In this document: positions 1-64,000 of the stretch, piece by piece
How the letters are laid out: every line of letters begins with the position of its first letter
Numbering within the stretch: the first letter of the stretch is position 1
From: Patellaria atrata CBS 101060
Taxonomy: Eukaryota; Ascomycota; Dothideomycetes; Patellariales; Patellariaceae
Direction of reading: 5' to 3'
Assembly (NCBI GenBank): GCA_010093705.1
Contig: MU006092.1
Location: 68,623 to 132,622 of the forward strand
Length of the DNA: 64,000 nt
The notes under the pieces: model-generated
The model's database searches: none
The model's input: the letters and a program-made list of their open reading frames with translations, nothing else
What the model was told of the DNA's origin: nothing
Made by a program: the position numbers and the translations under genes

Positions 1-517
1 GATTATTACCCTTCAATTGAAGTTGATAAGGTGCATCACGTTTCTTTTGAAAGCACTAACAGTAAAGGTTATAGTACAGTAAGGTAAGTTACGGATTACA
101 GGACTAAGCTGCATTGAAACTGGCCTCACTATTCCCAACCTGGAACTCTACCAAGTTCAGCACCCGCTTCAAGCATCGTGAGATCTCACAGCACCTCATT
201 GCTCAACCCACCCTAATCCGCCACTACATGCGCCCTCCTTTACAATAGTTTTCTCAATTCACTAGTCCTACCAAGACTTTCGCTCATTCTAGGAGTTCCA
301 ACATTTAACAGTCGTCAATGGAGCCTCTCAACCGTTAACCATCGTGTCACTCAAGTGCTGCGGGGTCTTCCGCACACTGAGCCAGGCACTCAATAACAAC
401 AAAGGAAAAGAGGACTTGGACTAACGGGAGCATATCTGCTAGTACAGTTCGTAGGTTCTGCTGTTAGTGCATGTTCGCGCTAATGAAGGTTCGAGTACAG
501 GAGGGATCGCGGTCAAA
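1..517. other. 5' flank of the carrier gene
   Basis: No gene is supported here. The stretch probably holds the promoter and 5' UTR of the mitochondrial carrier to its right. A frame open from about 467 begins with GTG and is not taken as coding before the ATG at 518. Confidence 0.5.
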
Positions 518-1784
518 ATGTCTCTTCCAAGCTCGAGTGTAGCACCTTCCGATTCTCAGCAATATGCTACCACACACTCCGCGGGAGATGAAGGCGTAGA
601 AAAGGCGGCTTCCTTTAGTCGTTCAACATCCACCATTGCTTTCTACTGTGCGAAGATGCCAAACTCCTCCATAAACAGTATTTGTGGAGCACTGGCCGGC
701 GTTGCTTCTGGTATCGTCACATGTCCTCTCGACGTTATAAAAACGAAATTGCAAGCGCAAGGAGCTTTCAGAATACAGGGACGAAGAACGATACCACGGT
801 CAAGTCAGGTATATCAGGGGATGATTGGCACAGCGCGAGTGATATGGACAGAGGATGGCTTTCGCGGACTGTATCGAGGGCTTAGCCCTATGCTTCTTGG
901 ATATCTTCCCACTTGGGCCGTGTATATGACCGTTTACGAGAGCTCTAAGGACTATTACTATACTAAGCTAGGTATGTATTGGTCTCCCTACTAATTATCC
1001 ACTCCTAACAATACATCCAGAAAGTAAGTGGCATGCTCGAATATACGCATCCATCACCGCTGGTGCATGCTCTACATTAGCCACAAACCCTATATGGGTC
1101 ATAAAAACGAGACTTATGTCTCAAGTAAGTTCTAGAGCATCAAAGCAAGCCAGAACACCCTGGCACTATAAGTCGACCCTCGACGCCGCTCGCAAGATGT
1201 ACCGCGCTGAAGGTATCGGCGCGTTTTATTCTGGCCTGACACCAGCTCTCCTCGGTTTAACACATGTTGCAATTCAGTTTCCGTTGTATGAATTCCTCAA
1301 GCAGAATTTCACTGGCCTCGAAATGGGCGAGAATACCCCTTCCGATAAAGATGTGCACTGGGCGGGAATTCTTGCTGCGACTTTTCTGAGTAAAATATGC
1401 GCTACATCCGCAACATATCCGCACGAGGTTCTTCGGACCCGATTACAGACCCAACAGCGATCCCAACCATCACACTCCCCAGAAGGCATTACTTTCAGAG
1501 GTGGCGCAGAGCCAGGTAATAGACAGAGATCATCTCTTGGCGCTTCTTCCGACGGGATGCTCAATCTACCTCGATATCGCGGGGTCCTACGTACCTTCAA
1601 GGTGATTCTTCAGGAAGAGGGTTGGAGAGCCTTCTATAACGGTATGGGTACAAACATGATCCGTGCTGTGCCTGCCGCAATGACGACAATGCTCACTTTC
1701 GAGACCCTTAAGAGCGCAATGTACTCACTTCGGGAGGAAGGGAAGAAACAAATAGAGGACGACGATTCAATGAAGCATGAATAG
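518..1784 (+). CDS. Mitochondrial NAD+ carrier (YIA6/NDT1-like, SLC25 family)
   Basis: Model join(518..971,1021..1784), 405 aa. It should import NAD+ across the mitochondrial inner membrane. All three SLC25 repeats are visible with their signature motifs: PLDVIKTK in repeat 1, PIWVIKTR in repeat 2 and PHEVLRTR in repeat 3. Tryptophan replacing the acidic residue in repeat 2 is a hallmark of the NAD+/folate/FAD carrier branch, and GYLPTWAVYMTVYE matches the GYFPTWMIYFSVYE of yeast Yia6. The 49-base intron (GTATGT...CAG) restores the repeat 2 sequence ESKWHARIYASITAGACSTLATNP. The N-terminal 50 residues or so are Ser-rich and look disordered. A 40-residue polar insertion rich in Ser, Gln and Gly lies in the matrix loop after PHEVLRTR. 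The ATG at 518 was chosen because the frame upstream offers only GTG. A pyrimidine-nucleotide (RIM2) or folate carrier is a less likely reading. Confidence 0.88.
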
Positions 1785-2384
1785 CTGACTTTTTCCAACT
1801 GATTCAAATTCTCTTAGCACCTTTGAAGATTTTCTCTCCGTTGCGTCATCTGGCGTTGGAACTACAGCATTATTAGTTCCGAGGATTCTGGAACTTCGTC
1901 TTCTTGAAGGCTATTTTTCAAGTCCTTTTTTAGCATTATTGCGCGGTCCCGGGATTAAGGTAGTACGGTGTTATTGGTGTATGCGAGATATTGGTTCATT
2001 CTACACATTTGCAGCAAGTCTGCAGTCTTATCGTCCGGTTTAAGGGGGCTTACCTATTACAGTCACCAGATGTGACTTTATCAACTCATCGGGGACGGAT
2101 AAGGGTTATCGCATCGATCGTCGGAACTATAAAGTGGGGACAAGGGAGGAGACTGTACATTTGGATCAATTGTGCGCTCATAGCACTATCTGTACATGAA
2201 TTTTTTCCATGATCCTAGTATAAGTACAAGCGTACTGACTACCAAATCAAGCCTATAAATTCTAAATCTCAAACGCCGTTTTATGCATAATCCAGGCGAA
2301 ATAAGGTCGCATAACCGGATATTACCAATGCCTACCCACACTTCCATCTCCCAATATTCCCCCCTTTACCCTCTTCTAACACTC
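1785..2384. other. Intergenic region between carrier and small membrane protein
   Basis: This is the probable 3' UTR of the carrier, followed from about 2340 by a pyrimidine-rich run that leads into the 3' end of the minus-strand gene. The short open frames have no recognisable content. Confidence 0.4.
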
Positions 2385-2920
2385 CTACCCCCCTCCTTCC
2401 TCCCTTGTTCCTTGTCTCTCGTTCCCACCTCCCATCTCTCTCTTATGTCCTTTTCCCCTTGCCCTCCTCACATCTTCTCTCAATGCCTCTCCAAAAGTCT
2501 TCGCATCATCCTCTACTTTCTCCATTACGCCATGTCGCCGCAAGTTTTCAGCATACCAGTTCATCTGCCCGCCGTCCGCTTCACGGTGCTTCTGTGCATT
2601 CAGTTTTGCCGCGCGGATCGAGGTGCGCGCGTAGATGAAGAGGAGACCGGCCATTGTTAACGCGGCGAGGGGGGCTGTGAGGGTCTGAGGTGGGGAGTTA
2701 GCGGAGGTGTTGTAGAGAGTGGACGACAGGATATTCCGGAGTTATCAGGATCATAGAGTAAGGGGATATATGTGTTTCGAGTCAAGGAAATTTGGAGAGG
2801 GAAAGGAGCAAATACTCTGCCATTGATACTGCGACCCCAGCTGCGTGCGTGTGGTGACGTTGGCTGGGAGATTTCGGAGGTTTTGTCTGGGGAGTGCGGC
2901 ATCGAGAGGCGGCCGCCCAT
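2385..2920 (-). CDS. Small conserved fungal protein with one membrane span
   Basis: Model complement(join(2385..2684,2816..2920)), 134 aa. Function unknown. Exon 2 encodes a hydrophobic segment (LTAPLAALTMAGLLFIYAR) followed by a basic, charged helix (TSIRAAKLNAQKHREADGGQ), the pattern of a small single-span protein with a charged tail, possibly mitochondrial. I have a vague recollection of similar proteins in other ascomycetes but cannot name the family. The acceptor is well supported by a GCTAAC branch site 12 bases before CTCAG. The donor (GTATTT, phase 0) is one of two candidates, so the last residues of exon 1 (MGGRLSMPHSPDKTSE...) are less certain. The C-terminus is rich in Gly, Glu and Arg. 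Confidence 0.55.
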
Positions 2921-3451
2921 TTTGATATTCAGTCGTCAGCCGTGCGGTTTGGGGTTGGGGGAACTAAGAGGTACGTGGTATATGATTTTGCGACTACATA
3001 TGTAGCGTTATATTTGGTATCTCTTTTCTCGTCTGATCTGAGCTTTAAAGTATGTAGAGCTCCTTAAGGTAGGTACTTCGTAGAGCCTGTGATGCCCCGA
3101 GCTTTGGGTTGATGTCATAAGGGGGCTAGGCTCGATCAGGAAGTGTATCACTGAATTCGGGCTTTACGGTTGACTTTACATTTTCCATCATCTCCACGTT
3201 CGTCGAGAGGGAGGATTCAAATTGACTTGTTACAGGTCACGATATTTTACTATCCAAGATGTCTTCCTTGAAGTAGTGCTAGAAGTAGATGGGAAGGTAT
3301 AAGGTATGCACCAAACTGAACATGCAATACATCACGAATTGCTTAACCACTGCAAAAATGTTTTGGGGGAGGTTCGTATTATAAGGTCGAAAGCCTATCT
3401 GATATTTCAAACGTTTAACCACTACTTCGCGTATGAACTCAATCTAACCCT
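2921..3451. other. Intergenic region
   Basis: It contains the promoter side of the small membrane-protein gene and the 3' side of the DUF8021 gene. Nothing else was recognised. Confidence 0.4.
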
Positions 3452-4225
3452 TTAAGTAGTCCTCATAACTGTCATCGTATGGACGTAGCGCAACTTCCCA
3501 TTCTCAACACGGAACTCATGACTATCAGGCAGGCCACCATTGGTGCCTCCGAAGTCTAGGAAAACGTCAACGGTACCCAACACCTCGTCAATGACGTAGC
3601 GACGCCTAGTGAGCTGGACGCCACTCGGTACCCCAACGTTACAGCTATCAGTTGGGCTGTTTTTGCCAGTATATGCACCACCCTCGAGGCGTGCACACGG
3701 CGTACCCCAGGGAACAACAACGCTTTTGTCGTTGAAGAGATCTAGATAGGCATCTCCCGCTGCTTTGATAACAGCCCGGGTGTCCTGCGTTGTAACGGGA
3801 TCCCACTTCTCTTGCGATGCCCACTTGAGCGTATCCTTAGCGTTAAAGAGCCAGTCTCCTTGTGTGGTAACAATGCTCTCGACGTTTGTGGCATTACCCG
3901 CAAATCGTTGCTGGAAACCGATAACATATCCAACAGGGTCAGTGACAATCAACTCGGTGAATGTGGCGCATTCTGTTGTGTCGTATGTGCTGCGCTGGTG
4001 ATCAACCTTGAGCGCTTTGGAGAGTATGCCACTCGCGATGCTCATAGACTTCTTGTTCTCAATGTAGGAATCCGCAGCAATGGGTGTGCCTGCAGTCTGG
4101 GCTGCAACCAAAGCGGTGGTCTTTTCTTGAAGCCACGCGCGGTCGCAAGCGGCGCGCGCTGTGAAAGGTGCAGCCAAAGCTGGGGAGGCCACAAGGACCG
4201 CGCTGAAAAGGGTCGAATAAATCAT
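3452..4225 (-). CDS. Secreted DUF8021-family protein
   Basis: Single exon, 257 aa. The N-terminus is a clear secretion signal (MIYSTLFSAVLVASPALA, probable cleavage after residue 18), so the product is expected to be extracellular or wall-associated. The C-terminal half carries the pattern I associate with fungal DUF8021 proteins: RRYVIDEVLGTVDVFLDFGG followed by LPDSHEFRVENGKLRYVHTM, a stretch resembling an NTF2/SnoaL-like fold. Cysteines near residues 27, 86, 177 and 195 could form disulphides, as expected of a secreted protein. Biochemical function is unknown for the family. A TATA-like run lies about 100 bp upstream. Confidence 0.85.
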   Translation of the reverse strand: MIYSTLFSAVLVASPALAAPFTARAACDRAWLQEKTTALVAAQTAGTPIAADSYIENKKSMSIASGILSKALKVDHQRSTYDTTECATFTELIVTDPVGYVIGFQQRFAGNATNVESIVTTQGDWLFNAKDTLKWASQEKWDPVTTQDTRAVIKAAGDAYLDLFNDKSVVVPWGTPCARLEGGAYTGKNSPTDSCNVGVPSGVQLTRRRYVIDEVLGTVDVFLDFGGTNGGLPDSHEFRVENGKLRYVHTMTVMRTT

Positions 4226-4325
4226 CTTGCTCCTTTATCGATTTTGATAGCGTAGGTCGTGTCACGAGTCCTGCGGAGAGTGGAATCGAACCGTTTTTAT
4301 TCCATGGCGGCGTCTTGGATTTGAA

Positions 4326-4339
4326 GTATATATATATAC
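4326..4339 (-). promoter_or_regulatory. TATA-like element of the DUF8021 gene
   Basis: The alternating GTATATATATATAC tract sits about 100 bp upstream of the start codon at 4225, a plausible core-promoter position. It is an inference from sequence and spacing only. Confidence 0.4.
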
Positions 4340-5650
4340 GTTTCGAAACAGAGCAAGAAAGAGAGGGGAAATATAGTCCCAAGTATGTGAAGCGGGGCAC
4401 CCTGTCTAATCATAAACCAAATATGTTATTAGATATACTCATCGTGAGGGGACAAGTTTGTTATAGATGCGGTTGCACTATGTTTTATATGTCCTGGACA
4501 TGATAATATTATTCAACTGGCTATCGGCAATACTGCTTGCTCTTACCCTTGGCCGTCGATCCTCCACTGCCGGCATATGTAGTGGATCATGCATGTGTTT
4601 TGCTTCGATATTAACGAAATCGAAATATATGATAGGTCGGCATCTCGAATTTCGGTTTCATGGAAATTCGCCCGTGGTTCTCGAATCCATTCGGACTTCA
4701 ACTGTAGGTCACCGAGACTGGTTTTTGCACCCATCAGTATAGATCATCAAAATGTCCAAACCGACCGCTGGGGCCTAAAGCATAGGGAAGTCCAAGTAAG
4801 GACTCTACCGCGTTAGATACTAGGAGGAATAGAGCTCCTCTATTTTTCTTCGGCTTTGTGATGATGGGAATCGAATAACGAATGAACGAAAGAGAGACAG
4901 GGAGAGAGGGAGATCGCAGATTCAGATACAGAGTTGATGACAGAATGACTGAACGTGATATTAGATTTCTAAAAATTGACGTTCGACTGAGTGACTATAA
5001 ACCAATTATCTTGCAATAGTATGCGAGTAAAGAAGGTCAGTAAGATGATGGGTCTGAGGTAAGGAGCAGAAGCTCAAGCATTATTGCTGATTCTGACAAG
5101 TAGTTCAGTATGAGAAAGCGAACATTGTAGTTTAAGGATTTGTAATCACCATAGGATCCGCGTATTATCCTTTCAGTGTTCTGACAATAGGAGATTCGAA
5201 GGTATGAAGTTACTTTGTACATTTCAAGGGTTGATGGTTCGCCTATAAATAATTCAAGAGCTACTTACTGCAGCTGGTTCTACAATACAACCTCATGTTT
5301 CAAAACCGGTATAGACAAGCTAACTGACTGACTCGGGTGTTATCTAGTACAGTATATTATACGTATATGATATTGCAGCTTTCACTAATAAGGGGGTAGA
5401 CCAAAAATGAGACTAGAACTGACAATACTCCGTAGTTCATCACTGATCAGGGGTTGAGTAAACGTCATAAATAAACACACCGCGTCTCCCACATATAAAA
5501 GTCGCGTCATATCCATTACCTTTCACTTTTATCGAATTCCCTCGTCTTCCTACAAGTATTTCTTCGCTAAAGATTGTATCTCTGTCAATTGCCCTCCTCC
5601 TGTAATCTACTTTCACATGTTAATTCATTATGGTTGAGCCTCTACGAAAG

Positions 5651-5677
5651 CGAAGGCGAAGGCGAAGGCGAAGGCGA
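5651..5677 (+). repeat. Hexanucleotide tandem repeat (CGAAGG)4.5
   Basis: Four and a half uninterrupted copies of CGAAGG. The unit length preserves reading frame and would encode alternating Glu-Gly in one frame. It lies just upstream of the broken DUF7924 gene. Confidence 0.8.
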
Positions 5678-5789
5678 TCCTTACTTGCAGCTTCGGCTGA
5701 CGCAGATGACCTATAACGAATACTCCGAGAGGGCCCGTCAAACAAAAATGGTAAGAAGAAAAATAATTCGATTAGCCATTGGATAAAGG

Positions 5790-7055
5790 ATGGAACCTGG
5801 CCGAAAGCTTTCTTCGAAACTTCTCAAATTGAACGCTCACGGTGGACCCCCGAGGTACATCGTTCACCGAAAAGACCAAAAAAAAACCGAGAAAATACCC
5901 GAGTCTGTATCATATGAGCAAGAGTTGGAAAGAGCGGGCATTTTCCTTTCTCCCTTGCGCTCGGGTTATGATCCCATTTCGACTGCATGTTCTCAACTCT
6001 GCAGAAGTCTGTTGAAGGGCAAATATGTTACTCCGGAAGGTATTCTATTTAGGAATTCCTCTTAATGGGTTGTACAACGTCGTATGACCAAGGAGAGAAT
6101 CTTCAGAGATATCACGCAATATCTTGTCCCTTCAGCCGAAGAACTTAATTTCCGCGGTTTTTACAAAATAAACACTTGGTGGAGGAGCTCAATGCCCAGT
6201 GGCCCAAGTGTAAGAACCTTGCACGTCCATCCCCGAGACCAGACTTCACTGTTGGACTTAATCTACGTGGCTTCGAGAATAATTAAAGGGAGAAGCTGAT
6301 GTCTTATTGTGGACTCGAGAAACCAGCACTGTTTACACTCGATCCCGCGTTTCCTTTCCTTTCGTGTGAAGTTTCTCACGAGAAAATCGAACCGGATAGC
6401 GCTGACCGTGAAAACGCCCATAACGCCAGTGTAGCAATGGACGCAATCGTACAATTATATAGGACGGTGTTAATAGCAGATACAATTCATGGAAAGATTC
6501 CTTTCTTCTCTATTTCACACAACGAGCAGACTCTTAGGATATATGGTTATTATCCGCTAATCTACGGTGAGAGAACCGTTTACTGTCGTCCTGCTATCCG
6601 CATGTTCGACTTCATAGCAAATAAGGAGAAAGATCAGTGGAAAGCGTACAATTTCACCCGGAATCTTTACGAACGATTTGCCCCAATACACTTGAAAAGA
6701 ATCCAAGACGCAACTATCCTTGATGCAAAGCTCGGATACGGAAACATCCCCGTCAAATGCGAGCTCGGAGCACATAACAGAAGGTACAGACTGTGAACTG
6801 TCTCAACCAGCGATATTCTGCGGTCAGGTCCGAGATACAACTCCTGTTGACGACAACGAATCAATGACGACCTCAGTCTCGGCATCTAGCTGGGGTGCCG
6901 TTATAAAGGAACTCCGGCGGCTAGACATACACACCAAAGATCTATTCGATCGACTTGAGAAGTGGACTGAGTGTCGGCATGCCGACCCTCTGGAACTTAC
7001 TGAATCAGGAGAACCAAATTCACCTTTGGCGACGCGAGCTCTTGGAAATCGCTGA
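5790..7055 (+). pseudogene. DUF7924-family gene, apparently broken
   Basis: Recognisable blocks of the fungal DUF7924 family occur in the expected order: ERAGIFLSP, RIFRDITQYLVPSAEEL, ARPSPRPDFTVGLNLRGF, then AFPFLSCEVSHEK...ADRENAHNASVAM, SISHNEQTLRIYGYYPLI and YNFTRNLYERFAPIHLKRI, followed by a polar tail. The blocks lie in three reading frames, with an in-frame stop inside the core and no convincing introns to explain the switches, so I read this as a decayed copy rather than a spliced gene. The core from 6299 to about 6720 is still well preserved, which suggests fairly recent loss. The family's function is not established. An active gene with unusual splicing or sequencing errors in the draft are the alternatives. 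Confidence 0.6.
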
Positions 7056-8616
7056 TGATGTGGTTGACAGGAGGTATCTGACTCGGGAAAGATATATTCA
7101 GCTTAACAACATGCGCACTGAATATAATGCGTGAGAGAAGGAAACCGAAGCCAAGTTTATGCAGCTTATAGTGGGGAGTTTTAATGGTTTCGAACTCTCT
7201 GGAGTAGCGTAGATACATCTACATGCTTTTTGTTGCGTAAGATGGCCTCGCAAATTATATCGCTTCTCGTCTTTTCTAAGATTATATATGAACTTAACCC
7301 TCATAAATAGCCGCTCCCTTTCCTTGTGTCATAAATAGATTTCTTAAGACATTAGCCTGTACAATACAATATGAATGTTCAGATATATCTAAACTTATCT
7401 TTCACCGTCGTAAAACTTTGCAAGGCTCGAAGGATAGTAACTATAAGAATGTAAAACCATATAGAGCCTGATATTAGCCATACGCAAAATTACTTTCAGC
7501 TTCCCGTTAAGGTAGTCACTGTAAACACTACCACTGGAGTATCACCCTAGTCTAATGACTTAAAAGGACAATAGTAACGCCGGTTTCAAGAAGTCTGATC
7601 GGGGACTGAGACAATATCATCACAGCTTTCATCCAACAACTTTAGATTTCACACCATAACAAGATCAGCCCTGTACAACTCAATGTGCACTGACGAAGAG
7701 TACGGACATTTATCCAGCGGGCACATATCATACGCGGCATTTTTCCCTTCCAGGAAGAGCAGGAAATAGTGGAACCGACGTACAGTAAACGAAGAACGAA
7801 CTCTCAAGGTGTGATTATAAGGAAGACGTGAACCGCATAGTGTACGTACAGCACCAAAAGACTTATTAACCGTGACAGGGCGAAAGATTACTTCAACCAC
7901 TCGTCTATGGGATAAGCAAAACCCTTAGGAACCCCGGAATGCCCTCGTAAAATGACGCTGCCCAAGTTGTGGCCACACTGCGGTCCATATCCAGTAAGCA
8001 ACCGTACAGGACTAATCGTCCTGGATATAGCTGAATATGAGACTGGGGAAGTGAAGATCCGCGATGTACGAGATCCAAATGGGGTCAACAGGAGAGCGTA
8101 TACCGCGCGTGGAACAGGTTTAATTGATGGACAGTACTCAAAGACTGCACTGTACAGTAAGATACTGCAAAAGAAACTGTTAGTTCTAGCGCAACGGACA
8201 AGCTAAATATCTGGCTCCGGAGAACGGAAAGACTAGTGTACAGCGTACATGAATCGACATTGGTGAAATGGATGGTAGGTAAGGGAGGAGATGTATGGCG
8301 AGGTAGGAGATGTCCAAGGGGTATTTTCCGATGTTGCGACTGACCGTACCGTAAGGCATAGTTGTTGAAAGATACACACGTTCAAATCCACGGGACCCGT
8401 TTAGAAAAACTGCGGGTAGTTGAAAGGGTAATTTGACCGTCCAATATCTTCAGTAGATGTTAAAGGCCGACTCTCCAAGTACAGTACGCATTCAAGTGTC
8501 ACTGGACGACTCACGAAACTTTCCTGTGGAATTTTCTGCATGGTCATTGGCCATTATGGAGATTCACAGCTGCCATACAAGTACTAACAATTCTTACCCT
8601 GAACACTCTCAATACC
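7056..8616. other. Intergenic region
   Basis: No gene is supported. Short open frames on both strands have no recognisable motifs. A perfect GTACAGTAC palindromic 9-mer lies at 8479-8487. Confidence 0.4.
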
Positions 8617-10890
8617 TCACAGCTTGAACCCACTCCCGACACTCTTCGGCCCATGTTTCGCCATCTTACCCTCTATATCCCTGATCTCACCCTTCTTCCC
8701 AATGACCTTAACGCCACCCTTCTTCAGATCTCCGATAATATTGATTCTCTCTTCCACCTTCTTACTGACCGGTTTGCCCTGTAACCCACCGGCCTTCTTA
8801 ACCCTCTGTTTCTCTCTCCGTCTACGCCTCAACTTCTCCTCTCTTGATAACTCTTCTCTCGCGATGGGCATACCACCCTTCGTCACCACCTCCCCATTTA
8901 CCTTCTCGGTGCCAGGTTTGTACAGCTCCTGTGGTGCAAGCATACTCGCGTTGCCCACCTCCCCACCGATGGTAGGCCTCGCATCCTCTATCATGATCGT
9001 AGGTGCATCCGTACGAATTTCTAGGCTAGGGGTCACAGTTTTCGGGCGATAATGCCACGAGCTCAATGAGTCGAGTTTTGCGCTAACTTCCTTCCACAAC
9101 TTCTCAATCTCTCTGTGCTCCGCCTTCAATTTTTCGTCTTTTACATCGACGAAGTTAGGATCCGTGGCGCGAAGATGCTCGTCCTCGTACTCCTCAGCGA
9201 GGCCCTTTTTCGCTTTCGTATCATCGAGTTCGAAGAGCCCACGTCGCGCTTTCGGGCCAGTTGCAAGGTTATCTGGGCGTCGACGAATCACTTCGTCAAA
9301 TTGGCGCGCGACGATGCGGCGTTTGATTAGTTCCTCAATGTCTTCGCTCACTTCAGCTGTAATAACTGGGACCGGTTTGCCGGCGCGTTCGAACTCCAAA
9401 TCCTCTTCCAGAAGGGAGTTTATGGGTCGGTCCACGGCGCGGGCTTCACCGGCAAGGACCCATTCGCGTTTGGCAACATTGGCGGCTTCGAGACGGCGGA
9501 TCTCTTCTGCGAGTTTTGCTTGCCGTCTCTCGTGGTTGGAGCGACGGGATTTGGGATCAGCTGGGTCCCTGTCGCTAAGAGCGTCATCGGAATCAGAGTG
9601 TTCGGATTCCGAAAATAGATCTCGGTGAACGGAGTCAATGGTACGTTGCATAGTCTCCTCGTCGTTAGGATGGGTCTGTGGCTTCTCTTGTTCTAGATCC
9701 TTGACTGGGAAGTTGTGTGGATTCGGACGACCTCGTTTATTTTTCCTTGCTTTCTGAGGTGGTGGCTCAAAGAAGTCGGCGTACATAACATTATTCGTGT
9801 TTGTTATGCCGTTTGTATCTAGCATATCTTCATCCTCGGACAGGTCCATATCACTTGCACCCTCGGGCGCATTAAGATCGACATCTCCAAATGTGGGACC
9901 CTCTTCGTCATCGTCATCATCATCATCTTCTTCTTCGTCCTCGTAGTCGGCTGAAGGGCCAGGTCTGAATTTGCTGCTCTGATTAGCAGCTAATGGATCG
10001 GCATCGAAGTCGATGTCTTCCTCATCACTTGCTCGACCGTCGTCAGGATCCCCCCTTTCATCCTGCTGAGTAAGAAATTCCGATTGTTTGTTGAAATCAT
10101 CAATCGAGAAGAAGCCATCATTTAGTCCGTGAGGATCGGGGACGAATGTTTCGCTGGATTTTATTTCCACAGAGGGGTCCGCGCCATCCTCGAGGATACC
10201 GTTTATATCCATATCTTCGTTACCCTCCAATTCTTCTTCATCTCCTTCTTCTATATCATCGCCCTCTTTCATGTCGGTGTCTTCCAAATGATCACTCCCA
10301 GATATACTATCCTCTTCGGAAAACCCGCTAACGTCCTCTCCACTTAAATTATCTTCTTCCTCATCTGAATCATCCACCTCGAATCCGTCATCAAATCTAA
10401 CCATCTTGACTGGTCCATTTGTACCCTGGTCATCAAGACTGTCTGAGTCTCCGTTGGTCTGGTGATGCGCGTTCTCGCCTTCGGGTAGCGCCTGCTCAAC
10501 CTCTTCTCTTGCAGCATCTAAAACCTTCCTTGCCTGCTCCCAGACTTGATCTACTCCGAACCCTTCTGTATGAATTTGTTTCAGTCGTAGAACCCGGGTA
10601 TTTGTCTCATTGTCTCCCCTCTTTCTCTTTTTTCTTAGATTTTTTAATCGGTTGGATTGGACTTCGCTAATGCCAGAAGCGAGGGGATCAAGGTAACGCT
10701 TAGCAAGCACAATTGATGCGGAATGTAGCGATGACGTAGGTTGTAAGAAGGAGTGTGGAGAGCGTTGCAAAGTGGCGAGGAGTGCCTGGGTGGAAGAGGG
10801 ATGCAGATCCATTGGAGGTGGGTGGAAAGACTGCGCGGATAGAGTATGGGAGGATATGGAACCTGTTGGGGAGAAGGACAGGGTTGTCAT
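8617..10890 (-). CDS. MPP10: U3 snoRNP protein MPP10
   Basis: Single exon, 757 aa. It is the scaffold of the Mpp10-Imp3-Imp4 subcomplex of the nucleolar small-subunit processome, needed for early 18S rRNA cleavages. Long acidic tracts occupy roughly residues 170-345 (runs of Asp/Glu such as YEDEEEDDDDDDDEEGP), as in all Mpp10 proteins. The conserved C-terminal half includes ELIKRRIVARQFDEVIRR, a segment around FELDDTKAKKGLAEEYEDEH, KLWKEVSAKLDSLSSWHYRP and the characteristic APQELYKPGTEKVNGEVVTKGGMPIAREEL, followed by a basic KLRRRRREKQRVKK stretch. Length is in the usual family range. The start codon is the first ATG in frame. Confidence 0.95.
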   Translation of the reverse strand: MTTLSFSPTGSISSHTLSAQSFHPPPMDLHPSSTQALLATLQRSPHSFLQPTSSLHSASIVLAKRYLDPLASGISEVQSNRLKNLRKKRKRGDNETNTRVLRLKQIHTEGFGVDQVWEQARKVLDAAREEVEQALPEGENAHHQTNGDSDSLDDQGTNGPVKMVRFDDGFEVDDSDEEEDNLSGEDVSGFSEEDSISGSDHLEDTDMKEGDDIEEGDEEELEGNEDMDINGILEDGADPSVEIKSSETFVPDPHGLNDGFFSIDDFNKQSEFLTQQDERGDPDDGRASDEEDIDFDADPLAANQSSKFRPGPSADYEDEEEDDDDDDDEEGPTFGDVDLNAPEGASDMDLSEDEDMLDTNGITNTNNVMYADFFEPPPQKARKNKRGRPNPHNFPVKDLEQEKPQTHPNDEETMQRTIDSVHRDLFSESEHSDSDDALSDRDPADPKSRRSNHERRQAKLAEEIRRLEAANVAKREWVLAGEARAVDRPINSLLEEDLEFERAGKPVPVITAEVSEDIEELIKRRIVARQFDEVIRRRPDNLATGPKARRGLFELDDTKAKKGLAEEYEDEHLRATDPNFVDVKDEKLKAEHREIEKLWKEVSAKLDSLSSWHYRPKTVTPSLEIRTDAPTIMIEDARPTIGGEVGNASMLAPQELYKPGTEKVNGEVVTKGGMPIAREELSREEKLRRRRREKQRVKKAGGLQGKPVSKKVEERINIIGDLKKGGVKVIGKKGEIRDIEGKMAKHGPKSVGSGFKL

Positions 10891-11137
10891 ACTCGAATGA
10901 AATTGGAAAACATTACGGTGTCGAAAGGCGCGGCTAGGTGAAACTGTTAATCACGAACTGTTTGTAAAGGAGTATTGACTTTCGAGAGATGTCGTAAAAA
11001 TTGGCTTCTCCAGAGGGCAAATTTTCCCGGGGATGAGTAAGCAACTAAAGGCAACCTCACAATCGCTTAAACCTGCTTCAGTTCGCAGTCTTTCCCCAGT
11101 ATTATACTTGATACTTTGCTACCTGCTAACTTTCCTG

Positions 11138-11448
11138 ACTTTGCTAACTTTGCTAACTTTGCTCACTTTGCTCACTTTGCTCACTTTGCTCACTTTGCTC
11201 ACTTTGCTCACTTTGCTCACTTTGCTCACTTTGCTCACNNNNNNNNNNNNNNNNNNNNNNNNNNNNNNNNNNNNNNNNNNNNNNNNNNNNNNNNNNNNNN
11301 NNNNNNNNNNNNNNNNNNNNNNNNNNNNNNNNNNNNNNACTTTGCTCACTTTGCTCACTTTGCTCACTTTGCTCACTTTGCTCACTTTGCTCACTTTGCT
11401 CACTTTGCTCACTTTGCTCACCTTGCTCACTTTGCTCACTTTGCTCAC
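11138..11448. repeat. 9-bp minisatellite (ACTTTGCTC)n
   Basis: Near-perfect head-to-tail copies of ACTTTGCTC flank the gap on both sides. The first copies read ACTTTGCTA and one copy near the right end reads ACCTTGCTC, so variation is concentrated at the edges and the interior is homogenised. Because the unit is nine bases, several frames are open and read as Leu-Thr-Leu, Phe-Ala-His, Ser-Lys-Val or Glu-Gln-Ser repeats; I do not treat any as a gene. The true length is unknown. Confidence 0.95.
11239..11338. other. Assembly gap (100 N)
   Basis: Exactly 100 Ns lie inside the minisatellite. This is the conventional size for a gap of unknown length, so the array is probably longer than shown. 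Confidence 0.98.
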
Positions 11449-12422
11449 ATCTTCTGTATAGAGTAGACGCTATCAATCGATTCAATTGCGTACTTTATGC
11501 CAATTTAAGTAACATGGGAAAGCATGGAAGAGCTACAGACAACGGAGGTCATGATTGCTCAATACGGCATCCTTTAGAATATCTCACTTCCCTCATCGCA
11601 ACGGAATTACGGCCAGTTCTCTTTTGTCAATTCACTTTCTCGTTATACCGTATGCGTACTATCGAGATTTAACTCTAGTAAAATGAGGGTCGATCAGCAT
11701 CACGTGGGAGCACTTATCCCATCCTGGAAACGTCGAAAGCGTCTGAAGAGCCCCGCGAACGCATAGTGGAAGATCATTATTATTGCATACGATCGTTGTC
11801 GGTTATTGTTTGATTTATTCGCGGCTGTTAACATGTTCTCCATCGCTGCGTTTTCCTTCTACCCATTCAGGGCTGGAGGTTTACCCACGTGCAATGCCAC
11901 GAATGCATAGACCGCAGGGCTCTGTACAGTAGTAAACAGTACAAGTATGGGTAGGGTAGTGAGTGTGGTGGGGTAGTTCTACGTTAGACGTACTTGCACG
12001 ACTTGTAAGGTAATAATAGGTACTCTAAATAATAGGATATGAAAGGTCATTATTATATCTCTTTGAGAAGCGTGACAATTTTCCTAATTGAGGGTGTGAC
12101 GGGATGTAAATCTGAGTCTGCACCTGTTGTGAGGAGGTTATCTGCTCGTCAAACATTGATTTTGAACTACCTCACCCCCCCCATACGGTCGCTGCGAGAG
12201 CAAAAGTTTTAGTATCAGATCGTCTCTTCTCCCTGGCCGACGTGAAAAGAGCACCTGACGGCGTCAGTCCTTAGTTGTATAGTACGTTGGTAAGGTACCT
12301 TAGTATTTCACACCGTCTATGGAAAACTGTTGGCGGCGGCGTGACTTGAGAGAATTTTACTGCGGCAACTACATTTATAATAACGATTCGATGGAGCTAG
12401 ATTTAGTTCTGCAGTCTTTACG

Positions 12423-12449
12423 GTCTCTGCAGTCTCTGCAGTCTCTGCA
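12423..12449. repeat. Three copies of a 9-bp unit (GTCTCTGCA)
   Basis: Three perfect tandem copies, with a degenerate copy just upstream (CTGCAGTCTTTACG). Its unit length matches the larger array about 1 kb away, but the unit sequence is different. Confidence 0.75.
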
Positions 12450-13163
12450 TATCATTTCTCTAAGCTACTCATGAAGAAATTTTCCTGTGCACCCTAAATA
12501 GATTTAAGTCCATTGCTGTCTCTCCGTCGTTTGTAGAATTACTATTGTACAATTAATTGTTATCGCGCACCTCACCTCCCGAATTGAAAATCAAAGGTTC
12601 CTGCAGGAAGATCTAACTTATAACGTTTTCTGCAAGCCGCAGCGTAAGATTGTGGGAAAGCCGACGCTTGCCATCTTAAACTTTCCGAATCCGATCAATC
12701 TTCCGCCCATCAAAGGAATTTCTCGTCCTGTCCATTAACTTTGTATTCTCTCACAATTAAAGTACTGTATACATTATTCTACAGTTCGGTTCGCTTCTCC
12801 GTATTATAGCGCTGGTCGCCACTATTAACGTACCTTACCGTACCACCTTTTCCATCCCGCTAATTCGACCTTGGTCTCGTGCTTTGTTTCCAGGTTTGGC
12901 CTACCTCACCAATGCTTGAATTTCGGCTTGTCCTTGCTGACGTGCCCAGATAGACGGTAATTCTTGTCTGAGCACTTATCATTGAACCGTTATTACATTG
13001 CCTTGCTCTTCAATTGGACCTCGCCTTGGTGTCCTGTCCATCCCTATCAATGAGTTGCGGAATTGTCGTCGAAACCTCTTCAGCACACTCCGAATACCTC
13101 ATCTCGGTGTGATTGTGGCACCCATCTATTGATCTGGGGGAGAACATCTATCTATAACCTGAC

Positions 13164-16110
13164 ATGAAGTACGGAGAGACGCTTCGACAGCGTTCTATAC
13201 CGGCATGGGGACATTGTAAGTTCCTTGCTCCGCGGTCTCTGCTCTGTTACCTCAACTGACCATTGTTCTCTCCTTGTAGACAATATCGACTATGATGAGA
13301 TCAAACATCTGATTAAGCAACATACATCACCTGGAGGAGGCAAAGCCGTCTCGATACCGGGCAGCGGAAGTACCATCGAGCACGAGTTCGAATCACAACT
13401 GTACAAGGTATTGGTGGACCAACATCAACGTATACAACTTTTTGTTCGAAGCAAAGCTGGAGAGATAGATCGACGTTTGGGTATGTCAATCGTTGTTGCA
13501 ACTTATCAGGTTGCTAACCCTCTAGAACAGGACATCTCCAGAAACAACTCGTTCAGATCCAGTCAAGGGTCCCTATACACATTCAGGGTCGCATAACCGC
13601 AAAGCGTCTCGAGAGATATAGTAAGTTGGAGAAGGATGTACTAAAGTAGGTTGACATCATACGTGATCTTCGTCATAGCGTCATTGTTAACCGATTTCAT
13701 AGGGTGGGCGAGGAGATTCGATCGTTATCACGCTTCATTGGTGCACAGAAGATTGGATTTGTGAAGCTTTTGAAGAAGTATAAACGATGGACCGGTTCGG
13801 ATTTGTTGGCGCTTCGCTTCAATGATGAAGTACTCAATAAACCCACCAGTTTCACCAATTTGGATCTGGGAGACACATTAGATCAATGGACAGACTTACT
13901 GCACACTGTCAGAGCAGCCTTTAAGACCACCGTTGCGCGAAAGGGCTCTTTAACAGCGCAGCATGCTGACACTCCTGTCCTCAATAAACCGGAGGTCTAC
14001 GCAGTAGTTGATGATAGCTCGAGTACAATTGCTTCTGATCTAGCTAGTGTGGTGGAGGGAGGATCGGATATTGATTTCGATATCGCCCTTGCGACTACAC
14101 CGTTAGGGTCTTCCGGTAACAAAGCAATCTACTGGATACACGAGGATAACGTTTTAGAGTTGCATGTCCTTTTACTCCAGTTTATGCGGCTCCTAGTAAT
14201 TAAAAATGGAAGCAACTCCACTAGTCCATCATCGTCGAGAGCACTAACAAGGACCAACAGTGTTATCTCTATGGACAAAGAATTCGATTCCGGAGAGCTA
14301 ATTCTTGACGACCTCGAAAAATTTGTTCAGCGACAAAGTGGGAACACGATCAGCGGTCTGGAAACAACACCTGGCGTACTTCCTGTACAGGCCTCAGGCA
14401 TCGCTAGATGGACGGCCAACGGAGAAGCGTTGGTTACCGTGGGTTCAATGCTGAACAGTACTCCCATTAGAAGAGAACAGGAGAGAAGAGCTAGGTCAAA
14501 ACGCAAACACCTGCCGAACTGCTTGGACCTGCAGCAGCCGTTCCTCTCGAGAACTCCTTCAGAACGGAGTTCATCCGGTGGGGATACCGGTAAGAATGAG
14601 GACATGGAAAAGAAGAGCATGGAAGAAGTGAGAGAGTGGCTATCCTCACATTCCTCAGTAACTGCGCTCGCTGGAATCTGCTCAAGTAGAGCAAGATTCG
14701 TAGGTCTCGGAAATAACAAAACTCATGGTATCTGGGCGGTGTTGGACAAGGATATTGTCATGAAGCGACATATCTTGAGCGATTTGCGAAAGAACGAGTG
14801 GACAGTTGCTGTACGCCAAGACGCCGTACGATTCCCTCATGCGGTGCTCGAAGTCCGCAAAGAAGGCCCTCTCCAGCTAGAGCTCATCAAAGCATTAGAT
14901 CAAAGTCATCTTGTGAGAATGGATTTCAATGAAACCCCGTGATCTGAATTGCTAATGATTGTGATAGACCGAACGTGTACGAGGCTTTTCACTCGCGACA
15001 CATGCGGTCTGGGCATGTTGTCACCCACCACTTATGCCCCAGCCATTCTGGGTGAGTGCCTTACAACCACATAACTTCACATTTTCTTGTTATTAACTTC
15101 TTCATTAGGTGCACCAACTCTCCAAGGATATCAGGAAACTTCCGAGTTCCAGTAAACATCAGCGGAAAGGAACGTCCACCGTTACCTTTGCCTCTAGCAC
15201 GTCTTCTTCCCAGACAACACCCTCGACGACTTCAGTCACAGACGGGCAATCCACCAGTCCTGGCCATGCTGCTGTAGACTCTTCAGCTACATCTGTCGCC
15301 GATCTATTAGAAGCGCCGCCATTAAGCGTTTTTAGAAAGAAGCGAGAGAATTCCTACCATTCGCGTCGTCCTCTTTCCAACGAGTACATGAGTGAATCCG
15401 AATTTGGTTCGACGCGCTACTGGAGCGAATACGACCATCCAGAAGACGGTGACGAGGACGGATATTACTTATACATCGATCCGAACGCTTCCTCGACTTG
15501 GCCCGGCAAGGATACGGTTACCCGCCTGTGGACCAAGATGAGAGACTTCTTGGTACCTAAATCAAGCTCTTCGACAAACATAATGGGTAATTCTCATCAC
15601 CGTCCCCTGAACATTAGTGACGACTCCGAATCATCCACGGACGAGAGTCGACCACCAAGCCGCTCCTATGGTACCCTTCCAACTCAGACAGAACCTCCAG
15701 AGCGCGTAGGATATTTTAGGAGTCTGCCTTGGCGTAAACAACAAGCAGCAGCTCGTCAACGCCAACTATCAGCTCAGGCTGATTCCGCCCTCATTGAGCT
15801 TATAGAATCCCGCGCCGAGGAGGTCGACCATACGCGGAGTCGGGTGACCACCGTATCCCTATTAGCTTCTGCAACGATCCTAACCATCGTTTTCGTTCTC
15901 GCCTCTACCGGGCGTAACAAACAGCGTGGTGAAGTCGACTTTGGCATTATGATCGGTGTTATCGCAAGTCTGTTATTTGCGTTGACCGGTATTCTTTATT
16001 TACTACTGAGGGGGAGGAGAGCAAGCTTTTGGGAACAGTTGCTCTCTACCGTTATTGGGGTCACGATTTGCTTAGCGGACGGAGCTCTCTTGACGTGGAT
16101 CTTCGTATGA
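13164..16110 (+). CDS. SPX-domain vacuolar membrane protein (VTC5-like)
   Basis: Model join(13164..13215,13280..13480,13531..13645,13703..14912,14968..15051,15109..16110), 887 aa. The N-terminus is a typical SPX domain (MKYGETLRQRSIPAWGHYNIDYDEIK, then HLQKQLVQIQSRVPIHIQGR), a sensor of inositol pyrophosphates. The middle has the signature of the VTC-related region (GLGNNKTHGIWAVLDKDI, SHLTERVRGFSLATHAVW). The last 90 residues or so form three membrane spans (about 801-820, 833-855, 866-886), as in VTC subunits. The architecture and length fit yeast Vtc5, the regulatory subunit that stimulates polyphosphate synthesis by the vacuolar VTC complex. All five introns are 50-64 bases, and each join restores family sequence. 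The Ser-rich linker around residues 560-770 looks disordered. It could be a more distant SPX membrane protein. Confidence 0.88.
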
Positions 16111-16695
16111 AGGAAGAGAAGTAACAGCCCTTGCTTATCAGCCTTTCCACTGCATATACCTTCATTGTGGGTTGAGTGTCTGAATTGCGTGGAGTCTTGG
16201 TTTCAGGGCGGAGTACGTGGATGGATGAAAAGGTCGAGTGATCTGTGGGGATCTATCCATTCTTACAGTACAATGCTAACGTAGCTCAAAAGCCTGGCGT
16301 TGGATAAGCTTCGGGTTGGAAGAGAGCTGAGTATCACATTATCAGTGTTGTGAATATATAAAGTACGAAGAATGGAAGGGTATTGATGTATATACTGTAC
16401 GTCTCTTCTGCTTTGATTGGTGGTGATAATAACCGCGGCTAATGCTTTGAAATCCCGAACCCGCCCCGCCTTTGACTACGGCATTGAGATATTAATGGTT
16501 TGGTATCTAGATTAAGTCAATCGGAAGGAATAAAATCTACCTTAGTCGTTTGTTCCTTCTCGAAGTGGGTTGGACTTTCATACCGTACCGGGAAGTCTCC
16601 CTGCCAACACTTGACCACTTCTGTTTCCAGTAAATCTCTGCCTTGGACTGATATCACAAACACCTCAGTGTCAAGTAGAACAAAACTGATACAAT
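16111..16695. other. Intergenic region between VTC5-like and dehydrogenase genes
   Basis: It holds the probable 3' UTR of the SPX gene and the promoter of the short-chain dehydrogenase. No other feature was recognised. Confidence 0.4.
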
Positions 16696-18434
16696 ATGCC
16701 TTACGAATTGAAGGGCAGGAACGTCCTCGTCACCGCTGGTTCCCGGTACGTTAATTATTTCCCTTGATATACTGTTCCTTCTTACCTTAAGTTCTTCTTC
16801 TCCTTCTCCTCCTCCTCCTCCCATTGTCTCTTTCTCGCTTATTCTACTGTCCCTTCTCCTTCACTCAGAGAACACCCCCATATCGTACTTTCCTACTCAA
16901 AATATTCAAATTTCAAAAATGTCTTATACCCATCTTCCTCCTCGTCTATCCAATGCTCGCTCATTATCACACTTGCATCTACAACATTGCAGTGTCAACA
17001 GCTTTACTCTCGCTATCTATTACACCACTTGATGAACATCAAAGAGATACTCACAGCCATTTGGTTTCTCTCATTGATATACACACCCTCTATTCAACCC
17101 CCATCCACACCTTTCGATTTCCAGACCCAAACTCAACACCAGCACCAATGCGACTCGTTTCCTTCATTGTACTGTTCGTCTGCGTCGTCATCCTTCCCCT
17201 GTACATATTCAACACCGCGGCCCGGGAGACGCAGGCCGAAAAACTGATGCTTTCTGCTCTTTACCGAGAGCTCGAGCATAGAGTACTCGCCCGAAGACAA
17301 TTTGCTGAGATATGATCTCGGATCACAGGGGTCTCGGTGCCGCTATTGCGCTCAAGTTTGCACGCGAGGGTGCTAACGTGGCGATCAATTACTATTCGAG
17401 GGTTGATGCGGCGGAGGATGTTGCGAGGAAGATCAAGGCGGAGTGTGAGGGTGTTAAGACAGTGGTGATTCAGGGAGTGAGTCTCTCTCAACTCGTTCCT
17501 GACGTGTCTCCCCTTTGGAGCTTGCTATTGTCTATGCTGACGAATCACGGAACACTAGGACTGCGGCGTGATGGCAGACTGCAGGAAATGTGTTCAGGAG
17601 ACAATCAGGGCTTTCGGTGGGATCGACATCATCATCGGCAACGCGGTATGTTTCTTACGGTTCTATTTACTCTTATGACATATATACACCTTTGAACAGT
17701 TATTGACATACTTACATGTAGGGCTGGACACGTTTCTCCAACTTCACCGACTTGGATGCTCTTTCGGATGATGAATGGGACAAGGTACGCCATCCTTCAA
17801 ACACGCATATTCTCAACAGATGAGCTTACACCATCTTAACAGTGCTGGAACACCAACGTCAAGGGCCAACTCGCTCTGCTCCGAGAAGCCTTGCCGACGC
17901 TCAACCAGAACCCAGACGGCGGCGCCATGATCGTAACTTCTTCAATCGCCGTAAGTTTTTTAATCTCGTCTTTCTGATAACAGCAAATCTGATCCTTCTA
18001 TCGTCCTAGGGAGTAAGCGCAAAGGGAAGCTCAATGGCGTACTCTGTCACCAAAGCCGCTCAGATCCAACTCATGAAATGCCTAGCCAGAGCAGCCGCGC
18101 CTAAGGTCAGGGTCAATGCCGTGCTTCCTGGACTGCTTTTGACGGAATGGGTGAGTATTTGATGATATGTGGGATTAGATGAAAAGGTTGCTGATATGTA
18201 CTACCAGGGTATGAGATACAGCGAAGAGAGGGTCAATGCTCTCAAGGCGGAGGCACTCCTGCAGCATGAGACGTTTATCGATGATTGTGCGGATGCGTAT
18301 ATCATGCTGGCTAAGAATACCTCGATGACGGCGACGAAGATCCAAGTCGGTAAGTTTGTCGATTCGTGATTGTCTTGTGGTATTAGAGATGCTAACAGGT
18401 TTTAGATGCTGGTATCTGCATTGGTAATCCGTAG
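16696..18434 (+). CDS. Short-chain dehydrogenase/reductase
   Basis: Model join(16696..16745,17329..17476,17559..17645,17722..17784,17843..17950,18010..18150,18208..18349,18406..18434), 255 aa. A classical SDR expected to use NAD(P)H on an unknown alcohol or ketone. Visible landmarks are the cofactor loop (VLVTAGSRGLGAAIA), a variant of the NNAG motif (IIIGNAG), and the catalytic Ser followed by YSVTK (Ser in MIVTSSIAG, then Tyr and Lys in YxxxK). The cofactor loop reads TAGSRGLG instead of the usual TGxxxGxG, so the first glycine is alanine, and the second motif has Gly for Asn. All joins keep phase. Introns 2-7 are 56-82 bases, but intron 1 is 583 bases and contains a separate reading frame. 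The stop lies 85 bp from the stop of the convergent MCT1 gene. Substrate cannot be inferred. Confidence 0.88.
17148..17315 (+). CDS. Possible 55-aa single-span micro-protein inside an intron
   Basis: The frame lies wholly inside the 583-base first intron of the dehydrogenase. It begins in fair context (CACCAATGC), encodes one strong membrane segment (MRLVSFIVLFVCVVILPLYI) and then an amphipathic charged helix (FNTAARETQAEKLMLSALYR, ELEHRVLARRQFAEI). This looks more like a real small membrane protein than random translation. Its TGA overlaps an ATG in the dehydrogenase frame as ATGA (17312-17315). The same frame is open further upstream to about 16824, but that part looks like low-complexity noise. 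I do not recognise a family. It could be an accident of a long intron. Confidence 0.35.
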   Translation: MRLVSFIVLFVCVVILPLYIFNTAARETQAEKLMLSALYRELEHRVLARRQFAEI

Positions 18435-18519
18435 GGGTTTGTCCGATATACCCAGTAGCTCATTCCACCGTTCACTGTAGATTTGACCACCTGAGTCAAT
18501 CCACATAGACTGAAATCCA

Positions 18520-19974
18520 TCAGTCCTCTTCTGCTTGTTCCGTTTCATCGAGTGCCTTCATGACCTCTTCCGCTTCTTGCGGGGACGTGATTCCCCAGAC
18601 CCCGCCTCCTTTAACTGCACCCTTCATGCCTACTTCCTTCCCTACGAGATTACGCCCCACCTTTCCGGGTCCAATGCCGATCCATCTTCTAATTTGGACT
18701 TCTTGATGCAGGTACTTGACCGAATCCCACCATCTGACGGTCTCTACGCACTGTCTCGCCAACAAGTCCTTCAGCTGCTCACGCGAATTGAACGGTCTCG
18801 CAGATACATTCGACACACATGGCATGATACCAGGCCACCTAATAATATCTTCCCCGTCCTGACTCTTCTTCTCCAACAAGCGTCTCATGACGTCCTGCGC
18901 TGGCTTCATCATACTGCTATGAAAGGGACTATCACTCTTTAACCTCACATGTCTCGGATCATGACCGCCGAACTGCCTCAAATGCGTCAAAAGCGTCTTA
19001 ATCCTCTCGATGCTTCCACTTAAAACAATCTGATTCTTGGAATTGATGTTCGCGATCATGACTTGTTCGACAGGGGGGACGTCCATGGCGGAATCGTATT
19101 TCGACCCCTGCGAGGAGAGGAGTAAGAACTCGTAGACGCCGTCGATGAATTCGGCAAGGCGAGACTCGTTTTCAAGAATTAGGGCCACCATACCGACTTC
19201 GCCGCCGTAGTCCTCGACTGCTTTACGACTGCACTCGGCCATCGCCTCGGCGCGTTTCTGCAGAATCCGCAGCGCATCTTCGAACGTGAGATAGCCCCCC
19301 GCGACCAGCGCGGCGAATTCCCCCAAGGAGTGTCCAAGCGTGATGTCGACGCGTTCCTGAGTGTGGAAGCCGAATTCTTGTTCCAGGACGCGGAGGATAA
19401 TGATACTGGTGGCCATGATGGCGGGCTGCGAGTGTTGGGTGGCGGTTAGCGCGGCATTGGGACCTTCGGCGATAACCTTGGTGAGGGAGAAACCCAGGAG
19501 GGTGTCGACTTCTTCCATTAGGGGTTTTACGGTTCGAGGGTAGGCGGTGGCCCATGGGGTTAGCATGCCGACTTTTTGGACGCCTTGGCCTGGGGGAAGA
19601 AAAGTGTTAGTGGTGTGGGGTTGGTTGGTATGGCAAAAGTCAAGGGAGCTGAGGGTTTGTGGTTTCCGGAGCATGATGTACTTGGTGTAAGGGCGTTTAG
19701 GGGATGGCTTCAATTGGGGAGAGGGTTATTGGAGAAGGAGTTTCGGGAGAGTACTGCAATTTGGAGACGTACCAGGGAAGAATATCGCCGTCTTGGGTCG
19801 CTTGCTACCGCTGCTGCCACTCGTGGGCTGTTCCAATGAGCCATTTTGAGTGCTTGAGCTGCGAGAGCTCAGCCTCGGGAATGATCGGCGGGAGAGATGA
19901 CGTGCGGTAGAACGATAGAGACATGATGGTGCTGCAAGCGCAGAAGTACGTGTAGCGGAGATTGAGGCTGTCAT
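18520..19974 (-). CDS. MCT1: Mitochondrial malonyl-CoA:ACP transacylase
   Basis: Model complement(join(18520..19589,19773..19974)), 423 aa. It transfers malonyl groups from CoA to acyl carrier protein for mitochondrial type II fatty-acid synthesis. Exon 1 is a Ser/Arg-rich presequence (MTASISATRTSALAAPSCLY...) ending at AIFFPG. The 183-base intron joins this to GQGVQKVGM, the conserved FPGQG start of the acyltransferase fold. The nucleophile motif is TLGHSLGEFAALVAGG, the substrate-stabilising Gln lies in LTATQHSQPAIMA, and the active-site His in SDSPFHSSMMKPA. Length matches fungal Mct1 with a targeting peptide. The start is the only ATG that supplies a targeting sequence. The gene is convergent with the dehydrogenase. 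Confidence 0.94.
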
Positions 19975-22900
19975 CTAGGTGCTTCAGAAGTCAATATGAT
20001 ATCGAGATGATATAGGCGCTTGGATATATGGAATTGAGGTCGAGATCGAGGGGGGGGGGATGGGATGAGATGGGATGGGAGGAGGTAGTTGCTTGGCTGG
20101 CTATAGCTCGCGGCGGGCCGAGGTGAAAGGCCAAGCGCGGGGGAGTCGGGGGAGCAGACGGGAAGCCTTACTTTGTATCACTACTGTTCTACTTTGTATG
20201 TTTTCTGTGTTAAGAGTCTTCTTTTTGCGGTAACCCGACAGTAGAAGGTCGAAAATGTCCTTCTTTCTTTTCATAACAGGATTTCCGGTCTCCAACGTAT
20301 CAACCAACCACATCTTGTCGAAAAGGCTAGTTATCTTATTGGTGTTTGGCCTGTCTGCACTATTCCGTTGCCGCCGTGGCCTGTTCTACGGCCGCCTCTA
20401 ACAATTCGAAACAGCTGGTCTCTGAATGATATAGTAGCAATGCTTGTCATTAGATGCCTTCGCGCCTTGCTACGGCTGATGACATGCTTACTCCGTATAT
20501 TGTGCTGTGTAGGAATATCTTTTTCCGACGCTGGCCAGATTACTTTGCATCACCCAACTAGGAAATTGGAATACAATACACACAGTGCCTCAAGTTTTCT
20601 TGAAGAGGGCGAGGCGACCCGGTGTCTTGGTGTCGGAGTCGCAAACGTCAGCCAAAGTGTCAGAAGCAAAAGGTCAGCGCCTAAGGTAGGTAAGGTGAGA
20701 AAGGTTCTCCTTACACACGCGCACGACGACTATGGCGATAATGGCGGGAAAGAGTGTGGTTGCACTGTTCTACAACAGCATGCTGGTTTCCAATATGTTG
20801 GCGGCACCGACGACATGGATACAGAACACCATCACTCCATCAGTCCATCAGTCCATCGTTCACTGACCACTTCATCATTTATCGCTCATGCCGACCCTGG
20901 ACGTATGAGACTGGCCCCCATCTACCCTACTTCCGTCGAATCTCTTTTGCCGCCCAAGCAATTTGGCCAGAGTCTTTGGTTTCGGTCGGTCTAGAAATTT
21001 AACCTGCGTCGGAGAGATGTCTCTGCTTGTTTCTACGCTGTAGAACTCATGCTATCGGACCGAGACAGATACAGATAGCAAGAGAGGAAAAACGCTCGAT
21101 TTAACAAGACCTTGAAGAAGGACAGAGAATTGCTGGAGAAGCCTGAGGACCGAACGGTCTGGTTCGGGAAATCGGTCGGCCCCCAAGTAACCGCTGCCGG
21201 CGCCTAAGATAGAATTCGGATCGTGATACCTTTCCGAGTTTTTAAGAGACGTGTCACAACTTACCTACAGTAGTTCTATCATCCTTAAAGGACTGCGGCA
21301 TGATGATCCGTTCCATGGTAACAGACGGGTAAGGACTGTCGGTTCCTTAGTCTTCGGACTCTTGTGAGTTCTTCATTATTGGTTGGGATAGAGAGCAAAC
21401 GGTGGAGACGGAGCTACTCGGAGCGTAGGAGCGCGGGAAACTCGTTCGTCTCGTCACGCTTCATTACGGTACAAGGATTATTGGCAGGGACAACTTGCAA
21501 ATATTCTGCCGCCATCATGTTGTCGAACTACTCTTACCTACCTACTCCAAACATCGCTCCTTCCCACCTCGTTGGTTCTCTTGCAGGCGGTGGAAAGAGA
21601 AAGCAAGGACCTTCTGTCCTTCTCGAACATATGCCCAAAGACTTTCAAGTTTTCAACCATCATGTCGACTGTCTAATCCTCCCCCCTGCCACGCAAGTTT
21701 GAACACTCGTATCATGCATGAGGGACTGCATGCGGCCCCGATGCCCTAGACGCATACTACCACTCAGCGAAACAATTAGCATGTCAACTGTTGGTTCTCC
21801 GCTTTCTTCCATTTAAATCAAAAGAAATCCTCTATCCCGTACTTTTCTCAAGGCAGATCATCTAAAGGTAATGGAAGCTCTAACCTAACGGATAGAGGCG
21901 AAATACATGATGGTGGCAGCGGCAACATACCGCGGGTCTTCGGCGCATATACGGTAAGCATCGATGATAAATGTTGGAGAAGGTCATGCCGACAAGCTAA
22001 ACACGCGCCCTCTGCAGCCCGTCGTAAGCAGGCGGAAGCAGGTAAGATATTGAGAAACCCGCCTAGAGCATGTAGAAAGAGCGAATCATGTCAAATACCC
22101 ACCGTTGAGCAGGGAACACGTCCGAGCAGGGCACTTCAACCGCTGAAAGCGATTGCTTTGCTGCCGATGGCGCCAGTGGAGGGGACGGAACTCCGGGGCA
22201 GGTAATGATGGTAATGATGGGTAAGGTAATAAATTGAGTGTAATTTGGAAGGTGTAAGGTAATAGAACACCGGACTCCATTAACCCCTCCATCATTACTA
22301 CGGTATTGACTTCGAGGATGGTTTTTGAGCATAAAAGATGTTGTCTATAAATGGGTCCGCTTGCACGTTCCAATCCAGAATTCTAATTTCGGAATGATAT
22401 TATATTGTAAATCCAGCGGTGAAAAAAAAAACCATACGCACTTTCTTCTCGGTGTTGCACAAATGGTGAAGTTAACTGACTTAGGCGGTTATATAAATAG
22501 ATAACGAACGGTAAAAGTGTAAATTTGACAAGTTTGTCGAATTGAATTATTGGAAGGAGGTGCCAGGCTAAACGCTGCTACCGAGCTAGGTCCCACACCG
22601 CGTGAGCTTCGACAAGATGGGTAGGAACGATGGGCGTCTCTCAAGTCTCTCTGCCTTTGGCTGGCGCTGCCCGTGCCGCTTAACTACTACTCTTTCCCTC
22701 AGACTCCCCCATACCGAACCTTTTCACACCCCGACCTGACAGCTCTATCGCACTCGTATGCCTCTTGTACGAGAGGCAATTCCGATGTATGCTCGTTAGA
22801 AAAGCTCGTCAACGTCCCGTTCCATACCTCCAATAGCCGATTAACCGCGCTATAACCTCAACGGTCCGCTTCGTGCGCGCAATTCAGCGTCACCGCAACC

Positions 22901-23314
22901 AATTTCACGCTCACTGTTTAGGAGCTTCAGTCTCAAATATTTACGTCCGTCTTTTGCTTCCAATACATCTAAACCCAATACGACTCCACCGTCGCTTCCC
23001 GACCGAGTTCAAAACACTACCAACCGCAGTGACCTTCTAGCCTAACCTACGCTACGGATAGTGAACATCTCCAAGAACGCTTGGACGTAGCGACAAGCTT
23101 GAAAACGAAAATTTAGCTACTTCTCACTCATCGAGACCGGTTTCTAGCCCTCGAAATAAGTTAATTTGTGTTTGGTTAACCGAAGGAGTAAGAGGTCGTC
23201 GTTAGGGTAACAGCTTGGATTAGTAGTAGAGTCTCTGCATAAAAAAAAAGATTTGGGTTGCTCCAGCAGAGCAATAGTAGCATTGGCGTGAGGCAAGTCC
23301 TCTGAAGTACTCCT
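19975..23314. other. Gene-poor region of 3.3 kb
   Basis: No gene is supported. The longest open frame (20368-20994, plus strand) has no recognisable motif and irregular composition. The left end holds the MCT1 promoter with a G-run cluster. The right end should hold the promoter and a long 5' UTR of the Zn2Cys6-acyltransferase gene. Confidence 0.45.
20050..20079 (+). promoter_or_regulatory. Potential G-quadruplex upstream of MCT1
   Basis: A run of ten Gs is followed by three GGG runs with loops of 2, 7 and 2 bases, matching the standard G3+N1-7 quadruplex pattern on the plus strand. It lies 76-105 bp upstream of the MCT1 start, on that gene's template strand. Its function is inferred only. 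Confidence 0.35.
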
Positions 23315-25619
23315 ATGGATACCGAGGGAAATAGTCGAGGTGACCCTGAACGGCAGGAAAGGCTGCAGGATTCCTCTGCCGGATTCACTGCTGTAAACGG
23401 CCAGGATTCACCAGTCAGAGGCGTACCATCACACCCAGTGGGGTCAGATTTACACGCACGCTCTCGGCAGGGTTCCAGCGAACACAGGCCGTTAGAGACC
23501 AAACCGATGGCCCAAGATCCAGAGGGGTGGGCGTTCACGCCTCGGAATGTCGATAAGGGCACTACACGAGAGAATCAAGGCCCTCAAAAGAACGATTTGC
23601 CTATAAGTAGTCCGGGCAAGCGGAAAAGAGCAGATTCTGAAGCGGAAGAGGACAGTGGTTCTGCAATTTCGCCATACGACGTCGGATCTAGTTCTAGCGG
23701 GCAAATACGGCAAAGGATGGACTCTTACGCATCCAATGGGCCGAGAAGAGAGTCCACCGAGACGGCGGAGCATGCAGCTCCCGGTTCTGCAAGGCAACCT
23801 AGGGTGGACGAGCGAAGCGAACCTCATCCGATCCCTTACACCCACCAAGATGTAGACAACAATAAAGAAAGCGGTAGTTGGTATCATCGTGAGCGCGTTG
23901 AAAGTCCAGGTTCGGATATCCAGCTCGCAGAAGCACTCCAAAGAGATGCACAAGCACAACAGCAATCGCGCGCGAATGGAGATGGCGGAAATGAAAGTAC
24001 TTCCCCACAGGCTCCTAACGGATCTGGCGTACAACTTGACCCCAATGCCAAAAACAAGAGAAAACGGGTATGTCTCAATATAATAGAATGTTGAGCGTCT
24101 CATCTAACTATGTTTCAGATGTTCAGCAATCGAACCAAGACAGGATGTCAAACTTGCAGACGAAGAAAGAAGAAATGCGACGAACAAAAGCCTGAATGTT
24201 TGTCATTCTAACCACAATCCATGTTCACCTCCAGTACTGATTTTGAGTCGCAGGCAGTAATTGTATTCGCGGTGGTTTCGTCTGCGAAGGCTACACTGTT
24301 AAAACTGCTTGGAGCAAACCCGGCACCCTTACGAAGCAACCTATTCCCTTGCAGTCGAAAGAAGGATATCCTGACCAAAATAACATGTATCCGAAGTCGG
24401 TCACAAGTTTCAGTGATGCATACTTTTCCCGTCCAAGGGAAGAGAATTTCGAGCACCACTCAGGGTATGCCACGTCACATCCATATATCATCTCAAGTAA
24501 TAGTATTGCTAACTCTGTGATAGTTTCCCACCGCGACCACCCCGCGAGCAACAGTACGTAGAATCGGCTCCTCCAAGTGCGGTCGACGGTGCTCGCAATC
24601 GACCCATTATGGTGGAAGACGATCATTCACAGCAAAGACAACCTTCATGGTCTGCTCAGAGTTGGGGACCAGAGCCAGCGCAACGGAACTTCCCCCAAGA
24701 TCGTCCTATGACCAATGATTATAATAGACCGGCGATACAGCAAGAACAACCACGACCGATCGAACCGCATCGGCCCGGTTCTCACTCCAGTCAAGTTCAA
24801 CAATCGATGCCGCCTATGCACAATGCACCGATGACGGCGCAGTTGGCACTACAGCGGCAACCGACCAACCCAGCATCGAATGTCCGGCCGGCGCCACCAT
24901 CAACCCAACAACCTATGCTCTCCGAAAAGGAGAAGATGTTCAAGGGTGAGAAGTACCTACCCTTCTCTCAGCAGCTGGTGGAAGAACGAGAGAACTGCAA
25001 AGCGGCGCTCTGGCGTTTCAACCACTCTATGGACCCCGGTCGAGGCGTGACTCGCGAGGAGCGTACGCGCTTGTTTAAAGCGATTTTGCAACCATCCTGG
25101 ATACCACGCCGCACGAACCAGTCCTCGCCTAACCCCCATCCGATCGGTAGTTTGGGCAGCGATGTTTGCGTCGAGGCGCCGTTTTACTGCGAGTACGGCT
25201 ATAATATTAATATCGGTCCGGATGTAGTTATTGGACCCAACTGCACGATCCTGGACCCTTGCATTATCATCATCAGCGCCCGGTGTATTATTGGACCAAA
25301 CGTCAATATTTATGGGAACAGTGTTGATCTGCATCCCGCGCGGCGGCAGGGGAGCAAAGGCCCGGCACAAGGAAAGAGGATCGTTATTGAAGAAGATTGC
25401 TTCATCGGTGGTAATGTTACTATCTGTCCCGGCGTTACCATTGGAAAGGGCTCGACTGTTGCAGCTGGCTCGGTTGTCATTAATGTAAGTTGGTTCTCGA
25501 GCGAGATTTTCTCAAGAAACTGTTACTGATTCCTCGTGTAGGACATTCCTCGATACGTTCTGGCAGCCGGGAACCCGACAAGGGTAGTCCGCGGTATGTA
25601 TGGAGTCGGGCAAGGATGA
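23315..25619 (+). CDS. Zn2Cys6 DNA-binding domain fused to hexapeptide acyltransferase
   Basis: Model join(23315..24067,24119..24197,24254..24464,24524..25484,25542..25619), 693 aa. A disordered N-terminus of about 250 residues precedes a complete Zn2Cys6 cluster from about residue 260 (GCQTCRRRKKKC, DEQKPEC, SNCIRGGFVC; spacing CX2CX6CX6CX2CX6C). A Gln/Pro-rich linker leads to a maltose-acetyltransferase-type N-cap (PFSQQLVEERENCKAALWRF) and a left-handed beta-helix of hexapeptide repeats (INIGPDVVIGPNCTI, CFIGGNVTICPGVTIGKG, ending IPRYVLAAGNPTRVV). The cluster is split by the second intron, and the join restores the cysteine pattern exactly. The usual catalytic THPxDP loop reads NSVDLHPARRQG, so the histidine appears displaced. 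Such fusions occur in other filamentous ascomycetes; whether they bind DNA, acetylate sugars or do both is not known to me. Confidence 0.85.
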
Positions 25620-26895
25620 ATGTCGAATACATCACGCTCAAGCAACAGAATCAAGTCAATTTCTTACAATGGTAAAGGGACGTCCTCTGTTCTATGACGC
25701 TTTGTTCTACTTGACTGTCACATTTTGGTAACCTCCCTTTATTACATGTTTTGGAAACCAACGTTACTATTTTAGTAACATCTTCCCTAATCTCCTATAC
25801 TTTCAATTTCGGGTGGGAGCGAAACAAGCGGCGCGGGAGCGTAGGTGGGAACACGCATCGGTTCGGAACAAGGCTTGGGGAAAACGGAAGCGGCACGACA
25901 CGGTACGGGAACTGGGGGGCCCACGGGAGCATTCTGAACATCTTATCCACCCTTTTGCATATGCGCTCGTTCATTTTCAGCTTCGGCACGACGGGACGAG
26001 TCTCCTTTCCAACCCTAGACTCACAGCACACTATTTCGTGACTATTGTTGGGTTCTTTTTTCTCACTGTATCTTTTGTATATATTCGGTATTTTCTCTTC
26101 TCTTTTCTTTCCTTAGGGGAGCTTTTTAGACCTCATAGTTGAGTAACGGTAGTGTTGATAGATTGAGGGTTGCTGGTCCCCCTGGCCTGGGCCAGGGGTG
26201 TTGAGGAGTGATGGGGGAGCAGCGACTCCTAGGAGGACTCCTGGGAGGGGTGATTGTATATACTGCCGGTCAGGCTATACATATGGTAGCATATGGTATG
26301 AATATTATGGTAATCTTTCAAAGCTAAGCCTGCGCAAGCAACACGTATACTCTGAACATGCCTGGGTTTCAGCTTGTTGGAGATCTATACCTTATGCGTA
26401 TCCTTTAAATTGCCTTTATGAAAATAGGATCGGTGGGAGTTAAAGTCTTTTACTCCCTCTGTGGATAGAAAGATCGGAACTGTGGGCTCTTAATAAGCGA
26501 TTGCTACCAACCTGTGATCATACGTACGATATCACCGAATAACGCTTGACGGATTCATCAGTCTGTGAGTTCGCATTCGAGATTTTGTCTTTTCTAGCCC
26601 ACCGCACGACTTGTCGGTCACTATACGCTTTTGCGGTACATATACCATTGTACTCTCTAGCTTGGCCCATTTTGAGATTTGCACCAGTTGTATTGAACAG
26701 TCGAGTCGGAAGCCTTGGGAGTTGAAAGATGAACGGAAAGCTAGGCGGGCCATTGAGTGAAAAAAAGTCGACACTCGATGCAAATAATACAATTCCCTAC
26801 CCCATAAAACAAAACTTTATGTCCAGATTTGATACTCGTACAATGTAGCAATTCTGAACATCGACTTTACTCCAACCCCTGGCCCTTCATCCAAT
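25620..26895. other. Intergenic region
   Basis: Probable 3' UTRs of two converging genes. Around 26165-26250 lies a G-rich stretch with an imperfect CCTGG/CCAGG inverted repeat (CCCCCTGGCCTGGGCCAGGGG). No gene was recognised. Confidence 0.4.
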
Positions 26896-27751
26896 TTACC
26901 CTATCCACGCTTCATGCATCCTCTTCCTCTGCTCTTTCCTCTTTTTCTCCACCTGTCTGTCTAAATCATCCAGCTCCCTCTTCGCCCTCTTGCTCGGCGG
27001 ATAAACCAACTTCTTTTTAATCTCGCCCTTGGTAAACCACTCCTGCACCTCTTGATCCTTCCCACCTATAAACCCCTCCAACCTCCGCTCTTCCTCCGTT
27101 TCCCTCACAGCCTCCAGCTTCAGAAACTTTTCCACCAGCCCGTCCAACTCATTCGCACCATCCGGCCTAAACTGGGTTACCTTTTTGATATTTGATTCCG
27201 TAATCTCGTTGATGGGTTTATTGAGGTGATGTTGGTGCGCGAGGACTTTGGCTGTCATAGCGAAGCGCATGTCGCGCGGTCCGTCGACGAGCTCGAGGAT
27301 GGCAGATTCCGCTTGATCTTCTTTTGTGGGTTCGATGCGGAGGACGCGGGTGTAGCCGCCGGGGCGGTTGAGGTATCGCGTGCGGAGGGAGGTGAAAAGT
27401 TTCTCTACTAGAGGGCCGGGCGTCTATTGGATTCATCAGCTCACTTTCACCATACCAAGTCAGGGAACGGGTGGATGACAGATAAGTGTGTTATGGGATA
27501 TCGGATGGAAAGGGGATATAGGGAGGTAGACATACGAAGAATATCTGTGTCGCCCTCCTTCGACTCGCATTCGTATTCTTCTTGCCCAGCGTAATCAGCT
27601 TCTCTGCAAGCCGTTGCGCTTCTTTCGCCTTGTGCCATGTCGTTGTTATCGACTCGTGCGTGAAGAGGGATGTCACGAGATTGCGGAGGAGGGCTTGTCG
27701 ATGCGAGGATTTGCGGGAGAGATGGCGGTATTTGACTAGGCCGCCGGCCAT
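26896..27751 (-). CDS. Mitochondrial large-subunit ribosomal protein bL17m
   Basis: Model complement(join(26896..27423,27536..27751)), 247 aa. It is a structural protein of the mitoribosome large subunit near the exit tunnel (yeast Mrpl8). The bacterial L17 core is evident: [51 protein letters not shown], then after the 112-base intron [40 protein letters not shown] and [19 protein letters not shown] fungal-type C-terminal extension of about 110 charged residues follows, with a lysine/arginine-rich end. The join is phase 0 and the GTATGT donor is clean. It is divergent from MIC12, another mitochondrial gene, over 484 bp. Confidence 0.95.
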
Positions 27752-28235
27752 GGTGGTTCTCGTGTGGAAGAGAGAGCGTGCGTAAGTAGGTGTACAAAGT
27801 GGTGGGTGGGTTATCTCATCCGGTTCACAGATCGGTAGTTATCGAATTGATTATAACTCGACTTCGAGATCAATTGAGAGAATACACTTCTCCCCGATAT
27901 GACAGGTCGAGGAGTATTGTAGTACTCCGTGTAGGTGGTGGTTTAAAGGTTGCGCTTCATGGGGATGCGGCTCGAAAAAGTCCAGGGCTCGGATGTGCAC
28001 CGATTTGCCCGGTTCCGATCTCACTTACTGTAATTCAACGTCAATCGCATACAACACCAAATCACACGCATAGCACTACTTCGAATCCGAATGACACAAA
28101 GCATAAGCATCACAACTCTCAATTCTACTCGTACGGTATACTAAACTCCTCGGTTGGCGGCCTGGGTCGGACGACTGGGCACTTGTCTTGACATCATCCA
28201 TTGTATACTCCGTAGATTTAAGTCATAAGATCGCA
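27752..28235. promoter_or_regulatory. Shared promoter region of bL17m and MIC12
   Basis: This 484-bp stretch separates two divergent genes for mitochondrial proteins and holds no coding sequence, so it should serve both. No motif was assigned with confidence. Confidence 0.4.
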
Positions 28236-28634
28236 ATGGGCTTCACGACCGGCTTAGTATGTAGCTCTTAGATACATATTATTGTTTACAATCGCTAATA
28301 GTGTTCCCAGCTCTCGGGCCTCACCCTAACCAGCACGCTCCTCTATCTTACCGTCTCCCACCACCACCTAACACGCAGCAACCAACGGGCCTTAATTCAC
28401 CGCTCTACCTTATTACTCACCAACATCGTGGAACCCCTTCCTCCCTTACCAGAACCTGTAGCTAGAGAGGCGCGCGGCGGCTTAGTCGAGACAGCGAAAG
28501 ATATCTGGAATCGGGAGTTGGAGGGACTGGTGAGGCGGGCACAGGGGGTACGGTGGAGGGAGGTAGAGGAGAGGGTGGAGGGGGTGGTGGGAGGAATTGT
28601 GGGGAAGGTACGGGAAGAGGGTGGGAGCAGTTGA
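28236..28634 (+). CDS. MIC12: MICOS complex subunit MIC12
   Basis: Model join(28236..28256,28311..28634), 114 aa. A small inner-membrane subunit that links Mic10 and Mic60 modules of the MICOS complex at crista junctions (Aim5 in yeast). The N-terminus is MGFTTGLLSGLTLTSTLLYLTV, one membrane span of the type seen in fungal Mic12. It is followed by basic residues, EPLPPLPEPVAREARGGLVE, TAKDIWNRELEGLVRRAQGV and WREVEERVEGVVG, which match the conserved tail. The seven-codon first exon is short but needed: the 54-base intron (GTATGT...GCTAAT...CCCAG) joins in phase 0. The gene overlaps nothing. Confidence 0.85.
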
Positions 28635-29248
28635 TGGTAGTGTCCAAGAGGATATATTTGAAGGGGGTGCGGTGGGAAAGAGAGTGTTTGTGTATATATA
28701 TGTCGGGAGTGTATAAAGAGCTTAAGGACGAGGATACCCAGATAGTGCTAATTATCGGAGTAATGAGACCATCTTCGAGAAGATGAGCGACGAATGCCGA
28801 AAAGGAGCCCTATAATGTTACTATGTTACTTATCTTATGATTCGAGCTACGAAGTGTCGGTTTTCTATCAAGCATAATTCGAAGCATTAGATATCCCGTT
28901 GGAGATCATATGAAATAGATACTTAAACAAGAACCTCGCACCACAACATCTGTCATACGCAGGATTCAATTTTCTCACGCCACTAATGCTAAGCTAATCA
29001 AACAATCCACAGACGCGGATAAATCATCAGACCAATGCCCATAACTCTCGATTTACCCCAAAGCTAGGTGATACGGCTCCAAGACACATGCGCCTCACCC
29101 TGACCTACTGAGGAAAAGGAAACAAACAACACCGCTCGTCCGCTCAAGATGATGCCGAACCTATCGAACCTAATTTTGCTCCGTCCTAACATGCTTGACC
29201 TGAGACAAGACGCCTGAAACGCCAGACAAACAGAATTCGTGAAAGTCA
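28635..29248. other. Intergenic region between MIC12 and the R3H-SUZ gene
   Basis: The two genes converge here; only their 3' UTRs are expected. No coding sequence was recognised. Confidence 0.4.
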
Positions 29249-31851
29249 TTATGTCCTAGGCAGAGAGCCTCCGTTAGGAGTAGGATTGAGAGGACTGGCG
29301 TTAGCGCTAGCAAGTCGAGGGTTATTGGGAAGGTTGGGACGATGAGTGGTCGGTGGCTGCATCGATACGGGAGGGGGAGGTTTCGGTGGAAGTGAGGATG
29401 GAGTGCCCCACTTGGCAATGGTGCTCTGAGATGAAGTTGGCGCCGACACTGGTTGCGGAAGCGGGTGAGATGTTCCCTGATTTCCATTCCTCACAGGAAG
29501 ATTGTTCTGGGGTTGACGCGGAGAACTGAACGACGATCGCTGCGCCATCGGTGGGCTTTGTCGAGGAATTTGAATCTGTCCAGGAAACTGATAGTTGTAC
29601 CCGCTCATATTCGGCGAGTTCATGACAGGCACAGGTGGTTTTGCAGGTAAACCTCCAGGTACAAACGCTTGACTTTGAGGATTGAACTGCTGCCTGTTAA
29701 AGCTGCCAGGAACCGGATGGTGATTCCTGTTCTGTTGAGCAGCTTGATAAGGAGAAGCTTGAACTGAATTGTATGTATAGGTGTTCTGTGCAACACCTTG
29801 ACTGGGAGGCACAGCGCGATCAGGGTAACCTTGCTGTCCGTATGGAACTTGAGGCATCTGGTACGGTTGTTGAAATGACATATGAGGCCAAGCTTGACTC
29901 ATCTGGGGTTGCGGTGCTTGGTAGTTGTCGGGGAAGTTAGGCATGGATGGTGGCATCTTAGGAGTGCTTTGTGAATTAAGACTCGTAGATTGTAAGGACT
30001 GCATTCCACGTTGGAAGTCAGCAGGCAACTCATAGTTTGGTATACCGTATTGCTGAATGCCCAAGCCCGGGTTGGGAGAAGGATAAACTTGTGTTTGCCA
30101 AGGGAACTGCGCTTGGGAATCGTGCTGAAGTGTTGGAGAGAGGCCATTGTTATAAGGAACTGCTGCTGTCAATTGCGAGGGGATCGGAGTATAACCTGGC
30201 CCTGCCATCATCTGAGGATAACCAGCGTAGTATGTAGCTTCAGTAACATACCCTCCTGGCGCGTATTGCGGGCTGGAGTAATAAGTCGTAAAAGATGATC
30301 TGGCCTCGAAGCCATCGTCATCATTGTTGCGTTGCTTTTTGCTCTTTTTCTTTCCAGAAGCAGAACTCGAGCGAGAAACGTCGTTAGGCTCGGTCGACTC
30401 CTTGATCTCAGCGTTCTCGTTCTCGGGGGTGTCACCAAAGATCCTCATTCTGACCTCTTTGTACTTGGCTTCGCGTTCTTCACGTGTCAGTTGAGCTTTG
30501 GATTTTGAGTTCTGGTCATCGCTGCCGCTATCGCCACCGGCTTCTGAGGTAGTTTTTGACGGGCCTTCAGAGTTTGTCGTAGTATTCGTACCAGAGTTAC
30601 CGCCACCAGCATTGGCCCTACGCATGATGGTTCGCGCTTGGACGTTTAATGGAGGGGTAGGAACTGAGGTCGGGTTTGACAGTCCTGAAAGACGCGGAGG
30701 CCTAGCGTTCAATGGTTAGTAATATCCAACGCGATATGTGCGCGTGACGTACATTCTAGCGTAACTAGTCTTGAAAAGTTGGACCGCGCTCATTGATGGA
30801 TCGACCACGTGACCTAGAAGATAATAATCTGCGAGCCGATGGGCTAACATTCGGTAGAAAGCATTGCATTGTGGAAGGTCGAGTTTCGTTTCTCTGAAAA
30901 GCCAATGAGCGCCTTGCCAACAAATTAGCGGAACAAACTCACTTTGAATTATTGACAAAATCAATTATGTCCTGTTCTAACTTTACAACGAAGAGACGGT
31001 CTCTGGGTGATTCTAGAGCCTCAAGAAGCTTTTCATCAGGCTGAGGATTGACAACCTCAGCTATACCATCGGCGGACACAGTCCTAGCTACGGGTAGAGG
31101 GTTTGCTTGGATGACCTCGGGATTAGGTGGAACTTCAAACTCAGAGATACCAGGAGGGACAGATGTCTGGGGGAATCTCCCATGGGGAAACCTCTTCTGT
31201 TGAGGTAGTGTGCCGATAGCAGATATCTCATGCAACTGATCACGGAAAGCTCGGGCTATGCCACTATCAGAACCAACCCTGGATCCCGCTACAACTGAGC
31301 CTGGGGCTGAAAAGACATCTTCTTCTTCCACTGCCCTGAGGCTTGCACTGTCATCCGGGCGAAGAGATTCTTTCTCATCTAGGGCAAATGTGGTTGCTGA
31401 TGCCACGCTCTTGCCATCTACGCTTGCAGGTTTCCCGGAGCTATTGGATGATGACAAATTAGTCACATTATCATCAGTAACAATCGCAAGTGGCGGAACA
31501 TCCAGCCTAGGTAATCTATCGCTGTTATCAGGCGAGGCGAATTTTACAGCGTCAACTTGTGCAATTCTCAATGGCAAGTCCTTTCGAGCCATATCACCCT
31601 GGCCTCCGCGTGCTGGTTCATGTTTGGGCTTCTCTTGACTCTCCTTCTCCTGTTTCTTCACTACCCTCTCCTGTATCTTTGTCGGAGCAATTTTAGGTGC
31701 GGTGTTCTCCTGAGGCTGACGTAGAACATAAGAAGATGCTGCAACCTGCATAATGTGAGCGCAAGCACGATGGGAACTAAATGGGAGGGTATAGACGCAC
31801 CTTCGCGAAGGATGGCTTCAGAGTCGCTGTTGTAGCCGGAATAGACGCCAT
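29249..31851 (-). CDS. R3H and SUZ domain RNA-binding protein
   Basis: Model complement(join(29249..30701,30753..30893,30943..31745,31801..31851)), 815 aa. Probable cytoplasmic nucleic-acid-binding protein. An R3H domain spans about residues 260-335 (RDRLFVVKLEQDIIDFVNNS, then the RMLAH Arg-x3-His core and QLFKTSYARMPP). A SUZ domain follows (TIMRRAN ... QLTREEREAKYKEVRMRIFG). The C-terminal half is a Pro/Gln/Asn-rich low-complexity region typical of proteins in RNA granules. The 17-codon first exon carries the ATG, and the three short introns (49-55 bases) all keep phase; the second and third introns bracket the heart of the R3H domain. Yeast Rbs1 and metazoan R3HDM/ARPP21 share this pair of domains, but orthology is not proven. 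Confidence 0.9.
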
Positions 31852-32833
31852 TCTCCAAAATTACCCGCCCAGTCCTGAAAAAGTAAGATAAATGAGACTT
31901 GGTGTCACGAATGTGTTTTTTTCGAGCTCCGCAAACGTTGATCACGGATGGCAAGCAAGTAATGTATATGGAAGGTTGATCTAGAACGGATATTCAGGAA
32001 GCAGACTGCTCAAGGAAAGTTGTGACAATCATGGAGGCCAGGATGCTGGACATGATTGATTCTCGACATAGAGCGCTATCGCTAGTTAATGAGCATGAAA
32101 TCCAGGTGGTGAAATTATGCTGGAGGAGGGAAGGATAGCAGTAAGTGAAGGGCAAAAAGTAAAAGTAAGAGGGACGAGGTTTCTGGTTGTCGACTTCGAC
32201 TATTGAGCTGTCAAACCATGGGATCACGGTGCGGGCCACGGAAGGGGTACAGGTGGAAAAGTGAGGCACTAGCCACCTGATCAGAGAAACTTATATCCTC
32301 TTTTCCGCAGACCTAGACAAACGAAAAAATGGTAAGCTGGAAAGCTGGAGGAAGCGTAATATCTATAATAGCGAAGAGAGGTATAAAAAAAAACCGCTTT
32401 GCGTGGGAGACTAACCTGGAACTGAAGTGGTAGTGGATGAGGTTGTGGTATTGGGGTGCCTTTGCGGTACAAAAGTTGATTCTTTGGGTACAGTAAGGTA
32501 GAAACCACTTCCGACGAGATTTTCCGCTCCGGTATAATTCTTCCAAAAATGGCAAGATACCACATCTAGTGACTTGTGGCTCTTGCTTAGGTAGTAACCG
32601 TGGCTGGTGCTCTACATATCTTAGACCAACCTAACTTAACTTGGGTTAGGTCTTGTATCGCTGACTACTTTACGATCTAAGGCTTTTATTGTTCAGGTAC
32701 CTTATACCTTACATTGAATCCTCACTTTCTCTGGCATCAATCATGCAATTATATTCTACTTTCACATAGATTGACAGCATTCTCAGGATTTTACCCTCTC
32801 AATCAAACCCATCTGGGCAACTAACCCGCTCAT
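31852..32833. other. Divergent intergenic region
   Basis: Promoters of the R3H-SUZ gene (left) and the zinc-knuckle gene (right) lie here. Open frames on the minus strand have no recognisable content. Several AAGGTA/TACCTT words occur near 32480-32710. Confidence 0.4.
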
Positions 32834-33914
32834 ATGCATCGTTTCCAACGAGGCCCAGGATATTCTGGTCCCTCGAAAGCTTCACCTTCCACTGTGTGTC
32901 AAAAATGCTTGAAACGAGATATGTCATTCCTGGACCATAAACATGATATGCAAACTGACCTCAATTTTACGACACTACAGTTATGAATGTAAGGCTACAA
33001 TCCAGGATCGGCCGTATGTGTCGCGACCCTCGCGCAGTCAGCAGCTTGCGAATCCCAAGCTAGTACCCCAGCTGAACAGCGATATTCCCAACGAATTATT
33101 ACGAAAGTAAGATTTCCTGCTCGAGTAAAACAATTCTCCCTCTCACATCTTTCGTAGGAATGGTATTGCAGACGAAGAACTGGCCAAGATAGCGGAGGAA
33201 CGTGGCCGAAAGCGTAGTCGGGAAGACGAAGATGCATCTCCTCCACCCCAACGGAAACGCTCGAGATCTGCCTCATCATACTCTTCCTCGTCCGTGTCGA
33301 CAATTTCCACCAATCATTCTAGATCGCTATCTCGGGATATTGAGGACACTTACATGACCTCGCAAAGGACCGATTTCTTACCGGCAAAACCACAGAATGG
33401 CTATGGCAAACGTAGGCGATCTAGGTCATCATCTGTGGACTCATATACCTCGTACAATTCACGTGACGAGAAACGTGAAAAAGATTCAGACAGGAATACC
33501 AGAAGAAGGATGAGCTCATATAGCCCCGGGGCACGAGGTCGCCGAAGAAGTAGGTCTTTGACATCCAATGTACGACACAGGGTCCACTACAGAAGTCGAA
33601 GCCCGTATAGAGCTACTACCCGCCACAACGACGCTCCACGGGGTATAGGCAAACGTGTATCATCCCCAAAACGCAGAGACGGTCGACCCAGATCACGCAT
33701 GCGGTTTCGCTCCGGTTCTAGAAGTCCTTATAGGCCTAGAGGAAGTTCGAGATCAACGACTCCGGTACACCGATCTAAAGATACAAATCAGGACCGGAGT
33801 ATAGCCCCTAACATTCATCAGCGGCAAAACCCCTCTGCAAAACCGAAGGAGAGAAGTTTGAGTCCCTTCAGCAAACGCTTGGCTCTGACCCAAGCGATGA
33901 ACATGGAAAGATAA
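32834..33914 (+). CDS. Zinc-knuckle, RS-rich protein (ZCCHC10-like) with a probable AT-AC intron
   Basis: Model join(32834..32918,32971..33106,33158..33914), 325 aa. Likely a nuclear RNA-processing protein. The N-terminus holds one CCHC zinc knuckle with spacing CX2CX4HX4C (CQKCLKRGHYSYEC), followed by DRPYVSRPSRSQQLANPKL as in ZCCHC10-type proteins. The rest is rich in Arg-Ser dipeptides (SRSPYRATTR, RFRSGSRSPYRPRGSSRSTT), typical of splicing-associated factors. The first intron must run from AT at 32919 to AC at 32970 to give the exact knuckle; the sequence has an ATATGT donor, a CTGAC branch-like site and a TTTTAC end. A GT-AG alternative (32923..32980) also keeps frame but deletes the zinc-binding His. 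The second intron is ordinary. It is convergent with cwf18. Confidence 0.88.
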
Positions 33915-34392
33915 ACAAAGTCACATAATTCGCGGCGTTTTTGGTGTTCGATAAGTCTGGAATGGCCTTTCTTGATACCCATCTTCTGGCGATTTCATTT
34001 TGGATTTGTAAAAGTAGCTATCTGTCTCCACGCGTTTCCACGTAGCGCCTCTTCTTCGATGCCTTCTAATTCGCTCGAACTATGTAGTTCTACGTCATCT
34101 GGAGAGCCAGAGCTATCGAAGGACAGTGCATCAAGTGTCTCCTCAGTACTAAGCAACATGACCTAAATAATTCTCTGCAACAGCGCATGGAAGTTTTCTT
34201 CACAGTACTCGCAACATAGCACAACGTCACCCCTCCAACGCGACCTCGGCTTCGCATTTGCCTCATCAGAGTGTCATATCATGTCATATCGACGACCTCC
34301 TCAATTCAGTTCTTGTTGCGGACGCTTCCTTTGTTTGAAACCTTTTCAGCGCTTGTGACATGCAGTCACTTTGTTTGGTAGATAGTTAATAT
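33915..34392. other. Convergent intergenic region
   Basis: 3' UTRs of the zinc-knuckle gene and cwf18 meet here. Nothing else was recognised. Confidence 0.4.
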
Positions 34393-35037
34393 TCATGAAT
34401 TCTCTAAATTGAATTCCCGTTCCAGCTCCCGCTCCCTCCTCTCATCTTCCTCTTCCTCGCGTTCCCGCACATGCATGGCCTCAACCAAATCTATCCCTGC
34501 CATTCCCGGTGCCTCTTCTTCTTCTCCACTTGCGCCGTCTGTCTTTTTCTCCCTCGCAGCGTTTTGCGCAGCTTCCACCCTCTCCCTCACCATTCTGGCA
34601 ATAGCATTGTCAGTCCTCACATTCAGAACCTCTAGTTTCTTGTTGAGGTCCCTCTTCAAATCCCAATTAGGCTTTTTGGGCTGTAACTTGAACAGATCTA
34701 ACGGTGCATTCCCTTTCTCTTCTTTCTCAGCCTCAGCTTTCGTCTGTGCCGCTATAGCAGCAGAGCGCTCCTCGAGTGTTTCCTGACCAGCTGACGGCGC
34801 GTTCTCAAAACCTAGTTTCGGACCACGGGTCGCTATATCATAATTTCGGCCGGAAAGGTAGGTCGACGTCACATCTGGAGAAGGGGATTTTGCGGGTTGA
34901 GCTTCTGCATTAGCAGTGTCTCTATCGGCTCCGGCGTCTTGCGAGCTGTCTGGTTGTTTCCGTTTCAATGATTTGAGCTTTGCGAGGCGGGCTTTTCGCT
35001 CTTGAGCGGCAGCATCAAGCGAGGCGTGAGAATTCAT
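34393..35037 (-). CDS. Pre-mRNA-splicing factor cwf18 (CCDC12 family)
   Basis: Single exon, 214 aa. A small coiled-coil component of the Prp19/Cdc5-associated active spliceosome. Family features are the basic N-terminal helix (AAQERKARLAKLKSLKRKQ), the motif SGRNYDIATRGPKLGFENAP, the DLFKLQPKKPNWDLKRDLNK segment (the most conserved block of CCDC12/cwf18) and LEVLNVRTDNAIARMVRERV. The C-terminus is strongly acidic and basic in alternation. The frame is open further upstream to 35121, but ATG 35037 gives the family-like N-terminus. It lies 203 bp head to head with the PPR gene and tail to tail with the zinc-knuckle/RS gene. Confidence 0.88.
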   Translation of the reverse strand: MNSHASLDAAAQERKARLAKLKSLKRKQPDSSQDAGADRDTANAEAQPAKSPSPDVTSTYLSGRNYDIATRGPKLGFENAPSAGQETLEERSAAIAAQTKAEAEKEEKGNAPLDLFKLQPKKPNWDLKRDLNKKLEVLNVRTDNAIARMVRERVEAAQNAAREKKTDGASGEEEEAPGMAGIDLVEAMHVREREEEEDERRERELEREFNLENS

Positions 35038-35240
35038 CCTGACGGGAGGTGGTGATGTCTTAACCTTTTTTGAATTGCTACCTTTCGGTTGGGATGTGGT
35101 TGAAGATATGAGCGAGCGCACAGACCATCTACATTCTGTTCGGGGAAGCTCCGCATGGCGCGTCTATCATAAAATTCACCTCCATTCACACCGCCCACGC
35201 TTATGTCTCTCACCATGGCCCGATGAATATTTGACTTTCC

Positions 35241-38200
35241 ATGCCGTCAAAGTTGGTTGCAGACAAACGATGTCTTTCCATCGCTGCAGACACCAATATA
35301 CCTCTCTACCTCGCGCCTCGCCTACTTACTCCTTGGCCGAAGCAAACATGGACTCGACGAAAGCATACTACCATCCCAGCAGGAGGAAGAAACACTTCGC
35401 CGATTTGCAACCACAATGATAGAACAATAATACTTCCTCCCATCCGTAACTCATGTCAGTCGCAATACCATTCCCCTTCCACGGCTACAGGACGATTGAT
35501 ATCCCGCTCCCGTTTTCAATCCGAGAGGTCCCTCGATATACTAGTAGGAGGATCAGCAAGATTTTCTAGTAGCTCGAAGATATGGGAGGAATCGACCTCT
35601 GTCCTGTCATTCCCTTCATCGGGGATTGACAGTTCTGCTCAACGATCGGAAAAGAATTCAAGGACGCATGCATCCGACGATACAACACAAGCGGAACCCA
35701 CTTCATGGTTGTTCAAATCAAAACCGAGTAAATCTGATTCTATGCTATCCGGTCAAAGTTCAATGGCTCACTCGTCGCAATACAACGAACTAACCCCAGA
35801 AGACTATCTTGAAGATTATGACTTCAAGCGTCAACCCATTCCAGAAGCAAATGAGTCGGAAATCACCTCAAAAAAGATGCGCAATTGGCACTTTACCATG
35901 CAAACTGAGATGGGTCGCCATCAATTACGTCTCCTAAATGCACTTAAACGGGACTTCGCATCAAAACCTCTCGCAGTTCGCGACATTGCGGATCCCCAAG
36001 AATACCCTGAACTCTGGGATATGGCCGAGCGAATGTCAAACGGGGAGAAGTTCTTTAGGCCTTGCGGTTCTAATTTCGATTATATCTGGTTGAAATGGTT
36101 CCCCCTGATTGTTGCTAGATTCGATTCAAGACTTCCGAGAGAAATGCGCCGTGAAACTTTCCCGGAATTTGCATCTAACGATTTGGAACCCATCCTCAAT
36201 CGTTTCCTAAAAAAGTGTCCAACCCAGAGTTTGATGCGCCAGAGATGGTATCGCCTTAGAAAGTCCACGAGATTGTACTATTGGTCATTCATAGTTTTCC
36301 ATCTGTTTGAAAACGATCCTTTGACAGCCATCAGATTCCTGGCAGTAACGAGCCCCGACAAGCTCATTCCTCGGTATGCTATCCAGGATGCGATAGAGTA
36401 TATAACATCACTTTTCGCAGAGATCGCCGAAGCAGAAGGTCATGCTTCACTACCGGACGACCTTTTTAACTTGTATTTGAAAGTTTTGGATTCCATCCAA
36501 TGGTGCGGACTTTCACAAAAACTACTTCACCATGTTATTTTGCAATCGACAAAGGAGAAAAAGGTCATACTTTACAAAACTCTCGTGGATAAGGTCTCTA
36601 CATCCCGCATAAGATGGAAGACGTACCTTCAGTTTGCGTCTCATTTCGGTAAAGCCGGTCTTTCCCAGGACGCTCTCGATGCGCTTGATAGAGCTACTCC
36701 CAAAGGTGTGATTGCGTCTCAACGTGGACCAGAACTAGAAGCTACGATCTGTCATATACTGAGAGGTGTTATGCAATCACCTGGTGGTTATCATGACGTA
36801 GGCGAAATAAGCTCCCGAATCCTTCGAAGAGGCGTACAATTTACTACGCGGAACTATAACATGATAATATGGAACGCTTGCGATGCCGGAGACTATGCTA
36901 CTGCATTGCGCATATTGAACACTATGAAGCAGCGAGGACCAGAGCCTAATATATACACGTACCGTATACTCCTTCATCCTCGAAGAGCCGATAACCGTCC
37001 GGTGGAGGTCATCCAAGAAGGCGTAAACTATGCAAAGGCAGCGAGTTCCCCTGAGATTGCTAGTCTCGTGGTCCAAACTAGCTGGCAGTATATGGACAAT
37101 CTGTCATCATCGTTCGGTTATCATTTTACTCGCTTGTTCAATATATACCGAGAATTTTTCGATCTTCGATTTCTTGAAAAGTTGGGTATTGTCGATGACA
37201 GAGCAGAAGTTGATGGAATGAATATGGAAGCTCTGTCAGAGATTCTTGGCCAGACTAAGTCGAGCGCTGATAGAGAGATCCTCAATAGTGGAAATGAGTT
37301 ACAAAAACTTATGCCTTCCAGAACCGTTCTCTGTCTGATGCTCATGGTCTACATTCGCTCCAAACGCAACCGAAATCCTGAGCACATATGGCACCTCTAC
37401 ACAAACCTCAAACACCTCACGAAAGCAGGCGATCCAGTCATAGCTCCGATGGTCGAATCCCACCATGTCTGGGCCATGTTCCTACACGAATTCATTCGAC
37501 ATCCCGAGACGCTTAATTGGTGTCTCACCCTCCTCAAAGACATGCTCACACCCTTACCCTCAAGCGCCACCCACCACACTGCCCAACGCCCTATCCGCAT
37601 CCCCCCTCCCGCTCCCATCATCTGGCAACTCCTCATCAGCGCCTTCATGCGGCACCGACAACCGGAAGCCGCGCGCAAGGTCCTCGACATGATGATTTCG
37701 CGAAACGTCGAGCCTGAGGACGCGCATTGGGACTCGATGTTAAGGGGCTATGCGAAGGCACAGGACTTAGACCGCGTAGCAGAGACGTTAAGGATTGTAG
37801 AGAGGGGTGGGTTTAGGGTGAGTACTGAGACGACGGGTATGTTGAGTCGGATTAGGCAGAAGGAGAGGTTAATGACATACTTGAACATGCCGGAAGATGA
37901 TCCGTTTGAGCCAGAGTTTTACGAGGAAGGAGTTAAGAATGCGCAAGCCAGGCTAGGTGTTGAAGATGGTGACGTCGCTTTGAACGAGTATGAGCGAGAA
38001 GTTGATGGTAGCTTTGGAGCGGTGAGCCCGATGGAGATTACGGGTGATGTGTCGAGTACACCTCAATTCGCTGCTACTGTTGCTAAGGGTGGGAGACGGA
38101 AGCAAGAGAGAAAGACCGACGCTTTCAGTGATGTGTGGCCAGTAGAAGAATTAAAGGAAAAGGAGAGCGAGCACGCAGAAGCTCTGCTGAATATAAACCC

Positions 38201-38285
38201 ACAGGAGGAAAGGAAACAAAAGGAGAGCGAACGTACCGAGAGCATGTTAGAGATATTACGCCAGGCCCGACTATCACAGAAGTGA
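35241..38285 (+). CDS. Mitochondrial pentatricopeptide-repeat protein
   Basis: Single exon, 1014 aa. Probably acts on mitochondrial RNA or complex assembly. The first 130 residues or so are rich in Arg, Ser and Thr with few acids, as expected of a mitochondrial presequence. Helical repeats fill residues from about 330 to 880; the clearest PPR units are around FTTRNYNMIIWNACDAGDYA, TALRILNTMKQRGPEPNIYT, WQLLISAFMRHRQPEAARKV and LDMMISRNVEPEDAHWDSML. The C-terminal 120 residues are charged and low in complexity, with a twice-repeated KEKESE/KQKESE element. The gene looks intronless despite its length. It resembles long fungal PPR proteins, but I cannot assign it to a named ortholog. The promoter is shared with cwf18 (203 bp). 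Confidence 0.85.
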   Translation: MPSKLVADKRCLSIAADTNIPLYLAPRLLTPWPKQTWTRRKHTTIPAGGRNTSPICNHNDRTIILPPIRNSCQSQYHSPSTATGRLISRSRFQSERSLDILVGGSARFSSSSKIWEESTSVLSFPSSGIDSSAQRSEKNSRTHASDDTTQAEPTSWLFKSKPSKSDSMLSGQSSMAHSSQYNELTPEDYLEDYDFKRQPIPEANESEITSKKMRNWHFTMQTEMGRHQLRLLNALKRDFASKPLAVRDIADPQEYPELWDMAERMSNGEKFFRPCGSNFDYIWLKWFPLIVARFDSRLPREMRRETFPEFASNDLEPILNRFLKKCPTQSLMRQRWYRLRKSTRLYYWSFIVFHLFENDPLTAIRFLAVTSPDKLIPRYAIQDAIEYITSLFAEIAEAEGHASLPDDLFNLYLKVLDSIQWCGLSQKLLHHVILQSTKEKKVILYKTLVDKVSTSRIRWKTYLQFASHFGKAGLSQDALDALDRATPKGVIASQRGPELEATICHILRGVMQSPGGYHDVGEISSRILRRGVQFTTRNYNMIIWNACDAGDYATALRILNTMKQRGPEPNIYTYRILLHPRRADNRPVEVIQEGVNYAKAASSPEIASLVVQTSWQYMDNLSSSFGYHFTRLFNIYREFFDLRFLEKLGIVDDRAEVDGMNMEALSEILGQTKSSADREILNSGNELQKLMPSRTVLCLMLMVYIRSKRNRNPEHIWHLYTNLKHLTKAGDPVIAPMVESHHVWAMFLHEFIRHPETLNWCLTLLKDMLTPLPSSATHHTAQRPIRIPPPAPIIWQLLISAFMRHRQPEAARKVLDMMISRNVEPEDAHWDSMLRGYAKAQDLDRVAETLRIVERGGFRVSTETTGMLSRIRQKERLMTYLNMPEDDPFEPEFYEEGVKNAQARLGVEDGDVALNEYEREVDGSFGAVSPMEITGDVSSTPQFAATVAKGGRRKQERKTDAFSDVWPVEELKEKESEHAEALLNINPQEERKQKESERTESMLEILRQARLSQK

Positions 38286-39398
38286 ACGGCCAGCATTTAG
38301 AATAGCTCTCCTACTCCGATTTTCTCCCAAAAGAGCAACATCGTTGTATCTCGTCCAAGAATTCCTTTCTGGGTCTGAGCAAACCCTTATTGTCGGAACC
38401 GCACCGGTTAGACAACCCTTGAACCGAACCTTATTCATACGAGTACAACCGTGGTTTATTCTCAAGGAATGTTCTTTCCGACCTCAATGGAAACTTCCGG
38501 CAAGGTTCGTACCGGCCATGGAATAACTGTACGGCATCTAGTACTGTATGGCGCCTTACTTATTTATCGTAATGCGGGTACCTCCTCCGATACCCCTCAA
38601 CCCTTAGCTACTGTTGTACTGTGTACGACAGATGTACTATCTGTGTAAATATCGGGGATATAGACTTTCATTGATCCTCAACGCTACTCCCAGCAAAGAT
38701 CGTTGTACGGTACAAAATTGCAACATAGATTGATGAAAGCGGGTCGCTTCTCAAGACACGTGGTACCTTGAAATGAAAAGGGGAGAGTAAAATTCAGTGG
38801 TCCCATCGCGGGTTAATGGAGGTCGTCTCATGGCCAAGTTGTTGGGTGCTGGCATATGGTGCACGAGTATGAAATGGATTTAACTGCAGGAGGACCTTCA
38901 GTGTACTGTACGAACACCACGGGTGTTAATCTGGCCTCAACTATAAGTTAGACATATGGAACAAAGTCTCGATCCGCTACAATGCCCTAGTACAGTTGCA
39001 TTTCAACTGTAGAGCAATCGAGGAGCGTCAATTGTGGCAGGCCGTTACCAACAACAATATATATTTCCGAATTGATATGTCAAAAGTTGAAAGGTTAAAC
39101 TCATTCCATATTGCTCATTATAGCAGTAGATCATGTAAATATATAAATGCGAACAAAAGAGCCTGTGTCCACCCACGCGTTACTTATTCCTATAACCAAT
39201 GCAGGTACCAATCAGAAAGTCATGACAACCAGACTCAAAAGACATGAACCTGAACCCTAAAGGACCCGTAGAACAATGAGGCCACCCACGCCATACCGTA
39301 GTATATGTACACTTAACCCATTTCAATCAATGCGTAACACTAGGCCTTTCCCGCCCGTACAAGCCCCTTATGCCCTAACCCTTACCTTAACCTTAAAA
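38286..39398. other. Intergenic region
   Basis: The PPR and TCP11-like genes converge here. A perfect GTACTGTAC palindromic word lies at 38903-38911. No gene was recognised. Confidence 0.4.
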
Positions 39399-42284
39399 CT
39401 ATGCATGACCCTCCTGACGCCCCTCCCCCATCCCCTCAACTTCCCTCGCAATCTCCTCATACCAACTCCCATGTCCCATCCTATCCACCTCACTCACCCG
39501 TCCCAACTCCTCTACAATCCCCCCAACTCTCTCCACAAACTCCGCCAGCCCCGTCGCCGCAAGGCCCTCAATCGCCGTACTCGCCGCCCTGACCCTTTCG
39601 CCCGAACTACTCGCCGCAACGCGGGTCAAGATGTGTTCTTTGAGTCTGCCAAAGACAACTTTCATGACGGGGTCGAGAAGTCTGCCGGTAGAGGCTTGGG
39701 AAAGGAAGCGGGTGATTGTGGCGAGGAGTTGGGACCGGGAGGAGGCAGGCATGGGATGCGAGGACTCGATTATTGAGAGTAGTTTGGTGGCCATGGGGTT
39801 GGTATCGATTGACTCAGTGGTGTCGGGTCCGATGTAGCCGTCCTTGAGCGCGTCCCACATCCGAATCGCATCGGCCTTCCACTGGCTGCGGACGTCCCGC
39901 TTAAGGAGGTTCTTAGCGGTCAATAAAATGGACCCGACGGTAGCGATTCGAAGCGTCGTGGTGCGAATGCGAGAGAGGCGGGCCTTGTCGAGGTCGAGTG
40001 TTTCTGGAACGTCTTGGTCCTGGAGAGGTATAGTTGCTATCGCAAGGTCGACGAGGCCATAGGCATAGATCCGCTGAGGGGTGGGACGGCGGGGAGGTTC
40101 CTGGCGGGAAGCTTCGGTAACAACATTCATATATGCCCCTTTATACCAGTGCTTAGTCTTCTGCAGCGTTATTGTTCCGCTCTCGAGATCTTGGGCGAAC
40201 ATGCGCTGTTCGTAACCTCCCGCCTCGCGTATAAGGGTCGGAGCGGCGTTCATCAAAAGGAAGTTGGAATAGTCAAGGGACAGAAGATCGATGAAATGAA
40301 GAACTTTGAAGAGTTTCTCAATCATCAGGTCCAGGTCGCCTGATTCCTCTAGCTCCTGGATTAAAGCCTTAACCTGCACATCGCGGAATGGAGCACACAG
40401 CTTGGGTAGGATAGAAGCCATGAACTGGAAGAATTTCTCATATGAGAAAACCCCTCGAACGCATTGTTGTTGAATCCCTTGGGGATCCAGCACCTCGCTT
40501 ATAAGGGTATATGTGGGATTACCTTCTCTAAGCAACCGAAGAAGCTTTGCGCGGATATTCTCCGCCATTGCGACTGTCCATTGGTTGTCTTCTCCACGTC
40601 GAAAACCTTCACGCATGCTGTCGCAAACACTCTGGTTGAACGCATCTCGGATATCTGAATGCGGGCCAACGTCGATCCGATACTCCTTGTCGATGGATAA
40701 CTCGTGTACAAGTACACGGTTGGAGGGCACTGGCGAAAAGATTTTCATCAGTACATCGGATGCGTCGGCATCACGTCCACTACTGCCCTTTGGGAGCTTG
40801 GGTCCGTCAGTCGAGGTGATACTTCCCTCCGGATTTGATGCAGCGGTATCAGTCATTAGGGCATCAGCAAGCCTTGGACGTGTCTCGGCTACAGGTCGTC
40901 TCCTGACTTGTGCGCGCCTGCTTGCTTTGATGGCTCTCTGAATCATAGCATTTGCTCGTTCCAGTCCAGCCAATTTCTTGATTTTGCTGTATAGAATAAC
41001 CTGGTTATCACGTATCCCCTCTTTATAATCACTAGCGACCTCTCCGTCCGTATTATTTTTGACACTCTGCCATATGGCGTCAAGATTGACGAATGAAGCG
41101 ACCATGGTCTCAATCAAAGTAGATGCGTCCTGCGCTTTCCAGTCCGAAAAGGCGCTAACGAACGCAGCGTGCGCCAATGATACGTTTTCCAATTGCGTCG
41201 GCGACGCTACGTAACGATTTGATGGCGAAAGAGTAGATAGGAGTGACTCGAATGAGATAATGAGATCCTTAGCCTTATTTATCAAATCTTGCTCTTGATC
41301 CCCGTTTTTACTACTCAGCACCTCTTGCGGATGGCCAAGGATAAGGTACGCGCTGAGAAACGTTCGGGTACTTGTGCTCTCTGCGACTGGGTTATTTTCC
41401 GGCTGCAATAAGTCTAGAAGTGACAGGAGTTTTGCGCTAGTATCTAGCACAGTCTGGTCAGAAAGCAATGCAGTCATTTCTTCGAACTCTGCTTCATGGA
41501 CATAGTCAATGGACAGATCGAGAGCTTGGTATCTTCCGATGATATGTTTCCTGCGTTGCATTCTCCAGATCGCCTGGATCCTCCTAGCAGCAGTATCTTG
41601 GTCCAGTGAACGTTTCTTGATCTCTACCGGTTTTTTGCTCTCCAGAGAAGGTGAGCTGGACGTTCTGGGGCGCCTAAGGTTCTTCTGATATTGTAACCTT
41701 CTCCTTTCCGCCTCTGCGTGTTTTTCTTCTATCTCCATTCGATATCTCTTCTCTTCCGCAGCTTTCCGCTCCTTCATATCCTCAGCAACTTTCTTTGCGC
41801 GCCTGACCTCCTCCGCACAAGCAGCAGCAACCTGAGCCAATATCTTTTCCCGCGCTTGTTTAGCAGCCAGTGCCCTCTCTTCGCTATTTGTCGTTCGCGG
41901 TGCAGCTTTTACGAGCGCTGCTCGAAGTCTAACCTGCTCCGCATGTGCTGCCCTCTCCGCGAGACGGGCTTTGCGAGTTTCGAGGATTGCAACGCGGCGC
42001 AAGTGCTGAGCGACATGATTGCTCTGGCAACCGCTGCGAAATGAGCGACCTGATGTATGTGAATGAGTAGAAGAGAGAGAGTTCCGCCGCGAAGATGCAG
42101 CGGACGACTTGCGCCTTGTATTTGAAGGGCGATAGAACCGTGCAGCTATCCTTGCCGGTGGTGCATAAACTTGACCATTATCGTCTGATAGATTCATAAG
42201 CTCTGTTTCTTCTGGAATGTCGTCGTTGATCGCGGTGATATTGTTTAGATCTACATCGGGGGACGTAGGCATGTCGGAGTGCAT
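39399..42284 (-). CDS. TCP11/SOK1-family protein
   Basis: Single exon, 961 aa. The T-complex 11 family includes yeast Sok1, a suppressor linked to cAMP-dependent protein kinase signalling, so a role in PKA signalling is possible. An N-terminal region of charged coiled coil (ARLAERAAHAEQVRLRAALV and KKVAEDMKERKAAEEKRYRM) is followed by a short IQ-like helix (AARRIQAIWRMQRRKHII) and then a long all-helical TCP11 domain from about residue 480 (VLVHELSIDKEYRIDV, FQFMASILPKLCAPFRDVQV, LIQELEESGDLDLMIEKLFK, VLHFIDLLSLDYSNFLLMNA). The in-frame codon at 42287 is GTG, so ATG 42284 is used. No introns are apparent. Length is normal for filamentous ascomycetes. Confidence 0.92.
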   Translation of the reverse strand: MHSDMPTSPDVDLNNITAINDDIPEETELMNLSDDNGQVYAPPARIAARFYRPSNTRRKSSAASSRRNSLSSTHSHTSGRSFRSGCQSNHVAQHLRRVAILETRKARLAERAAHAEQVRLRAALVKAAPRTTNSEERALAAKQAREKILAQVAAACAEEVRRAKKVAEDMKERKAAEEKRYRMEIEEKHAEAERRRLQYQKNLRRPRTSSSPSLESKKPVEIKKRSLDQDTAARRIQAIWRMQRRKHIIGRYQALDLSIDYVHEAEFEEMTALLSDQTVLDTSAKLLSLLDLLQPENNPVAESTSTRTFLSAYLILGHPQEVLSSKNGDQEQDLINKAKDLIISFESLLSTLSPSNRYVASPTQLENVSLAHAAFVSAFSDWKAQDASTLIETMVASFVNLDAIWQSVKNNTDGEVASDYKEGIRDNQVILYSKIKKLAGLERANAMIQRAIKASRRAQVRRRPVAETRPRLADALMTDTAASNPEGSITSTDGPKLPKGSSGRDADASDVLMKIFSPVPSNRVLVHELSIDKEYRIDVGPHSDIRDAFNQSVCDSMREGFRRGEDNQWTVAMAENIRAKLLRLLREGNPTYTLISEVLDPQGIQQQCVRGVFSYEKFFQFMASILPKLCAPFRDVQVKALIQELEESGDLDLMIEKLFKVLHFIDLLSLDYSNFLLMNAAPTLIREAGGYEQRMFAQDLESGTITLQKTKHWYKGAYMNVVTEASRQEPPRRPTPQRIYAYGLVDLAIATIPLQDQDVPETLDLDKARLSRIRTTTLRIATVGSILLTAKNLLKRDVRSQWKADAIRMWDALKDGYIGPDTTESIDTNPMATKLLSIIESSHPMPASSRSQLLATITRFLSQASTGRLLDPVMKVVFGRLKEHILTRVAASSSGERVRAASTAIEGLAATGLAEFVERVGGIVEELGRVSEVDRMGHGSWYEEIAREVEGMGEGRQEGHA

Positions 42285-43783
42285 CACGGAGTATATGGAG
42301 TCGCTGAAGTTGAGAAGGGTCTTTGGACTACGTGGTATGACTACGGAGTAAATGTACAGGTTGTTAGAGTAGATGCACGGGCGCTGACAGAAAGATGGTG
42401 CGACGAGGCCAGGTGTTCGGTGGAAGTCAGACGAGTATGCAAACAGACGGAGATTGTTGGTAGCGAAAGCGGGCTCCGACAGTGATGGATGCGGATAATA
42501 GAATGGTTAACTGGACTTTTAAAAGATGGAATGCAGATCAAGTCAACAAAGGAAAGATGGAGAAAAATAGTTACATGAAGAGAAGAAGAGGAGGGAGTAA
42601 TGGTAAGGTATGAAGAAAAGAAATGTAAGGTGGTAACTGCCAGGCTTCAGAGGTTGAAGAAGCAGCAGCTCCAAATGGATGACGAAGAAGGTGGAAGTGG
42701 ATGGAGGAGGCTGGACTTTTGCTCTGCTGCTGACCATGCCGCGGATCATCCTCGAAGCCAAGAGAACATAGAGTACTACCTTTTCCATCATACCAGTAAG
42801 GTACACTTGTAACCACGTCAAGAAGAGGCGCCGGAAAGTATTTTGTACTGCACAGTATAATTCTACCGTACCCGTGGCCTAAAACCTCAATATTGCGTCA
42901 AGCGTCCAGTGTCAGTTCTGACGGGAAATGTGACGGGAGCCCAGGGTATTGTGCGTTTTGTAACGTACTGTACGATATCTTACTCCGTACTGTACAATAT
43001 ACCATTGTTAGCGCGATATTCTGGGCCGCGGATATATCTCCGATTTTTAATAGTCTAGAGGAGATAACGGACGACATAATGACATATCCAGTTCCATTAG
43101 AACTACCGTAAGGTATAAGTGTGATCCTACTGTAAATAGAAAGGGTAAGGTACCGCACCATACTGTAATGTGCATAGTACTCGACGTATAAGGTAGGTTA
43201 GGTACCTTAAAAAGAGGGTGAACTTGTATAAAACACAAACCTCTGAAATAGCTCTAAAAGTTTTTAAAATATGGTCTGACAAGAGGATAAGTTTAGAGGT
43301 GGTTTAATTCAATTATTGACGGGAAGTTGTCCAATCGATATGAATTTAAAATGCTTACCTAGATTGCAGCTGTGTAAAATTTACAATCGGTAAATAAAAA
43401 CGGGCCGTTCCTTCTCGGTCATGACTCCCGAAAGCGTGGAAGGTCCATCCCATCTCATCCCACCCCGACTGTTCCTGCTTCTTAATGAGAATTACCTTTA
43501 CCTTACGGTATCAACAAGCCTACCTTAACCTGGAATGCGCTTTCCCTCTTCGCTCTTTCCCATTCGCGCCTTCTCGCTCTCTACGTTATATGCATTCGCT
43601 CTTACTTCACTTGCTCAATACCCGACAACTGTCTCCTGTCTCCATATTCGTACCAAAGTACAACCAGGATGCTATGATGCAATGATCACATTTCACCTTG
43701 ACCTTTGAACCCCCACAATATGAGCCGCTTCTTTAACACGCGACTCTCCGTCACTTTTCCTTCTACTACTATTCATTAGAAAT
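42285..43783. other. Divergent intergenic region of 1.5 kb
   Basis: Promoters of the TCP11-like gene and the NirA-like regulator. It is rich in GTACTGTAC and TACCTTA/TAAGGTA words (for example 42965-42973, 42987-42995, 43148-43207) and has A+T-rich runs near 43220-43400. No coding sequence was recognised. Confidence 0.45.
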
Positions 43784-46588
43784 ATGGTGCGACCTCTCCT
43801 CGTTAAAGAGCAAGGCGACGAAAGCAGCCAGTCACCCCCAGCCCCACCAGAGAGCGCGAGGGCATCCAGCAAGAGAAAATGCGTGGCCAGCGCATGTGTG
43901 CCATGTCGAAAGCGCAAGAGTAAGGTACGAAACTATTCCCCGCCATTGGCGCTCATTCCTCTCCTACCTGGTTATTCCCCACACGGGATCTTTATCAAGA
44001 TACGACTTCGCATACGCTTTCTTTGAGCTTTTTGTACTGTTGCGTCGGGTGTCTGTTCAAGAAGATCCAGTAGACGAAGCCATGAGCGCTATATAACCAC
44101 AGTGCCGGAATTTCCTTGCTAACAAGGTGTTCGGACGAGATAGTGCGATGGTAGTACTCCAGTCTGCTCAACTTGCACGGCCGTATACAAGACGGAATGT
44201 TTCTATGACGGCGACAACGATAATCGGCGAAAGGTCACACCTAGGAAAGATAAAGGGACGGAGAAACAGAGAGATGGCGTGCCTGACAAGCATGATTCCA
44301 TGGCCCAAGTCCTTGCCAACATACGAAATCTCCAAGAGCCAGACCTATCTGAACTCATACAGAGGATACGTAACAATGAAGACCTAGACGTACTAGCTGA
44401 ATCATACAAACACAGCAGTGTCACAATCCCACGGACCTCGGCTTCGCAGACACTGGAGGGCGAGTTGTCCGTTCTCATGGGAAAGCCATCTGTGGCACAA
44501 TCAGGCGTTAGAAGGCATTTCAGTCATGCCTCAAATCTAGGACTTGTACCCGAAAAAGAATCCAGCTATTCCCTGACTCATCCTGCTCCTGGCTATCATG
44601 AGAGTTGGACGACCATCACTGATGATCAGGAGTTTATTGATCACCTACTCAAGCTATACTTTACATGGTGTCACCCGTTTTTCGAGTGTTTCTCGGAAGA
44701 GTGGTTTCTACATGACATGAAACACAGGAGAACTACATTCTGTAGTGGAATACTTGTCAATTCAATCCTTGCTTTTGCCTGTCACTTCTCCGAGCGACCA
44801 GCGGCTCGTACAGATCCGTCAGATCCTAGAACTGCGGGAGATCACTTCCACGCCGAAGCGAAGCGACTATTGAATGAAGACGATAGATCTTGCCTAACTA
44901 CAGTGCAAGCGCTCGCTGTCCTTTGTCTAAGGGAGCCAAGCATGGCGCGGGACAGCACAGGTTACCAATATGCCGGTCGGTGCATGAGAATGGCCATAGA
45001 GCTGGGTCTACATCTGTCTTTTTGCACCCTTGAAAACCTGTCATTGACAAAGGCTGAGCTCGAGGTTCGTAAAATTACCTTTTGGGGATGTTTTACAATC
45101 GATACGTATGTGCATACACCCGATCACATGGAAATCGATGTGCTTGATTAACGTCCTTTTGTAGTGCTTGGTCTTTGTGCATCGGTCGACTACCCCAACA
45201 TCCGAGAACGGCTATTGAGCTTGATAAACTTACTGTAACAGGACAGGAGGAGAGCAAAATCTGGCGGCCCTACTATGACGAAGATGTTCGAGCTCCACAT
45301 CAGCTTGAGCACAAGTCCCACGCTCGTCAATTTTTACTCCAATTTAGTCTCCTTTCAGAGTTAGTCAACGATGTAACATACATGTTCTTTGCACCAAGGG
45401 AACGGCTCACCAGCCGCAAAGTACTCGATTCCTATCAGAAATATAGAATATGGTATGATACTCTACCGGACTGCCTTGACCTCAAAGCAAACAAGACTGC
45501 CCATAATTTAGTCCTTCAGTAAGTTTCAATCCGCCCTCTTACTTCACATGTTCACGCTCTAATTATACTATGTTAGTATGTTCTACCATACCTGCGTCTT
45601 ACATCTCTTCCGACCCCTCTTGAAGGTTGATGTATTGAATTCAAGACTCGTGCCAAGGGATGTGTGCCTCTCGAGTGCCACTGAGGTTTCGAACCTCGTG
45701 GATGAGTACCGCGGACTGTATGGGCTACGATGCACTACAGTTCTAATGACGCACATCCTACTCTCCTCCTGTACAGTCCACCTTCTCGATCTACCTGCCA
45801 AGGCTGCCTCGGATAGGTTATGTCAAGGTCTCCGCGACTTAGAATCGATGTCTATAAATCATCGCTTCGCCGCTAGAGGATATAAGATCATTGTGGCTCT
45901 TTCTAAAAGCTGGGGTTACAGTCTTCCAGCAAACATTCCCCAAAGCCCTACGTTACTTCCAAAGGATGATGTGAACCTGCCAAATTCTGCCTTCTTCGCA
46001 TCTACCGTAGGACACTTAAACACAATAAATATGACGCAAGGATTAGCCTCGCACAACTCATCTCAGAGCGAAAAATTACTAAAAGATTCGTATTCTCTTA
46101 CTCCTACATTACAACTACACACTCAAAGTACATATCCCACGTCGACATCGTACGTGACTCCGCCCTCATATAGTTCAGCGGATGCAGTAACGACAGCAAC
46201 AGTTACTCCGCCTTCTTTAGCTCAGGTCACACAAGAACAACAACAAGGTCCTTTCCTATCCCCTCATCCCTCTGAGCAGTTATTCTGGTCTCCATTTCCA
46301 GGCCAAGGTATCCCTCTGCTGGGCTCAAACATTAACGTTTCACCGATGGACCTCTCAAACATGCTTCAGACGGTAGATGAGTGGGAACAGTTTAACAGAG
46401 ATGGTTTTCAGATAACAGATAACTGGACTCAGAACCGGGCACTCGCGATGGATTTGTTTAACCTCCAACAGCAGCAGCAGCAGCAGCAACAACGCTCTCC
46501 GCAGAACCAGTCAAGCACGCAGGAAGACCCGAACTTCCAAGGACAGCAGAACTGGACCGGAAATTGGAGTGATGGTGGAATGGGTTAG
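43784..46588 (+). CDS. Zn2Cys6 transcription factor, NirA-like
   Basis: Model join(43784..43924,44144..45105,45165..45518,45577..46588), 822 aa. A nuclear regulator of the NirA group, which includes the nitrate-assimilation activator; the target here is unknown. The cluster is CVPCRKRKSKCDGSTPVCST, CTAVYKTEC (CX2CX6CX6CX2CX7C, from about residue 38), and the first intron (219 bases) splits it right before CDG. The fungal-specific regulatory domain follows (HPFFECFSEEWFLHDMKHRR, VQALAVLCLREPSMARDSTG, YQYAGRCMRMAIELGLHLS, FWGCFTIDTAWSLCIGRLPQ, HMFYHTCVLHLFRPLL). The C-terminus is a Ser/Thr/Gln-rich activation-type region with a polyglutamine run encoded mainly by CAG (46469-46491). Introns 2 and 3 are 58-59 bases, and each join restores family sequence. 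Confidence 0.9.
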
Positions 46589-47653
46589 GATCGAATGTAG
46601 GGTGGTGCAATGTATTTATGGACTTTTGGCTTTTGGCTTGGGATCAAGGGAAGACATGGCCGTCTCACGATGTTTCCGGCACGGAGTTGGCGGCTTTCGT
46701 GAACTATCTAGCCTTCCTTGAGGCATTTGTAGGCATTTAAGCATATTTCTTTGTAGATACTTTGCCTTCGATTGGCGAATCTGAATGAATGTACACAGAA
46801 TTCACGTACTCAGTGTACAGAGTACGGTGTCATATTGTAGCAACGTCGGCTCACCTACCAATATTCGTCATATTCGTATAATTCTATCACAAACTCCACA
46901 ATCCTTATCCCCCTATAATTCCTCAACGCCCTCCTCATCCAAAAACCCCAAACTCAATAACAACGATTCTCTCACATCTCAAAACTCGCATTTACCGCCA
47001 GTACACCGGAGCCAACACCATACTGACTGGGTCAGTCTCTTTAATTTATGGGATTTTTTAACGCCTAGATAGCTTTATATCTCGTCACTCCTGTTTTGCT
47101 TGGATTTAAATTTCTTAAGGCTTTCTACATATTTTGGCTGCGAGGAGGTCTGATGTGAGGCCTGAGGTATATGAAATCAGTTGATTGTACAAGGTAACAT
47201 GACTGATCGGTGGAAGATATCGATATACAAGACCAAACTCGCACTTTTAGAGCACTTAGGGAAGTATATGTAAGAAAGCAGAGCAAATCGATCAGCGTGA
47301 TATGGACGCTATTCTGTCAGCCCAGGGAGACAAAGAACAGTTGTAGCTATTGATCTTTTTAGTTAGATGATTATGATAAAGTCCGTCATTATGGTTTCTA
47401 TAATCATGCAATCGTATTCGCCACTGATTGGAGTCGTAAACTTGGACCATTGAATGTCGCATTGATTATCGGGCCTTAGAACACATTTGAGAGATGGTTG
47501 AATGGTGGTCAAGCGGTCAGATTTAATATTTCCAGCTATGTCCTATGCTCACGCAAACAGATGTATCATCTTTAGTAGGAAAACCCATGAACCCACGCCA
47601 AGCAACATGTCTCTTCCTCGCAATCGCCTCGCATCATCAGCAATTTTACACGT
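46589..47653. other. Convergent intergenic region
   Basis: 3' flanks of the NirA-like regulator and RPS23. Short open frames at 46785 and 47502 have no recognisable content. Confidence 0.4.
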
Positions 47654-48224
47654 CTATGATCTTGGCTTCTCCTTCTTTTCCTTCCATAGAGCGGACAGAC
47701 CGACACCGGAAACCTTGACGACCTTGAAACGCACACCGGGAATATCACCCTTAGCCTTGCCTTTACGACCGAAACCGGCGAGGAGGACTTCGTCGTTCTC
47801 GTCTACGAAGTTAAGACAACCGTCGTTGGGAACTGTAGTAACATCTGATGTCAGTTTCCCGTTTAGATAATCAAATCCAAATCCACACTATCCCCAAAAC
47901 TCGTGAATCCCTCCCGTCTCAAACACACAGGATAGAAATATACAGTTCTCAGATTTGAGACGTACCGAAGGCAGTAACTTTCTTTCCGTTCTTGATCAAC
48001 TGTACCCTCACGCACTTCCTGATAGCGGAGTTGGGCTGCTTGGCCTCAACACCGACCTTCTCGAGAACGATTCCTTTGGCATGGGAAGAACCACCGAACG
48101 GCGACGACTTGAATGCGGTTCCGAGGAGGCGCTTCTTGTAGTGGAGATCGGCCCATCGACCTTCACGGCGATGGTTGCGCAACTTGCGGGCGGCGTTGAG
48201 ACCTCTTGGCTTTCCTTTACCCAT
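47654..48224 (-). CDS. RPS23: Cytosolic ribosomal protein uS12 (S23)
   Basis: Model complement(join(47654..47832,47966..48224)), 145 aa, exactly the eukaryotic S23 length. It lines the decoding centre of the 40S subunit. The sequence begins [20 protein letters not shown] and includes the decoding loop [20 protein letters not shown], whose proline is the one hydroxylated in other eukaryotes. After the 133-base intron (GTACGT...CTACAG) it continues [40 protein letters not shown] and ends [11 protein letters not shown]. The join KVTAF-VPNDG is invariant in the family, so the intron position is certain. It is divergent from the coiled-coil gene at 48534. Confidence 0.98.
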
Positions 48225-48533
48225 GATTGCTGGTGTGCTGTCAGAATAGTGGGTTGATTAAACGGTCGAAGTGAAAGGGAAGAATACCGGTTTTTGTTGA
48301 GGTCGCTGGGAAATGGGTGGATTGGGGTTCGTCGTGGATGTTGTCGAAGTCACGATAGTGGTGTGGTTTGATGGATTTTGCGAGGTGCGGCGAAGAAGGC
48401 GGATTGATTGGCTGCTAAGCGAGTCGGGGATTGTAAGTCATTATCCCCGATCCACTCCAGTAGAGCTTCCCAAAACACGACAAAAGAATAATACAACAAT
48501 AACAAGAACAACAATTCCATATTTTTAGATACA
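48225..48533. promoter_or_regulatory. Shared promoter region of RPS23 and the coiled-coil gene
   Basis: A 309-bp divergent promoter. It contains an ATTGG (CCAAT-box) word at 48407-48411 and no credible coding sequence. Confidence 0.4.
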
Positions 48534-49364
48534 ATGTCCTCATCTAAACACCAGTCAAAATCAAGCGTAACCCGCCTTCCCGCCCCCTCCCTCTTCATCG
48601 GTCCCCCCTCCCGCAACGCATCCCACACCTCCCTCAACCCCCCACCAGCCCACACGCAGCACACAACCCCCAACATCCGCGGCCCCCTCGCCCGCCAGCG
48701 CTCTCAACTAGGCCGATCCACCGACCCTCCGACTGAACATTACTCCACCCTCCACAATGACTCCTCGACCGAACCTCTGCAATCCCCAGCCCTCCCGCGG
48801 CGCCCGCACCCCCTCGAAAAGCACTCCACCTCCCGCACCGACGCGATATGGGCGGAAATGCAGAACACGCTGGAGGAAGTAGAGCTGAACGCACTCTCTG
48901 GGACGCACGTCTTTGGATCCGAGCATAGTGCCGCCTTGGACGCTTTACGGGGCGCACAGATCGCGTTGGCGCAAGCGTGGGCGTCGAGCGAGGGGGAGGA
49001 AGCCGAACGGGGCGGCGAGGATGAGGTCAAGGCGGTGGAATCGGCCGCGCCGGGTGTGGTCGGATCTGGTGCCAGTGCTGAGCGATTGGAGGGACAGGGA
49101 AGGGAGAGGAGTGGTACCGGGACAAGTAGGGGCAGTACGAGAAGTAGGCTGGAAGAGGACACGGAAAATGATATTCTGCTGGCGAGGAAGAGGAGGGAGG
49201 CGAATGATCGGTATTTTCATAGGGTTAATGAGGGTGTTTTGGATGTGGTTAGCAAGTTGGAGGATGTAGCGAGGGCGATGAAGGCGGTTGAGGCCGAGAG
49301 TAAGGATATTTGGGGGGATAACGGGTCGAGTATTGCGAGTGGTACGGAGGGGAGCGTCACTTGA
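48534..49364 (+). CDS. Fungal protein with C-terminal helix, function unknown
   Basis: Single exon, 276 aa. I do not recognise a named domain. The first 95 residues are Ser/Pro/His-rich and probably disordered. The conserved-looking parts are a helix beginning RTDAIWAEMQNTLEEVELNA with ALDALRGAQIALAQAWASSE, then a polar linker, then LEEDTENDILLARKRREAND, RYFHRVNEGVLDVVSKLEDV and ARAMKAVEAESKDIWGD. This pattern of two helical blocks separated by a variable linker suggests a structural or adaptor protein. The ATG at 48534 sits in good context (ACAATGTC). The 5' half is G+C-richer than its surroundings and is open in several frames, so the call rests on the helical C-terminus. Confidence 0.75.
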   Translation: MSSSKHQSKSSVTRLPAPSLFIGPPSRNASHTSLNPPPAHTQHTTPNIRGPLARQRSQLGRSTDPPTEHYSTLHNDSSTEPLQSPALPRRPHPLEKHSTSRTDAIWAEMQNTLEEVELNALSGTHVFGSEHSAALDALRGAQIALAQAWASSEGEEAERGGEDEVKAVESAAPGVVGSGASAERLEGQGRERSGTGTSRGSTRSRLEEDTENDILLARKRREANDRYFHRVNEGVLDVVSKLEDVARAMKAVEAESKDIWGDNGSSIASGTEGSVT

Positions 49365-49699
49365 TGGGGGGTTCACGCAAAATCGTCCGTGGAATCCGTC
49401 AATCAAAACTCGTAGAACGCCGAGATATACTATACATGGAAGAGGATCAAACCAGAACAAGCCCTAGGATTCTAGATTATAATTATCTGCAAGATCAGAG
49501 CGTAACTTTCGGTATATGCTGAAGTAGACGGACGGCGGGTAGAAGCAAGGCATAGCGGACGTTCTGTGCAGAGGGATAAAAAAAAAAGCTTTGCATTGCC
49601 CAATTTTGTACAAAAAAGACTATCTAAGTAGTCGAATGCTAGCAAGATGCATTGCATGTAAACGCCAGAAACCGTCGGAGAAATGTACACGCCTACTTC
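49365..49699. other. Convergent intergenic region
   Basis: 3' flanks of the coiled-coil gene and the PSST gene; nothing else seen. Confidence 0.4.
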
Positions 49700-50587
49700 C
49701 TATACCACATCCGGGTGATCTACGTTAAAGTCAGTATTTTTTTCAGTTATAATGGCAACATAGCCTACCTTTGTATGTCTCATCTTCTTCTGTAACTGGA
49801 AGATGCCATACATTAGTGCTTCTGATGTAGGAGGGCACCCGGGAACATAGATATCAACAGGTACTATCCTGTCGCAGCCTCTAGTGACGGAATAGCTGTA
49901 GTGATAGTAGCCGCCACCGTTTGCACAACTGCCCATGGAGATAACCCATCGTGGTTCTGGCATCTGATCGTATACCTGTCGCAGAGCAGGTGCCATCTTA
50001 TTTGTCAATGTACCCGCCACTATCATAACATCCGATTGTCGCGGTGAGGCACGAAAGATTATACCGAGTCTGTCCTGGTCGTAGCGAGGAGTGGAAAGAT
50101 GCATCATTTCGATGGCACAACAAGCTAGACCGAATGTCATGGGCCAGAGCGAGCCTTGCCGTGCCCAGTTGGCGATTTGATCGAGAGTTGTTCTGGATAT
50201 ATCTATTAGCACCATGCCAGAAACCTTTCACGTCTTTCAATTTCGAATCTCCACCGAGTGCCTGCGGTTCACATACAATGCATATTGCATAACGCCCTTC
50301 TTGCCCTCCTGGCTCGGTAAAACGACTTCTCTTCGCTCCTTTCCCGTTACACTCTTCATCGGAGGTGGCGTTCCCGGCCCATCAGATACGAGTCCCGGTC
50401 TTTGCATCGTCGATGCCGGCTTTGAGGAGGATGTCGAGATAAAAGCTGCAGGAGCAGCGCGAATAGGTACGAGCGCGGTAATTGGTTTCGCTGTATAAAA
50501 TGTTAGCTTTGACAAATGCGGTCGAATGAACAAACAATGCGCACCTCGGAGCGCCATTGAAGCGCCTGAGCGCACGGATGAGTACAT
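49700..50587 (-). CDS. NADH:ubiquinone oxidoreductase PSST subunit (NDUFS7)
   Basis: Model complement(join(49700..50192,50277..50490,50545..50587)), 249 aa. The peripheral-arm subunit of respiratory complex I that carries iron-sulphur cluster N2 and helps form the quinone site. Cluster ligands are visible: the adjacent Cys pair in [11 protein letters not shown], the Cys in [11 protein letters not shown] and the Cys in [11 protein letters not shown]. The N-terminus is a mitochondrial presequence ([20 protein letters not shown]). Introns of 84 and 54 bases (GTATGT and GTGCGC donors) restore [20 protein letters not shown]. The C-terminus continues past the core with [15 protein letters not shown]. 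The gene shares a 346-bp divergent promoter with TCA17. ATG 50587 is the first in-frame ATG. Confidence 0.97.
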
Positions 50588-50933
50588 CGTCAACCCTCAA
50601 TCAACAAGCGAAGAGATAAAGAAAGAAGTTGTAAAAAGAAGAAGAGGTTAGAGGAAAGAATTGTGGGGTATTTGCGGGTGGCGGAGTGAAAGGTTCGATG
50701 AGATTGTCGTGATGTCGACAGGATAGCTCCAAGTCGCTTACGCTCAGACTTCAGAGCAGTTCTGATTGGCCAGAATCACCACCCCTTAACAAACCGGACG
50801 AAGGTTTTAGAGCTATTAAGGTACATCGACACCATTGATCATTGCAACTCTACGGGTAGGGTATTAAAGCGAGGAGAGATAGGATATTGTGATATCATCT
50901 TTGTGAGCTTGAAATAGAATTGAGGTTGTCCCA
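50588..50933. promoter_or_regulatory. Shared promoter region of PSST and TCA17
   Basis: A 346-bp divergent promoter. An ATTGG word (CCAAT box, the Hap-complex target in fungi) lies at 50765-50769, about 180 bp from the PSST start; Hap control would suit a respiratory gene. This is inference from motif and position. Confidence 0.35.
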
Positions 50934-51622
50934 ATGACTACCAAAACATCATCTATAGCCTGCATAGGCATTATAGGGAAACATGTATATTATCCCTTCA
51001 AACGTGACTCTGAAGTCTATACAGCTCACAGTCATATAGAATAACCCTCTTCACATCTCCCTCTTTCCAGCTACCGGCCCTTCAGCTCGCGATGCACTCT
51101 CCTTTTCGTTTCTACTCTCCACATCTCTGGACATATTCGAAGCCCGGCTCCCGCATAAGACCGTAGACCAGGACTTCGGCCTCCTCCAAGCAGTCGATGA
51201 AAGACTAGCAATGTACGGATGGTTAACGAATACGGGAGTGAAATTTGTCATTGTGGTTGATATGGAAGGTAGGGATGTAGAGAGGACAGCAGCTATAGCG
51301 GCAGCGAGTGCTGGTGGCTTGAGAGAAGCGGACTTGAAACCTGTGAGTACTCCTTCTTTCAGTTCCCTGCCCTTAAATATACTATGAGGTCATGTTCATG
51401 TGATATCAAGTCCTTTCATTAATGTTTTTGTAGGCCTTCAGAGCATTGCAGTCAGCATATATTGGTCTACTACGAAATCCATTCTACGATCCAGATCAGC
51501 ATTCCCCCTTGATCGCGAATGCCGAACATCGAGTTGGGTCAACCCAGATTACAAGTCGAGCGTTTATCAAGGAAGTACAGAGGATTGGGGAGAATTGGAT
51601 TCCTGGATCTTCGGATCTATGA
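50934..51622 (+). CDS. TCA17: TRAPP complex subunit TCA17 (TRAPPC2L)
   Basis: Model join(50934..50984,51040..51342,51434..51622), 180 aa. A sedlin-fold subunit of the TRAPP tethering complex in Golgi and endosomal traffic. The start SIACIGIIGKHNNPLHISLF is the family's first beta-hairpin; the middle has LLSTSLDIFEARLPHKTVDQ, FGLLQAVDERLAMYGWLTNT and GVKFVIVVDMEGRDVERTAA, and the last exon gives AFRALQSAYIGLLRNPFYDP and the helix TSRAFIKEVQRIGENW. The introns (55 and 91 bases) fall in phase 0. An acidic/Ala-rich insert (RTAAIAAASAGGLREADLKP) is common in filamentous fungi. The stop is only 67 bp from that of the convergent AFG1-like gene. Confidence 0.93.
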
Positions 51623-51689
51623 GCTACTGCTAACCAACACGAGATACCCAGAAAGCTATGCTAGACACATCTAACGGAATTGGTATATC

Positions 51690-54001
51690 CTAACCTTCCT
51701 TCTTCATAAACTCTTCTCCCGAGTATCTTTCGCGTTTCCGCTCATTGAGGCCGTCTACACCTTTACCCCAACTTCCGGCTTTCTTACCCCATTGTGCCAT
51801 ACCCCACGCATGTACCCAGCCGAACTTAGGCGTCCGCTCTGAACTCGTTCGAAATGGACTAGCTCCATCTTTGAAAAGCGTATCTTTGTCCTTTTCACTG
51901 AGATCTTGGCTCTCACCAAGACCCTCGGACCCAATGCGTCTGCTGTCAGAGATTAAAGTATCTGTCCCCTGTTGAACACTGGAGGCATCGATAGGTCTTT
52001 CCCACCTTCTGATCTCCTTCGGAATAGGCCTCCACCAATCTCCCTCTCGGTCCCACCATTTCGTACCACACATTTCCCATAACCGACTTGCAGCGCGCTT
52101 ATATGCGAACTTTTCATCCTCACCAGTGAAAGCGGCGGTCTGTGCAAAGTTTGGAGATCTTGGATCAACCTTGCGCTCACTATGCCCGTCATCCTGGAAG
52201 GAGAAATTATCACTATTCCGGCGAACCCGATTTGGTGGGTCGTCCTCTATAGCATCGTCGGACAGGATTCCCTTTAGTCGAGCATGTGTATAATCGGGTT
52301 CTGAGGAATAATCTGCGCTGTAAGACGAAATATTAGGTCTGAACGGACTTGTGAGGTCTTGATGGATTTCGGAAAACGTCTCTGGGTGGACTGCATCCAC
52401 ACTATCAGCTGGCTCCCCCTTATCAGTTAATTCTATCGGAATAGAAGCCTTCGTTTCAGGAAAGAAGATGCCATCAGGATCAGCAGCAGCAGTAACCATC
52501 AACTTGCATCGTGCTTCGTACAGCGCATCGAGAAGCGTAATAAAACGGCGAGCTTCATTCTTTTGCAATACGGTCAGAAGAGGTACCGAGAGTAAGATGA
52601 GTGTGTGATAGGTGGATGCGAGAGTGATCATGTCTGCTGGGCCTAGACGACTGCCGCAGAGCTCCGAGAATGTCCAGCATGTCACTCCAGAGTTCTGACG
52701 CGGAACAATAACCTCACGGCCGTACACCCGCATAGAGCCACTGGCCCAACCGGAAGAGTCTAGCGGGCCCTCAACGTCAGTTCGAGGCACAGCTGCATTG
52801 TAGAGCCTAGTCCAATATCCCAGATTCACTTGCTCAGTATCTGGGGTAAGATGGTATTGTTGAGGAAGTCTGCCTCGGCTCCCCAAGTCGGGAATTCCAT
52901 CTCCATCTGATGCTGCAGACTTCGTATCGTCGAGTACAGGGTTAGTCGGAAACATGTTCTGGGTAGAGTCATTGAGATGTAAACCCATAGATATATGTTT
53001 GGCATCCCCCTCATGTCTTCTATAATCCTTAGCACCCTCCATTTGCCAAACATCACATCTAGCTCGTAAGACTTCAAGAAAAGCAGCGAACTCCCCCTGG
53101 CCAGCAAACATATTGCCGCTTCTCCTCCCCATCGGTGCCCGCATCCCCAGCTTCCATTTGATAGAGTGAAGTCTTGAGGGTGGGTGAGAAAACTCGACAC
53201 CAGCAGCATTGGCTAGATCTTCGGGCATACGGTTGCTCGTGGCAATCAGTACACCGCCGAGGTGGAAGAAGCTGGTCAAAAGATTCGACATGATCTTCGA
53301 GGTCGCTCTATCGGGCAGCTGAAATTCATCTAAGAATAAGATCGGCGATTCTTGTATCACTTTGCTGGCAACCCAGACCAATGAATGGTCATCTGACTGT
53401 CCATAAGTTGAAGAAAATTCGCCTAATCGATTATGCCTCAACTGTTCAAGCTGCGCAATGATTTCCAGCATGAACGTGTTAAAGTGCCATCGCCGCTTCT
53501 TGCGGTTCGGCAGACAGTCTGCGAACAGGTCTACCAGCATGCTCTTACCAGTTCCAACCTCCCCATGGAGCAGGAGTCCTTTCGGACTGTCCAGATTTTG
53601 CGCGGCTTCGTGGCTGGTCAGAACTCTAGTCAATGCTAGACTATCAATGCTTTCTTTTTGCGATAGGAGGGATGACCATATTCCACCCCCGCTAAAGCCT
53701 CTATCTTGGACATTTGGGGATGCTTCAGGAGTTCCGAGCGTACGTGAAATCTGACGGAGACGTTCACTGTATTGTACAGTAGGAGAGTAGTCCTTTAGTC
53801 TCTCGTACAGTTTCTGCAGGTGTAAAGCTGCAACACATTGGCCCTATGAGAATTGTACCGCTGAAGAAAGAATACAGAAGTCTATGACGTACCTAGTCGA
53901 TATTGCCCCGGATCTTGACGCACTTTATTTGTTGCAAGCAATGCTCTATAGAGTACCAGTGGGTTGGTGATTGCAAGTTCTCTCGAAGTCTTAGGTGGCA
54001 T
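51690..54001 (-). CDS. AFG1-family mitochondrial AAA ATPase
   Basis: Model complement(join(51690..53827,53893..54001)), 748 aa. An ATPase of the mitochondrial inner membrane, involved in turnover of respiratory-chain subunits (yeast Afg1, human LACE1/AFG1L). Walker A is GEVGTGKS (about residues 125-132) and Walker B is ILFLDEFQ (about 199-206); SNLLTSFFHLGGVLIATSNR is the sensor region and NEARRFITLLDALYEARCKL the conserved C-terminal block. The 65-base intron falls after QYRL and restores QYRLALHLQKLYERL. The protein is much longer than the yeast one (about 510 residues) because of polar insertions after ADPDGIFFPET and a long C-terminal extension ending in a basic region. The first exon, from ATG 54001, lacks a strong presequence, so targeting could depend on a start further upstream. 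Confidence 0.92.
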
Positions 54002-55396
54002 CTGAGAAAATCTTCTCCGAGCTGCGTTCGCAAAGTTGAGAAGTTATAGAGTGGTAAGTTAGTGACCGGAGGACTCGCCTCGGCTTCCCTAGCATTTCAT
54101 CTTTGTCGCTACATATGACGCTAGTCCTCATCTGGTACTCGTATACTTCTCCGCTCCTAAAGATGATTTTCAGGGTGAACTTTTTGTCAGTCAGAAAACT
54201 CCTATTTAAGGGATTTGCGAGTTTTTAGAGACAGTTGCAGTGTCTTGAGTGCCTTTAGAAAGGTCGTCTTAGAATAATGCCCTCTGAGCCTTGGAACATA
54301 GTCCTGGGTTAGCTCCGCGATATTTGCATGAATGTTACACTTCTTATATTCACTACCTCGTTCCTGTCGTGGCATCCATGAGCTCAGAAGGCAGAGTGTG
54401 TCATTGTGTGGTTAGGCCAGGCGACAGAGAGGAGCGATAACTCGATTGGTGTACTTCTCTCCTTCACACAAATCGAAAGATGTTTTCGAATCTAGCACCC
54501 TCTTCCCGGTTTTCGAGAATCCAGCCACCTTCTCCCACCCATGGACTGATCTCCTTGATCGAGAATGGTGGAAGAGGATCTGTGTATTGCAAGGGGTGGC
54601 TCACGCACGATCTATAATTTTGATGCGTGGTTCAAAACGGTTAACTGGTCATCAATTCTCAAGGATGGTGCGCTTCCTGATGAGAATATTAAGTCGTCGT
54701 TATATTACATTTGTTTTTTGTTTGTCATTTCGTACTTTCCTAATAAGTCACCTCTTCGTTTAATATGTGACTCGAAGTCATTGTACTAATGACTTCCGTG
54801 ATGACCATTCAGGGGCGAGATATGTCGCTGGGACGGGTCGATGGCATATGAGACTGTATATGAAACGTTTAGACTGTGGTCCCAAACTGGACGGTAAACG
54901 GTTTTGGAGGAGTACGTCAAGTTGTTACCGCGTCGGAAAAAACATATCGTTTTTGAGTAATGAGCCTTCAATACCTTACATAACAGCTGTGCGTAAAGGC
55001 TGGATTAAGTAAGCTTGATATCCAATATCAGTCAACGATTATCTTAGTAGAGTCGGATAGATACGGTACACAGTCGTTTTAACTTTCTTTATCTCATTGG
55101 AATGTTGACTCCAGTCGTCATCATGAGCAGTCTGCCTCACGCTTCTAGACAGAAACTAGGGGTTCCACTAATACACATGTAGAAATCAAAGATCTGCCCA
55201 CCATTCCAACCATTGCATGGATGGACGAACATACCATATTTCATCCGTAAGATTCGTGATCATCAGTAATGAAAGGCCACCAACAAGTCACAAAATAACG
55301 CCGACAGGGGTCCCACAACTCGAGCCAGCGATTGTCCCCGGTTCCTTCCATAAGATGAGAACAAATATACAGACGTTGTTGCGTGTAGAAAGCTAC
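54002..55396. other. Intergenic region with a HET-like remnant
   Basis: Apart from the short HET-domain-like fragment listed separately, no coding sequence is recognisable. The left end should be the AFG1 promoter, and the right end the STF2-like 3' flank. Confidence 0.4.
54446..54800 (+). pseudogene. Remnant resembling a HET (heterokaryon incompatibility) domain
   Basis: A stretch beginning HPWTDLLDREWWKRICVLQG resembles the conserved HET-domain core around the usual Trp-Val-x-Gln-Glu motif. Only a small part of a typical gene is present, and it is broken by at least one or two disruptions. It looks like an old fragment. The match rests on about 40 residues, so a chance resemblance is possible. 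Confidence 0.35.
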
Positions 55397-56141
55397 TTAG
55401 GCCTTCTTGACAGCTTCTTCCTCTTCAACGCTGGTGTTGCTGCTATTCGTCGATTCCTTCTCCGAATCATCGATAGTGGCACCATGCAGTTCTTCCTCGA
55501 AGACAGGTTCTGGATCAATAGTCTCGAACTTAGTCTTGAAGTCTTTTGGACCGGCTGTTGAGCTATTGGAGCGACGACGTGGGTTCGTCATATTATACGC
55601 ATAGTCTTGGATCTCGTCACCGTCGCGGCCCCTACGTAAAGGTAGAGGTTAGTCAGGGAGCAATGAATAGATGAAGTATCGGATATAATCTACCAATTGC
55701 CTTTACCGCTGCCGTCCTTCTTTGTCTTCTTCGGGTCTTGGTCGACATGACCATGCTTGGCGAAATAGCGAGGAAGATGCTGTTCTGGTTCAGCGGTTCC
55801 GTCAACGAGTCCAGCGTGATCACGATCGTTGGCTTTGTGTGAACGAGTCACTTTGATCTTATGTTAGTGATGTGCTTTACCGCATATAAGGTAGTTCTCT
55901 GGTCAAATGTGGCGGGGCATGAAATGCATGAGGTGCTGGAAGATGGGGGAATTGGCGGGTAATGCATGGTAGTAGCCGGATCAGTACGGAATAGTAGAAA
56001 TCGAGATGAAGGGTAATTGTCCAGGACTTTCAGGATGGATGTGAATTACGTCGAAGTGAGAAATCAAAAGGAAAGACGTGGGGAGCTAGGAAGGGCAATT
56101 GCATCGGAAGATCAAAGGAGGGGTATGTGAGTGTACTTACT
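55397..56141 (-). CDS. STF2/TMA10-like protein with a start codon split by an intron
   Basis: Model complement(join(55397..55631,55694..55850,56141)), 130 aa. Related to yeast Stf2/Tma10, small hydrophilic proteins associated with the F1Fo-ATPase inhibitor system and stress tolerance. Diagnostic sequence is YFAKHGHVDQDPKKTKKDGS, GKGNWGRDGDEIQDYAYN and NPRRRSNSS, then DFKTKFETIDPEPVFEEELH. No ATG precedes the conserved frame in exon 2. Splicing the 290-base leader intron (GTAAGT at 56140; CACTAAC branch; ATCAAAG end at 55851) joins a final A of exon 1 to TGACTCGT and creates the ATG, giving MTRSHKAN, very like yeast MTRTNKW. The second intron is 62 bases. A non-ATG start is the alternative. 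Confidence 0.82.
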
Positions 56142-57372
56142 TGTTGTCTTAGGGGGAGTTGCAAGCTAAGTGGATGAAATTGGGAGGTATCTGGAAAAAC
56201 GTCGAGTGCAAAGTTGTTGTAGCCAAGGTGACGATGAGTAGAGGAATGAGAAGATTTTAAGTTGGAGCTCTGGGAGGTTTAATGGATGATGAGATTGGGG
56301 TTCCCCTCGCGTGACCACCATACTCGGCGAGCTTGGACCGGTGGCTTTGTAGTCACGTTGCAGATCAATCTATCTTGCCTACCTAACCAGTTGCTTGTTT
56401 ACGTTCGGTACCTTGCAGCTTTCATCCTGATGGAATCTTCGAGATATTCAGGTCAACATGTTTCGATGGTATTATTGGGGCTGGTGGCTCTAATTAACAA
56501 GCTCAGATATTCAGTAGTCGAAAGAGGTTAAGTGATTCATGTACCTATGGCTACCCCTCAAGGACATACTCTTAATCCCACAAGATCTAGAGTACTATAC
56601 TTTGTATCAGCACACGGACAGAAGTCTTAACCACCCGATTTTGTGTCTCATTATTTGGGCGCGCGAAGTTTGGCGGAGTCCGCAAGTTTCGGGAAAAGTT
56701 CCATAAGCAATGGCCAACTTATGTACTTGTGGCTTCATGATTCGGATTCTGGTTCTAGTGAATTCATTCTTCGATAGTAAGAGAGAGGGGAGTAAAACCC
56801 AAGCATACTTGCACTGCACTCAATACGGAGTACTGCAAGAAGCGGTCGAAGCAGCCAGCTCAGTTAAAGGCTGTTATAACTTAGTCCTTCCAGGAACCGC
56901 TAACCCAAGAGCTTTCCCCGTACCCCGGATTCTAGCCTTTGCAGATGGAATCCCGCTTACCTATTTCAAGTTAGATGCAGGATTCGTCCCGTTCGGATGC
57001 CTACCTTACTTGTAGTAGGCTGGGCTGTCAGTGAACGCACGGACTATGTACCGGTAAGGTACTGCCGTTATGTACCGCTTACGGAATGGCTTTTATCACG
57101 TGAGCTTCATGTAGACAGTGCCGAGTGAATAATATACCGGACTTGTTCCGCCAATCATAGACTGTTATAGGTAAAAGTGGGATTCTGTCAGCGTTCATGT
57201 TATCAGTAACTTTCTCCGAGGCAAGCACTAACTACTGCGGAAAGTCTAATTTTTTGCTTTCAAATCCACTTCTCTCCTACGGAAGCCCCAAATAATAGCG
57301 TATGATTCTCTGTATTCACTTCTGGGTCGACAATACAATTGTTCCTTACCAGTTCTCCAACTCTGTGCAGTA
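56142..57372. other. Divergent intergenic region
   Basis: Promoters of the STF2-like gene (with its 5' UTR) and DRE2. No coding sequence was recognised; the open frame at 56710-57015 has no known motif. Confidence 0.4.
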
Positions 57373-58445
57373 ATGTCGCCCTCCATTACTTTGGACCTTG
57401 AGTCCGACTTCAACCCCTCTACCGCCGCTCCACACTCCCTACTGAAAACAAGCCAGCGCACACTCCTTCTCGCTCCGCCCTCGATATCTGCTCATCCCGA
57501 AGCGCTAGACCGTATATTTGAAGCTCATGATCGGAGTGTCACAGACATTCAGATGCTCGACCGCCTTGCCCTAGGATTAGCTGCCTTGCCCTCGGAGACG
57601 TACGATCTCATTCTCCTGCTGACAGATGCGGATGGGTCTCGTCTAGAGAGCCAAAAACTACTTGGGAGAGAGCTGATCGGTAAGCTGGTACAGTCATTGA
57701 AGGCTGGTGGCAAGTTCCGAAGTCAGGATGGACAATATGGTCTCAATAACGACGAAAGAACAGAAGCAATACTAGCAGGTTTAGTTCAAGAAGAGAGTAA
57801 TTTCAGCAAACCGAACGATTCAGAGAGTCACTCCGTTCCACTGCGTCTCGGAAGAAAAGCCAATGCTGCTGCCAATACAACGACAAATGGAGCGGTCACG
57901 CTAGCCTCGAATGGGAAGCGGAAGAGTTTCGATGCACAACCTGTCAAGCCCGCAGGCGTAGGTTTCGTTGACTTTAGCGACGACTTTGGTGTCCCATTGG
58001 TGACTGGTGAGGATGATGAGTTAATCGATGAGGATGATCTACTTACCGAAGAGGATCTTACGCGACCAATAATCCAACGTGAGTGTTGAAATCAATAGTT
58101 TTCCTCTGGAACCGAGCTGATGGCTGATGTGTTGCAGCTGCAGAATGCAGACCCAAAGCAGGCAAGAGACGCCGGGCATGTAAGGATTGCACGTGTGGGC
58201 TGAAAGAGAAGATCGAAGCGGAGGATAGTGCGAAACGAACTGCTGCTGACAACGCGCTCAATACCATGAAACTCGGTGTGGATGATTTGACGGAGGTCGA
58301 CTTTACTGTTCAAGGTAAAGTTGGCAGTTGTGGTAACTGCGCGTTGGGAGATGCGTTTCGATGTGACGGCTGCCCGTATATTGGACTCCCTGCGTTCAAA
58401 CCGGGGGAAGAAGTGAGGTTACTTAATAACGATATCCAGTTATAA
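57373..58445 (+). CDS. DRE2: Cytosolic Fe-S cluster assembly factor DRE2 (anamorsin)
   Basis: Model join(57373..58078,58138..58445), 337 aa. It accepts electrons from Tah18 and feeds the cytosolic iron-sulphur assembly machinery. The N-terminal methyltransferase-like domain ([39 protein letters not shown]) is typical of fungal Dre2. The linker carries [20 protein letters not shown] and a strongly acidic stretch. The C-terminal CIAPIN1 domain has the [2Fe-2S] motif ([20 protein letters not shown]) and the twin CX2C motif ([20 protein letters not shown]) with the usual [10 protein letters not shown] ending. The 59-base intron falls just before the first cysteine motif and joins IIQ to PAEC. Exon 1 alone would end in ECx, imitating a shorter frame. 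Confidence 0.96.
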
Positions 58446-59076
58446 TATTTACACAAAATTCAGTGGTGGGTGGATCGCGGGAATCCTCTTTGGGTGGTTC
58501 ATCTAACATGGGACCTGCTACCTTTTCTGGGATTCGTTTCATAAGGGGCGGAGTAGACAAACCACCTCCAGCGTGTTTGCTAAGAGATGTATGTATTTGA
58601 CTCAAAACCACTGGTGTCAAAGAGTAACTGCGGTCCTAGCTGGATCACTTTCTGTAGATAGCGATTTAATCCGAGAATAAACGCCATAATGTTACTGTTC
58701 GTGCAGACATCAAGCTTGCACTTTGAAATAGAGCTGTCGAGTGACCTGTAAATGATACATTAGAGGCACATGATCAACACAAATTCATCTGCAGAATGAG
58801 CATTGACATGTTAAAGCTTATAGATGTTTTATGCCTTTGATCAGTCCGGGTGAGCCGTTAATAGAAAGGTGTGGTGGATTTAATATGTCTTGGCACGATC
58901 TTACCTTAAAAGTTACAACTCACTTGGTCCTTGCGCGCTTTTGCGAGCTTTCTCGAGTTGAACCTAAGTCAACAACAAAAGGCTCCTCACCAACGATAGC
59001 GGGAAGCTGACCTCACTTCATCCTCTCCTTCCTTTCTTCGGACTTTGCGTCTTTCATTTCCATTTACTGCGTTATC
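58446..59076. other. Intergenic region between DRE2 and NUP133
   Basis: 3' UTR of DRE2 and promoter of NUP133; nothing else seen. Confidence 0.4.
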
Positions 59077-62000
59077 ATGTTTTCTCCAGATGCAACTATA
59101 CACAGCGGCCACACGAACTCGCTCCGCAACCCGCGACGGCGCCAGCGCAACGACTCTGAAGGCGTTCGCCATCCTCGAAAGCGAAGCAAAATCTCTAGCG
59201 AGACATTCTCCCCATCTCCTGATAAAATCCCCAATGGAAATGGGTTCCTAGGTGTTAATGGTCATGCGCGGAACGAAAATCGAGCTGAAAGCGTCTCCCT
59301 TCGAGAAGTCCCTGTGCGAGAAAAGAAACTCAATGGCGTGGGGAAGAGGGCCACGAAAGGAGACGGGAGCATTGTTCTCGTAGGATAAGCCAAACGATTG
59401 CCATCTCGCGTGGGTATAGCTGACAGAAATCATCCTAGACACAGAATCCACACTATAGCGTTAGACAGCTACCGTCGATCCCCGATCAACTGGAAGCGGA
59501 GTCAAGTATGCTATTCCAATCAACCATATACTTTGAAGGTCTCACTAGCTGATACACGGATGTAGCTCCTTATCGTGGATCATCTCTTCCATTTTCAAAT
59601 TTGGCATTAGCTCTCACATTTAACAAAGCTTTTATTTGGGATTATACGCTCCCAACAACATCGCCTACTACTCGGACTGTGGACTTGCCGTACTCGACAA
59701 GACTCACCGAACCACTTCCATTAGGGTCTTTGGTTACAAGTGGCCCTTCGAGAGAGGTAGGGCTCGTAGTAGTCTTTCCTAGTACAGGACATATCAAGTT
59801 TTGGGAGGATGTCGACAATGTTGCATCTCTCAATCTCTTGAAGAACCATCGCGGGGGCCTTGATAGCAAGGTTCACCTTCCAGACAAAGCAACAATTACC
59901 GAAATAATCGACGCAGGTCATGCCGGCTTCATTCTCCTCCTCAGCAATGGTCAGCTGGCGCAACTTATGGTCCGAGACTCTCAAGGACGGTCAAATATCA
60001 ATGTTGACTTCCTTCCGTTCGACGGAACGAGCGCAAATAATGGTCTGTTCTCCATTTCCGGTTTTGGAAAAATATTCCGTGTTCATAAGTGCAAACATGA
60101 TATTGCTGCTGCTAAAGTTCGACCATCGACAACAAAGGGTCAGATGGAGGTTGTGGCGACAAGTTCCTCTGGTTTGTTTAAGATTTGGAATATCAACTGG
60201 TCCGGTCAGCACGCACTTGACTTCGAGGTGGATGCTCATGAGGAAATCGCTGCAGCCGTCTACTCCGATCTCGACCACGATTCAAGTCATAACTCAACTA
60301 TAAAGGTGATTGACTTTGCGTTTCTACCGGAACCTTTTGGGACGATAAGCGATGTTGCGAGACAAAAATCAAAACGGACCATTCAGACCTTGGCCTTAGT
60401 GTCTGTTGCTAATACTTCTAGTTTGCGCTACTCATTAGTCGAAGTTGACCTTCATTCTGGAGGTTCAGACATACGCCGTGCCTTTCCCCTTGATTCTTAC
60501 CGAAGTTCTATCACAAACCACGACTGCAAAGTACCAAAGTTGCTGCTCCCGCACCCGGGGCATACGGTTACCATAGTATTCGAGGATGCTGTTGTGCTAG
60601 CTTCGCTGCAGATTAAAGAGTCGAGTCCGGAGAGTCAACTGTTAGCCGACTCTGGAGAACTCCAATCGCCGTATCAAGATTGTTTCTACCTCAATATCAA
60701 AGACGGGTTTTCGCTTCAGGGACACGAGATCGAAGATCGGACTGGAAAGGATACTCTGTCTCAATGTATATTATTCTCATACCCAGCTGGAATAGTACGA
60801 ATCACTACCCTAGATCCTGAAAAATTTGATAACGGCACGGATACCGCTCGCGTTACCGCTAAAAGCAAGATAGAGCAGGTTGTATTCTTTAGTGGTGTAC
60901 CCGGCCAAATCATCGACTTCTCCCGTAAGCCGGAATTGCAATTCTCCAATGACGAGGTTGAGTTGGCGGCTCTTCATGTCAGTAAAGATATCCTGAGATC
61001 GAATTCCGAAACCTTCCAGGCTATGGCCTTCAATATGGATCGACAACTCTCGATGCGTGCGCAATCACTGCATCTTTTGGCTGTGTATATTTCAGCAAAC
61101 TATCCATCGATATCGCATTCTTGTAAGTGGAAACTTCTCCGGGATGCTGAAAAACTAGCCAGTGTAAGAAAGGTTTGGAAATATCATGACCGAAACCTAC
61201 AGAACGAAACACCTCAACAGCGGCTACTTCTCCCAGAATGGCTCGAAATAGTTCATGGTCGTCATAAGACGGAGGCCCGCGTGGAAATAGGTGAGCTTGA
61301 CTTGGTACGCCAATGGTTCACGAGGGATGTATCTCGCTGGGAATCACTGGTACCATCTGCGTATGCTTATCTACAGGTCAACTGCAAGGGGGGCGGCTTT
61401 GCTCTGGCTGACCTCCTACATCAAGCTTTGGAAACCGTTGAGATTGTATACGGCTCACTTCACGCAGCTTTGGAATTCAGAGAGCTGCATGCGGAAAATT
61501 ACGGTCTGATCGGCGAGGATTTTGAAAACGGCATTCTCCGAAGTAACTACGAAGGGCTCCCAGAGTTTTGGACATCTTCACACAATCTCGTTAACACAAC
61601 AAGAACATTGGTGAAATTGGTTTCACAACAAATTGGCAGACCCGACGATGATATAGACGACACATTGAATGCTGAAGTAGCTCAGTCACTCCCTAAACTC
61701 GCTAGACTCTGTTGCGTACTCAACATTGAGCGGTATACATGGTATTTACACCAGGATGACGCGGAAAAACGAGTCATTGGGGAGAGAATCAAGAGAGAAT
61801 TTGATACGGTTGTCCAGCATGAATTACTCACTGCCCTTAATTTAGCGGATCAACAAGAACAAGGGATCGAAATTGCCGAATGGCTTCGCAACATGACCGA
61901 ACTCGTCAATCTCATCTCCACACAGTTCAATATGTTGTTTGATACAGTGAGAGACTTTGGAGACAGAGAAGGCCAATACAAATCTATGGCTGATAACCAA

Positions 62001-63353
62001 CTTGATATTGCCAAAGAGCGCCTCCAACATTTCTTCAACAAATATGGCAACGATTTTGCGACCCCATACTTTCTAAGATACCTCGAAACAAAACAACCGG
62101 CTTTGATTTTCAACCCTAGTATGTCTAATTCGCAATATCGCAAAGAATTCTTACAAGCGGACCCCAGCCGCGCCAAATTGAGATGGATCAATGAGGTGAT
62201 AGTCGAAAAGAACCCTCACGAAGCTGCGAATGCTCTTCTGACCGTAGCCGAGACACAAGAGACAAACATTTGGTGTAAGAAGGTTGAGTTGTCGATTGCG
62301 AAGCTTTCCCTGCTTGCAGCCGACAAAATCGCCGCTCTCCAGAGAAACTCCACCGAACTCAAGCTCACTACACTTCAAAACAAGCTATACAATCATATTA
62401 GCCTTACTGTACTAGAATCCCTAGATCAAGACTCGGCCCTAGATCTTGTTATGGGTACGTACGCAGCTAAGCGTGTACATCGACGTCCCGGTGTTAGGCA
62501 AGTCATCCGCCTCGGCTTCGAGCTTCTGATCAATCAACGTGTGCTCGACGCGGACATGCTTATTGATATCTTGACTCTAATGGACCACGAAAAGAGTCAG
62601 TCGAGCGCAGACGATATCAGTGGACAGCAATTTTATCTCGCTCTGGATGTGCTTGCAACATCTAAGTCTAGCAAGAGTCCGTTCATATACGAGTCCCTTC
62701 AGAAACTCATTTGGAAGAGATGTTACTTTATGGATGACTGGAACACGATCAATAAGACAGAAGGAAAGTCGGATGAGCATGTTGGCCGGGTGTTGCAGAA
62801 AACAGTACTCTTCAGGACACTGAAAGCATGCGCAAAGGCCAGTAAGTTGCGTCCTCTCACTTTCGCTTCACGCCGTAATAGCTCGTTGTAATACGGTCTG
62901 CTAACTGCAATACTAGCTCTACTAAAGGGCGCACCTCATGTGATCCCGATTCCTCCATCGGAATGTGTATCTGCGGGGTGTTCTCCTCAAGAGCTCATCC
63001 ATCGTTTCCCTTCGGAGGATATGCATCATCACGTCATGTCGGATAATGCCAAAGATGGCGAACAACTAACTAAGTACATAGAGCATGCCCGTTTAGATGA
63101 GTGGGTTAAAGCGTGTGATGACTTGGCTATTCAAATAGTGAATAAGGAAGGGGATGATGAGGCAGAAGAGAAGAGACTAGAGCAGGAGGGTGTGCTGGGA
63201 TGGAAAGAAAAGCCTTCGACTGACTGGGTGTTGGAAGAAGAAGACGACGAGAGAGTGACAGGGGCTCGAAGTGCTGCCACAAGCACATTTAATGGAGATG
63301 ATGAGGCTGAAGGAAGCGGGGAGCAGAGCGATACTGAGATGGGAGGTATGTAG
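59077..63353 (+). CDS. NUP133: Nucleoporin NUP133
   Basis: Model join(59077..59379,59439..59505,59566..62841,62917..63353), 1360 aa. A scaffold subunit of the Y-shaped (Nup84/Nup107-160) complex of the nuclear pore. The N-terminus is basic and disordered (RNPRRRQRNDSEGVRHPRKR). A beta-propeller follows (FNKAFIWDYTLPTTSPTTR, GLVVVFPSTGHIKFWEDVDN, EVVATSSSGLFKIWNINWSG). From about residue 560 the protein is an alpha-helical stack ending in the conserved Nup133/Nup155-type region (GNDFATPYFLRYLETKQPAL, KRVHRRPGVRQVIRLGFELL, YESLQKLIWKRCYFMDDWNT). The C-terminus is acidic. Introns of 59-75 bases all keep phase, and the short second exon (67 bases) is required to link the tail to the propeller. 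Length fits filamentous ascomycete Nup133. Confidence 0.95.
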
Positions 63354-64000
63354 GACGTGCGTGATATAGGCTCGCGCCTAATCGCGGTCTTTTACTTAAG
63401 CTTTGGTGAAGCCACTCTTAGGCGCGGTTTCTTGTACATATCATATTCCGCAGCGGGATTGCATACGGTTGGCGTTGAGCGTGCATGCTCCATTTGGGGA
63501 ATATCGTGATGCTGGATGCATCACCGCTGACAACTAGTCTGGATGGGTTGGGCGTTTTTATAGTTTAAAAGTTCAAAGACGTTAGAGTGATATATGTACA
63601 CTCAGGCTTTGGAAGACGTCTCATGTTGAGTGTTGTACTGTACCCATATACCGATACAACCATAGCATCGAAACCAAAGGCGACGTGCAGACTTTAAGGG
63701 TAAGTATCTGTAGAAGGTGGGTTTAGATTTCTTGTCAGATACAGTCGTGCTCTTGATTGCAGTAAGTTCGGGGTCGTCTAGAAGATACAGTGTGGGCCTG
63801 CGTGGATGCCGCACTCCGGAGAAGGCTCCTACATGATACCTTATTGTACCTGCATAAGGGTAACTTACAGGACCGGTTACATTACCTGACAGTTGTTAAT
63901 CCTGCGACTTAAATATCGTACTGTACTGTACGATATTATATAGATGAAAGAAGAGAGTCTACCTTAAGTACTCTCACCCCAGTATAGTGGAGGGATGCAA
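63354..64000. other. 3' flank of NUP133
   Basis: No gene is supported. It holds two GTACTGTAC words and one longer inverted repeat near the end of the window. Confidence 0.4.
63913..63936. repeat. Perfect 9-bp inverted repeat around GTACTGTACTGTAC
   Basis: Arms ATATCGTAC and GTACGATAT flank a 6-base spacer (TGTACT). It belongs to the GTACTGTAC-type words that recur between genes in this window. Confidence 0.7.

Follow-up and report, generated by a model that had tools for sequence, protein, structure and literature searches.

A probable U2-type AT-AC intron in the zinc-knuckle coding region of a zf-CCHC_3 gene of Patellaria atrata CBS 101060

The stretch of P. atrata DNA analysed in this work (64,000 nucleotides, hereafter the window) harbors a protein-coding gene (32834..33914, + strand) whose frame, if nothing is excised, is broken at a zinc knuckle. 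This raises the question of which intron, with which ends and for which spliceosome, might interrupt the knuckle. According to the initial annotation, the segment 32919..32970, starting with AT and ending with AC, is an intron whose removal restores it. Excision and translation confirmed these coordinates, both end dinucleotides, the resulting protein, and the kept frame: the removal of the segment yields CQKCLKRGHYSYEC, and the frame continues through a GT-AG intron (33107..33157) up to a TAA stop codon. The gene, open from its ATG to the stop through both excisions, would consist of three exons (32834..32918, 32971..33106, and 33158..33914, + strand); its product begins with MHRFQRGPGYSGPSKASPSTVCQKC and contains, besides the zinc knuckle, an RS-rich stretch at its end. 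The first 99 residues of the AT-AC product match the Pfam family PF13917 (zf-CCHC_3) with 70.5 bits (E 1.1e-19) over positions 2-41 of the 41 of the model; the gathering cut-off is 27 bits, and the protein can be assigned to this family. The zinc ligands (CX2CX4HX4C) are complete after the AT-AC excision and lost after that of an overlapping GT-AG segment (32923..32980). Human ZCCHC10 is a zf-CCHC_3 member, and the protein is referred to as ZCCHC10-type.

No orthologue of this protein was disclosed in viral contigs (33 pattern matches, none of which was confirmed). The sole locus retrieved from bacterial and archaeal contigs was rejected as a zinc-knuckle homologue: the match covers 25 query residues, and the bacterial protein, which has a CX3CX2C motif and looks radical-SAM-like, ends directly behind the matched part. 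A phmmer search with the first 99 residues revealed no close relative in the Protein Data Bank, the six matches at E up to 10 (best 0.22) being five Gag or nucleocapsid chains and one putative hydrolase. Other proteins encoded by the window were also compared with the Protein Data Bank: the Nup133-like nucleoporin (59553..62888, + strand; a single long open frame recognized by Pfam) matched two chains, weakly (best E 2e-13), and is uninformative as to the fungal group, and Mpp10 matched chain 5oql_c with 544.8 bits versus 217.9 for 5wlc_NA, which are of Chaetomium and budding yeast, respectively. The Mpp10 scores would thus point to a filamentous ascomycete.

All the excisions having a donor at 32900..32959, an end up to 32999, and a length of at least 30 nt, and keeping a single open frame, were enumerated. 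A CX2CX4HX4C knuckle is produced by 14 of the 808 frame-keeping excisions, and all 14 are 52 nt long, being slides of one cut (donors from 32908 to 32921). None of them has GT-AG or GC-AG ends, each shares at most two of the four end bases with GT-AG, and AT-AC ends together with Gly-His are found in 32919..32970 only; the cut 32908..32959, as an example, has CT-AC ends and yields SILR instead of LKRG. In four further 52-nt cuts, CLKR and the knuckle are both retained and Gly gives way to another residue: Glu with TA-CG ends, Asp with AT-GA ends, and Arg with either GA-TA or AG-TT ends. The zf-CCHC_3 scores of these neighbouring slides are 68.9 bits for Asp, 68.4 for Glu, and 64.6 for Arg, versus 70.5 for Gly; the GT-AG excision reaches 55.5 bits and retention 16.2. 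The glycine before the histidine would rest on the splice signals and on 1.6 bits over Asp, a small score difference, and the GHYS block as a whole would rest on 15 bits above GT-AG splicing. The ends had been described as uniquely AT and AC. This holds for the DNA junction once the cut has been chosen, where both flanking base pairs differ (G at 32918 versus C at 32970, and A at 32919 versus G at 32971) and the junction, as had been claimed, does not slide; it does not hold from the protein alone, which the four other cuts also fit.

The putative intron (phase 1, + strand) reads ATATGTCATTCCTGGACCATAAACATGATATGCAAACTGACCTCAATTTTAC, and the codon formed at the join (G|GA) specifies Gly. Its 5' splice site, ATATGT (32919..32924), corresponds to GTATGT with the first G changed to A, and its 3' splice site, TTTTAC (32965..32970), to TTTTAG with the last G changed to C. 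The branch-site motif CTGAC spans 32955..32959, and its branch A, position 32958, precedes the last base of the intron by 12 nt; counting that last base as 1, the motif lies 12-16 bases before the end rather than the 13-17 originally indicated. No AG occurs across 32919-32978, and therefore no AG acceptor is available upstream of the HYS codons.

For comparison, GT-AG introns of the window were harvested on the basis of reading frame, coding score, and sequence motifs, 11 of 12 being kept; position +3 had to be A or G, CTRAY and YAG were required, and a branch-to-end distance up to 24 was permitted. A looser harvest (17 kept of 26) took in places within long open frames and was replaced. The 11 introns are 49-84 nt long (52 for 32919..32970), their branch A lies 10-18 nt from the end (12 for 32919..32970), and two of them start with GTATGT. 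Compared with these motif-filtered introns, 32919..32970 displays a U2-type donor context (RTATGT) and a CTRAY motif at the usual distance; since the harvest was selected on similar motifs, this agreement speaks for compatibility and is not proof, and the spread is partly built in. The second intron of the gene (33107..33157, + strand; donor GTAAGA) keeps the frame and is delimited by the sole GT/AG pair there, with the only GT in 33100-33124 and the only AG end in 33140-33161. It lacks the CTRAY branch motif, which is why the motif-based harvest missed it and which implies that CTGAC is not an obligatory mark of introns in this gene.

The frequency of such signals in the window was then considered. 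A 52-nt pattern was scanned over 127,880 starts on both strands, with four adjacent offsets each; it combined one of TATGT, TAAGT, TACGT, and TGAGT in positions 2-6 with a CTRAY close to the end and an A in the penultimate position. With AT-AC ends, it was counted four times, corresponding to 32919..32970 alone through four overlapping starts; with other ends, the counts were eight for GT-AA, four each for AT-AA, CT-AC, and AT-AT, and zero for GT-AG. For any one place, the factorised chance of the AT-AC pattern lies between 4e-6 and 1e-5. Leaving the length free, nine AT-AC look-alikes (donor, branch, and AC) were retrieved at eight donor places of the window, two of which, 32919..32970 and 42992..43087 (- strand), have open flanks of 30 codons. 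It is only the frame and the protein that separate 32919..32970 from the other AT-AC look-alikes of the window. The one at 42992..43087, located upstream of a Tcp11 gene (39402..42506), shares the same first eight bases (ATATGTCA) and may be a chance occurrence.

Because of its U2-type signals, of a length and a branch distance fitting those of the harvested introns, and of U12 motifs occurring at chance level, 32919..32970 is in all likelihood a U2-type AT-AC intron (AT-AC type II), handled by the major spliceosome and located in the knuckle-coding part of the zf-CCHC_3 gene; the proposal of such an intron within the zinc knuckle, already made in the initial annotation, finds good support in the protein family, the frame, and the splice signals. 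As for the U12 motifs, the donor consensus RTATCCTT is matched by ATATGTCA at four of eight positions, with G at +5 and T at +6; the rule given in the available part of PMC2846911 allows a T for one of the two C at +5/+6. The best match to the branch consensus TTCCTTRAY is 6/9, a value reached by 1157 of 2000 random 40-nt windows; 32919..32970 lacks both consensus sequences, as U2-type AT-AC introns do. No Rfam family was detected at gathering score in the window, which says little on the U12 machinery because snRNA genes could sit outside it. It had also been assumed that this group of fungi is without minor splicing, and the accessible sections of PMC10639083 agree, reporting no convincing minor introns in Ascomycota. 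The removal of AT-AC introns by the major spliceosome is described in the available text of PMC7072748, PMC3584512, PMC5473141, and PMC6283158. Moreover, at least 42 probable AT-AC introns are reported for Caenorhabditis elegans, which apparently lacks U11, U12, and U4atac (PMC3033335, available excerpt), and the portion of PMC2846911 at hand lists "other" (non-U12) AT-AC introns in two fungi, Rhizopus (3) and Phycomyces (31-32).

The overlapping GT-AG segment 32923..32980 (+ strand) is unlikely to be the main intron, even though it has canonical ends, keeps the frame intact, as had been stated, uses the same CTGAC branch motif, terminates with a good acceptor (CTACAG), and leaves a product whose 55.5 bits still exceed the Pfam cut-off of 27. 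Its excision gives CQKCLKRDIYEC, i.e., a protein with a degenerate CX2C...C region in which the zinc His, as anticipated, is lost; the score is 15 bits lower, and the excision also removes 32971..32980, the bases that make up the rest of the GHYS codons in the knuckle with the higher score. The donor GTCATT has a C at +3, seen in 0/11 harvested introns, an absence that says little because the harvest demanded A or G at that position. The distance from branch to end would be 22, versus 10-18 in the harvested introns (up to 24 permitted). Such a knuckle-destroying excision is probably little used.

It is likewise improbable that the two excisions take part in regulated alternative splicing, in which the AT-AC excision would lead to a zinc-binding form and the GT-AG excision or retention to an inactive one, perhaps as a feedback in a splicing-linked gene. 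The initial annotation had suggested active and inactive forms; what stands of this suggestion is the frame, kept by both excisions (by chance, one case in three), and a precedent in a plant reporter, whereas the weak-looking GTCATT donor and the branch distance of 22 argue against it. The retention of 32919..32970 would give a truncated product of 50 residues, and a weak recognition of AT-AC sites is described in the available text of PMC6283158. Competition between a U2-type AT-AC intron and a nested GT-AG intron having its acceptor 3 nt away is described for a GFP reporter in Arabidopsis, and splicing-factor mutants shift the balance (PMC5473141, accessible part); a switch is therefore conceivable. 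It is quite improbable that the RS-rich zinc-knuckle protein, as a splicing-linked one, sets its own level via a weak U2-type AT-AC intron located among its zinc ligands, with an active form from AT-AC splicing, a His-less full-length form from GT-AG splicing at the overlapping sites, and a truncated form from retention. Human ZCCHC10 is found among the FRA10AC1 interactors and its expression clusters with spliceosomal genes, its known role being given as transcription regulation (PMC10048706, as far as its available sections go). Convergent with the zinc-knuckle gene is a gene (34396..35163, - strand) for the pre-mRNA splicing factor cwf18/CCDC12 (Pfam PF08315, 149.4 bits), whose product has its best Protein Data Bank match in 9l5r_F, CCDC12 (154.1 bits). 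As a splicing link of the zinc-knuckle gene, this neighbour and the expression clustering of ZCCHC10 are suggestive only, and the two adjoining genes are possibly both splicing-linked.

A sequence or assembly error masking an ordinary GT-AG intron is very unlikely. A G at both ends would indeed make GTATGT...TTTTAG, but two independent substitutions at exactly both end bases would be required; with a single corrected end paired with the canonical site already present, the intron would be 62 nt (32919..32980) or 48 nt (32923..32970) long, and both lengths break the frame because the frame-keeping ones are 3n+1, and the remainder of the 1.08-kb gene is open. A single base error, previously proposed as sufficient to refute the AT-AC intron, would not be, since no knuckle-giving cut is one substitution away from GT-AG (0/14). 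This alternative was weighed for substitutions at the intron ends. A run of 100 undetermined bases (11239..11338), representing an assembly gap, is located far from the AT-AC intron. Lastly, it is extremely unlikely that 32919..32970 is a U12-type intron of the minor spliceosome, which would account for the AT-AC ends and the initial ATAT, but the donor goes on with GTCA instead of CCTT, the branch motif does not exceed chance, and the available text of PMC10639083 reports no convincing minor introns for Ascomycota.

Coming back to the U2-type AT-AC intron, a possible mechanism can be outlined. The major spliceosome would remove 32919..32970 in the cell, U1 and U6 reading ATATGT as GTATGT and U2 reading CTGAC. 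At the second splicing step, the first and the last intron bases are in a G-G contact, for which the first A and the last C of this intron might stand in. The ancestor was probably an intron with GT-AG ends occupying this phase-1 position, which would have undergone paired end changes, G to A at +1 and G to C at -1.

Of the annotated splice-site pairs of fungi, 2,302,340 of which were examined, AT-AC accounts for a mean of 0.019% (PMC7072748, available part), so that the prior for an AT-AC intron is low; in human fungal pathogens, AT-AC makes up 0.09-5.19% of the RNA-seq junctions in use, a share that may include mapping noise (PMC6176087, accessible text). As the published shares differ widely, 32919..32970 need not be exceptional. 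It is not described in the available text of the open-licence papers searched, and it would very probably be an additional instance of U2-type AT-AC introns, a rare kind that is already known. Since protein family, reading frame, and splice signals jointly fix this case, it may offer a clean natural test of the contact between the first and last bases in the major spliceosome, in a phylum for which PMC10639083, in its available sections, reports no convincing minor introns. Gene finders admitting only GT-AG introns would mis-call the knuckle of this gene.

The comparison with known systems can be summarized as follows. The knuckle and the block following it are shared with the PF13917 zf-CCHC_3 proteins, from which the window protein differs in its RS-rich C-terminal part. 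The end dinucleotides are those of U12-type AT-AC introns; however, the donor is ATATGTCA instead of ATATCCTT, and no TTCCTTRAY branch rises above chance. The putative intron resembles ordinary GT-AG introns of filamentous ascomycetes (GTATGT...CTRAY...YAG), represented by the 11 from the window, in length, donor positions +2 to +6, branch motif, and branch distance, and departs from them at the first and last bases. U2-type AT-AC introns are exemplified by those of voltage-gated sodium channel genes; compared with the known ones, the present case is fungal, 52 nt long, and located in a knuckle-coding exon. With the U2-type AT-AC intron of the Arabidopsis GFP reporter, as presented in the available text of PMC5473141, it has in common AT-AC ends without U12 donor or branch and a competing GT-AG choice nearby, but the GT-AG intron is nested in the reporter, whereas here the GT-AG alternative overlaps the AT-AC intron and has a later acceptor.
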